Assembly: GCA_001789965.1 (NCBI GenBank) | Contig: MGBA01000025.1 | Location: forward strand, 3,466 to 40,970 | Reading direction: 5' to 3' | From: Candidatus Roizmanbacteria bacterium RIFCSPLOWO2_02_FULL_40_13 | GTDB taxonomy: Bacteria > Patescibacteriota > Microgenomatia > UBA1406 > GWC2-37-13 | Length of the DNA: 37,505 bases | Shown: positions 1 to 37,505 of the stretch, in pieces | How the letters are laid out: the number at the start of each line of letters is the position of its first letter | Numbering within the stretch: position 1 is the first letter of the stretch | Notes under the pieces: model-generated | The model's input: only the letters and a program-made list of their open reading frames with translations | Told to the model about the DNA's origin: nothing | The model's database searches: none | Translations under genes and position numbers: made by a program

Positions 1-1634
1 AGAGGCCCAGAAATGTAGATGTTTGCCGGGGCTCTTGCATTGAACCAGTTTTTCCACTCATCTCCTGAAAAACTTCCTCCGCTTCCGTCTCCTGAAACAT
101 TAACGGAGGCTGTAGATCCGGATCCAAAATCAGCGCCGATCGAAACATCGGTTACGTGATTGTAAGGACTCCCTCCACGTGCCCGTAGTTCGACTTTTAC
201 CTTTTCCGCGTCCCATGTGTCAGGAACTCCTGCATCGGTCTGCGAAAGGTGCGAACTAGTCCCCGAATCGCGACGGGCAAGAAGGATTACGTTTGCAATG
301 TCTGCGACCTCACTTGTCTTAAGCCACGCTGTCCCACCGTATTCTGATCGAGATCCCCAGTCGCAATAAAACCAAGGCGAGTCTTTATCATATGCCCGGG
401 AATTTAAATCTCCAAAGTTTCCCGGATTTCCTCCAGGCCCGTCAAACTTCCCGATGCTTTTAATATATCCTCCATGAGTTGAGGCATATTGAGTAAAGGC
501 AGGACTCCCTCCGTCCATGAGGACCCAACCGGCTGTTGCGTTCACAGCCTGTTCCCAGTTTCCGCCCTTCGGATCTGGCTTAAACACCTGGCACGATTCT
601 GTCGTACAAATCTCTTTTGAGCCGTTCCCAGTAACATTTAGCGCGTATGAGCGGGCGGCGACTGCTTGGGCTTTAAGCACTGCAAGATTATTGTCTGTCC
701 ACGAATCAGGGACCTCGTAGATCCTCTTTACATAATCTTCTATCGACCCCGACCACCCGGTATTGGTTTTTATCTGGACTCCCTGATCGTACCCTTTGTT
801 TAGGGACTTTCCGGGATAATATTCCGAAAGGATTGTTTCTTCATTTTGACCTGCTTTTGCACGACCCCATGCGCCATATTGATTGAGCCCGTTTCTGTGA
901 GGAACACCGTAGGAAAAAAATCCAAGCGAGGGACTGAATCCTGAACTTTTTCCGTTGGTTAAATCGCTGGAACAACCTTTTGATGACGTTCCTGCTGATC
1001 GCGGAATGTTAAGAGATGCAAGTTTTGCAGCAATAAGAGAGGTCTGCTTTTCGGTCAGTTGTGCAACCTGTTGCTTTTTAGTTGAAATCTCTCCTGCAAG
1101 TAACTGCGTCTGCTTGTCTATCTCTACTTTTAGCGCTGCGAGGCCGACTCGTTCCCGGGCAAGGGACTCCTTTTTATCTTCAAGTCCTTTGATATATAAC
1201 ACGATTTTTATAATCTCGTTTCTGTCCTCGTCGACCAAGACGCTTTGATAAAAGAAGTTTTGAAGGGAAGAGGATAAGTTGTCAGACACCAATAGATTTA
1301 GAAGAGAAAAGGCGTTTTTGTTAATGTTTTTGTAGTAAGATCTCGCCCGCGCATACAGCAATGTCCTTTGGCGGTCGAGTATTTTTTCTCCCTCGCGAAC
1401 CTCGCGTTCTTTTTTTACTATTTCTTGTTCTATAAAGACAACCCTCTGCTTGATCCCGTCAAGCTGTTGGCTCAATTTACCATGGTCCGCTTCTTTTTTT
1501 GACAGATCTGCCCTGAGTGTTTCCAGTTGTTTTGTTACGTCCTCAAGCTCGTCTGCCCGGATTAAAACAAGGGGTAGAAAAAAGAAAAAAGCGCAGACAA
1601 AAAATATACCAATAAATTTGCGGAGTTGAACCAT
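1..1634 (-). CDS. SpoIID/LytB-domain cell-wall protein with N-terminal coiled coil (partial)
   Basis: The reading frame is open to the left edge, so the C-terminus is missing; at least 544 residues are present. Residues 1-24 form a hydrophobic signal peptide or anchor, followed by a charged heptad-rich coiled coil to about residue 205. The SpoIID/LytB signature LAVLKAQAVAARSYAL lies at residues 317-332, with a following CQVF and an ASTHGGY segment typical of the domain. Family members act on peptidoglycan (SpoIID is a lytic transglycosylase, LytB an amidase enhancer), so an extracellular wall-remodelling role is likely. The coiled coil resembles that of FtsX-regulated hydrolases, but that link is inference. 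The ATG at 1634 is preceded by TATAAT (1641-1646, minus strand) with exactly 6 bases between, and there is no Shine-Dalgarno site, so the message is probably leaderless. Confidence 0.88.
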   Translation of the reverse strand, partial: MVQLRKFIGIFFVCAFFFFLPLVLIRADELEDVTKQLETLRADLSKKEADHGKLSQQLDGIKQRVVFIEQEIVKKEREVREGEKILDRQRTLLYARARSYYKNINKNAFSLLNLLVSDNLSSSLQNFFYQSVLVDEDRNEIIKIVLYIKGLEDKKESLARERVGLAALKVEIDKQTQLLAGEISTKKQQVAQLTEKQTSLIAAKLASLNIPRSAGTSSKGCSSDLTNGKSSGFSPSLGFFSYGVPHRNGLNQYGAWGRAKAGQNEETILSEYYPGKSLNKGYDQGVQIKTNTGWSGSIEDYVKRIYEVPDSWTDNNLAVLKAQAVAARSYALNVTGNGSKEICTTESCQVFKPDPKGGNWEQAVNATAGWVLMDGGSPAFTQYASTHGGYIKSIGKFDGPGGNPGNFGDLNSRAYDKDSPWFYCDWGSRSEYGGTAWLKTSEVADIANVILLARRDSGTSSHLSQTDAGVPDTWDAEKVKVELRARGGSPYNHVTDVSIGADFGSGSTASVNVSGDGSGGSFSGDEWKNWFNARAPANIYISGP

Positions 1635-1640
1635 TCTTTC

Positions 1641-1646
1641 ATTATA
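1641..1646 (-). promoter_or_regulatory. -10 box of the SpoIID/LytB gene (TATAAT, N6, ATG)
   Basis: A perfect TATAAT on the minus strand ends 6 bases before the ATG at 1634. No convincing -35 is visible. The geometry places the transcription start at or next to the A of the start codon. Confidence 0.6.
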
Positions 1647-1662
1647 ACCAATTTGAGAGTTT

Positions 1663-2313
1663 CTATTGGTTAGGTTCTGCTAAAAATTCTCCTGAGATCG
1701 CGCCTTTTATTACGAGGAGCAATTCTTGAGAGTCTTTTCTACTGAAAAAGAACTGGGACGATCCCTTCCTTCTTTCGAACTCCTCGACTGCTTCTTGAAA
1801 TGCCTGCCAAATAAATACATCATCGTATGCGAATTGTTCCAGTTGAGCTTTTTCCTCATCCGTGAGTTCTTCCGGGGTGCGAACGGCTTTCATTTTAAGC
1901 TCCAATTTTGCAGTTGCGCGCTCCATTGGGGACCTTTCGTCTCCGAAGTGAAAGCCAAATCCGACACCACTCATAATATCAATGTCTGACCCGTGCCGAA
2001 AAAGCGTGTAATCAGGAAAGATATCGCAGAGCTCTCCATATTCAGTTAAATGAATCTTCAGTAGAGGATTTGCATCAGCATATTCCGAAATCTCTCTAAG
2101 TCCATTGTCTTGTCCTATTTGAGATATGGTAAGCTTCCTTCCGTCTACTAGAGGGACTCTTCTTTTTTCTTCTTCCTGGTGATGGAAACCGAGCTTAGTA
2201 GGAATTACTGGAAATTTTGGAAAAAATTCATCAATTATGACCCTCTCTATTGCTTCCAACTCTGACTTTAGAGCGGGTTGCTTTTCAAGTCCGGGTTTTC
2301 CTCGTTCGACCAT
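1663..2313 (-). CDS. hypothetical protein, 216 aa
   Basis: I do not recognise this protein. It is soluble, rich in Glu and Lys, and has no signal peptide or membrane segment. Visible features are a charged N-terminal third, a central Gly/His/Phe patch (VGFGFHFGDE, near residues 117-126) and an acidic helical C-terminal half (about residues 130-185). It lies 28 bases upstream of the SpoIID/LytB gene on the same strand. That gene has its own -10 box, so the two are not necessarily one operon. The start ATG at 2313 has no clear Shine-Dalgarno site. Confidence 0.7.
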   Translation of the reverse strand: MVERGKPGLEKQPALKSELEAIERVIIDEFFPKFPVIPTKLGFHHQEEEKRRVPLVDGRKLTISQIGQDNGLREISEYADANPLLKIHLTEYGELCDIFPDYTLFRHGSDIDIMSGVGFGFHFGDERSPMERATAKLELKMKAVRTPEELTDEEKAQLEQFAYDDVFIWQAFQEAVEEFERRKGSSQFFFSRKDSQELLLVIKGAISGEFLAEPNQ

Positions 2314-2343
2314 ACAGATAATCTTTAAATCCTAGGAAAGTAA

Positions 2344-2736
2344 TTATTTTCTTTTTCGGAGATAAAAACCTGAAAGAAAGGTGGGGACAGCAAGGAAAAG
2401 GATATGCGCCGGAGATCCGGTTGCCGGGATGGTCTGGACCTTTGTAACAGTCCCGCCCTTAGAGGTCATTTGCTGATTTCCGGCCTGTTGGTTCATTTGT
2501 ACGGTTGGCGTAGGAGTTGCTCCGGCTTTTGGTGTCGGGGTTGGAGTGGCTTTTCCTGCTCCAAAAAAGGAAAGAAATCCTTTTTGATCTGTCACCTTTG
2601 GCGTAGGAGTTGGAGTGGTGCCTGCAAGTGGACGAAATGTCTTGCCCAAATTCAGCCGTCCGGTAAAGACGATGATAAAGACGAGCACGACCACGAGGCC
2701 GAGAATAAAGTATAAAACCTTATTAAAGCTTTCCAT
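2344..2736 (-). CDS. membrane-anchored Thr-Pro-rich surface protein with IPATG sorting-like C-terminus
   Basis: The 130-residue protein has an N-terminal hydrophobic segment (residues 7-25), two low-complexity TPTPTP stretches (about 40-47 and 64-69) typical of extended surface spacers, and a C-terminal tripartite signal. That signal is IPATGSP (about residues 103-109), a hydrophobic stretch and a final RKRK. This matches the architecture of sortase substrates (LPxTG-type motif, membrane segment, positive tail) with Ile in the first position. A surface role attached through a class D/E-like sortase is inferred; no sortase is encoded here. The promoter is TTGAAA-17-TATAAT, 8 bases from the ATG. 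Confidence 0.8.
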   Translation of the reverse strand: MESFNKVLYFILGLVVVLVFIIVFTGRLNLGKTFRPLAGTTPTPTPKVTDQKGFLSFFGAGKATPTPTPKAGATPTPTVQMNQQAGNQQMTSKGGTVTKVQTIPATGSPAHILFLAVPTFLSGFYLRKRK

Positions 2737-2744
2737 GAGGACCC

Positions 2745-2773
2745 ATTATAACATTATAGGCTATTGGTTTCAA
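2745..2773 (-). promoter_or_regulatory. sigma70-type promoter for the IPATG surface protein
   Basis: On the minus strand TTGAAA (2768-2773) and TATAAT (2745-2750) are separated by 17 bases. The -10 ends 8 bases before the ATG at 2736. A second TATAAT lies at 2754-2759. Confidence 0.65.
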
Positions 2774-2776
2774 CTG

Positions 2777-2856
2777 TAGCATTTAGAATTTAGCATTCAG
2801 TATTCAGGATGTTGCCCAAAATGCCAAATGCCATATGCTTGATGCTAAACCTGCTA
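2777..2856. repeat. intergenic hairpin repeat, TAGCATTTAG family, copy A
   Basis: The left half is made of degenerate TAGCATTTAG/TTTAGCATT units. The right half carries the complementary series (AAATGCCAAATGC...GATGCTAAAC), so the whole forms an imperfect long hairpin around 2808-2818. It sits between divergent genes and runs into the -10 box of the plus-strand gene. Related copies lie at 4031, 10593, 12180, 15242 and 27355. Confidence 0.75.
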
Positions 2857-2860
2857 CACT
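2855..2860 (+). promoter_or_regulatory. -10 box TACACT, 6 bases before the start of the two-helix membrane protein
   Basis: TACACT followed by exactly 6 bases and the ATG at 2867. The last bases of hairpin repeat copy A overlap this box. No good -35 is visible. Confidence 0.5.
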
Positions 2861-2866
2861 AAGGAT

Positions 2867-3439
2867 ATGAACGAATCCGAACAGGATCTTCCCGGTGAAA
2901 AAAATCCACAGGTCGTCTTTTCGTGGAAAGCCCCCCTCCGTCCCTACATGCAAAAGAGCCCTAAAATCATCCGGTTCTATCTGGCCCTCGCGCTTCTTAT
3001 TTCACTTATCATCTTCTTTTTCGGAGACCGGATTATACTTATTCCTGTCTGGGCGTTGTTTTTTATTTTCTATGTCTTTACGGTGACTCCGCCCCCTGAT
3101 ATAGAACATAAGATAACACCGTTTGGCATAGAGACAGCCCAGACCACCCTCCGCTGGGATGTTCTGGATCATTTCTACTTTAACCACCGTTTTGGATATG
3201 ACGTTTTGGTCTTGGTCACCCATGGCCCATACCCATATTATGCCTATCTTGTGCTCCCAAACGATGAGATTAAAAAGAAGGTGACGATGATCTTATCCGA
3301 ACATATTATCTATCAGGAAGATCCACATAAAAACTTTACCGACAAGGCTGTTGAATGGCTTGTGAAGCTCGTCCCGGACGAGAGCAGAAATCACACGCCG
3401 CTTAAAGATGATCAGTTAACTTCTTCCCAAAAACCGTAG
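2867..3439 (+). CDS. two-helix membrane protein, unknown function, 190 aa
   Basis: Residues 1-35 are polar. Two adjacent hydrophobic segments (about 37-54 and 56-73) form a membrane hairpin, and a cytosolic-looking mixed alpha/beta domain of about 115 residues follows. This resembles small PH-like or YcxB-like membrane proteins in layout (the TPFGIETAQTTLRWDVLDHFYF segment would be the strand-rich part), but I cannot assign it to a family with confidence. The 3' end overlaps the convergent PIN/HARP gene by 38 bases, so the two transcripts are antisense to each other there. The start is supported by the TACACT box 6 bases upstream. Confidence 0.75.
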   Translation: MNESEQDLPGEKNPQVVFSWKAPLRPYMQKSPKIIRFYLALALLISLIIFFFGDRIILIPVWALFFIFYVFTVTPPPDIEHKITPFGIETAQTTLRWDVLDHFYFNHRFGYDVLVLVTHGPYPYYAYLVLPNDEIKKKVTMILSEHIIYQEDPHKNFTDKAVEWLVKLVPDESRNHTPLKDDQLTSSQKP

Positions 3440-4028
3440 CGTCCATCTCGCGGATGCCAAAGATGCGGCCCCATTTGATAACGCCCTCGTCTGAAGAGAC
3501 AAGATATGCATCTTGCTCTTTGGCAAGGACAATAAGATCAAGGTCTGCTACGCTATCTAAAAAGCCCGTTCTGGTGGCGTTTCTGTAGCGGTCGCGCAAG
3601 GTTTTAACATGTGCTCCGACCGCCTTCTCGAAGTCTTGCTTCGAGTCTTTTACCTGCGAGCCGGCTAGCCCTTTAGCTGCTTTTTTGAGTTCTTCTTCAG
3701 CGATTGTAAGGCCTTTATAGCTCCGATCACGTATGTCTGAGATTAGATTGTAAAATACAGCGGCAGGAAACTCCACAGAAGAGACATGAGGAGACTTTAC
3801 CGCAATCACAGAAAGAAAATCCTTTAGAAAAGCCTGACTTTTATCGTCAAAAAAGCTCATAAGCTCATCGACCACGCGGGGAGGCATAAAAAACTCTGCC
3901 TTTTTCTCTTTTACCATGGTTTTCATGGCTGTTGTAGCTTTTTTCATAACCTCTTCGGTTTTTTTACCCAAGCCCAAACCAGGCGCCATATTGAAAAACA
4001 GATTGGTGTCCAAAACGTACTTATCCAT
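3402..4028 (-). CDS. PIN-domain protein of the RNA ligase partner family (HARP-type protein-only RNase P candidate)
   Basis: The 208-residue protein matches the UPF0278/RNA ligase partner family end to end: MDKYVLDTNLF at the start, FFMPPRVVDELMSFF at 46-60, then a helical insertion, then TGFLDSVADLDLIVLAKE and LVSSDEGVIKWG near the end. The PIN acidic residues are D7, D158, D162, D164 and D180. Members of this family (HARPs, first shown for Aquifex Aq_880) cleave the 5' leader of pre-tRNA without RNA. I recall the same spacing of catalytic aspartates in Aq_880, and that recollection should be checked. The frame extends further upstream to 4247, but the family N-terminus fixes the start at 4028; the extension would run through the hairpin repeat and the divergent gene. 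A TATACT box lies about 10 bases upstream. The gene converges with and overlaps the upstream plus-strand gene by 38 bases. Confidence 0.87.
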   Translation of the reverse strand: MDKYVLDTNLFFNMAPGLGLGKKTEEVMKKATTAMKTMVKEKKAEFFMPPRVVDELMSFFDDKSQAFLKDFLSVIAVKSPHVSSVEFPAAVFYNLISDIRDRSYKGLTIAEEELKKAAKGLAGSQVKDSKQDFEKAVGAHVKTLRDRYRNATRTGFLDSVADLDLIVLAKEQDAYLVSSDEGVIKWGRIFGIREMDATVFGKKLTDHL

Positions 4029-4030
4029 AT

Positions 4031-4062
4031 TAGTATGTAGTATATAGCATTTAGAATTTAGG
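4031..4062. repeat. TAGCATTTAG-family intergenic repeat, copy B (left arm only)
   Basis: TAGTATGTAGTATATAGCAT followed by TTAGAATTTAGGG repeats the unit seen in the other copies, but no matching right arm is visible. It supplies the TATACT box of the HARP gene on the minus strand. Confidence 0.6.
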
Positions 4063-4086
4063 GTAAAGCCCAACTTTGTGTTTAGC

Positions 4087-4114
4087 TTGATACGACAGTG
4101 TTTTTTGATATAAT
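4087..4114 (+). promoter_or_regulatory. leaderless-type promoter TTGATA-16-TATAAT-N6-ATG
   Basis: TTGATA at 4087-4092, a 16-base spacer and TATAAT at 4109-4114, followed by six bases and ATG at 4121. It is one of the cleanest examples of the pattern in which transcription would start on the start codon. Confidence 0.75.
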
Positions 4115-4120
4115 CGCTCC

Positions 4121-4483
4121 ATGGGTATAGAAGCAAGAAGACCAAATAACGTGTTTTCTGAGGGCATGTCTTTCTTTGCAGATCTTTTTGCAAAACCCCC
4201 CCGTGAAGGAGAATTATTGTCTCGAAGAGAACGCAGGCATGAGTCACGGCTTATTCATGATGCGCTGGTTGACCACCTCCGAAAGGTTGGAGTCATAAGG
4301 GCGGCAAAAAACAAGTGGACGACTGAGATTTTTCGTAGTCCGGCCCACCGCATCCCGCTTGAAGAACAAGAAAAATATCGCATTATATGGAGCCAGACCT
4401 CTTCTTTTGACCGCCGTTCAAAAAATAATCGCCAGTGGGTTGAGTTGTGCGGAACGCCCGTAGAACAAGGGGGTACGAAATAA
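4121..4483 (+). CDS. hypothetical basic protein, 120 aa
   Basis: I do not recognise this protein. It is small, soluble and strongly basic, with an Arg-rich helix near residues 34-42 (LSRRERRHESR) and scattered aromatic residues in the C-terminal half. It lies between the HARP gene, from which it diverges, and the oriC/dnaA region. The start is well supported by a promoter with both boxes and six bases between -10 and ATG; there is no Shine-Dalgarno site. Nucleic-acid binding is possible from composition only. Confidence 0.72.
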   Translation: MGIEARRPNNVFSEGMSFFADLFAKPPREGELLSRRERRHESRLIHDALVDHLRKVGVIRAAKNKWTTEIFRSPAHRIPLEEQEKYRIIWSQTSSFDRRSKNNRQWVELCGTPVEQGGTK

Positions 4484-4599
4484 ATTATTGTATACCTCCA
4501 CGCGAAGAAGTGCGAGAAGAGGCCGGACGAGAATGTTAAAAACTCGTGAAGAATTGGAAGAAATGAAACGCTTTATTGCTCCTTTGCTGTCCACTGATT

Positions 4600-4711
4600 A
4601 ATAAGAAATCTTGTCTTGACAATCTCTTCCTTATTTTTGTGGATTTTCCTCTTGAAAATCTTTTTTTTGTCGTGTAGTCTTTGTGGATAAGTTATCCACA
4701 ATATTGTTTAT
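4600..4711 (+). other. probable oriC, dnaA-proximal part, with head-to-head DnaA boxes and dnaA promoter
   Basis: An AT-rich stretch with T-runs leads to two perfect DnaA 9-mers in inverted orientation separated by one base: TGTGGATAA (4682-4690) and TTATCCACA (4692-4700). A partial box, TGTGGATTT, begins at 4639. TTGAAA (4652-4657), 17 bases and TAGTCT (4675-4680) form a plausible dnaA promoter whose start point would fall in the DnaA box pair, consistent with autorepression. Another TTGACA lies at 4616-4621 without a good -10. From 4484 to 4600 I see no gene; a short frame ending at 4602 is not convincing. Confidence 0.7.
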
Positions 4712-6025
4712 ATGCTGTCAACCTTCTGGTCCGGCTTTTTAAGATTTGTTGAGAAAAATAGCAAAGAAAACCCTGTTATTTACTCTCTTCTTAAGCAACT
4801 TCGGCCTATTGAGATGAGCGAAAAGCACATTGTCCTCTCCTGTGATAACCCTGGCTTCGTCTTCTTTCTTCAAAAAAAAATCCATTTCGTCGAAGGATAT
4901 CTTTTCGACCATACTAAGAAAAGGTTGAGGATTGAGATCGTAGTCAAAGCTCAAAATAAAAGACAGGAGCCTCCGCTTCTCCGGTTTGAGCCTACTATTG
5001 AAGACGTTTTTAAGAAAGCCGGCCTCAATGGGACCTTTACTTTCGACAATTTTGCAGTTTCTTCAAGCAATCAGGTAGCTTATGCTGCAGCGCAGGCGGT
5101 CTCTGACTCAATCGGTAAGGCATATAACCCGCTGGTCCTCTATGGAGGCGTCGGGGTGGGGAAAACTCATCTAGCACAAGCTATAGCGCAAAAGGTCCTC
5201 GCGAAAAAACCTAATAAAAAAGTGTTGTTTTCTCCGGGAGATCTTTTCACAAACGAGCTTATTGAAGGAATCCGAGAGAAAAACACGCCCAAATTCCGGA
5301 GAAAGTACCGCCAGCTCAACCTTCTTATCGTTGACGATGTCCAGTTTATAGCCGGTAAAAACACTGTGCAGGAAGAGTTTTTCCACACATTTAACGCGGT
5401 TATCTCAAATGGAGGCCAGATCGTGCTCACGTCAGATAAGCCACCTCATGAAATACGGAGGCTGGAAGACCGTCTCCGTTCGCGTTTTGCAGGCGGTCTT
5501 ACTGTAGACATACAGTCTCCTGATTTTGAACTCCGTTCGGCTATTCTTCTGATAAAAGCGCGTGAAAAAAACATCGACATTGATCTTGAAACCGCAAAGA
5601 TAATCGCAGAACAAGTGGCTGACTCCCGCGCTTTAGAAGGTACGCTTCTGTCACTTTATGCAAAAACTTTAAGTAATGGAGGAAGAATCAACCTTGAGGC
5701 TGTCGAAGATTTTTTTATGAATGTTGTTGAGCAAAAAAATAAGAGGGTCTCCCCTCACGACATCATAAAAACCATCTGTACGTATTACGACGTCCGCCAA
5801 TCTCAACTTAAAAGCCCTAACCGAGCTGAAAATATAGCGCTTCCCAGGCAGATTGCAATGTACCTCCTCCGGAAGGAGCTCGGCCTTAAATACGATCAAA
5901 TTGCAACGCTTCTAAAGAGGAAGGATCACACCACGGTTTTGCATGGTTTTGAGAAGATAAAAAGCCTTCTTGCGAGAAATGATATTTTTAAGAAAGAGGT
6001 TGATAGGATAGTGAATACGTTGTAG
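4712..6025 (+). CDS. dnaA: chromosomal replication initiator protein DnaA
   Basis: DnaA binds DnaA boxes at oriC, opens the duplex and helps load the helicase. The 437-residue protein shows the four-domain layout: N-terminal domain I (about 1-80), a very short linker, the AAA+ domain with Walker A GGVGVGKT at 145-152 and Walker B LLIVDDVQF at 204-212, an RSRF-type segment near 260, and the C-terminal box-binding domain ending in KRKDHTTVLHGFEKI. In most homologues this signature reads DHTTVLHA, so Gly replaces Ala here. The linker domain II is nearly absent, giving a protein near the short end of the family. Start: ATG 4712 directly after the DnaA box pair, with no Shine-Dalgarno site. dnaN follows in the same orientation. 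Confidence 0.97.
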   Translation: MLSTFWSGFLRFVEKNSKENPVIYSLLKQLRPIEMSEKHIVLSCDNPGFVFFLQKKIHFVEGYLFDHTKKRLRIEIVVKAQNKRQEPPLLRFEPTIEDVFKKAGLNGTFTFDNFAVSSSNQVAYAAAQAVSDSIGKAYNPLVLYGGVGVGKTHLAQAIAQKVLAKKPNKKVLFSPGDLFTNELIEGIREKNTPKFRRKYRQLNLLIVDDVQFIAGKNTVQEEFFHTFNAVISNGGQIVLTSDKPPHEIRRLEDRLRSRFAGGLTVDIQSPDFELRSAILLIKAREKNIDIDLETAKIIAEQVADSRALEGTLLSLYAKTLSNGGRINLEAVEDFFMNVVEQKNKRVSPHDIIKTICTYYDVRQSQLKSPNRAENIALPRQIAMYLLRKELGLKYDQIATLLKRKDHTTVLHGFEKIKSLLARNDIFKKEVDRIVNTL

Positions 6026-6146
6026 CTGTGAACAGCTTTTCCACAGATTGTAAACAATGTCTTTTTCCGGTTTACGTTGTGTTGAAAATCTAGAGCGCAT
6101 CTTATACACTTATCCCCAGTCTCTAATACTACGAAGTATTAATACT
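6026..6146 (+). other. dnaA-dnaN intergenic region with degenerate DnaA boxes and a hairpin
   Basis: Near-consensus DnaA boxes are TTTTCCACA (6037-6045), TTATACACT (6102-6110) and TTATCCCCA (6110-6118), the last two in tandem. A perfect 7-base inverted repeat, TAATACT-ACGA-AGTATTA (6124-6141), lies five bases before the dnaN start. This stretch probably forms the second part of a bipartite origin and controls dnaN. No gene is seen in it. Confidence 0.6.
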
Positions 6147-7247
6147 ATGAAAATCAATATAGATAAAGATCTCCTACTAGACAATTTAACGGTTGCCTCG
6201 CGTTTTGTATCTAACCGATTCTCCTCAGTCCCATCTCTTCAAGGAATCCTATTTGAAACCAAAGACAAGCATATAAATCTATACGCGACCAATCTTACCT
6301 CTTTTTTTCACACCAAAATAAAAAATCCCACAACCGAGGAAAAAAAGATAGTTTTCGATCCCAAAAAAGTCATGGAGTTTCTCTCACTTCTCACACCCGG
6401 AATAGTAGAGCTTGACATTGAAGACTCACAGCTTGTGATACGAAAGGATAAGACAAAAGGAACATTTTCTCTTATAAACGCAGAGGATTTTCCCTATCCA
6501 CCAATTGTCAAAGAAAAAGAAGAAAAAATAAAGACAGATGTCCTAAAAAAACATCTTCCGTTGGTGTTATTTGCAGCCTCCTCAGACGACACAAGACCCG
6601 TCTTAAACGGAGTTAATTTCCTAACACAAGATGATGAAATCGCACTTGTCGCAACAGATGGATTTAGACTTTCCCTTCTTAAAATGAAAAAAGAAGACTC
6701 GATTCCACAAATGCTTGTTCCAAAGGGCTTTCTTGAAGAAGTAGTCAGGCTTTCAAAAGAAGAAAAAGAGATGGGTTTGAGATTTTCGGAAAAAGAAAAG
6801 GTGATCTCGTTTACCTTTGGCGACACCACGGTTTACTCGCGTCTTATCACTGGAGATTTCCCCCCGTTTGAAAAAGTAATTCCTTCAGAATCCAAAACAA
6901 AAGCAGTTATAGAAAAAGACGAGTTTTTGCGCAATATCCGAATCGTGTCTGTCTTTGCACGGGAGGTCTCAAACATCGCACTTTTATCTTTTGGGAAAGA
7001 TGGAATCACCATGTCTCCAAAGACAGAAAGAGATGACCAAAACAGCACCCTACAAGACGCAGACGTAGAGGGGCCTCCGCAAAAAGTAGCGTTTAACTTC
7101 AAGTTTATAATCGACTTTCTCATGCATGCGCCGGACAAGAAAAAAATCATCATCGAAGTTCTTCGTCCAGACGCACCCGTAGTCTTTAAAATAGAAGGGA
7201 ATAAAGATTTCTTACACGTCATCATGCCCGTCCGCATCCAAACCTAA
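6147..7247 (+). CDS. dnaN: DNA polymerase III beta subunit (sliding clamp)
   Basis: The beta clamp encircles DNA and tethers DNA polymerase III and other repair factors. The 366-residue product has the three-fold repeated clamp fold of the family: N-terminal MKINIDKDLLLDNLTVASRFV, a middle GVNFLTQDDEIALVATDGFRL segment, which is the most conserved clamp feature, and the C-terminal HVIMPVRIQT that ends the family. The frame is open further upstream to 6057, but the conserved N-terminus starts at 6147, just after the 6124-6141 hairpin. The position directly after dnaA is the usual one. No Shine-Dalgarno site is seen, and the hairpin may affect start-codon access. Confidence 0.96.
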   Translation: MKINIDKDLLLDNLTVASRFVSNRFSSVPSLQGILFETKDKHINLYATNLTSFFHTKIKNPTTEEKKIVFDPKKVMEFLSLLTPGIVELDIEDSQLVIRKDKTKGTFSLINAEDFPYPPIVKEKEEKIKTDVLKKHLPLVLFAASSDDTRPVLNGVNFLTQDDEIALVATDGFRLSLLKMKKEDSIPQMLVPKGFLEEVVRLSKEEKEMGLRFSEKEKVISFTFGDTTVYSRLITGDFPPFEKVIPSESKTKAVIEKDEFLRNIRIVSVFAREVSNIALLSFGKDGITMSPKTERDDQNSTLQDADVEGPPQKVAFNFKFIIDFLMHAPDKKKIIIEVLRPDAPVVFKIEGNKDFLHVIMPVRIQT

Positions 7248-7260
7248 TCGGCGCATTAGG
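7243..7260 (+). terminator. short hairpin at the dnaN stop codon
   Basis: CCTAAT (7243-7248) and ATTAGG (7255-7260) form a perfect 6-bp stem with loop CGGCGC and include the dnaN stop codon. There is no T-tract after it, so a terminator function is tentative. Confidence 0.35.
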
Positions 7261-7273
7261 ACAACCCTTCTGC

Positions 7274-7279
7274 TATAAT
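7274..7279 (+). promoter_or_regulatory. -10 box TATAAT, six bases before the ATG at 7286
   Basis: A perfect TATAAT, then six bases, then ATG. There is no clear -35. It belongs to the leaderless pattern. Confidence 0.6.
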
Positions 7280-7285
7280 AGTCTA

Positions 7286-7996
7286 ATGTCAGCAGAGAGA
7301 TCCATTCTTACACGAGAACAAGTCAATCAAGCGGAAAGCAGGGTCGGCTTTAGCCACCCTGTTTTAACGACCATCGAACGCAACCTTCCTAGAATTCTTC
7401 ATCTAAACGAAGGATATGTCTTTGTAACCGACAGTTCAAACCAGCAACAATATATAAAGGGACATTACGGATTTTTAGCTGACGCGCTTGTTGAAGCTGG
7501 TCCATATCCACTTGAACCAATAGATCTTATAGCGATTTGGGCGCGCGTCATAGAAGTGTTTCCTAACAACTATTATAGATATGATCTTGCGGGAATGATA
7601 TCGAGCGCTTACGCAGTCATGGAGATCGAAGATCTGGAATGGAAAAAACTTCCTAGACATTATTTTGAGACGGGTCAGCTACCTGAGGCTGTTACGAAAG
7701 ACAGAAGTGGCTTAGTTGTTGTTCAAAGCCGATTACATCAAATTGGAGAAAACTTAGGCGATATAGACTTCTACACGGATGGTGTCAGTGACGGAATAAC
7801 CCACGCTTCTGACTTAGCAAAAAGGGAAAGAGATGGAGACGAAGAGGCGGCAAGGGAATTAGACGCGTTAATAGCTCACCAGAAAGCGCATAATACCCCA
7901 ACGTTATCAGAACTCCATGAAAATTTTGGAAACGGTTATATGCCTTTAAGTAGAGCTGTTGGAAAAGCGCTAAAAGCTTTTGGCAGGGAAGTTTAG
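7286..7996 (+). CDS. hypothetical protein, 236 aa
   Basis: I do not recognise this soluble protein. It has no signal peptide or membrane segment. It opens with a helical region (residues 1-45), has a Tyr/Trp/Pro-rich middle (about 70-125), and an acidic helical C-terminal part (KRERDGDEEAARELDALIAHQKAH, about 180-203). Its own -10 box lies six bases before the ATG, so it is transcribed separately from dnaN. The stop codon lies inside a 17-base direct repeat (7991-8007) that recurs after the next gene. Confidence 0.72.
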   Translation: MSAERSILTREQVNQAESRVGFSHPVLTTIERNLPRILHLNEGYVFVTDSSNQQQYIKGHYGFLADALVEAGPYPLEPIDLIAIWARVIEVFPNNYYRYDLAGMISSAYAVMEIEDLEWKKLPRHYFETGQLPEAVTKDRSGLVVVQSRLHQIGENLGDIDFYTDGVSDGITHASDLAKRERDGDEEAARELDALIAHQKAHNTPTLSELHENFGNGYMPLSRAVGKALKAFGREV

Positions 7997-8007
7997 AGTT
8001 CTTCGAG
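7991..8007. repeat. 17-base perfect direct repeat, copy 1
   Basis: GTTTAGAGTTCTTCGAG recurs exactly at 8470-8486. Copy 2 includes the last codons and stop of the Xer-like gene on the minus strand, and copy 1 contains the stop codon of the 236-residue gene. The two copies bracket the urea-transporter-like gene. Confidence 0.8.
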
Positions 8008-8050
8008 ACCTCCTCCGTTATTATCTCCGTTCGAATCCAAACGCAAACCG

Positions 8051-8056
8051 TATAAT
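8051..8056 (+). promoter_or_regulatory. -10 box TATAAT, six bases before the half-urea-transporter gene
   Basis: A perfect TATAAT, then six bases, then ATG at 8063. A weak TTCGAA lies 15 bases upstream. It belongs to the leaderless pattern. Confidence 0.6.
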
Positions 8057-8062
8057 AAAGAC

Positions 8063-8464
8063 ATGAGCCTTCTACATGCTACTCTCAACGGATTCAGTCA
8101 GGTTTTTCTTCAAGAGAATTTAATTTTTGGCGCATTGATTGCGATCGGACTGGCTGTTGCGTCACCTATCGCATTATTGTTTGCACTAATCGGACTGACA
8201 TCTTCGCTTCTTACAGCCCACACTCTTGGAGTAAAAGATGCAGTTATAAATAGCGGATTATATAGCTTTAACGGGATCCTAATAGGAATTGTTTCGTTTT
8301 TCTTTTTAAAACAAACACCAACAACTGTTATTGTGACAGTGGTTTTATCAGTGCTTGGCGCATTGCTTTTCTATGGTTTTTCCAAAAATAATATCCCAGC
8401 ATTCACTACGCCATTTGTAATAGCTGGTTGGGTTGCTTTAGTAGTCTCGAGATATTTTAAGTAA
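8063..8464 (+). CDS. single-repeat (half-size) urea-transporter-like membrane protein
   Basis: The 133-residue protein is almost entirely hydrophobic, with about five predicted membrane segments. It carries, in order, the landmarks of one repeat of the UT/Yut urea channel family: a QVFLQENLIFGALI start, SPIAL, the selectivity-region motif GLYSFNGILIG (about 66-76), and a C-terminal PAFTTPFVIAGW. Known family members are about 300 residues or more with two such repeats in opposite membrane orientation. Only one repeat is present here, with clean start and stop, and no second half is adjacent. Charged residues are very few (about five basic), as in dual-topology proteins, so a homodimer with opposite orientations could rebuild the channel. 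Urea or a similar small amide is the likely substrate by family. No urease gene is visible. Confidence 0.72.
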   Translation: MSLLHATLNGFSQVFLQENLIFGALIAIGLAVASPIALLFALIGLTSSLLTAHTLGVKDAVINSGLYSFNGILIGIVSFFFLKQTPTTVIVTVVLSVLGALLFYGFSKNNIPAFTTPFVIAGWVALVVSRYFK

Positions 8465-8469
8465 GAGTG

Positions 8470-8486
8470 GTTTAGAGTTCTTCGAG
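8470..8486. repeat. 17-base perfect direct repeat, copy 2
   Basis: Identical to 7991-8007. On the minus strand it encodes the terminal LEEL and stop codon of the Xer-like gene. Similarity to copy 1 continues imperfectly a few bases further into that gene. Confidence 0.8.
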
Positions 8487-9338
8487 GACTTCTTTTTTCT
8501 CCGGAGCCTCTTTTACCAGATTTAAGAATCTTTCGGTTGAGGAAAGTCTTCGGTGTCCTACCACTTTTGCGATGTGTTCAATTGAAAATCCACCCATTAG
8601 TTGGTGGGCAATAAATGTGTTTCTAAAATCATTTACTGTCGCGTTTTCAATCGCCACTTCACGGAAACAACGGGTAATAAGCTGTCTCACGTTTCTTATA
8701 AGAAGGGGTTTTCCGGTGCGGGTTATAAACAAAAAGTCATCGTCAGGCCCGCTATTTCCTCGGACCTTTAGATAATCTCCAACTGCTTTTTTAACCGCTT
8801 TGTTCAAAGGAACTTCACGGGGCGGATTTTTTCCATAAGGCCGGATATCAAGAGAGCCATCCTTTACATCGGTAAGTCTAAGATTGGTGAGCTCTCCAAT
8901 ACGAAGACCGGTCTGAAGAAGGATCTCAACGATAGCATAAGTTCTCAGATCTTCTTTCGCAACGTCACGGATCGCGCGGTATTCAAGCTTACTGAAAACT
9001 CGAGGAGGGGTTTGGGTATATTTTGGGTGGGCGACATCCAAAGAAGGGTTGGTTTCAAGGATGCCCTCTTGTTTTAAAAACCGGAAAAACGTTCTAATAG
9101 AATTCAGCTTCCGTGACGCAGACTTTTTCGTGTAATTGTCAGTAAGAAGCTTATTAATAAAGAGCTCGATATCGTTTTTTTTGACATCCCGGATGTCATT
9201 TATCTCGCGGGAAGACAAGAACCCGATAAATTGCTCTAGGTCTTTTTTATAAGCGATGATAGTAAAGTTTGATTTGCCTTGATTTCTCAAAGACTCAGTG
9301 AACTTTTCTATCAACGAGGGGAACGTATACCCATCCAT
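8472..9338 (-). CDS. XerC/XerD-like tyrosine recombinase family protein lacking the catalytic tyrosine
   Basis: The 288-residue protein has the SAM-like N-terminal DNA-binding domain (about 5-90) and the phage-integrase catalytic fold. Active-site positions follow XerD spacing: R146 in TGLRIGEL, K170 in the beta-hairpin GKNPPREVPL, R239 in NDFRN and H262 in VGHRRLSSTERF. Two key residues are changed: the His of the HxxR box is Asn (N236), and the nucleophilic Tyr, nine residues after the GH, is Phe (F271, codon TTC), with no Tyr nearby. Strand transfer through a phosphotyrosine should be impossible, so a DNA-binding or accessory role is more likely. The frame extends to 9470, but the family N-terminus and a TATTAT box 8 bases upstream support 9338. 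It diverges from rpsA. Confidence 0.88.
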   Translation of the reverse strand: MDGYTFPSLIEKFTESLRNQGKSNFTIIAYKKDLEQFIGFLSSREINDIRDVKKNDIELFINKLLTDNYTKKSASRKLNSIRTFFRFLKQEGILETNPSLDVAHPKYTQTPPRVFSKLEYRAIRDVAKEDLRTYAIVEILLQTGLRIGELTNLRLTDVKDGSLDIRPYGKNPPREVPLNKAVKKAVGDYLKVRGNSGPDDDFLFITRTGKPLLIRNVRQLITRCFREVAIENATVNDFRNTFIAHQLMGGFSIEHIAKVVGHRRLSSTERFLNLVKEAPEKKEVLEEL

Positions 9339-9384
9339 AGTACCCCATAATATATCATAGGAGGAAGGCTTTTTCAACCACAAG

Positions 9385-9413
9385 TTGTTTTTTTTCTGGG
9401 GCTTTGGTATACT
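9385..9413 (+). promoter_or_regulatory. rpsA promoter TTGTTT-17-TATACT
   Basis: TTGTTT (9385-9390), a 17-base spacer and TATACT (9408-9413). This gives a leader of about 35 bases that holds an AGGAGG Shine-Dalgarno site at 9437-9442, 12 bases before the ATG. This gene is one of the few here with a conventional leader. Confidence 0.65.
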
Positions 9414-9454
9414 ACAATTCACATATCGAGTGAAAAAGGAGGACTTTCTACTTA

Positions 9455-10591
9455 ATGCCAAATACAGCAAAAAAAACTACTAAAATACCCAAAAAAATAT
9501 CCCTAAAAGCAACAAAAAACCCAAGCGCAAAATCAACATCGCCAGCGCATCCAATGGACGCACTTTTGGCAAAGCAGACGATTACCAGTATAAAAAAGGG
9601 TCAGGAAGTCGACGCGAGAATCGTAGGAATTTCCAAGAAAGAGGTCCTTTTTGACATCGGGGCAAAAGCAAATGCAGTTCTCGGAGACCGCGAAACAAGA
9701 GAAATTTCAACCTACCTTCCCTACCTAAAAGAAGGGGATTCTGTACGCGCCCGCATCATCTCCGAAGAGTCAAAAGAAGGATTTCCCGTCGTTTCGCTCC
9801 GAAACTTTTTTGACAAAGGAAAATGGAACATTCTGATCGCGAAAAAAGAAAAAGAAGAAGAGGTGGAGGTAATGTGCGGAGAGTATGGGAAGGGCGGCGT
9901 ATTTATTGACTTCATGGGAATCCGCGGTGTTATCCCAAAAATTCAGCTTACCGACCAATACCTCGCGAGCCCTGAAAAATTAATAGGGCAGAAGATTAAG
10001 GTAAAGGTTCTCGAGGTTGATCAGGCAAAAAACCGCCTCGTTGTCTCACAAAAAGCATCGGTTCTCAAGATTTCACAGAAAGGTTTGAAAAAACAGTTCG
10101 ATAAGATCAAGATCGGCGAAAAGAAAAAGGCAAAGATCCTCGGAGTCTCGGAGTTTGGGATTTTTTGCGAGGTTGACGGAGTTGAAGGACTGGTCCACAT
10201 CTCGGAAATTTCATGGGAAAAGGTAAGCGACATTTCTTCTTTCGCAAAGCCTGGGGAGATGATTGAGGTCATGGTGGTTGAGAAAAACACACAAGATCTG
10301 AAACTAAACCTTTCAATAAAAAGACTTAGTTTTGATCCGTGGAAAGAGATCGAAAAGAAGTATCCAAAAGACAAAGAGGTCAAAGGAGAGATCGTGCGTC
10401 ACGAGAGATATGGATATTTTGTCAGACTTGAGCCGGGAGTTGAAGGTCTTATTCACACCAGCAAATTAACCGGAGGAGAGACTCTTGAAGTCGGGCAGAC
10501 AGTCAAAGCATATATTGAGCGCGTCAGCAAGACTGCGCGACGCCTGAGCTTGGTTCTTCCCCAAAAAGCAAAACCGGTCACCTACCGGTAG
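9455..10591 (+). CDS. rpsA: 30S ribosomal protein S1 / S1-repeat RNA-binding protein
   Basis: Ribosomal protein S1 binds mRNA and helps initiate translation. The 378-residue protein has a Lys-rich N-terminal extension (1-40) and four S1 OB-fold repeats at about 48-115, 128-200, 220-288 and 302-372. The last two carry the clear GIFCEVDGVEGLVHISE and GYFVRLEPGVEGLIHTSK motifs. Four repeats is shorter than the six of E. coli S1 and usual for small genomes. The ATG at 9455 follows AGGAGG at 9437-9442. The gene is divergent from the Xer-like gene and followed by hairpin repeat copy C. Confidence 0.9.
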   Translation: MPNTAKKTTKIPKKISLKATKNPSAKSTSPAHPMDALLAKQTITSIKKGQEVDARIVGISKKEVLFDIGAKANAVLGDRETREISTYLPYLKEGDSVRARIISEESKEGFPVVSLRNFFDKGKWNILIAKKEKEEEVEVMCGEYGKGGVFIDFMGIRGVIPKIQLTDQYLASPEKLIGQKIKVKVLEVDQAKNRLVVSQKASVLKISQKGLKKQFDKIKIGEKKKAKILGVSEFGIFCEVDGVEGLVHISEISWEKVSDISSFAKPGEMIEVMVVEKNTQDLKLNLSIKRLSFDPWKEIEKKYPKDKEVKGEIVRHERYGYFVRLEPGVEGLIHTSKLTGGETLEVGQTVKAYIERVSKTARRLSLVLPQKAKPVTYR

Positions 10592-10592
10592 C

Positions 10593-10670
10593 AGCATTTA
10601 GCATTTAGAAGTCAGCATGTAGGGATAAAATCCTTTACCCTAAATTCTAAATGCTTTATACTAAATGCTA
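10593..10670. repeat. TAGCATTTAG-family hairpin repeat, copy C
   Basis: The left arm (10593-10624) has AGCATTTAGCATTTAGAAG and GCATGTAGGG. The right arm (10637-10670) reads CCCTAAATTCTAAATGC and TTTATACTAAATGCTA, the inverted complement. Together they form a long hairpin between rpsA and the prgI-like gene. The right arm supplies a TATACT box just before the latter. Confidence 0.8.
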
Positions 10671-10673
10671 GTT

Positions 10674-11519
10674 ATGGATCAACATCCCGTACCTCGTCAA
10701 ATTACAACCTTTGAGTTTAAACTCATAGGGTTCATGACCTTGCGTCAGTTTATATATCTTTTGGTTTTTATTCCGCTTGGATACGTGGTTTACAAACTCA
10801 TTCCAATCCCGTTTCTTAACTTTCTTCTCGGTTTTTCAGTGGCAGGAATAGGACCACTTTTTGCATTCGTTCCTTTTAATGACCGGCCGATTGACATGAT
10901 GCTTAAAAATCTCGTTAAAAGGCTTACTTCTCCAACCCAATATTTTTTTCACAAAGAGAATCCGTCCCTTTATTTTTTACAGGATCTGTTTTTCGCCTCC
11001 GATCCTCATCAAACAATCGCACACGTTGATTCACAAGCAAAACTCGCAACGTATCTTGCAAAGACCGGATCAACAAATCCTGAAGACGCTACATTAGTGC
11101 AAAAAAAACAATCAATCGTCGATCTTTTTCTTCATCCTCAAAAGGTAATAGCTCCGCAACCGGCTCAACCAGAACTACATATAAAACCACAAGTAGAAGA
11201 TGTGGAAAAACCAACAATGCAGGTCGTTGAAGAAAAAGAACCGGTTAAACAACCATTTGTCACGGGAGTTGTCACCAATAATAAAAAAACACCGCTTCCC
11301 GGAATCCTGATCTATATAAAAGATCAAAATGATCAACCACTGCGACTTTTAAAGACTAATCCACACGGAGTTTTTGCAACGTATAACCAACTTCCACCGG
11401 GCGATTATAAGTTTGAGATTAAAGATCCAAAAGGCTCATTCTTCTTTGATACAATGAAACTGCATCTTGAGCAGCGGAGCGAAAAGCCATTAGAATTTAG
11501 CTCAAAAGAGTTGTTGTAA
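10674..11519 (+). CDS. PrgI-family T4SS membrane protein fused to a carboxypeptidase-regulatory-like domain
   Basis: PrgI proteins are small inner-membrane components (VirB3-like) of Gram-positive and CPR conjugation-type secretion systems. Residues 1-90 fit: the HPVPRQITTFEFKLIGFMTLRQF entry followed by two membrane helices (about 28-45 and 50-67) and a short PIDMMLKNL segment. After a long polar, Pro/Glu-rich linker (about 100-195) comes a beta-sandwich domain like the carboxypeptidase-regulatory or CNA-B type (VTGVVTNNKKTPLPGILIYI, LPPGDYKFEI; about 197-265). PrgI alone is about 110 residues, so this is a fusion. I chose the ATG at 10674 because family members begin just before this motif; an in-frame ATG at 10665 is possible. 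The next gene starts two bases after the stop. Confidence 0.85.
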   Translation: MDQHPVPRQITTFEFKLIGFMTLRQFIYLLVFIPLGYVVYKLIPIPFLNFLLGFSVAGIGPLFAFVPFNDRPIDMMLKNLVKRLTSPTQYFFHKENPSLYFLQDLFFASDPHQTIAHVDSQAKLATYLAKTGSTNPEDATLVQKKQSIVDLFLHPQKVIAPQPAQPELHIKPQVEDVEKPTMQVVEEKEPVKQPFVTGVVTNNKKTPLPGILIYIKDQNDQPLRLLKTNPHGVFATYNQLPPGDYKFEIKDPKGSFFFDTMKLHLEQRSEKPLEFSSKELL

Positions 11520-11520
11520 T

Positions 11521-12174
11521 ATGCCAATTAATAAGCCTACGTCACCGATAAAAGCATCTACGCAGAGCTTTGTCGAGATAGAAGATATTAAAGACGACAT
11601 AATCGTTTTGCGCGACTCGTTTGCGGCAACAGTGCTCGAAGTTGGGGCGGTTAATTTCTGGCTGCTTTCCCAGGAAGAGCAGAACTCCATGATCGTCGCA
11701 TATGGGAACCTCTTGAACTCGTTGTCCTTTCCGGTGCAGATTCTCATCCTTTCAAAAAAGATGGACATATCTTTATATCTTGATTACTTGGCAAACAAGG
11801 TATCTCAACAGCAGGAGAACATTATAAAAAAACGCTTGATGAGCTATCAGGAATTTGTGAAAAATATAGTCAAGAAAACAAGCGTTTTGGAAAAAAGATT
11901 TTTTTTCGTGATTCCATTCTCACCTCTTGAACTTGGAGTGACCGCAGTAAACGCAAAAAATCTTAACAAAACATATATTGTCGCGCGGGCAAAAACCGCA
12001 CTGTACCCCAAACGTGACAACTTGGTGCGACTACTTGGCAACATCGGGTTAAAAGCAAAGCCGTTGCAGGAGCAGGCGCTGACAGAGCTGTTTTACAATC
12101 TATATAACCCGTCGGCAACCGGCAGACAACTTGCACCGGTAAAAAGTTATACCGACATAATTTTGACCACATGA
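11521..12174 (+). CDS. TraC/TrsE-like VirB4 N-terminal-domain protein
   Basis: The 217-residue soluble protein matches the N-terminal domain of TraC/TrsE-type VirB4 ATPases: FVEIEDIKDDIIVLRD, then VGAVNFWLLSQEEQNSMI, then LLNSLSFPVQILILSKKMD. It lacks any ATP-binding motif. The following gene encodes a VirB4 that starts directly with the next domain, so the ATPase is split in two genes (217 + 587 residues). It starts two bases after the PrgI fusion gene, which implies one operon. It probably forms the membrane-proximal part of the T4SS ATPase complex. Confidence 0.78.
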   Translation: MPINKPTSPIKASTQSFVEIEDIKDDIIVLRDSFAATVLEVGAVNFWLLSQEEQNSMIVAYGNLLNSLSFPVQILILSKKMDISLYLDYLANKVSQQQENIIKKRLMSYQEFVKNIVKKTSVLEKRFFFVIPFSPLELGVTAVNAKNLNKTYIVARAKTALYPKRDNLVRLLGNIGLKAKPLQEQALTELFYNLYNPSATGRQLAPVKSYTDIILTT

Positions 12175-12179
12175 AACAT

Positions 12180-12213
12180 ATAGTATTTAGCATTTGGCAT
12201 TTGGCATTTAGGA
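12180..12213. repeat. TAGCATTTAG-family repeat, copy D (single arm)
   Basis: Three to four units (TAGTATTTAG, CATTTGGCATTTGGCATTTAGG) lie between the TraC-like gene and virB4 with no complementary arm. They end just before the virB4 Shine-Dalgarno site (GGAG, 12215-12218). Confidence 0.65.
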
Positions 12214-12223
12214 CGGAGACATT

Positions 12224-13987
12224 ATGTTGGGATTGAATTTTTTCGGAAAACAAAAAAACAAACCATCGCTTGGCAAAAAACCAAATGGTTCCCACAGTGT
12301 GGCGGATGTTGTTTCAAAAGGAACGGTTTCCGTGAAGGATATCGTTGCTCCTTCCTATGTGGAGGTTGACTTTAACCATATAAAAATCGACGACAAGTTT
12401 TACAAAACATTTTTTATTGTCGGATATCCACGGTACGTTTCTGCCAACTGGCTGTATTCTCTTATTACTTTCGATCACCCCTTGTACATCTCGATGTATA
12501 TTTATCCATCCGAGTCAAAAGTAGTTCTTGAAGAGCTAAAAAGAAAGATTGGCGAGATGGAAGCGACCATGGAGAATGATCTGAAAGAAGGAAAAGTAGT
12601 TGACCCGACAGTACAGGTGGCCCTTGATGATGCGCTTGCCCTTCAGGCAGAGCTTGCAAAAGGAGCAGAGCGATTCTTTCAGTTTGGACTATATGTTACC
12701 ATCCCTGCCGATACACAAGAAGAGTTGACGAGGATTTCAAAGCAGGTTGATTCGGTCTTATCATCTCTTCTCATAATCTCTCGGCAGGCAACGCTCGAGA
12801 TGGAAGAGGGATTTAAATCGACGCTTCCGATGTTTTACGACAAACTTGCTGTCTGGAGAAATATGGATACGACCTCGCTTGCCATGACCTTTCCGTTTTC
12901 AACTGCCGCGCTCACCAGGAACGAGGGGATTTTGTATGGCGTCAATCAACACGACCATTCACTTATTATTTTTGACCGCTTTACTCTCGAAAATGCCAAC
13001 TCGGTGATCCTTGGAAAGTCCGGAGGAGGGAAAAGTTTCATGATCAAGCTTGAAGCGCTCAGACTTTTGATGATGGGCGTCGACGTCATTATTATTGACC
13101 CTGAAAATGAGTATAAAAAACTGGCAGAATCTGTCGGCGGAGAATTTGTAGAGTTCGCCGGGTCTGCTCAGGTTAAGATTAATCCGTTTGAACTTGAGGC
13201 GACGAATCCTGAGCCGGACGAGCTGCAAAATAAGATATTAAATCTTCATTCTCTGATGCGTGTGATCATGGGAGACCTCACCCCCGCACAGGACGCATTA
13301 CTGGACAGATCTTTGGTTGCCACATATCAGGCAAAAGGAATAACGCAGGATCCTGCGACCTTGAAAAACGAACCGCCGCTTCTCGAGGATTTGTATAAGG
13401 TTCTTATCGGAATGGAGTCTGCAGAAGCACGCGAACTTGCCGACCGTCTGGAGAAGTTTGTAAAAGGATCTGCTTCAGGGATCTTTAACCAGCAATCAAA
13501 CTTTGATATTAAAAATCCGTTTACGGTTTTCGGCATCCGCGATCTTGAGGAAAATCTAAGGCCCATCGCGATGTATATAGTTTTGGATTACATCTGGAAT
13601 ACCGTAAGAAGAGTGAAAAAAAAGAGAGTATTGGTGGTCGATGAAGCGTGGTACTTGATAAAAAATAAGGACTCCGGAGCATATCTGTATAACTTTGCAA
13701 AACGAGCACGGAAGTATTCGCTTGGACTAACAACGATCACTCAAGACGTGGAGGATTTTCTTGCGACCAACGAAGGAAAGGCGATTATAACCAACTCATC
13801 TCTCCAGATTATTTTGAAACAATCAACGGCTGCGGTAGATCAAATTGCAAAAACGTTTTATCTGACCGGCGGAGAAAAACATTTTCTCCTTTCCGCAGGA
13901 GTTGGTGAAGGATTATTTTTTGCCGGACAATCCCACGTCGGCTTTCAAGTCATCGCCTCTCAAGAAGAAAAAGGAATTATAGAGTAG
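12224..13987 (+). CDS. virB4: VirB4-family type IV secretion ATPase
   Basis: VirB4 ATPases energise assembly and substrate transport in conjugation-type secretion. The 587-residue protein has an N-terminal domain with a YKTFFIVGYPRYV motif (60-73), a helical segment, and a RecA-like ATPase domain. Walker A is GKSGGGKS at 264-271, Walker B is RVLVVDEAW near 466-474, and the TTITQDVEDF and ITNSSLQIILKQS motifs near 500-530 are typical of VirB4. GGAG lies five bases before the ATG. The N-terminal TraC-like domain is encoded separately by the gene before it. The 3' end overlaps the convergent 198-residue gene by 11 bases. Confidence 0.93.
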   Translation: MLGLNFFGKQKNKPSLGKKPNGSHSVADVVSKGTVSVKDIVAPSYVEVDFNHIKIDDKFYKTFFIVGYPRYVSANWLYSLITFDHPLYISMYIYPSESKVVLEELKRKIGEMEATMENDLKEGKVVDPTVQVALDDALALQAELAKGAERFFQFGLYVTIPADTQEELTRISKQVDSVLSSLLIISRQATLEMEEGFKSTLPMFYDKLAVWRNMDTTSLAMTFPFSTAALTRNEGILYGVNQHDHSLIIFDRFTLENANSVILGKSGGGKSFMIKLEALRLLMMGVDVIIIDPENEYKKLAESVGGEFVEFAGSAQVKINPFELEATNPEPDELQNKILNLHSLMRVIMGDLTPAQDALLDRSLVATYQAKGITQDPATLKNEPPLLEDLYKVLIGMESAEARELADRLEKFVKGSASGIFNQQSNFDIKNPFTVFGIRDLEENLRPIAMYIVLDYIWNTVRRVKKKRVLVVDEAWYLIKNKDSGAYLYNFAKRARKYSLGLTTITQDVEDFLATNEGKAIITNSSLQIILKQSTAAVDQIAKTFYLTGGEKHFLLSAGVGEGLFFAGQSHVGFQVIASQEEKGIIE

Positions 13988-14573
13988 GAGGATGCGTGGC
14001 TTCCTGTATCCGCACGCTCTCAAATGCTCGCATCACCTCAGGAAGAGCGTATTCTTTTTCTGGGATACCAGTTGATTCAACCAAATCTTCAAACCCTGCG
14101 AGGGGAACATCAATTGGGGCGCTTAGCACAAGAGTTCTCTTTTCTTGCGGAGGCATATTGCTTTCTTTCCACTTCAATGATACGTCGTCGGCAAAGTGTG
14201 CTTCTAGGTAATCAAAATCTCTAGGGAGGCGTCTTCTAAAACTAGGGAGTTTTTCAATACGGATTCGGTCTCTTTGACAAGGGACTCCATAAGAAACTTT
14301 TTCTGCAGCCCCCAATCGTTTCTCGAGCTGTTTAAATGCTTTAATTACTCGTCTTTTACTTCGACCTGAATTCCAATCGAGACTCCATGATGGAGGAAAT
14401 TTAGGCCACTGGTTCTCACGCTGAAGAAACCAAAGACTAAAAAACATCCCTTGCTCGGGACTCTGCACTTCCACACGAATGAAAGGCATATCTATGTCAG
14501 GAGAAGTCGGCCTTCTTACAACTTCAAGATCGATTGGCGGGCGGGCACCATGCCTTTCCTGTACAGCAACCAT
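13977..14573 (-). CDS. hypothetical protein, 198 aa
   Basis: I do not recognise this soluble protein. It is rich in Arg, Pro and Trp, with an Arg/Lys patch near residues 70-90 (SGRSKRRVIKAFKQLEKR) and a second one near 101-119, which is consistent with nucleic-acid binding, but only by composition. The start is supported by TTGATT-16-TATTAT with exactly six bases to the ATG. The C-terminal 11 bases overlap virB4 from the opposite strand. Confidence 0.7.
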   Translation of the reverse strand: MVAVQERHGARPPIDLEVVRRPTSPDIDMPFIRVEVQSPEQGMFFSLWFLQRENQWPKFPPSWSLDWNSGRSKRRVIKAFKQLEKRLGAAEKVSYGVPCQRDRIRIEKLPSFRRRLPRDFDYLEAHFADDVSLKWKESNMPPQEKRTLVLSAPIDVPLAGFEDLVESTGIPEKEYALPEVMRAFESVRIQEATHPPTL

Positions 14574-14579
14574 ACGGAC

Positions 14580-14607
14580 ATAATAATCCTTCTTTCTATA
14601 AAATCAA
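14580..14607 (-). promoter_or_regulatory. leaderless-type promoter TTGATT-16-TATTAT-N6-ATG
   Basis: On the minus strand TTGATT (14602-14607), 16 bases and TATTAT (14580-14585), six bases before the ATG at 14573. The -35 overlaps the stop codon of the upstream phosphoribosyltransferase gene. Confidence 0.65.
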
Positions 14608-15230
14608 GAGAGAAGTTCTTTCACTTTTCCGTCGGGGATTTGCGGGAATTCTGTATAAAATTGCGAGACAGCGGAGAAATACGGATCCTTGTGAAGAATG
14701 ACAATCTTATCAATTCCCTTTAAATCAAGTCCGGCAGATGCAACCGGTGCTGCGACTACCACTACTCTTGCCCCCTTCTCTTTTGCAAAAAGCGCTGCGG
14801 CCTTCATCGTAGCTCCTGTTGCTATCCCGTCGTCAACGATCACCGCAGTTTTTCCTGAAAGTTTATCATAGGCCTTCTCTTTTAAAGAAAACTTTTCGCA
14901 GTACTCGACAAATTTCTCCTGCGCTTTTGCGATTTGTTTGCGGATATCCAGCTTGGAAAGAGTTAGAGATTGGATAGTGCTTTTTTCCAGATAGACAACG
15001 TCAAAAACCAGTCCGCCGATCGCAAGTTCTTCCTGGTCAGGGGCGCTTATTTTTGCACAAACCAGAGGGATATGCAGAACTCCTAGTTTTCTCGCCAAAA
15101 TATCTCCTAAAATAATTCCCCCTCTTAAAAGAGAAACGATCGTCACATTCTTCCGTCCTTTGAGCAGAGGTTCATTTTTTAACTTCAAAAACAACTTGTT
15201 TGCAGCGTCTGTCCGATCTTTAAATATCAC
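14604..15230 (-). CDS. phosphoribosyltransferase-domain protein (COG1926-like)
   Basis: The type I phosphoribosyltransferase fold is shown by the N-terminal FKDRTDAANKL motif, VSLLRGGIILGDILARKL (a loop that usually reads LPRGG), ISAPDQEELAIGG, and the PRPP-binding loop AVIVDDGIATGATMKAAA in the C-terminal half. This combination is typical of the COG1926 group, whose physiological substrate is not settled. The frame runs open through hairpin repeat copy E to 15368, but that part is repeat sequence. A GTG at 15230 directly precedes the conserved FKDRTDA and has TATTAT five bases upstream, so I take it as the start (208 residues). Confidence 0.85.
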   Translation of the reverse strand: MIFKDRTDAANKLFLKLKNEPLLKGRKNVTIVSLLRGGIILGDILARKLGVLHIPLVCAKISAPDQEELAIGGLVFDVVYLEKSTIQSLTLSKLDIRKQIAKAQEKFVEYCEKFSLKEKAYDKLSGKTAVIVDDGIATGATMKAAALFAKEKGARVVVVAAPVASAGLDLKGIDKIVILHKDPYFSAVSQFYTEFPQIPDGKVKELLS

Positions 15231-15241
15231 CAGGTATAATA

Positions 15242-15310
15242 TAGCATATAGGATTGAGCATGTAGCATTTAGGAGCGGCCTAAATGCAAAATGCCAATAC
15301 CCAAATGCTA
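15242..15310. repeat. TAGCATTTAG-family hairpin repeat, copy E
   Basis: The left arm reads TAGCATATAGG, GAGCATGTAGCATTTAGG. The right arm reads CCTAAATGCAAAATGCC, AAATGCTA and is its inverted complement around GAGCGG. It lies in the upstream region of the phosphoribosyltransferase gene. Confidence 0.8.
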
Positions 15311-15326
15311 ACTCGGGCTCGTAGTT

Positions 15327-15367
15327 TCCCGACGCTTGCGGTCGGGATGCCGACAGAATCGTCGGCA
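15327..15367. repeat. two perfect GC-rich hairpins directly upstream of tRNA-Ala
   Basis: Hairpin 1 is TCCCGAC (15327-15333), loop GCTTGCG, GTCGGGA (15341-15347). Hairpin 2 is TGCCGAC (15348-15354), loop AGAATC, GTCGGCA (15361-15367). They stand back to back and end six bases before the tRNA. They occupy the place where the tRNA promoter would be expected. Both sides are divergent genes, so they are not terminators of a neighbour. Confidence 0.75.
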
Positions 15368-15373
15368 CATTTA

Positions 15374-15446
15374 GGGCCTGTGGCTCAATTGGCAGCGCGT
15401 CTGGCTGGCAGTCAGAAGGTTACGGGTTCGACTCCCGTCAGGTCCA
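15374..15446 (+). tRNA. tRNA-Ala (anticodon GGC)
   Basis: The 73-base cloverleaf has acceptor stem GGGCCTG/CAGGTCC, including the G3:U70 wobble pair that marks alanine tRNAs. The D-arm has one U.C mismatch. The anticodon stem TCTGG/TCAGA holds loop CTGGCAG with anticodon GGC, and the T-arm is ACGGG-TTCGACT-CCCGT. The discriminator is A. CCA is not encoded (CAC follows), so a CCA-adding enzyme is needed. Confidence 0.93.
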
Positions 15447-15452
15447 CACTTC

Positions 15453-15573
15453 GCTCCTCATTTTCATTCGGAGCTACGTTGTGGCACAGCCACCACTTTC
15501 AAGAATTCAATTCTGGATTTTCTTCAAAGAAGTGCGTCTAACGAAGCCTTTATAAGGCGAAGTGGCGCTTTTA
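15453..15573 (+). ncRNA. hairpin-dense trailer after tRNA-Ala: candidate structured RNA ending in a terminator
   Basis: Four inverted repeats follow one another: GCTCC/GGAGC (15453-15474), GTGGC-ACA-GCCAC (15481-15493), AGAAT-TCA-ATTCT (15502-15514) and GCCTT-TAT-AAGGC (15546-15558). The last is enclosed by an outer stem AAGTGC (15530-15535)/GCGCTT (15565-15570) that runs into TTTT, which resembles an intrinsic terminator. This could be only the tRNA trailer plus terminator, or a separate small RNA. No open reading frame of note covers it. Confidence 0.45.
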
Positions 15574-15613
15574 ATCCATTGAATAATTAAAACAATGACA
15601 TTACCATTCGTTC

Positions 15614-15850
15614 ATGTACTACGTCTATATTCTTAGGCTCAATAATATGAATTTTTATACAGGTTTTTCTTCTAACCTTCAAAACCGCTATTCTGAACAT
15701 CTCGGCGGAAGGGTCCGTGGAACGAGAAAACAGAGACCATTAAAACTGGTTTGTTTTATCGGTTTTAAAATTAAACTAAAAGCATTACAATTTGAAAAAT
15801 ATTTGAAAACGCCATCAGGTTTTGCATTTAGAAATAAGAGATTGATTTAA
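15614..15850 (+). CDS. GIY-YIG nuclease-superfamily protein (YhbQ-like)
   Basis: The 78-residue single-domain protein carries the superfamily core: YYVYILR (GIY strand), NFYTGFSS (the YIG position reads YTG), the catalytic-type Arg in NLQNRYSEHLGG, and the C-terminal Glu in LQFEKYLKTPSGFAFRNKRL. Small stand-alone GIY-YIG proteins of this size are common in bacteria and are thought to act on DNA, but their role is poorly defined. The tag gene starts three bases after the stop, so a DNA-repair pair is plausible. It lies just after the hairpin-dense trailer of tRNA-Ala. No Shine-Dalgarno site is seen. Confidence 0.85.
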   Translation: MYYVYILRLNNMNFYTGFSSNLQNRYSEHLGGRVRGTRKQRPLKLVCFIGFKIKLKALQFEKYLKTPSGFAFRNKRLI

Positions 15851-15853
15851 CTT

Positions 15854-16414
15854 ATGAAAAAGCGGTGTGAGTGGGGAGAAGGAAACATCTTACTTACTGA
15901 ATATCACGATAAAGAATGGGGACGACTGGTCAAAGACGACAGGAAACTTTTTGAGTTTCTGGTTTTGGAAAGCGCCCAAGCCGGACTGAACTGGTTGACT
16001 ATTTTGAAAAAAAGAAGCGGCTATAAAAAGGCTTTTGCAAACTTCGACGCGAAAAAAGTTGCCAAATACGACAAGCGTAAAATAACTTCTCTCTTGAAAG
16101 ACCCCTCAATAATTAGAAACAGACTAAAAGTAGAGGCTGCTGTGAATAACGCGAAGCGGTTTCTTGAAATCCAAAAAGAGTTTGGGTCGTTTTACAAGTA
16201 TCAGACGAGCTTTTTAAAAAACGGAAAACAAATCAAGCATAATTTACGGAAAAATTCCGATTATCCTACAACTATTAAAGAGGCTGAACTCTTTGCAAAA
16301 GACTTAAAGAGCCGAGGTTTTAAATTCCTGGGCCCGACCACGCTATACGCGCATATGCAGGCGACCGGCATGGTCGACGACCACATGATTTATTGCTTCC
16401 GGCGCCTGATATAA
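15854..16414 (+). CDS. tag: DNA-3-methyladenine glycosylase I
   Basis: Tag removes 3-methyladenine from alkylated DNA in base-excision repair. The 186-residue length is standard. The family start RCEWGEGNILLTEYHDKEWG is present, as are the LVLESAQAGLNW segment around the substrate pocket and the C-terminal GMVDDHMIYCFR. The zinc ligands expected from E. coli Tag are in place: Cys5, His18, and His and Cys in DHMIYC. It is cotranscribed with the small GIY-YIG protein (gap of three bases). The -10 box of the next gene overlaps its stop codon. Confidence 0.94.
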   Translation: MKKRCEWGEGNILLTEYHDKEWGRLVKDDRKLFEFLVLESAQAGLNWLTILKKRSGYKKAFANFDAKKVAKYDKRKITSLLKDPSIIRNRLKVEAAVNNAKRFLEIQKEFGSFYKYQTSFLKNGKQIKHNLRKNSDYPTTIKEAELFAKDLKSRGFKFLGPTTLYAHMQATGMVDDHMIYCFRRLI

Positions 16415-16415
16415 T
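16410..16415 (+). promoter_or_regulatory. -10 box TATAAT overlapping the tag stop codon, eight bases before the EamA gene
   Basis: TATAAT at 16410-16415 contains the tag TAA. The ATG of the transporter follows at 16424. No -35 could be assigned with confidence. Confidence 0.5.
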
Positions 16416-16423
16416 CATTTCAA

Positions 16424-17275
16424 ATGGCAACTCTTCTTGCGTACATTTTTTACTTTATCGCGGCAAGCGCGTCTCCTCTCCAACGCCGCTGGCTTGCGTT
16501 AAAACGAACAGGGGGTGGGATCGGTCAGATAGACTTTGCGTTTAAAACAACTCTTGTCATCATCACTTTTGGACTCTCCCTTTTTCTTATCCAACCATTC
16601 AAGGTTAGCGGTGACATACGAGCTATCGTGGCTCTTGCTGTAATATGCGGAGTCGCCGGAGTGGGCTTTTGGGTCGGCTCTTTTGTTGCGCAAAAACACG
16701 TAGACGCAGGAATCACTACTTTAGTAAGTAATATTTACACCCCGATTACCATAATTCTAGCATCGGTCTTTTTAAACGAGAAGTTGACTACTCTGCAGAT
16801 TGTAGGGACAGCTTTATTATTATTTGCCATTCTTCTGATCTCAAAAAAACACCGTATTGGAAGATTTCATTTTGATAAATATTTTCTCCTGATGGTTGTA
16901 AGCGGCGTCTGTCTTGGGCTCGTGTTGTCAGCCGAACGAGCCCTGCAGAAAACTACTGGGTTTACTGCAGGAACACTTTTTAGTTGGTGGGCTCAGAGCG
17001 CCTCGCTTGGACTGGTTGCGCTCATGGTTCGCAAAAAAACAACACATACCAAAAAAGAAATCTTCATCACAGGAACACTGCAATTTTTTCAGGCTTTATC
17101 CTGGGTTTTACTGCTGCTTATAGTCGGAAATCTAAGTTTGGTGTCTGCGGTTACGACGTTTAAGGTCGTCGTTATTTTTGTAATCGCTGCACTTTTACTA
17201 AATGAACGCGAAGATCTCCCACGGAAGATTCTGGGAAGCCTGATCGCTGTAGCAGGTTTGCTATTGATGAAATGA
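16424..17275 (+). CDS. EamA/DMT-superfamily membrane transporter
   Basis: The 283-residue protein has about ten hydrophobic segments in two homologous halves, as in EamA (drug/metabolite) transporters. Each half ends with the typical pattern: first half TPITIILASVFLNEKLTTLQIVGTALLLFAI (about 106-136), second half FKVVVIFVIAALLLNEREDLPRKILGSLIAVAGLLLM at the end. The acidic residue in the LNE motif is present in both. The substrate cannot be told from the sequence; members export amino acids, nucleosides and other metabolites. Its own -10 box lies within the tag stop. Confidence 0.87.
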   Translation: MATLLAYIFYFIAASASPLQRRWLALKRTGGGIGQIDFAFKTTLVIITFGLSLFLIQPFKVSGDIRAIVALAVICGVAGVGFWVGSFVAQKHVDAGITTLVSNIYTPITIILASVFLNEKLTTLQIVGTALLLFAILLISKKHRIGRFHFDKYFLLMVVSGVCLGLVLSAERALQKTTGFTAGTLFSWWAQSASLGLVALMVRKKTTHTKKEIFITGTLQFFQALSWVLLLLIVGNLSLVSAVTTFKVVVIFVIAALLLNEREDLPRKILGSLIAVAGLLLMK

Positions 17276-17302
17276 CACTGGTCGTATAAACTATCAATCT
17301 TT

Positions 17303-18277
17303 ATGAGAAAAGTGGTCGTAATGGGCGGTGGGACTGGGACGTTTACGATTCTGACCGGTCTTAAAAAATATCCTGTCGCGTTGACAGCACTTGTTGCGAT
17401 GGCAGACGATGGTGGATCTACCGGCGTCCTTCGTGATGAACTCGGAGTTCTTCCCCCCGGGGACGTACGACAGTGTTTGGTCGCCTTATCCCGCGAAAGC
17501 AAGCTGATGCGGGAACTCATGAATTACCGATTTGAAAAGGGCTCTCTCAAAGGGCATAATTTCGGCAATTTATTTCTTTCTGCTCTTGAAAAATTCACCG
17601 GAAGTTTTGACAAGGCGATAGAAAAAGCCTCTGAAATCCTCCGTACCGAAGGGAAAGTAATCCCTTCGACCCTCGACAAGGTGGTACTTATCGCAGAGCT
17701 TGCGACCGGACGAAAAATAATAAGTGAAAGTAGGATTTATGAGGCAAATCTAAAAAAATTAAAAAGGATTTATCTCAAGCCAAAGTCCAAAGCCAATCCA
17801 AAAGCGCTCCGAGCCCTAAAAGAAGCGGACGTGATCGTCATGGCGCCCGGACATTTTTATGCAAGTATCATTCCCAACCTTCTCGTACAAGGAATCCCTC
17901 AGTCGATCTGTAAAAGCAGGGCAAAGAAGATTTTTATCTGCAATCTGATGACCAAATATGGGCAAACCGACACGTTTTCCGTATATGATTTTGTAGACCA
18001 GACGAAAAAGTTTCTCGGATGCGATTTTGATTATGTTATTTACAATAACCGGCAGCCATCAGCGTGGCTTTTAAAAAGATATGCCCGTGAAAAAGAACAT
18101 CTCGTTTCAACTGTCCTAAAAAAACAAAAAAACGTTTATAAAGAAAAGTTTATAGGAGGGAATTTATTAAACCAGAAAATAGCAGCGACCAAATATCCAG
18201 ATCTTCTAAAGCGAAATCTTATCCGTCACAATCCAGAGACTACCGCACGCCTTATCATGAAGCTCCTGAAGAAGTAG
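17303..18277 (+). CDS. yvcK: YvcK/CofD-like (gluconeogenesis factor family) protein
   Basis: YvcK-type proteins bind UDP-sugars and affect cell-wall precursor supply and carbon metabolism; the fold is that of CofD. The 324-residue length is usual. Diagnostic motifs are VVVMGGGTGTFTILTGLKKYP at the start, AMADDGGSTGVLRDELGVLPPGDVRQCLVAL (about 35-64), HNFGNLFLSAL (about 85-95) and the later APGHFYASIIPNLLVQGIPQSI. The 3' end overlaps the convergent GDPD-like gene by 23 bases. A TATAAA lies 12 bases before the ATG. Confidence 0.92.
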   Translation: MRKVVVMGGGTGTFTILTGLKKYPVALTALVAMADDGGSTGVLRDELGVLPPGDVRQCLVALSRESKLMRELMNYRFEKGSLKGHNFGNLFLSALEKFTGSFDKAIEKASEILRTEGKVIPSTLDKVVLIAELATGRKIISESRIYEANLKKLKRIYLKPKSKANPKALRALKEADVIVMAPGHFYASIIPNLLVQGIPQSICKSRAKKIFICNLMTKYGQTDTFSVYDFVDQTKKFLGCDFDYVIYNNRQPSAWLLKRYAREKEHLVSTVLKKQKNVYKEKFIGGNLLNQKIAATKYPDLLKRNLIRHNPETTARLIMKLLKK

Positions 18278-19001
18278 GGAGACGAAAGATGCTCGAGGCT
18301 TTTTCAAGATCATTGGTAGTTGCAAAATATGGTTTTTTAATCCTTCTGCCACCAAGTTTTTCAACATATATCTCAACAAGGAGATCATTCCTATAAAGTT
18401 TCTCGATGATATTATCCGGAGCGACTGTATTATCAGGAGGGAGGTTAAGATTTATGATTTCTACCTTTCCCTTAAGTAGTCTTACGCAAGAAGAAATGGC
18501 TTTTCCGAGATTCTTAAAAGTTGTCCCCTTTGTGCTTACCTGGAGAGGCACATTTAACTTTTTCTTGAACGCATATATGGCAGAAAAGGCTATTGGTTCG
18601 CGCTTCCAATAGGCTGTCTCCATTTCCTTTTTAGAATAAAACGTCAACTCCTTTACTATAGAGTGGAGCATGCACCTCCTCTTTCCGAGAAGTCTTACGA
18701 TTTCAGAGGCTTTATGAAGAGCGCCTTCATCCTTGCAGTCGATTTTAATTGGGACATTGGTTTTTTCAAGAAGGGCAAGCGCGTCACCAAGAGATATATT
18801 TTTATTTTCCGGCAGAAGTCCTTCTTTATAGATCGCTTTGTCGTGTCCAACAACAAATCCCCCATTTTCAATGGAGCTCAGATCTATTTCCACACTTTTT
18901 CCTTCTTGTATGAGACGCAAAAGGATTTCTTTGGTGAGGATTGGGGTGTGGGAAAAAACAAACGGAGGGACTGTCTTAAAAATCAAATCTCGAATATTCA
19001 T
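18255..19001 (-). CDS. GDPD-like (PLC-like phosphodiesterase fold) protein, tentative
   Basis: The 248-residue protein shows the order of motifs of glycerophosphodiester phosphodiesterase-like TIM barrels: VEIDLSSIENGGFVVGHD (about 37-54; the family has E-x-D followed by an HD pair), SLGDALALLEKTNVPIKIDCKD (the EIK metal site reads DCK), then alternating strands and helices. The first His-Glu of the classical HRG start motif is absent, so catalytic activity is uncertain and a FAM151-like relative is possible. The start codon overlaps the stop of the upstream gene as ATGA, which suggests translational coupling. No signal peptide is seen. Confidence 0.62.
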   Translation of the reverse strand: MNIRDLIFKTVPPFVFSHTPILTKEILLRLIQEGKSVEIDLSSIENGGFVVGHDKAIYKEGLLPENKNISLGDALALLEKTNVPIKIDCKDEGALHKASEIVRLLGKRRCMLHSIVKELTFYSKKEMETAYWKREPIAFSAIYAFKKKLNVPLQVSTKGTTFKNLGKAISSCVRLLKGKVEIINLNLPPDNTVAPDNIIEKLYRNDLLVEIYVEKLGGRRIKKPYFATTNDLEKASSIFRLPTSSGAS

Positions 19002-19291
19002 GAAGATCCTGAAGAAATAAAGTCAAAATCCTCAGGTCTATCTATCTTATGCTTGTTTGTTATCTGGAGCTTGATGGGAATAAGAAGCCGTAATGTATCA
19101 TAATCATCTTCCCGCAGATGAGGAAAAATACCGTCGCGCAGACCGCCGATAACCACATCAATTTCTTGCCTTGTGAGCGCAGAATACTCCCGGCGGTACC
19201 GTCTCAGAGTCCGCCTACCAAAATATTTTTTAAACTCTTTCTTTTCCCGACTAGGATCATATTCTTTGTACATACGGCTGTATTTTAACAT
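18998..19291 (-). CDS. hypothetical basic protein, about 97 aa, coupled to the GDPD-like gene
   Basis: I do not recognise this protein. It is rich in Arg, Lys and Tyr (YKEYDPSREKKEFKKYFGRR), with an acidic C-terminus. The frame extends upstream into the tRNA-Lys region, so I start at the ATG at 19291. An in-frame ATG at 19273 has a TAAAAT box eight bases before it and may be the true start. Its stop overlaps the ATG of the GDPD-like gene by four bases, so the two should be cotranslated. Confidence 0.6.
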   Translation of the reverse strand: MLKYSRMYKEYDPSREKKEFKKYFGRRTLRRYRREYSALTRQEIDVVIGGLRDGIFPHLREDDYDTLRLLIPIKLQITNKHKIDRPEDFDFISSGSS

Positions 19292-19297
19292 AAAGGA

Positions 19298-19326
19298 TTG
19301 ATAGCGAGTGCAACTTTTGATAAAAT
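19298..19326 (+). promoter_or_regulatory. tRNA-Lys promoter TTGATA-17-TAAAAT
   Basis: TTGATA (19298-19303), 17 bases and TAAAAT (19321-19326). The predicted start is about 7 bases before the mature 5' end of tRNA-Lys at 19340, so the RNase P leader would be very short. Confidence 0.6.
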
Positions 19327-19339
19327 AACTAGACGTTTT

Positions 19340-19412
19340 GGGCCCGTAGCTCAACTGGTAGAGCAGTAGCCTTTTAAGCTATTTGTTGAGAGTTCGAGTC
19401 TCTCCGGGCTCA
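19340..19412 (+). tRNA. tRNA-Lys (anticodon TTT)
   Basis: The 73-base cloverleaf has acceptor GGGCCCG/CGGGCTC, D-arm GCTC/GAGC, anticodon stem GTAGC/GCTAT with loop CTTTTAA (anticodon TTT), T-arm GAGAG-TTCGAGT-CTCTC and discriminator A. CCA is not encoded (CCC follows). Its last three bases, read on the minus strand, are the TGA stop codon of trpE. Confidence 0.95.
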
Positions 19413-20942
19413 CCCTTCTTGTTGAGCGTTTGAAGCTTTTTCCGCAGCGACGACTGCCTGCCTTGCCCCACTTGCTTTTTGAAGACACTCTTCATACTCT
19501 TTTTCAGGATCGCTGTCGGCGACAATACCTGCCCCCGCCTGGATATGAGCAACCGTTTTTCCGTCTTTTTCGGTAAACACAATGGTGCGGAGTCCCAGAC
19601 CAAATTCATAGTTTCCCTTTAGGTCAATATATCCCAAGCCTCCTCCGTACGGACCGCGTTCATCATCCTCAAGCTCGGCAATAATTTCCATCGAGCGAAC
19701 TTTTGGAGCGCCCGAAACAGTGCCTGCCGGGAATGTTGCGCGGATGACATCGACATATGACTTATCAGCTCGCAATGTTCCCATTATCACGCTTTTCATA
19801 TGCATGACCTTTGCAAAAAAAGCAACCGACATCAGTTCCAATACCTTCTCTGATCCAAACTCGACGACACGCCCCACATCATTTCTTGCAAGATCAACAA
19901 GCATGGTGTGTTCAGCCTTTTCCTTTGGATCTTCAGTAAGTTCTTTTGCAAGCCTTTGATCGTCTTCCTCGGTTTTTCCCCTCGGACGGGTCCCCGCAAG
20001 CGGGTCAATAAACACTTTTCCATCCGCAAGTTTACTGATAAGTTCCGGAGGACTTCCTGCAAGGTGAAAGCCACCACCGAAATTAATATAGGTCATGTAA
20101 GGAGAAGGATTGTGCTTCCTGAGTTGCCGATATACCTCAAAAGGATGAGCAGATGTTTGTCGGGAAATCCGTAATGAAAGAACCGTCTGAAACGTATCAC
20201 CGTCCAGAATATGCTCTTTAATGCGTCCCACCTTTTCTTCGTACTCCTCTTTGGTCATGTTTGCCCGTTCGTCTAGGGTGTAGTCTTTTTGCACCGGGAG
20301 AACGTGAGGCAATGAAGGTCCCTGCTCGAGCTGTCGTACCATTTTGTAAAGACGCGCTTGTGCTAAATTGTAATCGTCAGTTATTTTTTCCATCTCATCT
20401 ACAGACATATGAGTTATGGCTGTTATCACCTGACGGAGAGGATGCTGATCAAACGCAATAAAATCTCTGATCTGAAAAAAAAACCCTTTGGGCAGACGCA
20501 AATGATCTCTTTTGTGGGGAGAAACTGTTGGTTCGATGTCTCGAGCGTATCCATACGAGAGAAATCCGACCCACCCGCCAAGAAACGGAGGAAGCACATG
20601 GGGTTCGGGCAGTGAAATTACTTTACGGGAAGGTCGCGATTCTATTGTACTGAGAGGATCTTCGGAACTGTAAGCCGGGACCTGTATGGTGTCTATCGGG
20701 TGTGCGCCGACATAACTATAGCGTCCCATTGTTTCAGGACTTTCGGCGCCCTCAAGAAGAAACGATCCAGGACGACCGCCATCGGACAATCTCCAATATG
20801 CATCAGGCACCGTATGCATATCCGAAGGAAGCTCACAATAGATGGGAATAATACTGTTTGGTTCTACAAGAGCGCGTACCTCCTCAAGCGAAGGTCGAAT
20901 GGTAAGCCTCTGAGATAGAGCCTCTCTATGTTCCGTACTCAT
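19410..20942 (-). CDS. trpE: anthranilate synthase component I
   Basis: TrpE converts chorismate to anthranilate, with TrpG supplying ammonia. The 510-residue protein has the N-terminal regulatory part with FLLEGAESPETMGRYSYVG (the LLEs/GRYS region linked to tryptophan feedback) and the chorismate-binding domain: ISRQTSAHPFEVYRQLR, DPLAGTRPRGKTEEDD, MLVDLARNDVGRV, TFPAGTVSGAPKVRSMEII, and RGPYGGGLGYID. Length and motifs are those of TrpE rather than PabB or MenF, but an aminodeoxychorismate role is not excluded. No trpG or other trp gene is adjacent. The stop codon lies inside the 3' end of the convergent tRNA-Lys. The promoter is TTGATC-16-TATAAT, eight bases from the ATG. Confidence 0.93.
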   Translation of the reverse strand: MSTEHREALSQRLTIRPSLEEVRALVEPNSIIPIYCELPSDMHTVPDAYWRLSDGGRPGSFLLEGAESPETMGRYSYVGAHPIDTIQVPAYSSEDPLSTIESRPSRKVISLPEPHVLPPFLGGWVGFLSYGYARDIEPTVSPHKRDHLRLPKGFFFQIRDFIAFDQHPLRQVITAITHMSVDEMEKITDDYNLAQARLYKMVRQLEQGPSLPHVLPVQKDYTLDERANMTKEEYEEKVGRIKEHILDGDTFQTVLSLRISRQTSAHPFEVYRQLRKHNPSPYMTYINFGGGFHLAGSPPELISKLADGKVFIDPLAGTRPRGKTEEDDQRLAKELTEDPKEKAEHTMLVDLARNDVGRVVEFGSEKVLELMSVAFFAKVMHMKSVIMGTLRADKSYVDVIRATFPAGTVSGAPKVRSMEIIAELEDDERGPYGGGLGYIDLKGNYEFGLGLRTIVFTEKDGKTVAHIQAGAGIVADSDPEKEYEECLQKASGARQAVVAAEKASNAQQEG

Positions 20943-20950
20943 GTGTAACG

Positions 20951-20978
20951 ATTATACCACCAAGGACATTACGATCAA
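20951..20978 (-). promoter_or_regulatory. trpE promoter TTGATC-16-TATAAT-N8-ATG
   Basis: On the minus strand TTGATC (20973-20978), 16 bases and TATAAT (20951-20956), ending eight bases before the ATG at 20942. There is no room for a leader peptide, so classical trp attenuation is unlikely. Confidence 0.7.
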
Positions 20979-20997
20979 GTCATGAAGCGTGCTAGAG

Positions 20998-21657
20998 CTA
21001 GTTTTCAAGAAGTGATTCTTCCCGCAGGCCGGCGTAGTCTTTTACCACGTAGAGTCCTTTTTGTTTGACGACATACCCCTTTTTTTCGAGTTTTTTGACC
21101 TCGAGGCTGACCGTTTCTCGAGTAAGTCCAACTAACGCTGCAATATCCCGGTGAGTAAGCGGAATGCGGATAACCATAGTTCCTTTCTCGCGGACTCCAT
21201 ACTGTTCGGCAAAAATCATAAGGACCGATGCGATTTTGGCATGAGAGTTTCCAAACGTCAGATACTCCATACGTTTTAAAGTTATTTGAAAGCGAGAGGT
21301 TATACCTCTTGTGAATTCATGAAATACATCAACATCTTCGTTAATAAACGTTACAAACTCTTCACGTGGTACACGGAATATCTCAAGATCGGTAATTGAC
21401 TCGAAATAATAAATACTAGGAACTCCTTTTACAGCCCAAACAACAGGGAAAACTTCCCCGGGTTGGTAAATAACAAGCGTTAATTCCTTTCCATCGGAAG
21501 CAACAGTATATAATCTTGCGTAGCCTTTAAAGACATAATTGACACCCTGGGGGGTATCGCCTGCATATAAAAAGGTATCCCGTTTTTTAAAACGGACCCT
21601 TTGGCCAGACTCTTCAAAAAATAATCTAATTTTTTCTTCTGCAGAGTTCATATTCAT
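20998..21657 (-). CDS. Crp/Fnr-family transcriptional regulator
   Basis: The 219-residue protein has an N-terminal cyclic-nucleotide-binding-type beta-roll (about 12-115; DTFLYAGDTPQGVNYVFKGYARLYTV), a dimerisation helix (about 118-145) and a C-terminal winged helix (LTHRDIAALVGLTRETVSLEVKKLEKKGYV, about 165-195). There is no Cys set for an FNR iron-sulphur cluster, and the cAMP-contact Arg-Ser/Thr pair is not evident, so the effector is unknown. The frame extends to 21777, but the family start and a TATACT box nine bases before the ATG at 21657 support the shorter form. It is divergent from the PH-domain membrane operon, a likely target. Confidence 0.88.
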   Translation of the reverse strand: MNMNSAEEKIRLFFEESGQRVRFKKRDTFLYAGDTPQGVNYVFKGYARLYTVASDGKELTLVIYQPGEVFPVVWAVKGVPSIYYFESITDLEIFRVPREEFVTFINEDVDVFHEFTRGITSRFQITLKRMEYLTFGNSHAKIASVLMIFAEQYGVREKGTMVIRIPLTHRDIAALVGLTRETVSLEVKKLEKKGYVVKQKGLYVVKDYAGLREESLLEN

Positions 21658-21696
21658 AGCCTGAAAAGTATAGCACATACACCACAATCTGTAATA

Positions 21697-21721
21697 TTTC
21701 TTACAACTTTTTCGTAAGGAA
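21697..21721. promoter_or_regulatory. inverted repeat between the Crp/Fnr gene and the PH-domain operon (candidate operator)
   Basis: TTTCTTAC (21697-21704), nine bases, GTAAGGAA (21714-21721) form an 8-base inverted repeat with one mismatch, placed just upstream of the regulator's -10 box (21667-21672). The size and symmetry suit a dimeric Crp/Fnr-type regulator, but the half-site is not the E. coli TGTGA or TTGAT. Autoregulation is inferred. Confidence 0.4.
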
Positions 21722-21843
21722 GACGACTGCAAAAGAGAATAGGAGTTTTGTAAAATGGGGCAGGGAAAATTGTGCAAAGTTTGTTATGAAAGACGAAAAC
21801 TGTAATAACAATAGTTCGGGACAACAAAAAAGGAAGGGACGCT

Positions 21844-22494
21844 ATGACCAAACCAAAGGATCTATTAACACCAGAATTATGTCAGAGATTTATTACCTTG
21901 CCGGGAGAGAGGCTTATTATCGCCAAAAGAGAGCATTGGTTTGTGATGATGGGCCCTCTGACCACAACAGGTCTCCTTTCACTGCTTTTTATTAGTCTTG
22001 CAGCGCTGTTCTTCCTTGCAGGAGCTTCAGACCCGACCTTATTTATCATTTGTCTATTCCTCATTCTTGTTTCAACGACAAGCATCGTGTTAAAAATTAT
22101 CGCCGATTGGCATTACCACCTCTATGTATTTACCACAAAGCGCATTCTTCAGGTAAATTGCGCGCCTCTTTTTTCACATTCAATAAACGATGTACAACTT
22201 GATCAGGTCCGCATCACCGAGATTGATGTAAGGATAAAGGGATTTATAAACGAGCTCCTTGACATGGGAGATGTGATCATCGCATTTGATCGACCGTCAC
22301 ATGAAGAAACATTTGTGATCGCAAACATCAAGGATCCTTCAACCACCGGAATTCTTCTGGCTAACACGGTGAAGCTGATGATGGAATCAGCACCAATATG
22401 GTTTCAGCCGAGAACACACGAGATGGATGGTAGTTATAAGTTTGCAGAAGACGTGGAGAGCGTTCCTTCTGTCCATGAAAGCATGAGTTTATGA
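21844..22494 (+). CDS. PH-domain (YdbS/bPH2-like) membrane protein
   Basis: The 216-residue protein starts with a short cytosolic segment containing LPGERLIIAKREHWFVMMGPL, two membrane helices (about 38-58 and 63-82), then a strand-rich domain DWHYHLYVFTTKRILQVNC...INDVQLDQVRITEIDVRIKGFINELLDMGDVII, which is the bacterial PH type 2 signature. The last 40 residues are a polar tail. The Shine-Dalgarno AGGAAGG stands about seven bases before the ATG. It is first in an operon with a two-helix protein (ATGA overlap) and a 20-residue micropeptide, and divergent from a Crp/Fnr regulator. The function is unknown; an envelope-stress role is a guess. Confidence 0.83.
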   Translation: MTKPKDLLTPELCQRFITLPGERLIIAKREHWFVMMGPLTTTGLLSLLFISLAALFFLAGASDPTLFIICLFLILVSTTSIVLKIIADWHYHLYVFTTKRILQVNCAPLFSHSINDVQLDQVRITEIDVRIKGFINELLDMGDVIIAFDRPSHEETFVIANIKDPSTTGILLANTVKLMMESAPIWFQPRTHEMDGSYKFAEDVESVPSVHESMSL

Positions 22495-22709
22495 TGATAA
22501 AGCAACTTGCGCTCGTGTTCTATCTGATGTTTTTTGTGGTCGCTCTATACCTGGCAGCGTACAACGTCTTGTACCTGAAGGGCATGGAAAAGACCATGAG
22601 ATACACCGGGTTTGGCTTGCCGAAAAAGATCGGGCAGGCTGTGCGCATAAATGTCCTATTGTCGGTCATCACGCTGTTTCTCATCGGAGTATTTAGCTTG
22701 GCTCGATAA
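22491..22709 (+). CDS. two-helix small membrane protein, 72 aa
   Basis: There are two membrane helices (about 5-27 and 50-70) joined by a basic loop (MEKTMRYTGFGLPKKIGQAVR). I do not recognise a family. The start overlaps the stop of the PH-domain gene by four bases (ATGA), so translation is probably coupled, and the product may be a partner of the PH-domain protein. Confidence 0.75.
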   Translation: MMIKQLALVFYLMFFVVALYLAAYNVLYLKGMEKTMRYTGFGLPKKIGQAVRINVLLSVITLFLIGVFSLAR

Positions 22710-22713
22710 ATCT

Positions 22714-22776
22714 ATGGAATTTTACCTATTTTTAGGCGGAGTAGTGGTTTTCTTTATTTTAATTGGAACGAGCTGA
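22714..22776 (+). CDS. 20-residue single-helix membrane micropeptide
   Basis: ATG at 22714, four bases after the previous stop, opens a 20-codon frame, MEFYLFLGGVVVFFILIGTS, closed by TGA. It is wholly hydrophobic apart from Glu2 and fits one membrane crossing. Its place as third gene in an operon of membrane proteins supports it being real, but this is too short to prove by sequence alone. Confidence 0.45.
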   Translation: MEFYLFLGGVVVFFILIGTS

Positions 22777-22785
22777 TAAGGTAGT

Positions 22786-23319
22786 TTACCCAGCCAGTTT
22801 TTCCACTGGAGTTAATTTTTTGGGAGAACGGTTCTCCGCGTTGTTTTTTGTTCGAAAGAGAGTTTTGATTCTCACCAACCTACCTTTTTTAGTTTTGTCT
22901 TTTTGAAGCTTCACTGCCTGATTCATCTGTTCATCTACAAGTTTCATAGCCTGTCTTAATTGTTTCTCAGAAAGCCCTAAATCTTCTTTTCCCCACCGCG
23001 CCATCTCGTTCTGGACTTGCTTGTGCCAAACCGGTTCATAGTCCGGAAGTCCAAGGCGCCTTTTTACCGGCCTTATAAGCTTTCTTATAATTTGCCGACG
23101 CTGTATTTCAAATAAGGAGGAGAATTCGTCAGCATGGTCTAGTGAGCCTTCCGGATGAGGAAAGTTTTCCGGAGCAAATCCCGGGAGTGTGGGGATCATT
23201 CTAAACAACACATACTCTTTGAGTTTTTTTACACCCTCAATCCTTACGGCGTCCAGTTTTTTGCTACGCCTGACGTTTCTCGCGGGAGCAACATCGGGTA
23301 GCCTTTCTACCCGTACCAT
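22786..23319 (-). CDS. hypothetical basic protein, 177 aa
   Basis: I do not recognise this protein. It is soluble, predicted mainly helical and strongly basic, with Arg/Lys clusters at the N-terminus (residues 15-32), in the middle (RRQIIRKLIRPVKRRLG, near 73-90) and at the C-terminus. It converges on the PH-domain operon with nine bases between the genes. Its promoter, TTGTCT-17-TATAAT, ends nine bases before the ATG. Nucleic-acid binding is possible from composition only. Confidence 0.7.
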   Translation of the reverse strand: MVRVERLPDVAPARNVRRSKKLDAVRIEGVKKLKEYVLFRMIPTLPGFAPENFPHPEGSLDHADEFSSLFEIQRRQIIRKLIRPVKRRLGLPDYEPVWHKQVQNEMARWGKEDLGLSEKQLRQAMKLVDEQMNQAVKLQKDKTKKGRLVRIKTLFRTKNNAENRSPKKLTPVEKLAG

Positions 23320-23328
23320 AACAGCATC

Positions 23329-23357
23329 ATTATACTCCCATCATCTTGTAAAGACAA
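23329..23357 (-). promoter_or_regulatory. promoter TTGTCT-17-TATAAT-N9-ATG
   Basis: On the minus strand TTGTCT (23352-23357), 17 bases and TATAAT (23329-23334), nine bases before the ATG at 23319. Confidence 0.65.
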
Positions 23358-23365
23358 CCTAAACT

Positions 23366-23662
23366 TTATTTTACAATTTCAAAGTTATCAAATGCTTCTT
23401 TTACATCTTCGACCAGGATTTCAACATCATCCACACGGGAGATTGGTGAGCCTTCTTTTATCTTTGCAACATAATCCCCAAGCGCTGACTCCTCACCTTG
23501 CGCGACTATTTCAATTCCGCCTTGCAGACCAAACCGGTGAGAATCATCGTGCACATTCCGTGCCCAACCGGTTATTCCTTTAAGCTTTGCTTGAATTTTT
23601 GACCATGCCCGGAACCCTACTCCGATGACATCACCTTTTACGTATAAGTGGACTTGTTTCAT
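23366..23662 (-). CDS. acyP: acylphosphatase
   Basis: Acylphosphatase hydrolyses acyl phosphates such as 1,3-bisphosphoglycerate and carbamoyl phosphate. The 98-residue length and the motifs fit: HLYVKGDVIGVGFRAWSKIQAKLKGITGWARNVHDD holds the phosphate-binding loop with the catalytic Arg (VGFRAW) and Asn (GWARN). The usual G-x-V-Q-G-V-G-F reads GDVIGVGF. The frame extends to 23707, but the family start fixes the ATG at 23662. The TPR-like gene ends seven bases upstream, so the two share an operon. Confidence 0.92.
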   Translation of the reverse strand: MKQVHLYVKGDVIGVGFRAWSKIQAKLKGITGWARNVHDDSHRFGLQGGIEIVAQGEESALGDYVAKIKEGSPISRVDDVEILVEDVKEAFDNFEIVK

Positions 23663-23669
23663 ATGAGAA

Positions 23670-24074
23670 TCATTGTAATGCCGGATCAATATTTTGGGCC
23701 CTTTCAAAATACACGTTCGCCGTATTTAAGTCATCCCGCTGTTTATAAAGCAAAAAAAGATTATATAGAGTATCCCGAGAAGAAGGGTTAATTACTAATA
23801 TTCGTTCAAGTTTATTTATCATATTGTTCCGGCGCTGTTCTTCTGCAAAAACAGCCACCTCTACGCCCTCACCATAGAGGTCTTCATACAACGAAAGCTT
23901 TGGAGAAAAAACCGGAAGAGGTTTAATGTCTGTTAGGAACTCAACCATATACTCCCTCTCATTCCGGACGAGATTAACATACAACGGAGAGATAATTTGC
24001 GATAAAGCAATGTTCAGAACCAAGAAAAGCGCAAGGCTGGCCAGCCCGATATAAATTCCTACCTGTTTTACCAT
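23670..24074 (-). CDS. membrane-anchored TPR-like protein, 134 aa
   Basis: One N-terminal membrane helix (about 7-28) is followed by an extracytoplasmic region that ends in a single TPR-like unit (RDTLYNLFLLYKQRDDLNTANVYFERAQNIDPAL, about 99-132). It is probably a surface or membrane scaffold protein. It shares an intergenic region of 45 bases with the divergent VirD4-like gene, and its -10 box is the palindromic partner of that gene's -10 box (24104-24113). A weak AGG lies about nine bases before the ATG. Confidence 0.75.
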   Translation of the reverse strand: MVKQVGIYIGLASLALFLVLNIALSQIISPLYVNLVRNEREYMVEFLTDIKPLPVFSPKLSLYEDLYGEGVEVAVFAEEQRRNNMINKLERILVINPSSRDTLYNLFLLYKQRDDLNTANVYFERAQNIDPALQ

Positions 24075-24103
24075 AGAAAACCTGAGATAATTAATGCGTT
24101 CTC

Positions 24104-24113
24104 ATTATATAAT
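24104..24113. promoter_or_regulatory. palindromic ATTATATAAT giving a -10 box on both strands
   Basis: TATAAT on the plus strand (24108-24113) ends six bases before the VirD4-like ATG (24120). On the minus strand TATAAT (24104-24109) serves the TPR-like gene with a leader of about 24 bases. The two polymerases could not occupy the site together. Confidence 0.55.
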
Positions 24114-24119
24114 TTTTTT

Positions 24120-26474
24120 ATGGATGTAGTTAATTTTCAGGGCATCCTCGATAGAGCCATCACCTTTATTCTTGCCCTTTCCGCAGCCGCGATCGCAGCA
24201 GGTTTGACGTTTGCCTTTGTCTATCTGATCATCATTTATTTCCGGATGAAAAAGAGAGAAGAGCTTTCTCTGGAGATGGTGACGGTTGAGATAAAGCTGC
24301 CCAAAGACAACGAGATAAAAATTGATGCGGCCGAACAGATGATTGGGGCGTTTTCATCTCTTAAAAAGTCGGGATGGAAAAGCGCTTTTGATGTCGATGA
24401 CACGATCGCCTTTGAGATTATGGGGAAAAAAGCGGACATCCGTTTTTATGTCTCGGCACCCGCAAAAATTTTGGACTTGGTGGAAAAAACCATTTACGGT
24501 TATTATCCTCAGGCAGATATTCAGAAGGTTGAAGAACCGAATATCTTTACTGAAGACGGAAAAGTGGCTCATGCAGCTTTAGTCCAAAAAGATTATCCTT
24601 TCATGCCACTGAAGGTTTACAAAGATCTTCCTACCGATCCACTGGCCGCAATTACCAATGCATTTTCCAAGCTTGACGAGCGAGAAGGAGCTCTTCTACA
24701 GGTTCTTATCAAACCCGCAGGAGGAAATACAAAGAAACACGGAAAGGGATATGTCTCCTCAGTTAAAAAATCAGAATCTAACCCTGACAAGGCAACCTTC
24801 AAAACCGATCCAAAAACACTTGAAAAGATCGATGATAAAGCCTCAAAACCTGCATTTGATACTGCAATCCGCGCTGTGGTTTCATCGCCTTCCCAGAGCC
24901 GTGCCGATCTTCATTTGAGAAATATCACCAGCGCACTTTCCCAGATTAACTCAGATACAAACAGCCTTAAAAAAGCCCGGATTCTATTCAAAGGAGGCTT
25001 CATGTTGAACTTCGTCTACAAATTTTTCCCGGTTCTTGAATGGCCGTTTTTCAAATCAACATCAGTCCTCTCCTCAGAAGAGCTCGGGACCATATTCCAT
25101 TTTCCAAACAAAACCATCGAAACCCCTCATCTGCAATGGTTGAAAGCGCGCACCGGACCGGTCGCAGCAGAGGTCATGCAGAAAGGCGGGACATACATCG
25201 GTCAAGGTTATTACAGAGGAATAAAAAGACCGGTAAACATCGGGTTTGATGACCGCAGGCGGCACGTCTACATCATAGGAAAAACCGGTACGGGAAAATC
25301 AGTACTTCTTCAGGATATGGCAATCCAGGACATAAAAGCAGGTCATGGAGTCTGCGTCATCGATCCTCATGGAGACTTGATTGACGAGATTGTGCAGCAC
25401 ATTCCGCCCGACCGCGCAGAGGACGTAATTTACTTTGATCCATCAGATACCGCGCGGCCCATGGGACTAAATCTTTTGGAAGTATACGATGAGGAACAGA
25501 AACATTTTATGACGACCGCAATCATCAACCTCATGTACAAACTGTACGACCCGCAGCGCACCGGTATCATTGGTCCGCGGTTTGAGCACGCAGTACGAAA
25601 CGCAATGTTAACCGTCATGTCTGAGGAGGGAACGACGTTTGTAGAAGTAGTGCGCGTTTTGACCGACGCAAAGTATGTACAGGAGCTTCTTCCAAAAATC
25701 ACCGACCCGATTGTTAAGCGCTATTGGACCGATCAGATTGCACAAACCTCAGACTTTCATAAATCAGAGGTCTTGGATTATATCGTCTCTAAATTCGGCC
25801 GTTTTGTCACCAATAAAACCATGAGAAACATCATCGGACAGTCAAAAAGCGCCTTTGATTTCAGAAAGGTCATGGATGAGGGGAAAATCCTTTTAATCAA
25901 TCTTTCAAAAGGAAAGCTCGGAGAAGAAAACTCCAACTTTTTAGGACTGGTTCTTATCCCCAAGATTCTAATTGCGGCAATGAGTCGGCAGGAGATCCCC
26001 GAGGAAAAGCGCCGTGACTTTTTCCTGTATGTTGATGAGTTTCAGAACTTTGCAACGCCAGACTTTGCAACCATACTTTCTGAGGCGCGGAAATACCATC
26101 TTAATCTGACGGTTGCCAATCAGTTTATCGGACAGGTCGAGGAGGAGATTAAAAACGCGATCTTCGGTAACGTCGGAACCGTGATCTCATTCAGAGTAGG
26201 TGTTACTGACGCTTCATATCTACAGCGTGAATTTCAGCCGGTGTTTACCGAACAGGATCTTATTAATATCGAACGTTTTCACGTCTATATGAAAACCATA
26301 GTAAATAATGAGCCGGTCCCTCCTTTTTCTGCCGACCTGACGAAAGATATGAAAGAGGAAAAAGAAAAGGCTAATCCAAAGATCGCACAGGCGCTTATCC
26401 AGCTTTCTCGGCTCAAATACGGAAGACCAAGAGAACTGGTGGACGCGGAAGTTTCACAGAGATCCAATCTATAA
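24120..26474 (+). CDS. VirD4/TraG-like T4SS ATPase (type IV coupling-protein family)
   Basis: The 784-residue protein has an N-terminal membrane segment (about 15-40), a long divergent N-terminal region, and a RecA-like motor domain. Walker A is GKTGTGKS at 387-394, followed by GVCVIDPHGDLIDEI. Walker B is FFLYVDEFQNF with Asp639-Glu640, then LSEARKYHLNLTVANQFIGQ, typical of VirD4/TraG and related DUF87-type transport ATPases. Such proteins couple substrates to a conjugation-type channel. VirB4 and PrgI lie 10 kb away in the window, so this organism probably has a T4SS-like apparatus. TATAAT stands six bases from the ATG. Confidence 0.9.
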   Translation: MDVVNFQGILDRAITFILALSAAAIAAGLTFAFVYLIIIYFRMKKREELSLEMVTVEIKLPKDNEIKIDAAEQMIGAFSSLKKSGWKSAFDVDDTIAFEIMGKKADIRFYVSAPAKILDLVEKTIYGYYPQADIQKVEEPNIFTEDGKVAHAALVQKDYPFMPLKVYKDLPTDPLAAITNAFSKLDEREGALLQVLIKPAGGNTKKHGKGYVSSVKKSESNPDKATFKTDPKTLEKIDDKASKPAFDTAIRAVVSSPSQSRADLHLRNITSALSQINSDTNSLKKARILFKGGFMLNFVYKFFPVLEWPFFKSTSVLSSEELGTIFHFPNKTIETPHLQWLKARTGPVAAEVMQKGGTYIGQGYYRGIKRPVNIGFDDRRRHVYIIGKTGTGKSVLLQDMAIQDIKAGHGVCVIDPHGDLIDEIVQHIPPDRAEDVIYFDPSDTARPMGLNLLEVYDEEQKHFMTTAIINLMYKLYDPQRTGIIGPRFEHAVRNAMLTVMSEEGTTFVEVVRVLTDAKYVQELLPKITDPIVKRYWTDQIAQTSDFHKSEVLDYIVSKFGRFVTNKTMRNIIGQSKSAFDFRKVMDEGKILLINLSKGKLGEENSNFLGLVLIPKILIAAMSRQEIPEEKRRDFFLYVDEFQNFATPDFATILSEARKYHLNLTVANQFIGQVEEEIKNAIFGNVGTVISFRVGVTDASYLQREFQPVFTEQDLINIERFHVYMKTIVNNEPVPPFSADLTKDMKEEKEKANPKIAQALIQLSRLKYGRPRELVDAEVSQRSNL

Positions 26475-26592
26475 AAAATTCCAAGATACAAATTCCAAGT
26501 ATTCCAAACAAATCCTAAATCCCAAACTTCAAACGTTTAGAATTTGTAGTTTGGTTCTTGTTTGTTTCTCGGTGCTTGTAACTTGGAGATTT
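26475..26592. repeat. long imperfect inverted repeat of TTCCAAG/CAAATTC-type units (second repeat family)
   Basis: The left arm (about 26477-26533) contains AATTCCAAGATACAAATTCC and AAACAAATCCTAAATCCCAA. The right arm (about 26535-26590) reads TTTAGAATTTGTAGTTTGG, TTGTTTGTTTC and ACTTGGAGATTT, its imperfect reverse complement. It forms a hairpin with arms of about 55 bases between two plus-strand genes. The unit is different from the TAGCATTTAG family. Confidence 0.8.
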
Positions 26593-26600
26593 AATAACAT

Positions 26601-27353
26601 ATGTTGCAGACATTTCATACAAGACTTACTCATAAAGAAAAATTTACCCCCGATGTGTATCTTTTCAAATTCTTATGCATCAATCCGGATATTATCCGAT
26701 TTGAGGCGGGGCAGTATGTCATCTTACAGGTTCCCCAACCGGGCGGAGAAGTCAAAAAGAAACTGTATTCGATTTTTTCTCCGCCAACTGAGATGAAAAC
26801 ATTTGATCTTGTCGTAAAACTTGTTCAAAACGGAATTGGCTCGACCTATCTGTCTTCATTGCAGTTGGGAGATGAGGTGATTTTCGATGGTCCTGCGGGC
26901 ATTTTTACCCTAAAAGAAGAGGGAAAACATAACGGGCGGGACAAAGTCTTTATCGCAACCGGCACCGGTATTGCTCCTGCGCGCTCCATGATCTTGGAGC
27001 ACCTTAAAAAACATCCGGATGAACGCTTTATTCTTTTATGGGGAGTGCCAAAAGAAGAGGATGTGTATTTTTACGATGAGTGGAAGAAGCTTCATGATGA
27101 AAACCCGAACTTTAACTTTATCGTGTTCCTTTCAAGAGCAGTTGCAGTATCAAAACCAGATCATTTCATGTTAGGGAGGGTCAATAAGGGGATTGATGAG
27201 CTACATACCAAGTTCGGAAAGCCCACCGGCGGGACGTATGCGGATCTGGACGTGTACATAGCAGGAGACCGCGATATCGTCGAGTCAATACGCCAATATC
27301 TTCTTGCCTTGGGAGCTGATCCTCTGCACGTCGTAACGGAAAAATTCGTTTAA
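26601..27353 (+). CDS. ferredoxin-NADP reductase-like FAD/NAD(P)-binding oxidoreductase
   Basis: The 250-residue protein has an N-terminal FAD-binding barrel with GQYVILQVP and a KKLYSIFS motif (the usual RxYS reads KLYS) and a C-terminal NAD(P) domain with FIATGTGIAPARSM (about 117-130) and AGDRDIVESIRQYL. The usual Cys of the C-terminal CGxP motif is Ala here. There is no 2Fe-2S cysteine cluster, so it is a minimal reductase that must pass electrons to a separate partner. Candidates include the flavoprotein of the pyr cluster, but that is speculation. It is bracketed by two different hairpin repeats. Confidence 0.87.
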   Translation: MLQTFHTRLTHKEKFTPDVYLFKFLCINPDIIRFEAGQYVILQVPQPGGEVKKKLYSIFSPPTEMKTFDLVVKLVQNGIGSTYLSSLQLGDEVIFDGPAGIFTLKEEGKHNGRDKVFIATGTGIAPARSMILEHLKKHPDERFILLWGVPKEEDVYFYDEWKKLHDENPNFNFIVFLSRAVAVSKPDHFMLGRVNKGIDELHTKFGKPTGGTYADLDVYIAGDRDIVESIRQYLLALGADPLHVVTEKFV

Positions 27354-27354
27354 G

Positions 27355-27422
27355 AGCATTTGGCATTAAGCATATAGCATTTAGGGACGTTCTAAATTCT
27401 AAATACTAACTACTAAATGCTA
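27355..27422. repeat. TAGCATTTAG-family hairpin repeat, copy F
   Basis: The left arm (27355-27386) has AGCATTTGGCATTAAGCATA and TAGCATTTAGGG. The right arm (27391-27422) has CTAAATTCTAAATACTAACT and ACTAAATGCTA. It fills exactly the gap between two convergent genes and may act as a bidirectional terminator. Confidence 0.8.
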
Positions 27423-27424
27423 TT

Positions 27425-28228
27425 CTAGAATCCTGTCACGAAAAAGTCTGCGGGGAGCTGAGGATACGACTGAAATAGCTGAACTTTCTTTGAAACTCCG
27501 GTATCTGAAGTTGCCTCGGAAGAAACAAACTTTCCCTGCGAGGGGAGGTCAGGGGAATTTCGTGAGAAGAACACCTTGGACGAGCTATACAGCATCCGCA
27601 CAATGACTAGCTTGGTGTCTTCACCGATGAGGGAGCCGTCAATTGTCGTGCCCTTATAGAAGGCTGTATTGGAACAGGCGAGTCCTTGGTCTGATTCGGA
27701 AATTCTATCATCTGGGTCTATGACAAATCGGCGCAATGTGTAGTTGGGACTCGTTCCTTTTACCACGGTTATCTCAATTGCGCTTTTGGTAGATTGATTG
27801 GAAGAAGCAAAACAAATTTCCAGATTTTCTCCGTCCGACGGACCGATTGTACTGGGTGCAGTGTATACTCCCATATAGAATGTGTACTGTTCGTCTTTCT
27901 GAAGGATCGGCGTGGTGAATTTGGTATCTGAGGGATTGGTTGAAACAGATGCTGTGCCGCTAAATCCCGAGTTGGGGAGAATTCCACCGGTACCGGCCTG
28001 ACCAATGTTGACGGTCCCTGCGGTTTTTAAGGCGGCTTCGATTCCTGCTTCTGCTGCAGCAAGCGCCTTTTGATTTTCTTCTTCAAGCTTTGTAATTTGA
28101 GTATCGGTGCGGGACGAAAACGTAATGGAAAGGACGATCGTCAAAGTCACTGCCAAAAGCATGACCGCGATAAGAAGGACCTGTCCTGATTCTCTCTTGG
28201 AGCTTGCTTGGAGCTTGAAACGTTTCAT
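27425..28228 (-). CDS. PilX-like pseudopilin / type IV pilus-related surface protein
   Basis: After a short basic leader, the SGQVLLIAVMLLAVTLTIVLSITFSSRTDTQI segment is the prepilin-type helix, followed by the coiled LEEENQKALAAAEAGIEAALKTAG that is typical of PilX/PilV-like minor pilins. The residue five after the Gly is not Glu, as in minor pilins of the GspK/PilX kind. The rest (about 60-267) is a Gly/Ser/Thr-rich globular part. I take the ATG at 28228 (GGAG about 10 bases upstream). An in-frame ATG at 28273 would overlap the previous gene by 23 bases. It follows the Cys-rich surface protein in one operon. Confidence 0.75.
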   Translation of the reverse strand: MKRFKLQASSKRESGQVLLIAVMLLAVTLTIVLSITFSSRTDTQITKLEEENQKALAAAEAGIEAALKTAGTVNIGQAGTGGILPNSGFSGTASVSTNPSDTKFTTPILQKDEQYTFYMGVYTAPSTIGPSDGENLEICFASSNQSTKSAIEITVVKGTSPNYTLRRFVIDPDDRISESDQGLACSNTAFYKGTTIDGSLIGEDTKLVIVRMLYSSSKVFFSRNSPDLPSQGKFVSSEATSDTGVSKKVQLFQSYPQLPADFFVTGF

Positions 28229-28250
28229 GTCCCACGCTCCACGCTTTATT

Positions 28251-30500
28251 TTATTGCGTCTGTTGGTATTCATATTTTGAGACCGACACGTATGGCAAAA
28301 GCTCCATATAAAGGGTCGGATTAAAAATTATAAAGATTCCCGGACGGGAATTGCTACCCCATGTGCGGTTGTTGGTAAGACCGGAAGCAGCGACCAGATT
28401 ACCCGTGATTTTCAAGCCTTGTGCGGCTGTTTCACCGGTGTTTATGGTCTCTGCGACAAATAATCCCTCAGCTTCTTCGACCGGCTCTGGATCTCCTGCA
28501 AACGTAATGCTGTTTGCGATTATTGCAACGGATGCGCTGGATGGCTTGAAGTCTTTGGTAATATTCACGGTTCCTGTTGAAATAAGAACTCCTTTTATAT
28601 TGTCGAATTTAGAAGCGTCTTCTATCGTAAGATCTCCACCGGTCCAAACATGTATCTTTCCGGTTTCAAGTTCCGATAGGTTATCGATTTCTTTAAATTC
28701 TTTTCGTGCTTTCACGTATTCTAAGAACGTAGCCGGATTCAGAACTCCGAGTTTCTGGTAGTCTGCTTTCCACCCTTTGGAAGAAGGATCAGCGGTGCCG
28801 ATATTAAGAGCGCGCGCGGTTGCAGCTCCGGGATCATTTCCTGCTGACGCCATGATAAAGAGACGAGAACCATCATCTTCCAAATCGTATGAGGTGACCG
28901 AAAGAGGAATGGGGTTACTGACATTAAGCGAGGAAGCAAACGATCCGTTTTTGATCTTAATCCATGATTTGGCAATTTTAAAGAGGAGATCTTTGGTAAA
29001 TGTAGTGGTCGGTGTTGGTGCAGCAAGATCGATCGCGATCGAACTACTTCCTGAGGCTTCACAAGCTGCCGAATCAACAAGATAACCGGGTTGATATTCG
29101 GTCGAAGTTGCAGAAACTGTAAGATTTTGCGTTGCAACAGGTGTCGGATTGGCAAATTCATCAAAACTGACGTTACAATTATAGGAAGATTTAGTGGTGC
29201 CGGATGAAGGATTGACTGTACAGACCGGTGTTACTCCCGATGGGTATTGCGCAGAAATATTTATGGAGAGGCCGTTGGTGGATATGTCGTTGTGACAAGC
29301 TGGCGTGTCATATTCTCTAAGATTTCCCTGAATTGCAACTGTCGGAATTGGAGCAGGAACTCCTACAAAAGAATCTACTTGGGCGCTTGCCGGAAAACTA
29401 CACGAAATTGCCGTAACCCAGATGTGATACTGGTGAGCTGAAGTAAAGGTGAAGTTGGTAGATGTCGCGTTGAGATTTTGTACGCAGGAATCACCGGAAA
29501 GAGGCGACGAACAACTCCCATTCCATCCGTTTTGTTCATCATCGATGTATACATTATATCTCGTATTGGAATCTGCGTTGGATGGGGCTGTCCATGAAAT
29601 CGTTTGAGAGCCGGGCATAGTGGAAGTTTGTGGTAGGAGATTAGTCGGCGCCGTCGGTTGAGACGAGACGTCGACCGTCGCGTAAGTAGGGTTGCTATAA
29701 GTATTGCAACCTGACTGCGTATTTCTGACATGAGCCCACCATTGGTACGATTGACCAGCTTGGAAATTGTACGGCTGCGAGTTGTCATAGTCTATAAAAC
29801 ATTCATCTCCACTCCCGTTTTTTCCAGCTGGATTACCGGGACCTTCACAAACGCCGGCATTAAAGGAACTAGGATTTTCATCAACTCTTACATAATAACT
29901 TTTTCCTGCAGGTTGCCATGAAAGATTACTTGTGCCCGGACATACATCCTTGCCGTCTGGGTTTAAATTATAAGGAGGATTAGGAGTGGTGCATTGACAT
30001 ACGCCTTTACTGTCGGGTGCAGTACCAGCACAACAGCCATCGGCGTAATCGCTTCCAGTTTTTCCGGCCGCCCCACAACCATTTTTCTTGCAAAGGGAAC
30101 CGCTTTTTCCCTGTGGGTCGCAGGTTAGTCCTCCACAACAGGTACCTTGATTGCTACCACTACAGCTTTGATTTAGATTTCTGCAGGCAGGAGGACTAGT
30201 TCCTCCTCCTCCTCCTCCATCCGAGCAGCCGGTAGTATACGATCCGGCACCCGTGTAACCATATCCGTGACATTCCCAAGTCCAACAGGATCCATAAACA
30301 GGATACCCAACGCAAGTTTCACCACCACCACCGCTACCAGTTGTAGTACAAAAATCAGGAGTACATTCATCTATAGTATGGCCAGGTGGAGGAATTTGTC
30401 CATGGACAAGACTAAATACAGGAACAGATAGGAGGAGAATAATTATAAATGAAGAGTGATATAAGAATTTCACACTCTTGTTTTTAAACCAAAGGAACAT
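28251..30500 (-). CDS. large secreted Cys-rich surface protein with knottin-like module and Fn3-like domains
   Basis: A 749-residue protein with a signal peptide (about 1-34, cleavage near VHG-Q). Residues 45-170 are Gly- and Cys-rich. C106, C113, C121, C122, C127 and C137 have spacing 6-7-0-4-9, the C...C...CC...C...C pattern of inhibitor-cystine-knot/knottin folds. Residues about 170-390 hold two Fn3-like beta domains with further cysteine pairs (APTNLLPQ...SWTAPSNADSNTRYNVYID). The C-terminal half has repeated beta strands (GKIHVWTGGDLTIEDASKF, VLISTGTVNITKDF) like surface filament proteins. It is upstream of the pseudopilin gene, so it may be a pilus-associated adhesin. The promoter is TTGAAT-17-TACAGT with six bases to the ATG. 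Confidence 0.78.
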   Translation of the reverse strand: MFLWFKNKSVKFLYHSSFIIILLLSVPVFSLVHGQIPPPGHTIDECTPDFCTTTGSGGGGETCVGYPVYGSCWTWECHGYGYTGAGSYTTGCSDGGGGGGTSPPACRNLNQSCSGSNQGTCCGGLTCDPQGKSGSLCKKNGCGAAGKTGSDYADGCCAGTAPDSKGVCQCTTPNPPYNLNPDGKDVCPGTSNLSWQPAGKSYYVRVDENPSSFNAGVCEGPGNPAGKNGSGDECFIDYDNSQPYNFQAGQSYQWWAHVRNTQSGCNTYSNPTYATVDVSSQPTAPTNLLPQTSTMPGSQTISWTAPSNADSNTRYNVYIDDEQNGWNGSCSSPLSGDSCVQNLNATSTNFTFTSAHQYHIWVTAISCSFPASAQVDSFVGVPAPIPTVAIQGNLREYDTPACHNDISTNGLSINISAQYPSGVTPVCTVNPSSGTTKSSYNCNVSFDEFANPTPVATQNLTVSATSTEYQPGYLVDSAACEASGSSSIAIDLAAPTPTTTFTKDLLFKIAKSWIKIKNGSFASSLNVSNPIPLSVTSYDLEDDGSRLFIMASAGNDPGAATARALNIGTADPSSKGWKADYQKLGVLNPATFLEYVKARKEFKEIDNLSELETGKIHVWTGGDLTIEDASKFDNIKGVLISTGTVNITKDFKPSSASVAIIANSITFAGDPEPVEEAEGLFVAETINTGETAAQGLKITGNLVAASGLTNNRTWGSNSRPGIFIIFNPTLYMELLPYVSVSKYEYQQTQ

Positions 30501-30506
30501 AAAATC

Positions 30507-30535
30507 ACTGTATCAATAATTCATGGTTAATTCAA
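30507..30535 (-). promoter_or_regulatory. leaderless-type promoter TTGAAT-17-TACAGT-N6-ATG
   Basis: On the minus strand TTGAAT (30530-30535), 17 bases and TACAGT (30507-30512), six bases before the ATG at 30500 of the large surface protein. Confidence 0.65.
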
Positions 30536-30555
30536 GCACGGGAGGAGACTCTTAT

Positions 30556-31761
30556 CTATTTTTGAACGAGTGGTTTAGGAGCAATTGCGTCCGTGATAAA
30601 AGTGGGGCGTCCCCAAGGGAACCGCCCGAATAGATCCTGGACGGTTTTAATATTAGTCAAAGTTGTTTTTAAGGTTTTTACAACCTGTTTGGGTGAGGCA
30701 GTATCAGCGTTTAAAAAGAAACCGTTTTGTATTCCTTGTTCTACAGCCGCTTGAAACCCAACGGAATCCTGGTTAAAAAATCCATCTATCATAGCTCTAT
30801 ATGTAGGATATTGTTGGAAAAGATCTAGTCCTTCAATATGAACGTCTATTGATCCAACGCTCCCGTATTCATCAAAAAAAAGCGCTGTTTTCATAGCCTG
30901 GTCTGTATTTAAATACGTTTCAATCGGTTTTCCAATATTGGTCTCAAGTTCTTCAAGAAGCTCTTCTCGGGTCATTGTCTTTCCACGATGAAGATTGTCG
31001 TTGACGTTGTTTTTATGTGCAGTATAAAGAGGTTGAGGTTGATCGGTGAGAAGCGATTGGTTCGGTCCGAAAAGGGGATTATTTGGAACATCTAAGTTAC
31101 TTATCCATCCAAAAGGTACCTTTGTGCCGTCGGGCCAGATCTGTGTTCCGAAAGATACTGTTGCGCTTCCCGCGTCCTCACTTTCTAGTGGTATAGTCAC
31201 TGATCCGTTAAAGAAAGACAACATTCCCAAATAAGAAGGAGTCTCCGGATTCCACTGTGCAAGGCTCATATGGGGAACTCTTGGAAATACCCGGCCTGGA
31301 ATGTGGGCATAAGTAAATGCCGTACCCTCATTATCAATATAAGTAAGACGAGTTGAGAAACCCCCATCTGCAAAATTTTGTACATGTGGGAAACCAAAGG
31401 GAACGGTTTGACCATACCACAAAGCATTAGTTGTGCCGTCTTCATGCTCGGTGTTCACCCACTCTGTAAACTCTTCGGGCGTCATCCTCAAAGTAGCATC
31501 AATATTCTTTGCCACAGCAGAGATCTCACTATTCATCTCTTTAATTTCTGCCTTAGTGGTTGAAGTTACGCCCTGAGCCTCTTCGTTACCGTTTTTACCT
31601 TTTGGCTTTTTGTCCTTTCCGAAAACAGCATCAAATACTCCAAGAGGTTTTCCTAAAGCAATTCCTGCGCCAACTGAGCCACCTTTAATAAGGAAGTCTC
31701 TGCGAGACATATCGGGAGTTTGTTTTGGCCTTGGCTTGGGTCTTTCCATACCTTCGTTCAT
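30556..31761 (-). CDS. twin-arginine signal protein, unknown exported function, 401 aa
   Basis: The N-terminus has a Tat-type signal: SRRDFLIKGG (about residues 19-28) followed by a short moderately hydrophobic stretch (VGAGIALGKPLG). The exported part begins with a Lys/Gly linker and continues as a soluble domain of about 330 residues with many aromatic residues (FGFPHVQNFADGGFSTRL, FGWISNLDVPNNPLFGP). I do not recognise the fold. Proteins with this signal are exported folded, often with a cofactor, but no cofactor motif is seen here. Whether the organism has TatA/TatC cannot be told from this window. Confidence 0.75.
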   Translation of the reverse strand: MNEGMERPKPRPKQTPDMSRRDFLIKGGSVGAGIALGKPLGVFDAVFGKDKKPKGKNGNEEAQGVTSTTKAEIKEMNSEISAVAKNIDATLRMTPEEFTEWVNTEHEDGTTNALWYGQTVPFGFPHVQNFADGGFSTRLTYIDNEGTAFTYAHIPGRVFPRVPHMSLAQWNPETPSYLGMLSFFNGSVTIPLESEDAGSATVSFGTQIWPDGTKVPFGWISNLDVPNNPLFGPNQSLLTDQPQPLYTAHKNNVNDNLHRGKTMTREELLEELETNIGKPIETYLNTDQAMKTALFFDEYGSVGSIDVHIEGLDLFQQYPTYRAMIDGFFNQDSVGFQAAVEQGIQNGFFLNADTASPKQVVKTLKTTLTNIKTVQDLFGRFPWGRPTFITDAIAPKPLVQK

Positions 31762-31788
31762 AAACCTATAGTATAACTATCTAAAATT

Positions 31789-31816
31789 ATTATACACCTC
31801 TCCAAAGACTTGTCAA
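31789..31816 (-). promoter_or_regulatory. consensus promoter TTGACA-16-TATAAT for the Tat-signal gene
   Basis: On the minus strand TTGACA (31811-31816), 16 bases and TATAAT (31789-31794), both perfect hexamers. The leader is about 20 bases. A second, nearer -10 (TATACT, 31770-31775) ends eight bases before the ATG. Confidence 0.7.
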
Positions 31817-31820
31817 GCCT

Positions 31821-32414
31821 TTAAGGGTTTTTATATAAAATTTTTCCAACAGAAGGAGTACAGGTTCCTTTACGGAAGACCGAAAGATACGGAAGAATAC
31901 TCCCCCCCTTTTTTACTCGCGATAGGAAGTCACCTTGGATTTGACCACAGCGGACCCGAAAGTTGTCCTTCGGGGATAAAAAATTGGGATCTACAATGGC
32001 TGAAACTACGATATCTCCGGGTTTTAGGACGTTTGCAAGCTCGGATACGGGCTTTTCCTGACAGATGTATTTTATCCCGTCCGCATTTGCTGAAATAGGA
32101 CAGAGCGTTATTTTTGCATTCGAGCCAGCCTGCATCTTGAGAGGGAGAGAAAGCCCCCAAATAAGAGGGAATTTGTATGTGATAAAGCCTTCGTCTGATT
32201 CAAATGTAATTTTTTCAACAGAAAGGGTAAATGCTGGACTATTCAAAGAAAAGGCGGTTTGTCCGGCACATTTAACTACTTTGTTATCAAAGCCGATAGG
32301 AACCCGGCCCGTACAAGATCGGAACGAAAATGTATTAGAAAGGACTAATACGACAGCCATTACCCCAACACCGAAGCCTGCTATTATCAAAAAAGTCTTC
32401 AGAAAACCGTTCAC
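31821..32414 (-). CDS. membrane-anchored extracytoplasmic protein, 197 aa
   Basis: I do not recognise this protein. One N-terminal membrane helix (about 5-27) is followed by a strand-rich extracytoplasmic domain with six Cys (in SCTG, KCAG, LCPI, ICQE, RCGQ and TCTP), which suggests disulphides. The start codon is GTG at 32414, chosen because TTGCAA-17-TACACT stands exactly six bases before it and the membrane segment starts directly after it. It lies between the Tat-signal gene and the divergent metalloprotease. Confidence 0.75.
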   Translation of the reverse strand: MNGFLKTFLIIAGFGVGVMAVVLVLSNTFSFRSCTGRVPIGFDNKVVKCAGQTAFSLNSPAFTLSVEKITFESDEGFITYKFPLIWGLSLPLKMQAGSNAKITLCPISANADGIKYICQEKPVSELANVLKPGDIVVSAIVDPNFLSPKDNFRVRCGQIQGDFLSRVKKGGSILPYLSVFRKGTCTPSVGKILYKNP

Positions 32415-32420
32415 GATATC

Positions 32421-32449
32421 AGTGTACGAGAGGGAAAATCACTTTGCAA
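32421..32449 (-). promoter_or_regulatory. leaderless-type promoter TTGCAA-17-TACACT-N6-GTG
   Basis: On the minus strand TTGCAA (32444-32449), 17 bases and TACACT (32421-32426), six bases before a GTG start. The same spacing with a non-ATG start strengthens the leaderless pattern. Confidence 0.68.
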
Positions 32450-32469
32450 GAGTGCTCTAAAAAAATCTG

Positions 32470-32498
32470 TTGCGGAAAGGACCACTTGGTTCTACAAT
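32470..32498 (+). promoter_or_regulatory. promoter TTGCGG-17-TACAAT for the metalloprotease
   Basis: TTGCGG (32470-32475), 17 bases and TACAAT (32493-32498). The ATG at 32510 is 11 bases on, so the leader would be about 4 bases. Confidence 0.6.
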
Positions 32499-32509
32499 AG
32501 TCGATTATC

Positions 32510-33523
32510 ATGAGTAAAGAGCGCAGAATTTCAAGGTTTGCGCGTAATCCCATCGTCTCATCGGTGCTTATAGCCACCTCTTTTCTTAGTGGTCCGGCTA
32601 TTGCCACCGCCACAAATAAAGAACCTCTTCAATCCCCGGACCGCCGGATGAGCGGAGCTTTTAGCTCAATTAAGACAGCTCTTAATCAACGAGATAGTGA
32701 AGAGTTATTCCGTATAGAACATGCTACATATGCAGATGAAAGCTTTCAAACTGTTTTGAACGAATATGCTCTGAGGCAGGCTAAAATATACGGCTTGACT
32801 CTTTTTGAGACGCAGCCGTATTTTGACATGCTTGATAAAGCCAGTTCCGTGAACCAAATCTTATCTGTCCTCAATCGCTACACGCGCAAATTGGGATTTA
32901 AAGTGGTGATCCCAGACGAAGACCAAATCGATACCGATCTTTTCACTCCAATAAATCCAAAAAAGATTAAGCCTAAAAAGTTTAAGGATGCAGTTGTCGT
33001 ATTTATAAACGGAATTTCCAATATACCTAAAGAAGTGATTTCGCTATCAGGCTTGAAAACCGTGAATTTAGTAAGGTCAGTAGATTTCCAGAAAACAGAA
33101 GGAGAATCAGCTGCTGCTGTATCCGGAGATCCTCTAGAAATGTATATAACTGTATCTGACTTGGGGATGGATGATGAAATCCCGGATCATGAGTTTGGTC
33201 ACATGATCGATGAGAAGATAACAGATCCCGTAGAAGGAGATGAAGATGAGGAATATACCGCACTTAATCCCAAGTGGTTTGAATACGGAAATCATATGCC
33301 CCACGATGGAGTTACAACTACTGACTACGGTGCGGTGGATGAAGAAGAGGATAAGGCAACCACGTATGAAGATACGATCGGCGAGCTTGAGCCAGAAGTA
33401 TTTCGTAGCGAGGACGCGGTTATTTTGGCAAAAGGACTATTACTCCTTTCGCGAATCGAGGAGTACGTGCCTGGCTACACTGCATATGCCCGCTCCATCT
33501 CACTTTTAGATAAAGAAAGCTAG
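32510..33523 (+). CDS. secreted HEFGH zinc-metalloprotease-like protein
   Basis: The 337-residue protein starts with a basic N-terminus and a hydrophobic signal (about 13-36, ending near AIATA). The mature part has a helical region and then a PDHEFGHMIDEKI segment (about 226-238). HEFGH is the HExxH zinc-binding motif of gluzincin-type proteases. A downstream acidic cluster (DEEEDKATTYEDTIGE, about 276-291) could give the third zinc ligand, but this is not proven. I cannot name the peptidase family. It lies next to other exported proteins and probably acts in the cell envelope. Confidence 0.72.
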   Translation: MSKERRISRFARNPIVSSVLIATSFLSGPAIATATNKEPLQSPDRRMSGAFSSIKTALNQRDSEELFRIEHATYADESFQTVLNEYALRQAKIYGLTLFETQPYFDMLDKASSVNQILSVLNRYTRKLGFKVVIPDEDQIDTDLFTPINPKKIKPKKFKDAVVVFINGISNIPKEVISLSGLKTVNLVRSVDFQKTEGESAAAVSGDPLEMYITVSDLGMDDEIPDHEFGHMIDEKITDPVEGDEDEEYTALNPKWFEYGNHMPHDGVTTTDYGAVDEEEDKATTYEDTIGELEPEVFRSEDAVILAKGLLLLSRIEEYVPGYTAYARSISLLDKES

Positions 33524-33531
33524 GTGTAAGG

Positions 33532-33560
33532 TTGACAGAGTAGGCTGGATATTGTATCTT
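33532..33560 (+). promoter_or_regulatory. promoter TTGACA-17-TATCTT for the flavoprotein-pyrC operon
   Basis: TTGACA (33532-33537), 17 bases and TATCTT (33555-33560), eight bases before the ATG at 33569. Confidence 0.7.
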
Positions 33561-33568
33561 GTTGCCTG

Positions 33569-35251
33569 ATGAAACGGAAAGCCAGACTACAGAAACTCCG
33601 CAAAAAAAACCTCAAAACCATAAAGACTGATGTCCTAGTAATCGGGGCAGGAGGTGCCGGCTTGCGCGCTGCAATTGAAGCAAAAAGAAACGGCGCTAAG
33701 GTCCTTGTCATAAGCAAAGAATCAATGGGGGAAGCCCATACGAAAATGGCAATGGGAGGCCTCAATGTTGCGATTAAACCCCCAGCAACAGCAAAGCAAC
33801 ACCTACAAGACACCATAAAAGGTGGATGGGAGATCAATAACTACAAAATGGCTAAAATTTTCGCTCGTGAGATGCCTCAGCGTATCTACGACCTCGAAGA
33901 CTATGGAGTTAACTTTGACAAACTACCCGATGGATCTTTTTACACATGGGCAGGAGGCAAGCAATCGGCGCCACTTAATCTCTGCGCGGGAGATTACACG
34001 GGACGTGAGATGATGAGGGGCTTAGTAGCGGAGGCAAAAAAATTAGGAATAGATTATAAAGACAAACAATTTGTGACGAAACTTCTGGTAAAAAACCAAC
34101 AGGTTATAGGCGCCTTGACTTTAGATCAAAAAACCACAGTCCCAACTCTCATTTCTGCAAAAGTCACCGTTGTTGCAACCGGTGGAGCGGGTATGCTTTA
34201 CCTCATCAATACCAATGAGCCGACTAACACAGGTGAAGGATATGCGTGGGGACTTGATGCGGGAGCTCGACTTGTGGATATGGAGATGGTGCAGATTCAC
34301 CCGACCGGTATGGCGTATCCTCCTGAAAAAAAAGGACGGTTGATCACGGAAAAAGTCCGGGGACATGGAGGAATTTTGAGAAATAAATTCGGAGAGAGAT
34401 TCATGAAGCGGTATCAGCCGAAAAGATTAGAGCTTGCCGGACGCGATGAGGTTTCACGGGCAATTTACGAAGAGATCGAGGAAGGAAGAGGGACGGAAAA
34501 CGGGGGGGTCTGGCTTGATATAACCCATTGGAAAAAAGGAGAAGCTGAAAAATTCGTACCAGAGGTTTTTCAAGCTTGGAAAGAGGTAGGGGTCGACATA
34601 ACAAAAAAACAGATGGAAATTAGTCCATCGATGCATCATATGATGGGAGGGATTGATATAACCGAATGGGGGGAGACCGGAGTGAAAGGACTTTTAGCTG
34701 TCGGAGAATCAACCAGAAACATTCACGGCGCCAATCGCCTTGGTGGAAACTCCCTTGCTGAAGGACAGGTTTTTGGAAGACGGGTTGGCCTACGCGCTGC
34801 ACAAAATGCAAAAAAACGAAAGCTTGCCGTAATCCCAAAGAAGATCGTAGAAAAGGAACTTGACCGCGTAAACTCCTTCATTACGCAAAGCGATGGAGAG
34901 TCGCCGGAGAAATTTCTTTTGGAGCTAAAGACCGTAATGTGGAATAACGTTGGACTCATCAAAGATAAGCGCCGACTTGATATAGCACTAATCATCATCA
35001 AAGATCTGCAAAGATTAGCGACCGATGTCGTCGCCCGAAACAAAAAAGAACTGCAAGACGCTTTGGAACTTCAGGAGATGTTAAAAGTAGCAGAAGCAAT
35101 CATCATTTCTGCTTTGAAACGGACTGAAAGCCGGGGAGCTCACTACCGTCTCGACTATCCCAAAATGGATAAGAAATGGTTAAAGAACATTGCTGTCTAT
35201 AAAAACAAAAAAGGACAGTTAAAAACCCGCGTTCTCAATCTGGTAAAGTGA
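33569..35251 (+). CDS. fumarate reductase/succinate dehydrogenase-type flavoprotein
   Basis: The 560-residue protein has the FAD-binding Rossmann motif VLVIGAGGAGLRAAIEA (23-39), the AHTKMAMGG segment with His57 where Frd/Sdh flavoproteins attach FAD covalently, and the substrate-site residues of the family: HPTG (His244), RGHGG, AGRDEVSRAI, HHMMGGI (His356) and HGANRLGGNSL. L-aspartate oxidase is a relative but usually lacks the His at the FAD attachment site. No iron-sulphur or membrane subunit (FrdB-D) is adjacent. The stop overlaps the GTG of pyrC by four bases, and pyrE follows. A role in pyrimidine synthesis, such as dihydroorotate oxidation or disposal of its electrons to fumarate, is suggested by context only. 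A short Lys-rich N-terminal extension precedes the FAD domain. Confidence 0.87.
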   Translation: MKRKARLQKLRKKNLKTIKTDVLVIGAGGAGLRAAIEAKRNGAKVLVISKESMGEAHTKMAMGGLNVAIKPPATAKQHLQDTIKGGWEINNYKMAKIFAREMPQRIYDLEDYGVNFDKLPDGSFYTWAGGKQSAPLNLCAGDYTGREMMRGLVAEAKKLGIDYKDKQFVTKLLVKNQQVIGALTLDQKTTVPTLISAKVTVVATGGAGMLYLINTNEPTNTGEGYAWGLDAGARLVDMEMVQIHPTGMAYPPEKKGRLITEKVRGHGGILRNKFGERFMKRYQPKRLELAGRDEVSRAIYEEIEEGRGTENGGVWLDITHWKKGEAEKFVPEVFQAWKEVGVDITKKQMEISPSMHHMMGGIDITEWGETGVKGLLAVGESTRNIHGANRLGGNSLAEGQVFGRRVGLRAAQNAKKRKLAVIPKKIVEKELDRVNSFITQSDGESPEKFLLELKTVMWNNVGLIKDKRRLDIALIIIKDLQRLATDVVARNKKELQDALELQEMLKVAEAIIISALKRTESRGAHYRLDYPKMDKKWLKNIAVYKNKKGQLKTRVLNLVK

Positions 35252-36600
35252 AAATTTCCAATCCCCACCTCGTAGGTGGAAGATTAGTTTATCCTGACAA
35301 AATTATTGACGGTATAATTACCGTTCGAAATGGAAAGATAGTAAAGATTCAGAAAAATTCTTCAAGGGCTCTTCTTACATATGACTTTCGACGCAAAGGA
35401 GTTTACATTCTTCCCGGACTTATCGAAACGCACGGGCATTTTAGAGAACCGGGGCTGACTCATAAAGGCGATATTCCACATGAGACAAGAGCTGCACTCG
35501 CAGGAGGAGTTACGACAACGCTCGATATGCCAAATACCAATCCGCCAACTACTACAGTCAAGCTTTTAAATCAGAAAATCAAAAAAATTTATCCCAAGAG
35601 AGCATATACTGACTACAGTTTTTTCCTGGGAGTATCAAAAGACTCGCTTAATGAAATAAATAAAGTAAACAAAAAGAAGATTGTCGGTCTGAAAGTCTTT
35701 ATGGCCGGACATGAGACGACGCCAACCACGATCCCGGACGACGAAACTCTGGGAAAAGTATTCAAAATTGCTGCAAGACGAGATATTTTGGTTGGAGTAC
35801 ATGCCGAAGACCAAGATCTTATAAATCATTTCAATAAAAAATTCGGAAAGCGGACTGACGCTGCGGTGTGGAGCATAGTACGTCCTAATAAAGTAGTTGC
35901 TGTTGCTGTAGCCCGTGCTATCAAGCTCGCCAAGAAAAACAAAACACGGATTTATCTCATGCATCTATCAACTCCTGAGGAATTTGCTCATGTTGACCGC
36001 GCCAAGAAACAAGGTGTAAAAGTTTTTGGAGAGCTGGTAAGCCGGCAACTAGACTTTTCTACCAAAGACTATAAAAAATTTGGAAATAAGATAAAGGTTG
36101 CGCCCGCCTTGAGAGATTTAAGCGATCAAAAAAAGATGTGGGAACGGTTGCGACGAGGAAAGATCGACACGATCTGTGCAGAACATACCCCACATGAATG
36201 GAAGACTAAAAATCAGCCGAATGTCTGGAAAGCGCAGTCGGGGATGCCGAGCATTCAGGAAAATCTACCCTCTCTCATCACTTCTTTTATGAAAAAATAT
36301 GGCACAAAACGTGCAGAGGAGGCATTGATGTTGCTTGCGAAGTTTGGAGCGAAAAAGCCCGCTGAAATTTTTGGATTAAAGACCAAGGGATCGATCGAGA
36401 AAGGTAAAGATGCTGATTTTACCGTAGTTGATCTGTCGAAAGAATGGAGGGTGGCCAAAAAAGACTTATTCAGTAAGTGCGGATGGTCAGCGTATGAAGG
36501 AATGAGGCTTCGTGGCAGACCAATCGCAACATTCTTGCGGGGAAATCTCGTCTACGGAAACAGCAAAATAAAAGGCAAGCCTCTCGGCAAACATATCTGA
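35248..36600 (+). CDS. pyrC: dihydroorotase
   Basis: Dihydroorotase closes carbamoyl-aspartate to dihydroorotate in pyrimidine synthesis. The 450-residue amidohydrolase has LIETHGHFREPG (His62, His64, Arg66), LDMPNTNPPT (about 92-101), the carbamylated Lys of GLKVFMAG (Lys149), HAED (His185), MHLST (His239) and AEHTPH (311-316). In most dihydroorotases the last motif reads TDHAPH with a catalytic Asp; here the Asp is Glu312. The start is GTG at 35248, overlapping the flavoprotein stop by four bases (GTGA), so translation is coupled. The remaining length and the C-terminal GKDADFTVVDL are typical of the class I enzyme. Confidence 0.9.
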   Translation: MKISNPHLVGGRLVYPDKIIDGIITVRNGKIVKIQKNSSRALLTYDFRRKGVYILPGLIETHGHFREPGLTHKGDIPHETRAALAGGVTTTLDMPNTNPPTTTVKLLNQKIKKIYPKRAYTDYSFFLGVSKDSLNEINKVNKKKIVGLKVFMAGHETTPTTIPDDETLGKVFKIAARRDILVGVHAEDQDLINHFNKKFGKRTDAAVWSIVRPNKVVAVAVARAIKLAKKNKTRIYLMHLSTPEEFAHVDRAKKQGVKVFGELVSRQLDFSTKDYKKFGNKIKVAPALRDLSDQKKMWERLRRGKIDTICAEHTPHEWKTKNQPNVWKAQSGMPSIQENLPSLITSFMKKYGTKRAEEALMLLAKFGAKKPAEIFGLKTKGSIEKGKDADFTVVDLSKEWRVAKKDLFSKCGWSAYEGMRLRGRPIATFLRGNLVYGNSKIKGKPLGKHI

Positions 36601-36615
36601 TATACTCAATAAATT

Positions 36616-37347
36616 ATGACCTCTAAAAATTTAACAGAAGCACAAAAGAAATTAGTTACACTTCTTTTTACAACCAAAACCGTCGCCCCAATCGGAGTAA
36701 GAGAAACACTTCCGGACGGAAAATACAAAATTTATAAAAAAGAAAGACCCACAAGTCCTATCGATTTTTCACAAAGTGAAGAGGAATTCGCAATCAAACT
36801 TCATGATACAAATCCAAGCGCTCCTTTAACTCCGATATATATCAACTTACGAAACCTCCCTGAAGTTATTTTGGATCAAATAGGAGTAGTTTTTGAAGAG
36901 ATGGACGGAAATGACAAAAAGCCAGATTTTTGCACAGGAATTCCTAAGGCCGGAGTACCTCTCGGAAAAGCATACTCAAAACAGGCAAGGGTTCTATATA
37001 CGGATGTGTTTGATAAGGAAGAATATCCAGATGGAACTAGGAAAATAGTTCCTAAGGCCGGAATAAAAGGCGAAGGAAAAACATTGAGAATTGTGGATGA
37101 TCTAGTAACTAAAGCAGATACTAAAGTTGAGGCAGCGGAAGCAGCAAAAGCCGGTGGTTTTACACTCAAAGATATAACAATTCTAGTGGATAGACAGCAA
37201 GGTGGTATGGATATGATGAGGGATAAAGGATATAAAGTGCGCGCAGCGTTTACCATAAGTCAACTACTCGACTATGGACTTGAAGCAAAACTAATTTCAC
37301 AGGAGAGATACGATACTGTAATGAGATACCTCAGCCTTCCCGCTTAG
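36616..37347 (+). CDS. pyrE: orotate phosphoribosyltransferase
   Basis: PyrE joins orotate and PRPP to orotidine 5'-phosphate. The 243-residue protein has PDFCTGIPKAGVPLGKAYS (about 103-121) and the PRPP loop LRIVDDLVTKADTKVEAAEAAKAGGF (about 157-182), followed by DITILVDRQQGG, a combination typical of orotate phosphoribosyltransferases of the UMP-synthase type. A TATACT box (36601-36606) nine bases before the ATG gives it its own promoter besides read-through from pyrC. The N-terminal 60 residues are less conserved. Confidence 0.88.
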   Translation: MTSKNLTEAQKKLVTLLFTTKTVAPIGVRETLPDGKYKIYKKERPTSPIDFSQSEEEFAIKLHDTNPSAPLTPIYINLRNLPEVILDQIGVVFEEMDGNDKKPDFCTGIPKAGVPLGKAYSKQARVLYTDVFDKEEYPDGTRKIVPKAGIKGEGKTLRIVDDLVTKADTKVEAAEAAKAGGFTLKDITILVDRQQGGMDMMRDKGYKVRAAFTISQLLDYGLEAKLISQERYDTVMRYLSLPA

Positions 37348-37389
37348 CGTTGTCTATAATCTGTTGATTTCATTTCTGAAACCCGTTAA

Positions 37390-37395
37390 TATAAT
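37390..37395 (+). promoter_or_regulatory. -10 box TATAAT, six bases before the last gene
   Basis: TATAAT, six bases, ATG at 37402. A TTGATT lies 20 bases upstream, a poor spacing. It belongs to the leaderless pattern. Confidence 0.55.
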
Positions 37396-37401
37396 TTTCC
37401 G

Positions 37402-37505
37402 ATGTTAACCAAAACAGATCTAGAACAAATAGGGCTACTTATAGATAAGAGAGTCGAACCTCTGAACAAAGAAGTCAGTTCTATGAGAAAAGAAATGCGG
37501 CAGGG
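37402..37505 (+). CDS. start of a coiled-coil protein (partial)
   Basis: Only 34 residues are in the window. They are highly charged and heptad-like (MLTKTDLEQIGLLIDKRVEP, then LNKEVSSMRKEM), so the N-terminus of a small helical or coiled-coil protein is likely. The -10 box six bases before the ATG supports the start. No function can be given. Confidence 0.55.
   Translation, partial: MLTKTDLEQIGLLIDKRVEPLNKEVSSMRKEMRQ

Follow-up and report, generated by a model that had tools for sequence, protein, structure and literature searches.

The 37,505-nucleotide stretch of DNA analysed here (the window) encodes a PIN-domain protein of 208 residues and thereby raises the question of whether its host matures the 5′ ends of its tRNAs without the RNA-based RNase P. 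The RNase P RNA is a near-universal ribozyme, and life with HARP (homolog of Aquifex RNase P) as the only such enzyme is known from Aquificaceae and a few others. The gene and its neighbours are located as follows:

3402..4028, minus strand: HARP gene, 208 aa, candidate protein-only RNase P (ATG at 4028, stop at 3402)
2867..3439, plus strand: predicted membrane protein, 190 aa, no Pfam match; convergent with HARP, the 3′ ends overlapping by 38 bases
4712..6025, plus strand: dnaA, divergent from HARP
6057..7247, plus strand: dnaN

The ORF is real on the minus strand; the plus strand of 3402-4028 is riddled with stops. Over its whole length the protein matched PF08745 (PIN_5; Pfam) with 155.6 bits (cut-off 27) and TIGR03875 (“RNA ligase partner protein”; NCBIfam) with 160.9 bits (cut-off 95.3), which bears out its placement by the initial annotation in the RNA ligase partner family that includes the Aquifex RNase P. 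TIGR03875 was also matched by each of the 34 aligned HARP members. Among solved structures, the only strong phmmer matches were seven sequences of RNA-free RNase P, with E-values from 5e-26 to 1e-21. The host had been taken for a CPR bacterium, correctly, since its relatives carry the names Candidatus Roizmanbacteria, Woesebacteria and Microgenomates.

Alignment with Aquifex aeolicus Aq880 (structure 8kd9) and structural prediction placed the functional residues and the spike of the protein as follows:

4010-4008, minus strand: D7, predicted catalytic residue, aligned to Aq880 D7
3557-3555, minus strand: D158, predicted catalytic residue, aligned to Aq880 D138
3545-3543, minus strand: D162, predicted catalytic residue, aligned to Aq880 D142
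3491-3489, minus strand: D180, predicted catalytic residue, aligned to Aq880 D160
3596-3594, minus strand: R145, predicted tRNA-binding residue, aligned to Aq880 R125
3584-3582, minus strand: R149, predicted tRNA-binding residue, aligned to Aq880 R129
residues ~107-145 of HARP, minus strand: lengthened spike-helix hairpin

In this alignment, D7, D158, D162, D164 and D180 correspond to D7, D138, D142, D144 and D160 of Aq880, and the offset is a constant 20 from the second onward, so the aspartate spacing proposed after the Aquifex enzyme was right. All five aspartates are present, but position 164 holds E or G in 10 of 49 HARPs, and D164 was dropped as a defining residue for lack of conservation. 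By comparison, D7, D158, D162, D180, R145 and R149 are invariant in the 49 HARPs, 45 of which come from the retrieved CPR loci. D7, D138, D142 and R129 are essential for the activity of Aq880, R125A being nearly inactive and R129A inactive (PMC8266387). D161 has also been named for this enzyme (PMC8266387); in the chain aligned here it adjoins D160.

The AlphaFold2 monomer model of the protein (pLDDT 94.5) has spike helices at residues 89-121 and 130-153. The predicted fold aligned with Aquifex HARP bound to pre-tRNA (8kd9) with Z 23.1 and an rmsd of 1.8 Å over 188 residues (VIA-align), and with 8kda at E 1.8e-15 (Foldseek). The best-ranked folds in both programs were the HARPs of Hydrogenobacter, Aquifex and a planctomycete (Z 21-23, rmsd 1.8-1.9 Å for the predicted model). 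Between reference positions, the spike hairpin comprises 38-41 residues in families f1 and f2, 26 in Aq880, and 24-30 in known HARPs and family f15. All f1 and f2 members exceed the solved HARPs by 12-15 residues in this hairpin, which is shorter in f3 and f15.

The PIN fold is common to HARP and VapC, and VapC toxins matched the predicted model with Z 12 and below (best, VapC4, Z 11.8). A toxin of the VapC type, or some other PIN nuclease, can nevertheless be practically dismissed: the HARP structures are ahead by 11 Z units, the protein has the spike-helix insertion with its arginines, and a near-universal single copy across the order does not suit a toxin. Nor is there a conserved antitoxin-like partner. 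The small ORF at 4121-4483 beside HARP has counterparts in 0 of 65 related loci; the conserved neighbour is the convergent membrane-protein gene, found downstream of HARP in 61 of 62 loci of the order (the remaining locus ends at a contig edge). We regard the 190-aa membrane protein as locus context and claim no role for it in RNase P. The 208-aa ORF is confirmed, at the level of sequence and predicted model, as HARP, a metallonuclease of the PIN-domain type into which a spike-helix hairpin is inserted, with cleavage activity predicted. It is a new member of an already known enzyme family.

The initial annotation had proposed that, in a genome lacking the RNase P RNA, tRNA 5′ processing could depend on HARP alone, and that the complete genome be searched for rnpB and rnpA. 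In the draft genome of the host (925 kb, 25 contigs, 94.3% complete), neither was found: there was no match to RF00010 or RF00011 (bacterial RNase P RNA models) or to PF00825 (RnpA). Since absence cannot be proved from one draft genome, 144 related genomes, mostly draft MAGs, were compared: 83 of the window's order (families f1-f3; relatives named Ca. Roizmanbacteria and some Woesebacteria) and 61 of other orders of the class.

This comparison revealed 78 genomes with HARP only, 57 with the RNA-based enzyme (RNP) only, none with both and nine with neither (Fisher p 6e-31 for exclusion, without correction for relatedness; the genomes are related and the counts therefore not independent). Within the order, HARP was present in 76 of 83 genomes, including 48 of the 49 with a completeness of at least 90%, while rnpA and rnpB were each over the cut-off in 0 of 83 and reached no credible score in the 82 relatives. 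A 20-bit rnpA match in G081 was rejected as stop-ridden and below the cut-off. Of the 61 genomes outside the order, 57 have at least one of rnpA (52 genomes) and rnpB (53 genomes). HARP was detected in two, which both belong to family f15 and both lack rnpA and rnpB.

A HARP profile built from the 34 members found no match in the seven HARP-less genomes of the order, nor in G105 and G115. The HARP-less genomes are read as gaps, since most are fragmented or less than 90% complete; only one of the seven (G075) reaches 90%. In G075 (90% complete) and in G115 of family f15 (92%), HARP, rnpA and rnpB were all undetected, which may reflect gaps or further change. A phylum-level survey of 380 sampled genomes yielded no full-length HARP outside the family of the host; two partial matches of 18-19 bits were not confirmed by the 34-member profile. 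In a record titled as a Thermoanaerobaculum aquaticum MAG (L179), HARP, dnaA, dnaN and the convergent membrane gene group with Roizmanbacteria. Its HARP is sister to that of G016, and the contig is probably mis-binned.

The order might still possess an RNA-based RNase P and the searches miss its RNA through strong reduction or divergence; HARP would then act as a back-up or in other RNA processing, as in archaea. Both enzymes do occur together in archaea and in most HARP-bearing bacteria (PMC10941002). Against HARP as the RNase P of the order stand the failure of some bacterial HARPs to act on pre-tRNA in assays and the lack of a phenotype in archaea after HARP knock-out (PMC12153264, PMC10941002). 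However, the RNP is also present in the archaea concerned and in most of the bacteria. A conserved-motif scan was also used for rnpB in the class, with the CR-V block (ACARAAYCYGGCTTA) taken from an alignment of 22 rnpB genes. This motif was present in 55 of the 61 genomes outside the order and in four of the 83 within it (G034, G051, G063 and G073). The four matches were discounted as chance: they lack the partner P4 strand (at best 7/10 bases, compared with 10/10 in a true case) and show no RNase P model match at E<=1. The same model that detected rnpB in 53 of 61 neighbours found it in 0 of 83 genomes inside the order, and the loss of the RNP accompanies the presence of HARP in two lineages. 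The searches, made with bacterial RNase P RNA models and the motif, might all miss an RNase P RNA of very unusual form, but with rnpA also gone and its operon closed up (see below), we consider a hidden RNA very unlikely. The preferred reading remains that HARP replaced the RNP.

The rnpA operon carries a scar of this loss. In most of the outgroups examined, the surroundings of rpmH are ordered rpmH-rnpA-yidD-yidC-KH protein, yidD not being present in all. In the genome of the host (L090), yidC follows rpmH after 7 nt, and rnpA and yidD are missing; across the order, the gap between rpmH and yidC is 6-107 nt, without rnpA and yidD. In one f3 genome (G073) a different gene occupies the position after rpmH. 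Since the rpmH-yidC operon has closed up without rnpA, this gene was lost rather than overlooked. The question that the initial annotation had left as an “if”, i.e. whether the RNase P RNA is missing, is now largely answered: the absence from the host's own genome and from its 82 relatives and the excision of rnpA all support HARP as the sole tRNA 5′ enzyme, and it is very probably the only RNase P of its host, cleavage being predicted.

The scar in family f15 differs from that of the order. There rpmH is directly followed by yidD and yidC, without rnpA (rpmH-14 nt-yidD-yidC in G094); yidD thus disappeared along with rnpA in the order and was kept in f15 despite the loss of rnpA. In a tree of YidC, the one gene on which the species relation of f15 to the order is based, the order forms a single clade (100/100), and f15 falls across a 100/99 branch, among RNP-bearing families. 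In the midpoint-rooted HARP tree, the f15 proteins form their own clade, apart from the HARPs of the order and on the side of the solved HARPs. Judged from these sequences, f15 appears to have made the switch from RNP to HARP separately from the window's order.

The tRNA genes of the host (approximately 45) indicate that the missing RNP left a task to be performed. Those in the window, together with a repeat found beside some of them, are:

15374..15447, plus strand: tRNA-Ala (GGC), presumed substrate, with a double-hairpin repeat directly 5′
19340..19415, plus strand: tRNA-Lys (TTT), presumed substrate; a -10-like TAAAAT ends ~13 nt before the tRNA
15330-15373 of the window; ~510-550 of L099; ~364-405 of L112; 1-34 of L117: copies of the double-hairpin repeat

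In Nanoarchaeum, tRNAs are transcribed leaderless. Were this also the case here, RNase P activity would be unneeded and HARP unrelated to tRNA maturation. Predicted -10 boxes do end about 10-15 nt ahead of most tRNAs, the solitary ones included, which implies very short leaders; for tRNA-Lys, the position of TAAAAT predicts a leader of a few nt. However, three tRNA pairs of the host genome are separated by only 1 nt (Cys-Ser) or 5 nt (Arg-Ala and Arg-Lys), and these, like other closely following tRNAs, still need a 5′-processing enzyme. It is most unlikely that the downstream members start at promoters of their own, so leaderless transcription of the Nanoarchaeum type fails to explain the missing RNP. 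The median distance from -10 box to tRNA is also the same in HARP genomes (12 nt, n=52) and in relatives with an RNase P RNA (11 nt, n=34; p 0.85). We therefore find leaderless transcription hardly tenable, and retain HARP as the probable processing enzyme. For the same reason, the short leaders that had been offered as a sign of HARP dependence were rejected as a cue: relatives bearing the RNase P RNA look alike, and the feature has no diagnostic value.

Four tRNA genes of the host genome (Ala-GGC, Ile-GAT, Thr-CGT and Arg-GCG) are immediately preceded on their 5′ side by the double-hairpin repeat (TCCCGACGCTTGCGGTCGGGATTCCGACAGAATCGTCGGAA-like), the Arg-GCG copy being truncated by the contig end. 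Its core, CCGACAGAATCGTCGG, occurs once in the window (chance expectation 0). Possibly the repeat is a REP-like element inserting next to the 5′ ends of tRNA genes. A tRNA-Val (TAC) on L099 is flanked on both sides by near-identical palindromic units (GAGCTTAGCTCGGTGATTGGTCAGCTTAGCTGACCCACC).

Analysis of the wider locus placed dnaA within 2.5 kb of HARP in 32 loci. In 13 of these it is divergent and just upstream, as in the window; in most of the others, dnaA, dnaN and HARP are co-directional, with the HARP start a few bases past dnaN (often ~8 nt, e.g. in L140, L142, L147 and L151). In many bacteria rnpA lies near dnaA; with HARP directly past dnaN, the gene of the protein RNase P is found in that same neighbourhood. 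The family name “RNA ligase partner” proved a misleading cue, as the Rnl3 RNA ligase (TIGR01209) was over the cut-off in 0 of 144 genomes, with M. jannaschii and M. acetivorans positive as controls.

Taken together, it is highly probable that HARP is the only enzyme that removes pre-tRNA 5′ leaders in this organism and its order, where it replaces the rnpA/rnpB RNP, with cleavage predicted and an oligomer mechanism proposed by analogy with Aq880. By this analogy, (i) HARP dimers would assemble into a larger oligomer (for HARPs, a dodecamer or at least a tetramer), (ii) one dimer would grip the tRNA elbow with its arginine-rich spike (R145, R149), and (iii) the aspartates of a neighbouring dimer (D7, D158, D162 and D180, with Mg2+) would cut at the leader/+1 junction. 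Such an enzyme would be essential in the cell. On a broader scale, it is likely that the order (Ca. Roizmanbacteria and allied families) and a second family of the class independently lost the RNase P RNA and RnpA and entrust all tRNA 5′ maturation to HARP, in habitats that are not extreme and with no RNA ligase, i.e. that the ribozyme was replaced repeatedly and permanently.

Loss of the RNase P RNA in bacteria was previously tied to Aquificaceae, a few genera of Nitrospirae and unnamed bacteria, and the order would seem to be the largest bacterial group known without it. Counting the loss in this order, of which about 80 species have been sampled, and the second, independent one, ribozyme replacement becomes a replicated natural experiment. 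Two current ideas, a tie of HARP to extreme habitats and its cooperation with the Rnl3 ligase, can also be put to the test with these lineages. A 2024 review names the bacterial phyla with HARP, Patescibacteria not being among them (PMC10941002), and in a 2025 survey, which links HARP to Rnl3, the 178 bacterial HARPs fall into a few orders from extreme habitats (PMC12153264). The literature searched (openly readable main texts) contained no paper that connects RNase P or HARP with Roizmanbacteria, Microgenomates, Patescibacteria or CPR, and no description of an order-wide, ligase-free HARP-only lineage, although earlier notice is possible. The kind of enzyme is known; the novelty is in scale and pattern, with HARP taking the place of the ribozyme in small CPR genomes across an order and, independently, a second time.

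HARP without RnpA was noted in unnamed unclassified bacteria by Daniels et al. 2019 (PMC6380272), whose genomes may include some of the window's group; in that survey, proteins and not RNase P RNA were scored, the text searched names no CPR lineage, and operons and repeated replacement lay outside the survey. HARP carriers among Halobacteriota, Thermococcales, Gammaproteobacteria and others have a protein of the same family (TIGR03875, PF08745) but mostly also an RNA-based RNase P, which is undetectable in the window's order. Pairing with Rnl3 is usual in the surveyed HARP genomes (89%; PMC12153264), whereas here the ligase is absent. The eukaryotic PRORP is likewise a protein-only RNase P whose metal site is built on aspartates, but represents a different PIN-like subgroup with a PPR domain and evolved independently (PMC10941002, PMC8266387). 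The HARP of the window resembles Aq880 in its whole-length PIN_5 fold (36% identity), in having counterparts of all five aspartates and of R125 and R129, and in belonging to a HARP-only genome. It differs from that enzyme of a hyperthermophile in the longer spike hairpin of f1 and f2 and in its host, a small-genome candidate-phylum bacterium whose relatives are largely groundwater and similar MAGs.

Follow-up and report, generated by a model that had tools for sequence, protein, structure and literature searches.

The window analysed here, a stretch of 37,505 nucleotides from Candidatus Roizmanbacteria bacterium RIFCSPLOWO2_02_FULL_40_13, carries at positions 8063-8464 of the plus strand a half-size channel gene of the urea transporter (UT) family. 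Its 133-residue product comprises a single UT repeat and is probably a working channel, in which oppositely inserted copies would pair as an antiparallel homodimer and so rebuild the pore. Profile, fold and pore motifs place the protein in the same family as UT/SLC14 (PF03253; dvUT, UT-A, UT-B), with which it has one complete repeat in common, i.e., a pore helix and five membrane helices. UT/SLC14 genes, however, encode two fused inverted repeats, the halves of which are oppositely charge-biased, whereas the gene in the window encodes one repeat with a bias near zero.

The open reading frame starts with ATG, is uninterrupted and matches the Pfam UT profile (PF03253) with an E-value of 1.5e-30 and 106.9 bits (curated cut-off 25), in a single stretch that covers only profile positions 2-133 of 292. 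An earlier note on this DNA had described a complete 133-residue gene with one UT repeat and few charged residues; both descriptions are borne out by the intact frame, the presence of all three motifs quoted there and a count of seven charged residues among 133 (GRAVY 1.22). Standard UTs carry two homologous repeats in tandem on the same chain, which this protein does not. Since the profile is half covered and the neighbouring gene adjoins directly, the protein was classed as a single-repeat variant and not as a standard UT. For the NCBIfam equivalog TIGR03441 (urea_trans_yut) it scores 81.2 bits over positions 2-136 of 292, below the cut-off of 274.6, as expected for a protein that represents half of the profile. 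A search of PDB sequences with the protein returned urea transporters only, matched in either half of their chains.

AlphaFold2, supplied with 43 sequences of single-repeat proteins, N-halves and C-halves, predicts a well-defined fold for the 133-residue protein (pLDDT 95.6, pTM 0.89). The model corresponds to one UT repeat, whereas a mismatch with this fold would, according to the earlier note, have spoken against its reading: all 133 of 133 residues align with solved UT N-halves at rmsd 1.9-2.0 and Z 13.6-20.4, the Z-scores to the N-half being 20.4 for human UT-A2, 19.8 for dvUT (3me1) and about 19.5 for UT-B. The model of a homologue (L011) has the identical helix order (pLDDT 92.8). Because the alignments included halves of fused UTs, the predicted UT fold is in part what homology would lead one to expect. 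The model also matches Rnf, Nqr and ammonium transporters, but these matches were set aside, as their Z-scores of 6-11 fall in the range for which the tool warns of helical bundles.

A survey of 373 genomes of the same class revealed two further single-repeat UTs, so that homologues of the kind suggested by the earlier note do exist in related genomes: L003 (135 residues; genome G270) and L004 (134 residues; genome G207), both from Candidatus Daviesbacteria in the Microgenomates group of NCBI. Each is the sole UT match in its genome, G270 being 93% and G207 99% complete. The three proteins share their end point at pairwise identities of 36-53%, and among codon positions the third differs most and the second least, as expected under selection on the protein. 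An assembly artefact as the source of the half-size gene is ruled out by its occurrence in three genomes and by its intact flanks. That the gene is a functionless, decaying truncated remnant of a full-size UT gene is very improbable: its distribution is sporadic (three of several hundred genomes of the class) and a 24-nt direct repeat that flanks it may be a rearrangement scar, but intact versions of 133-135 residues with conserved filter residues and endings persist at this divergence in three genomes, and codon position 2 has changed least. The short form therefore looks maintained, not decaying.

The direct repeat (24 nt, 17 exact) lies at 7991-8014 upstream and at 8470-8493 downstream of the UT gene and has no further copy in the window. 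The downstream copy encodes the last residues of a tyrosine recombinase, the gene of which occupies the opposite strand and ends 8 bases past the UT stop; the upstream copy, read on the minus strand, gives ...GLRLDSNGDNNGGGLEEL-stop, like a duplicated recombinase tail. Because the two copies thus correspond to the recombinase gene tail and a similar tail upstream, the sequence suggests an insertion or rearrangement at the recombinase 3' end. Other neighbours of the UT gene are, by sequence recognition, presumably dnaA and dnaN; an open reading frame of 236 residues (7286-7996) between dnaN and the UT gene matches no Pfam or NCBIfam profile convincingly. At the L003 and L004 loci, the neighbouring genes inspected are unlike those at the window locus, and none of them points to urea metabolism. 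A probable -10 box (TATAAT, 8051-8056, plus strand) lies six bases before the ATG of the window gene, with the same spacing as TATAAT at 1477-1482 of L004, and a consensus scan called no full promoter at the window UT gene. The short distance from TATAAT to ATG in two of the three homologues suggests a leaderless transcript. At L003, a leader frame of 10 codons (about 1459-1492) stands in place of TATAAT and overlaps the start as TGATG.

Elsewhere, UT genes of full size prevail. Two other genomes of the same phylum encode ordinary UTs of 280 and 291 residues, and some 90 other UT genes sampled from four phyla are of full size except one (L068, 1492-2313), in which a stop in the linker splits the UT into a 132-residue N-half and a 138-residue C-half with TTG start; this may be a UT made of two chains or the result of one nonsense mutation. 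In wider samples of about 300, 300 and 190 genomes, drawn from the phyla to which an Ignavibacteria, a Pseudomonas and a cyanobacterium belong, respectively, UT matches over the cut-off occupy open frames of at least 267 residues, L068 excepted. This sampling is partial, and single-repeat forms may therefore occur elsewhere. Many UTs in these samples belong to frames of about 690-770 residues; L018 (3944-6109) is a fusion of a full UT with a Peptidase_M23 domain, and L055 (2313-3938) one of a cyanobacterial (Xenococcaceae) UT with EF-hand calcium-binding motifs. A single-sequence scan of genome-contig and viral-contig collections returned no relatives; a search of the same collections with the three-sequence alignment returned the two Daviesbacteria loci and full-size or multi-domain UTs, and nothing viral. 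Plasmid and phage matches were dismissed as single-repeat candidates, as those inspected are long UTs, and so were four weak class and phylum matches (L002, L005, L008 and L009; E about 1e-4 to 1e-3, under the curated cut-off), of which L002 (80 residues) was inspected and judged not to be a UT. No published single-repeat UT was found in the mainly open-access literature searched.

The charge distribution bears on the orientation of the single repeat. When every lysine and arginine is assigned to one of the two membrane faces that follow from the course of the five membrane helices, the N-halves of 39 fused UTs have a mean K+R bias of +5.4, with values from 1 to 9 and a single half within 1 of zero. 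For the C-halves the mean is -3.1, with values from -7 to 0 and eight halves within 1 of zero. That the signs differ is in agreement with the known opposite orientations. For the three single-repeat proteins the bias is -1, 0 and +1, and these values are unchanged when helix boundaries are moved by up to 4 residues (200 draws). Lysines K83 and K108 and the residue K/R130 are kept in all three and are distributed across the two faces; among fused halves K83 is seldom seen, whereas K/R130 is C-half-like (64%).

Judged from sequence, a bias this close to zero suggests what is expected of dual-topology proteins. Five proposed proteins of this kind have biases of -2 to +1, whereas those of the partners in oriented heterodimers amount to 6 to 7 in size (PMC3962082), and Fluc singletons are charge-balanced, whereas twin Flucs are not (PMC3755343). 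Like the 133-residue protein, the Fluc/CrcB singleton is a small chain with balanced charges, and it works as an antiparallel pair (PMC3755343); however, Fluc/CrcB is unrelated to UT and has four helices per chain (PMC3962082, Table 1), and its antiparallel assembly has experimental support, whereas that of the 133-residue protein is predicted. The biases of EmrE/SMR, SugE, YdgC and YnfA likewise lie within -2 to +1 (PMC3962082, Table 1), as in the UT trio, although these families are unrelated to UT and mostly have four helices; unlike EmrE-type proteins, a UT repeat crosses the membrane an odd number of times, as the fusion of inverted repeats requires. On the other hand, with just 5-6 positive charges a near-zero bias may easily arise by chance once selection on bias lapses, and a simple loss of such selection would give the same picture as dual topology; the eight C-halves of fused UTs with values this close to zero likewise weaken the argument. 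The trio, being one clade, does not provide three independent tests.

For a dual-topology protein no oppositely biased paralogue is expected, and no such UT paralogue was found in the three genomes, the estimated completeness of which is 93-99%. In the entire Roizmanbacteria genome, which spans 925 kb on 25 contigs and is 94% complete, the UT gene is the sole UT match, and a second half does not lie downstream of it, since the recombinase gene adjoins its stop. The second half-gene that the earlier note wanted sought elsewhere was thus found neither here nor in G207 or G270. A two-gene heterodimer, with the second half encoded in the small part of the genome that the assembly lacks, is hardly probable: the genome is indeed 94% complete and a linker-split UT in two frames exists (L068), but G207 and G270, at 99% and 93%, also lack a second half, and an oriented half should retain its bias, as do the split halves of L068 with +7 (N) and -5 (C). 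Taken from sequence, the near-zero bias of the trio, the opposite biases of fused halves and the lack of a second half in three genomes favour the dual-topology idea put forward in the earlier note.

The origin of the short form was addressed with a tree of 81 half-length sequences. N-halves and C-halves split with support 100/98, and the single-repeat trio forms one clade (99/96) that groups with the N-halves of a mainly Pseudomonas-type set (97/88); this nesting among N-halves is kept when the long-branched fusion proteins are omitted (99/92). This placement, with bootstrap values of 97-99, suggests that the trio descends from a fused gene; the most likely course, judged from the sequences, is that a fused transporter first lost the C-half and later the charge bias. 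Trees in which the trio stands outside the N-halves are, however, not rejected by the AU test (p 0.39 and 0.146). In terms of N-versus-C residue scores, the window protein has +14 bits and the other two +55 to +64, at means of +127 for N-halves and -113 for C-halves.

Owing to the outside position allowed by the AU test and to the +14 bits of the window protein, which fall between the N and C means, the trio may be read as a surviving pre-duplication UT ancestral to both fused halves, which would alter the history and not the mechanism. We consider this unlikely, because two data sets nest the trio among N-halves (bootstrap 97-99) and because it occurs sporadically within one derived class, being absent elsewhere among the samples. 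The statement in the earlier note that the protein resembles the supposed ancestor therefore stands in part: the AU test leaves room for it, whereas the nesting with N-halves speaks against it. The fuller scenario, in which a fused-repeat channel reverted in the Microgenomates to a single-repeat dual-topology homodimer, with fusion reversed and charge bias erased, is put forward tentatively, as a reading somewhat short of an even chance. DUF606 is described as one family in which homodimers from a single gene, paired genes and two-domain fusions all occur (PMC3962082); it is unrelated to UT, in which the single form is rare and seemingly derived from the fused form.

Alignment with the N- and C-halves of UTs locates the pore in three segments of the 133-residue protein, all on the plus strand: the end of the pore helix with filter residues 12-19 (SQVFLQEN, with Q13, V14 and L16; 8096-8119), residues 65-75 (GLYSFNGILIG, with F69 and L73; 8255-8287) and residues 112-118 (PAFTTPF, with F114 and T115; 8396-8416). 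The UT filter set Q/E, V, F/L, F/Y, L and T is matched by Q13, V14, L16, F69, L73 and T115. The aligned positions in dvUT include Q24, V25 and F27. The filter threonine (T115) is replaced by alanine in both Daviesbacteria proteins, from which sequence change a difference in selectivity is possible. Among the filter residues of dvUT are L84, T130, L247 and T294 in the middle, E187, F190 and L293 outside and F80 and L129 inside; the UT pore arises where two halves of opposite orientation meet (PMC4357013). A lone copy should therefore not build a pore.

Insertion in one orientation, followed by pairing with a different, unrecognised partner or by assembly into a parallel oligomer without classical UT pore, is rather unlikely. 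Tree and residue scores put the trio on the N-half side and make an N-half-like orientation conceivable, but the N-half-type bias that would fix this orientation is lost, a second UT half is missing from three genomes, and the filter residues are for the most part conserved on the side by which UT halves meet each other. The preferred antiparallel homodimer could work in the following manner: Each chain, with its pore helix and five membrane-crossing helices, would insert into the membrane in both orientations, as is expected since the charges on the two faces balance. Two opposite copies would then pair to form a ten-helix pore, as fused UTs make from two halves. This pore would be truly two-fold symmetric, with Q13 at both filter ends; a Q/Q filter would be ordinary, because Q is the commonest residue at this position in N-halves (34 of 39) and C-halves (23 of 39) alike. 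Given that fused UTs form trimers (PMC10541013), the antiparallel dimers would probably assemble in threes. Urea or a similar small neutral solute would pass passively through the pore. Whereas the single repeat, its conservation in three genomes with no second half found, the one-repeat fold prediction and the neutral bias are observed, insertion in both orientations, antiparallel pairing, the assembly of dimers in threes and the passage of urea are inferred. Breakdown of urea by urease is not an obvious purpose, since no urease alpha subunit was found in the Roizmanbacteria genome, G207, G270 or either of the two genomes of the phylum that encode full-size UTs. The channel may serve to release or equilibrate urea, urea may be used via another route, or the substrate may be a different small amide.

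Fused inverted repeats of transporters are thought to descend from single-repeat dual-topology ancestors, and, to our knowledge, natural single-repeat members are rare in families otherwise seen only as fusions. A UT of 133 residues with neutral bias is thus a small system in which it could be tested whether one repeat inserts both ways, pairs and conducts. A perfectly symmetric pore would ease mutagenesis of the filter, as every change would be present at both ends. If the trio is derived, the fusion step can be undone.
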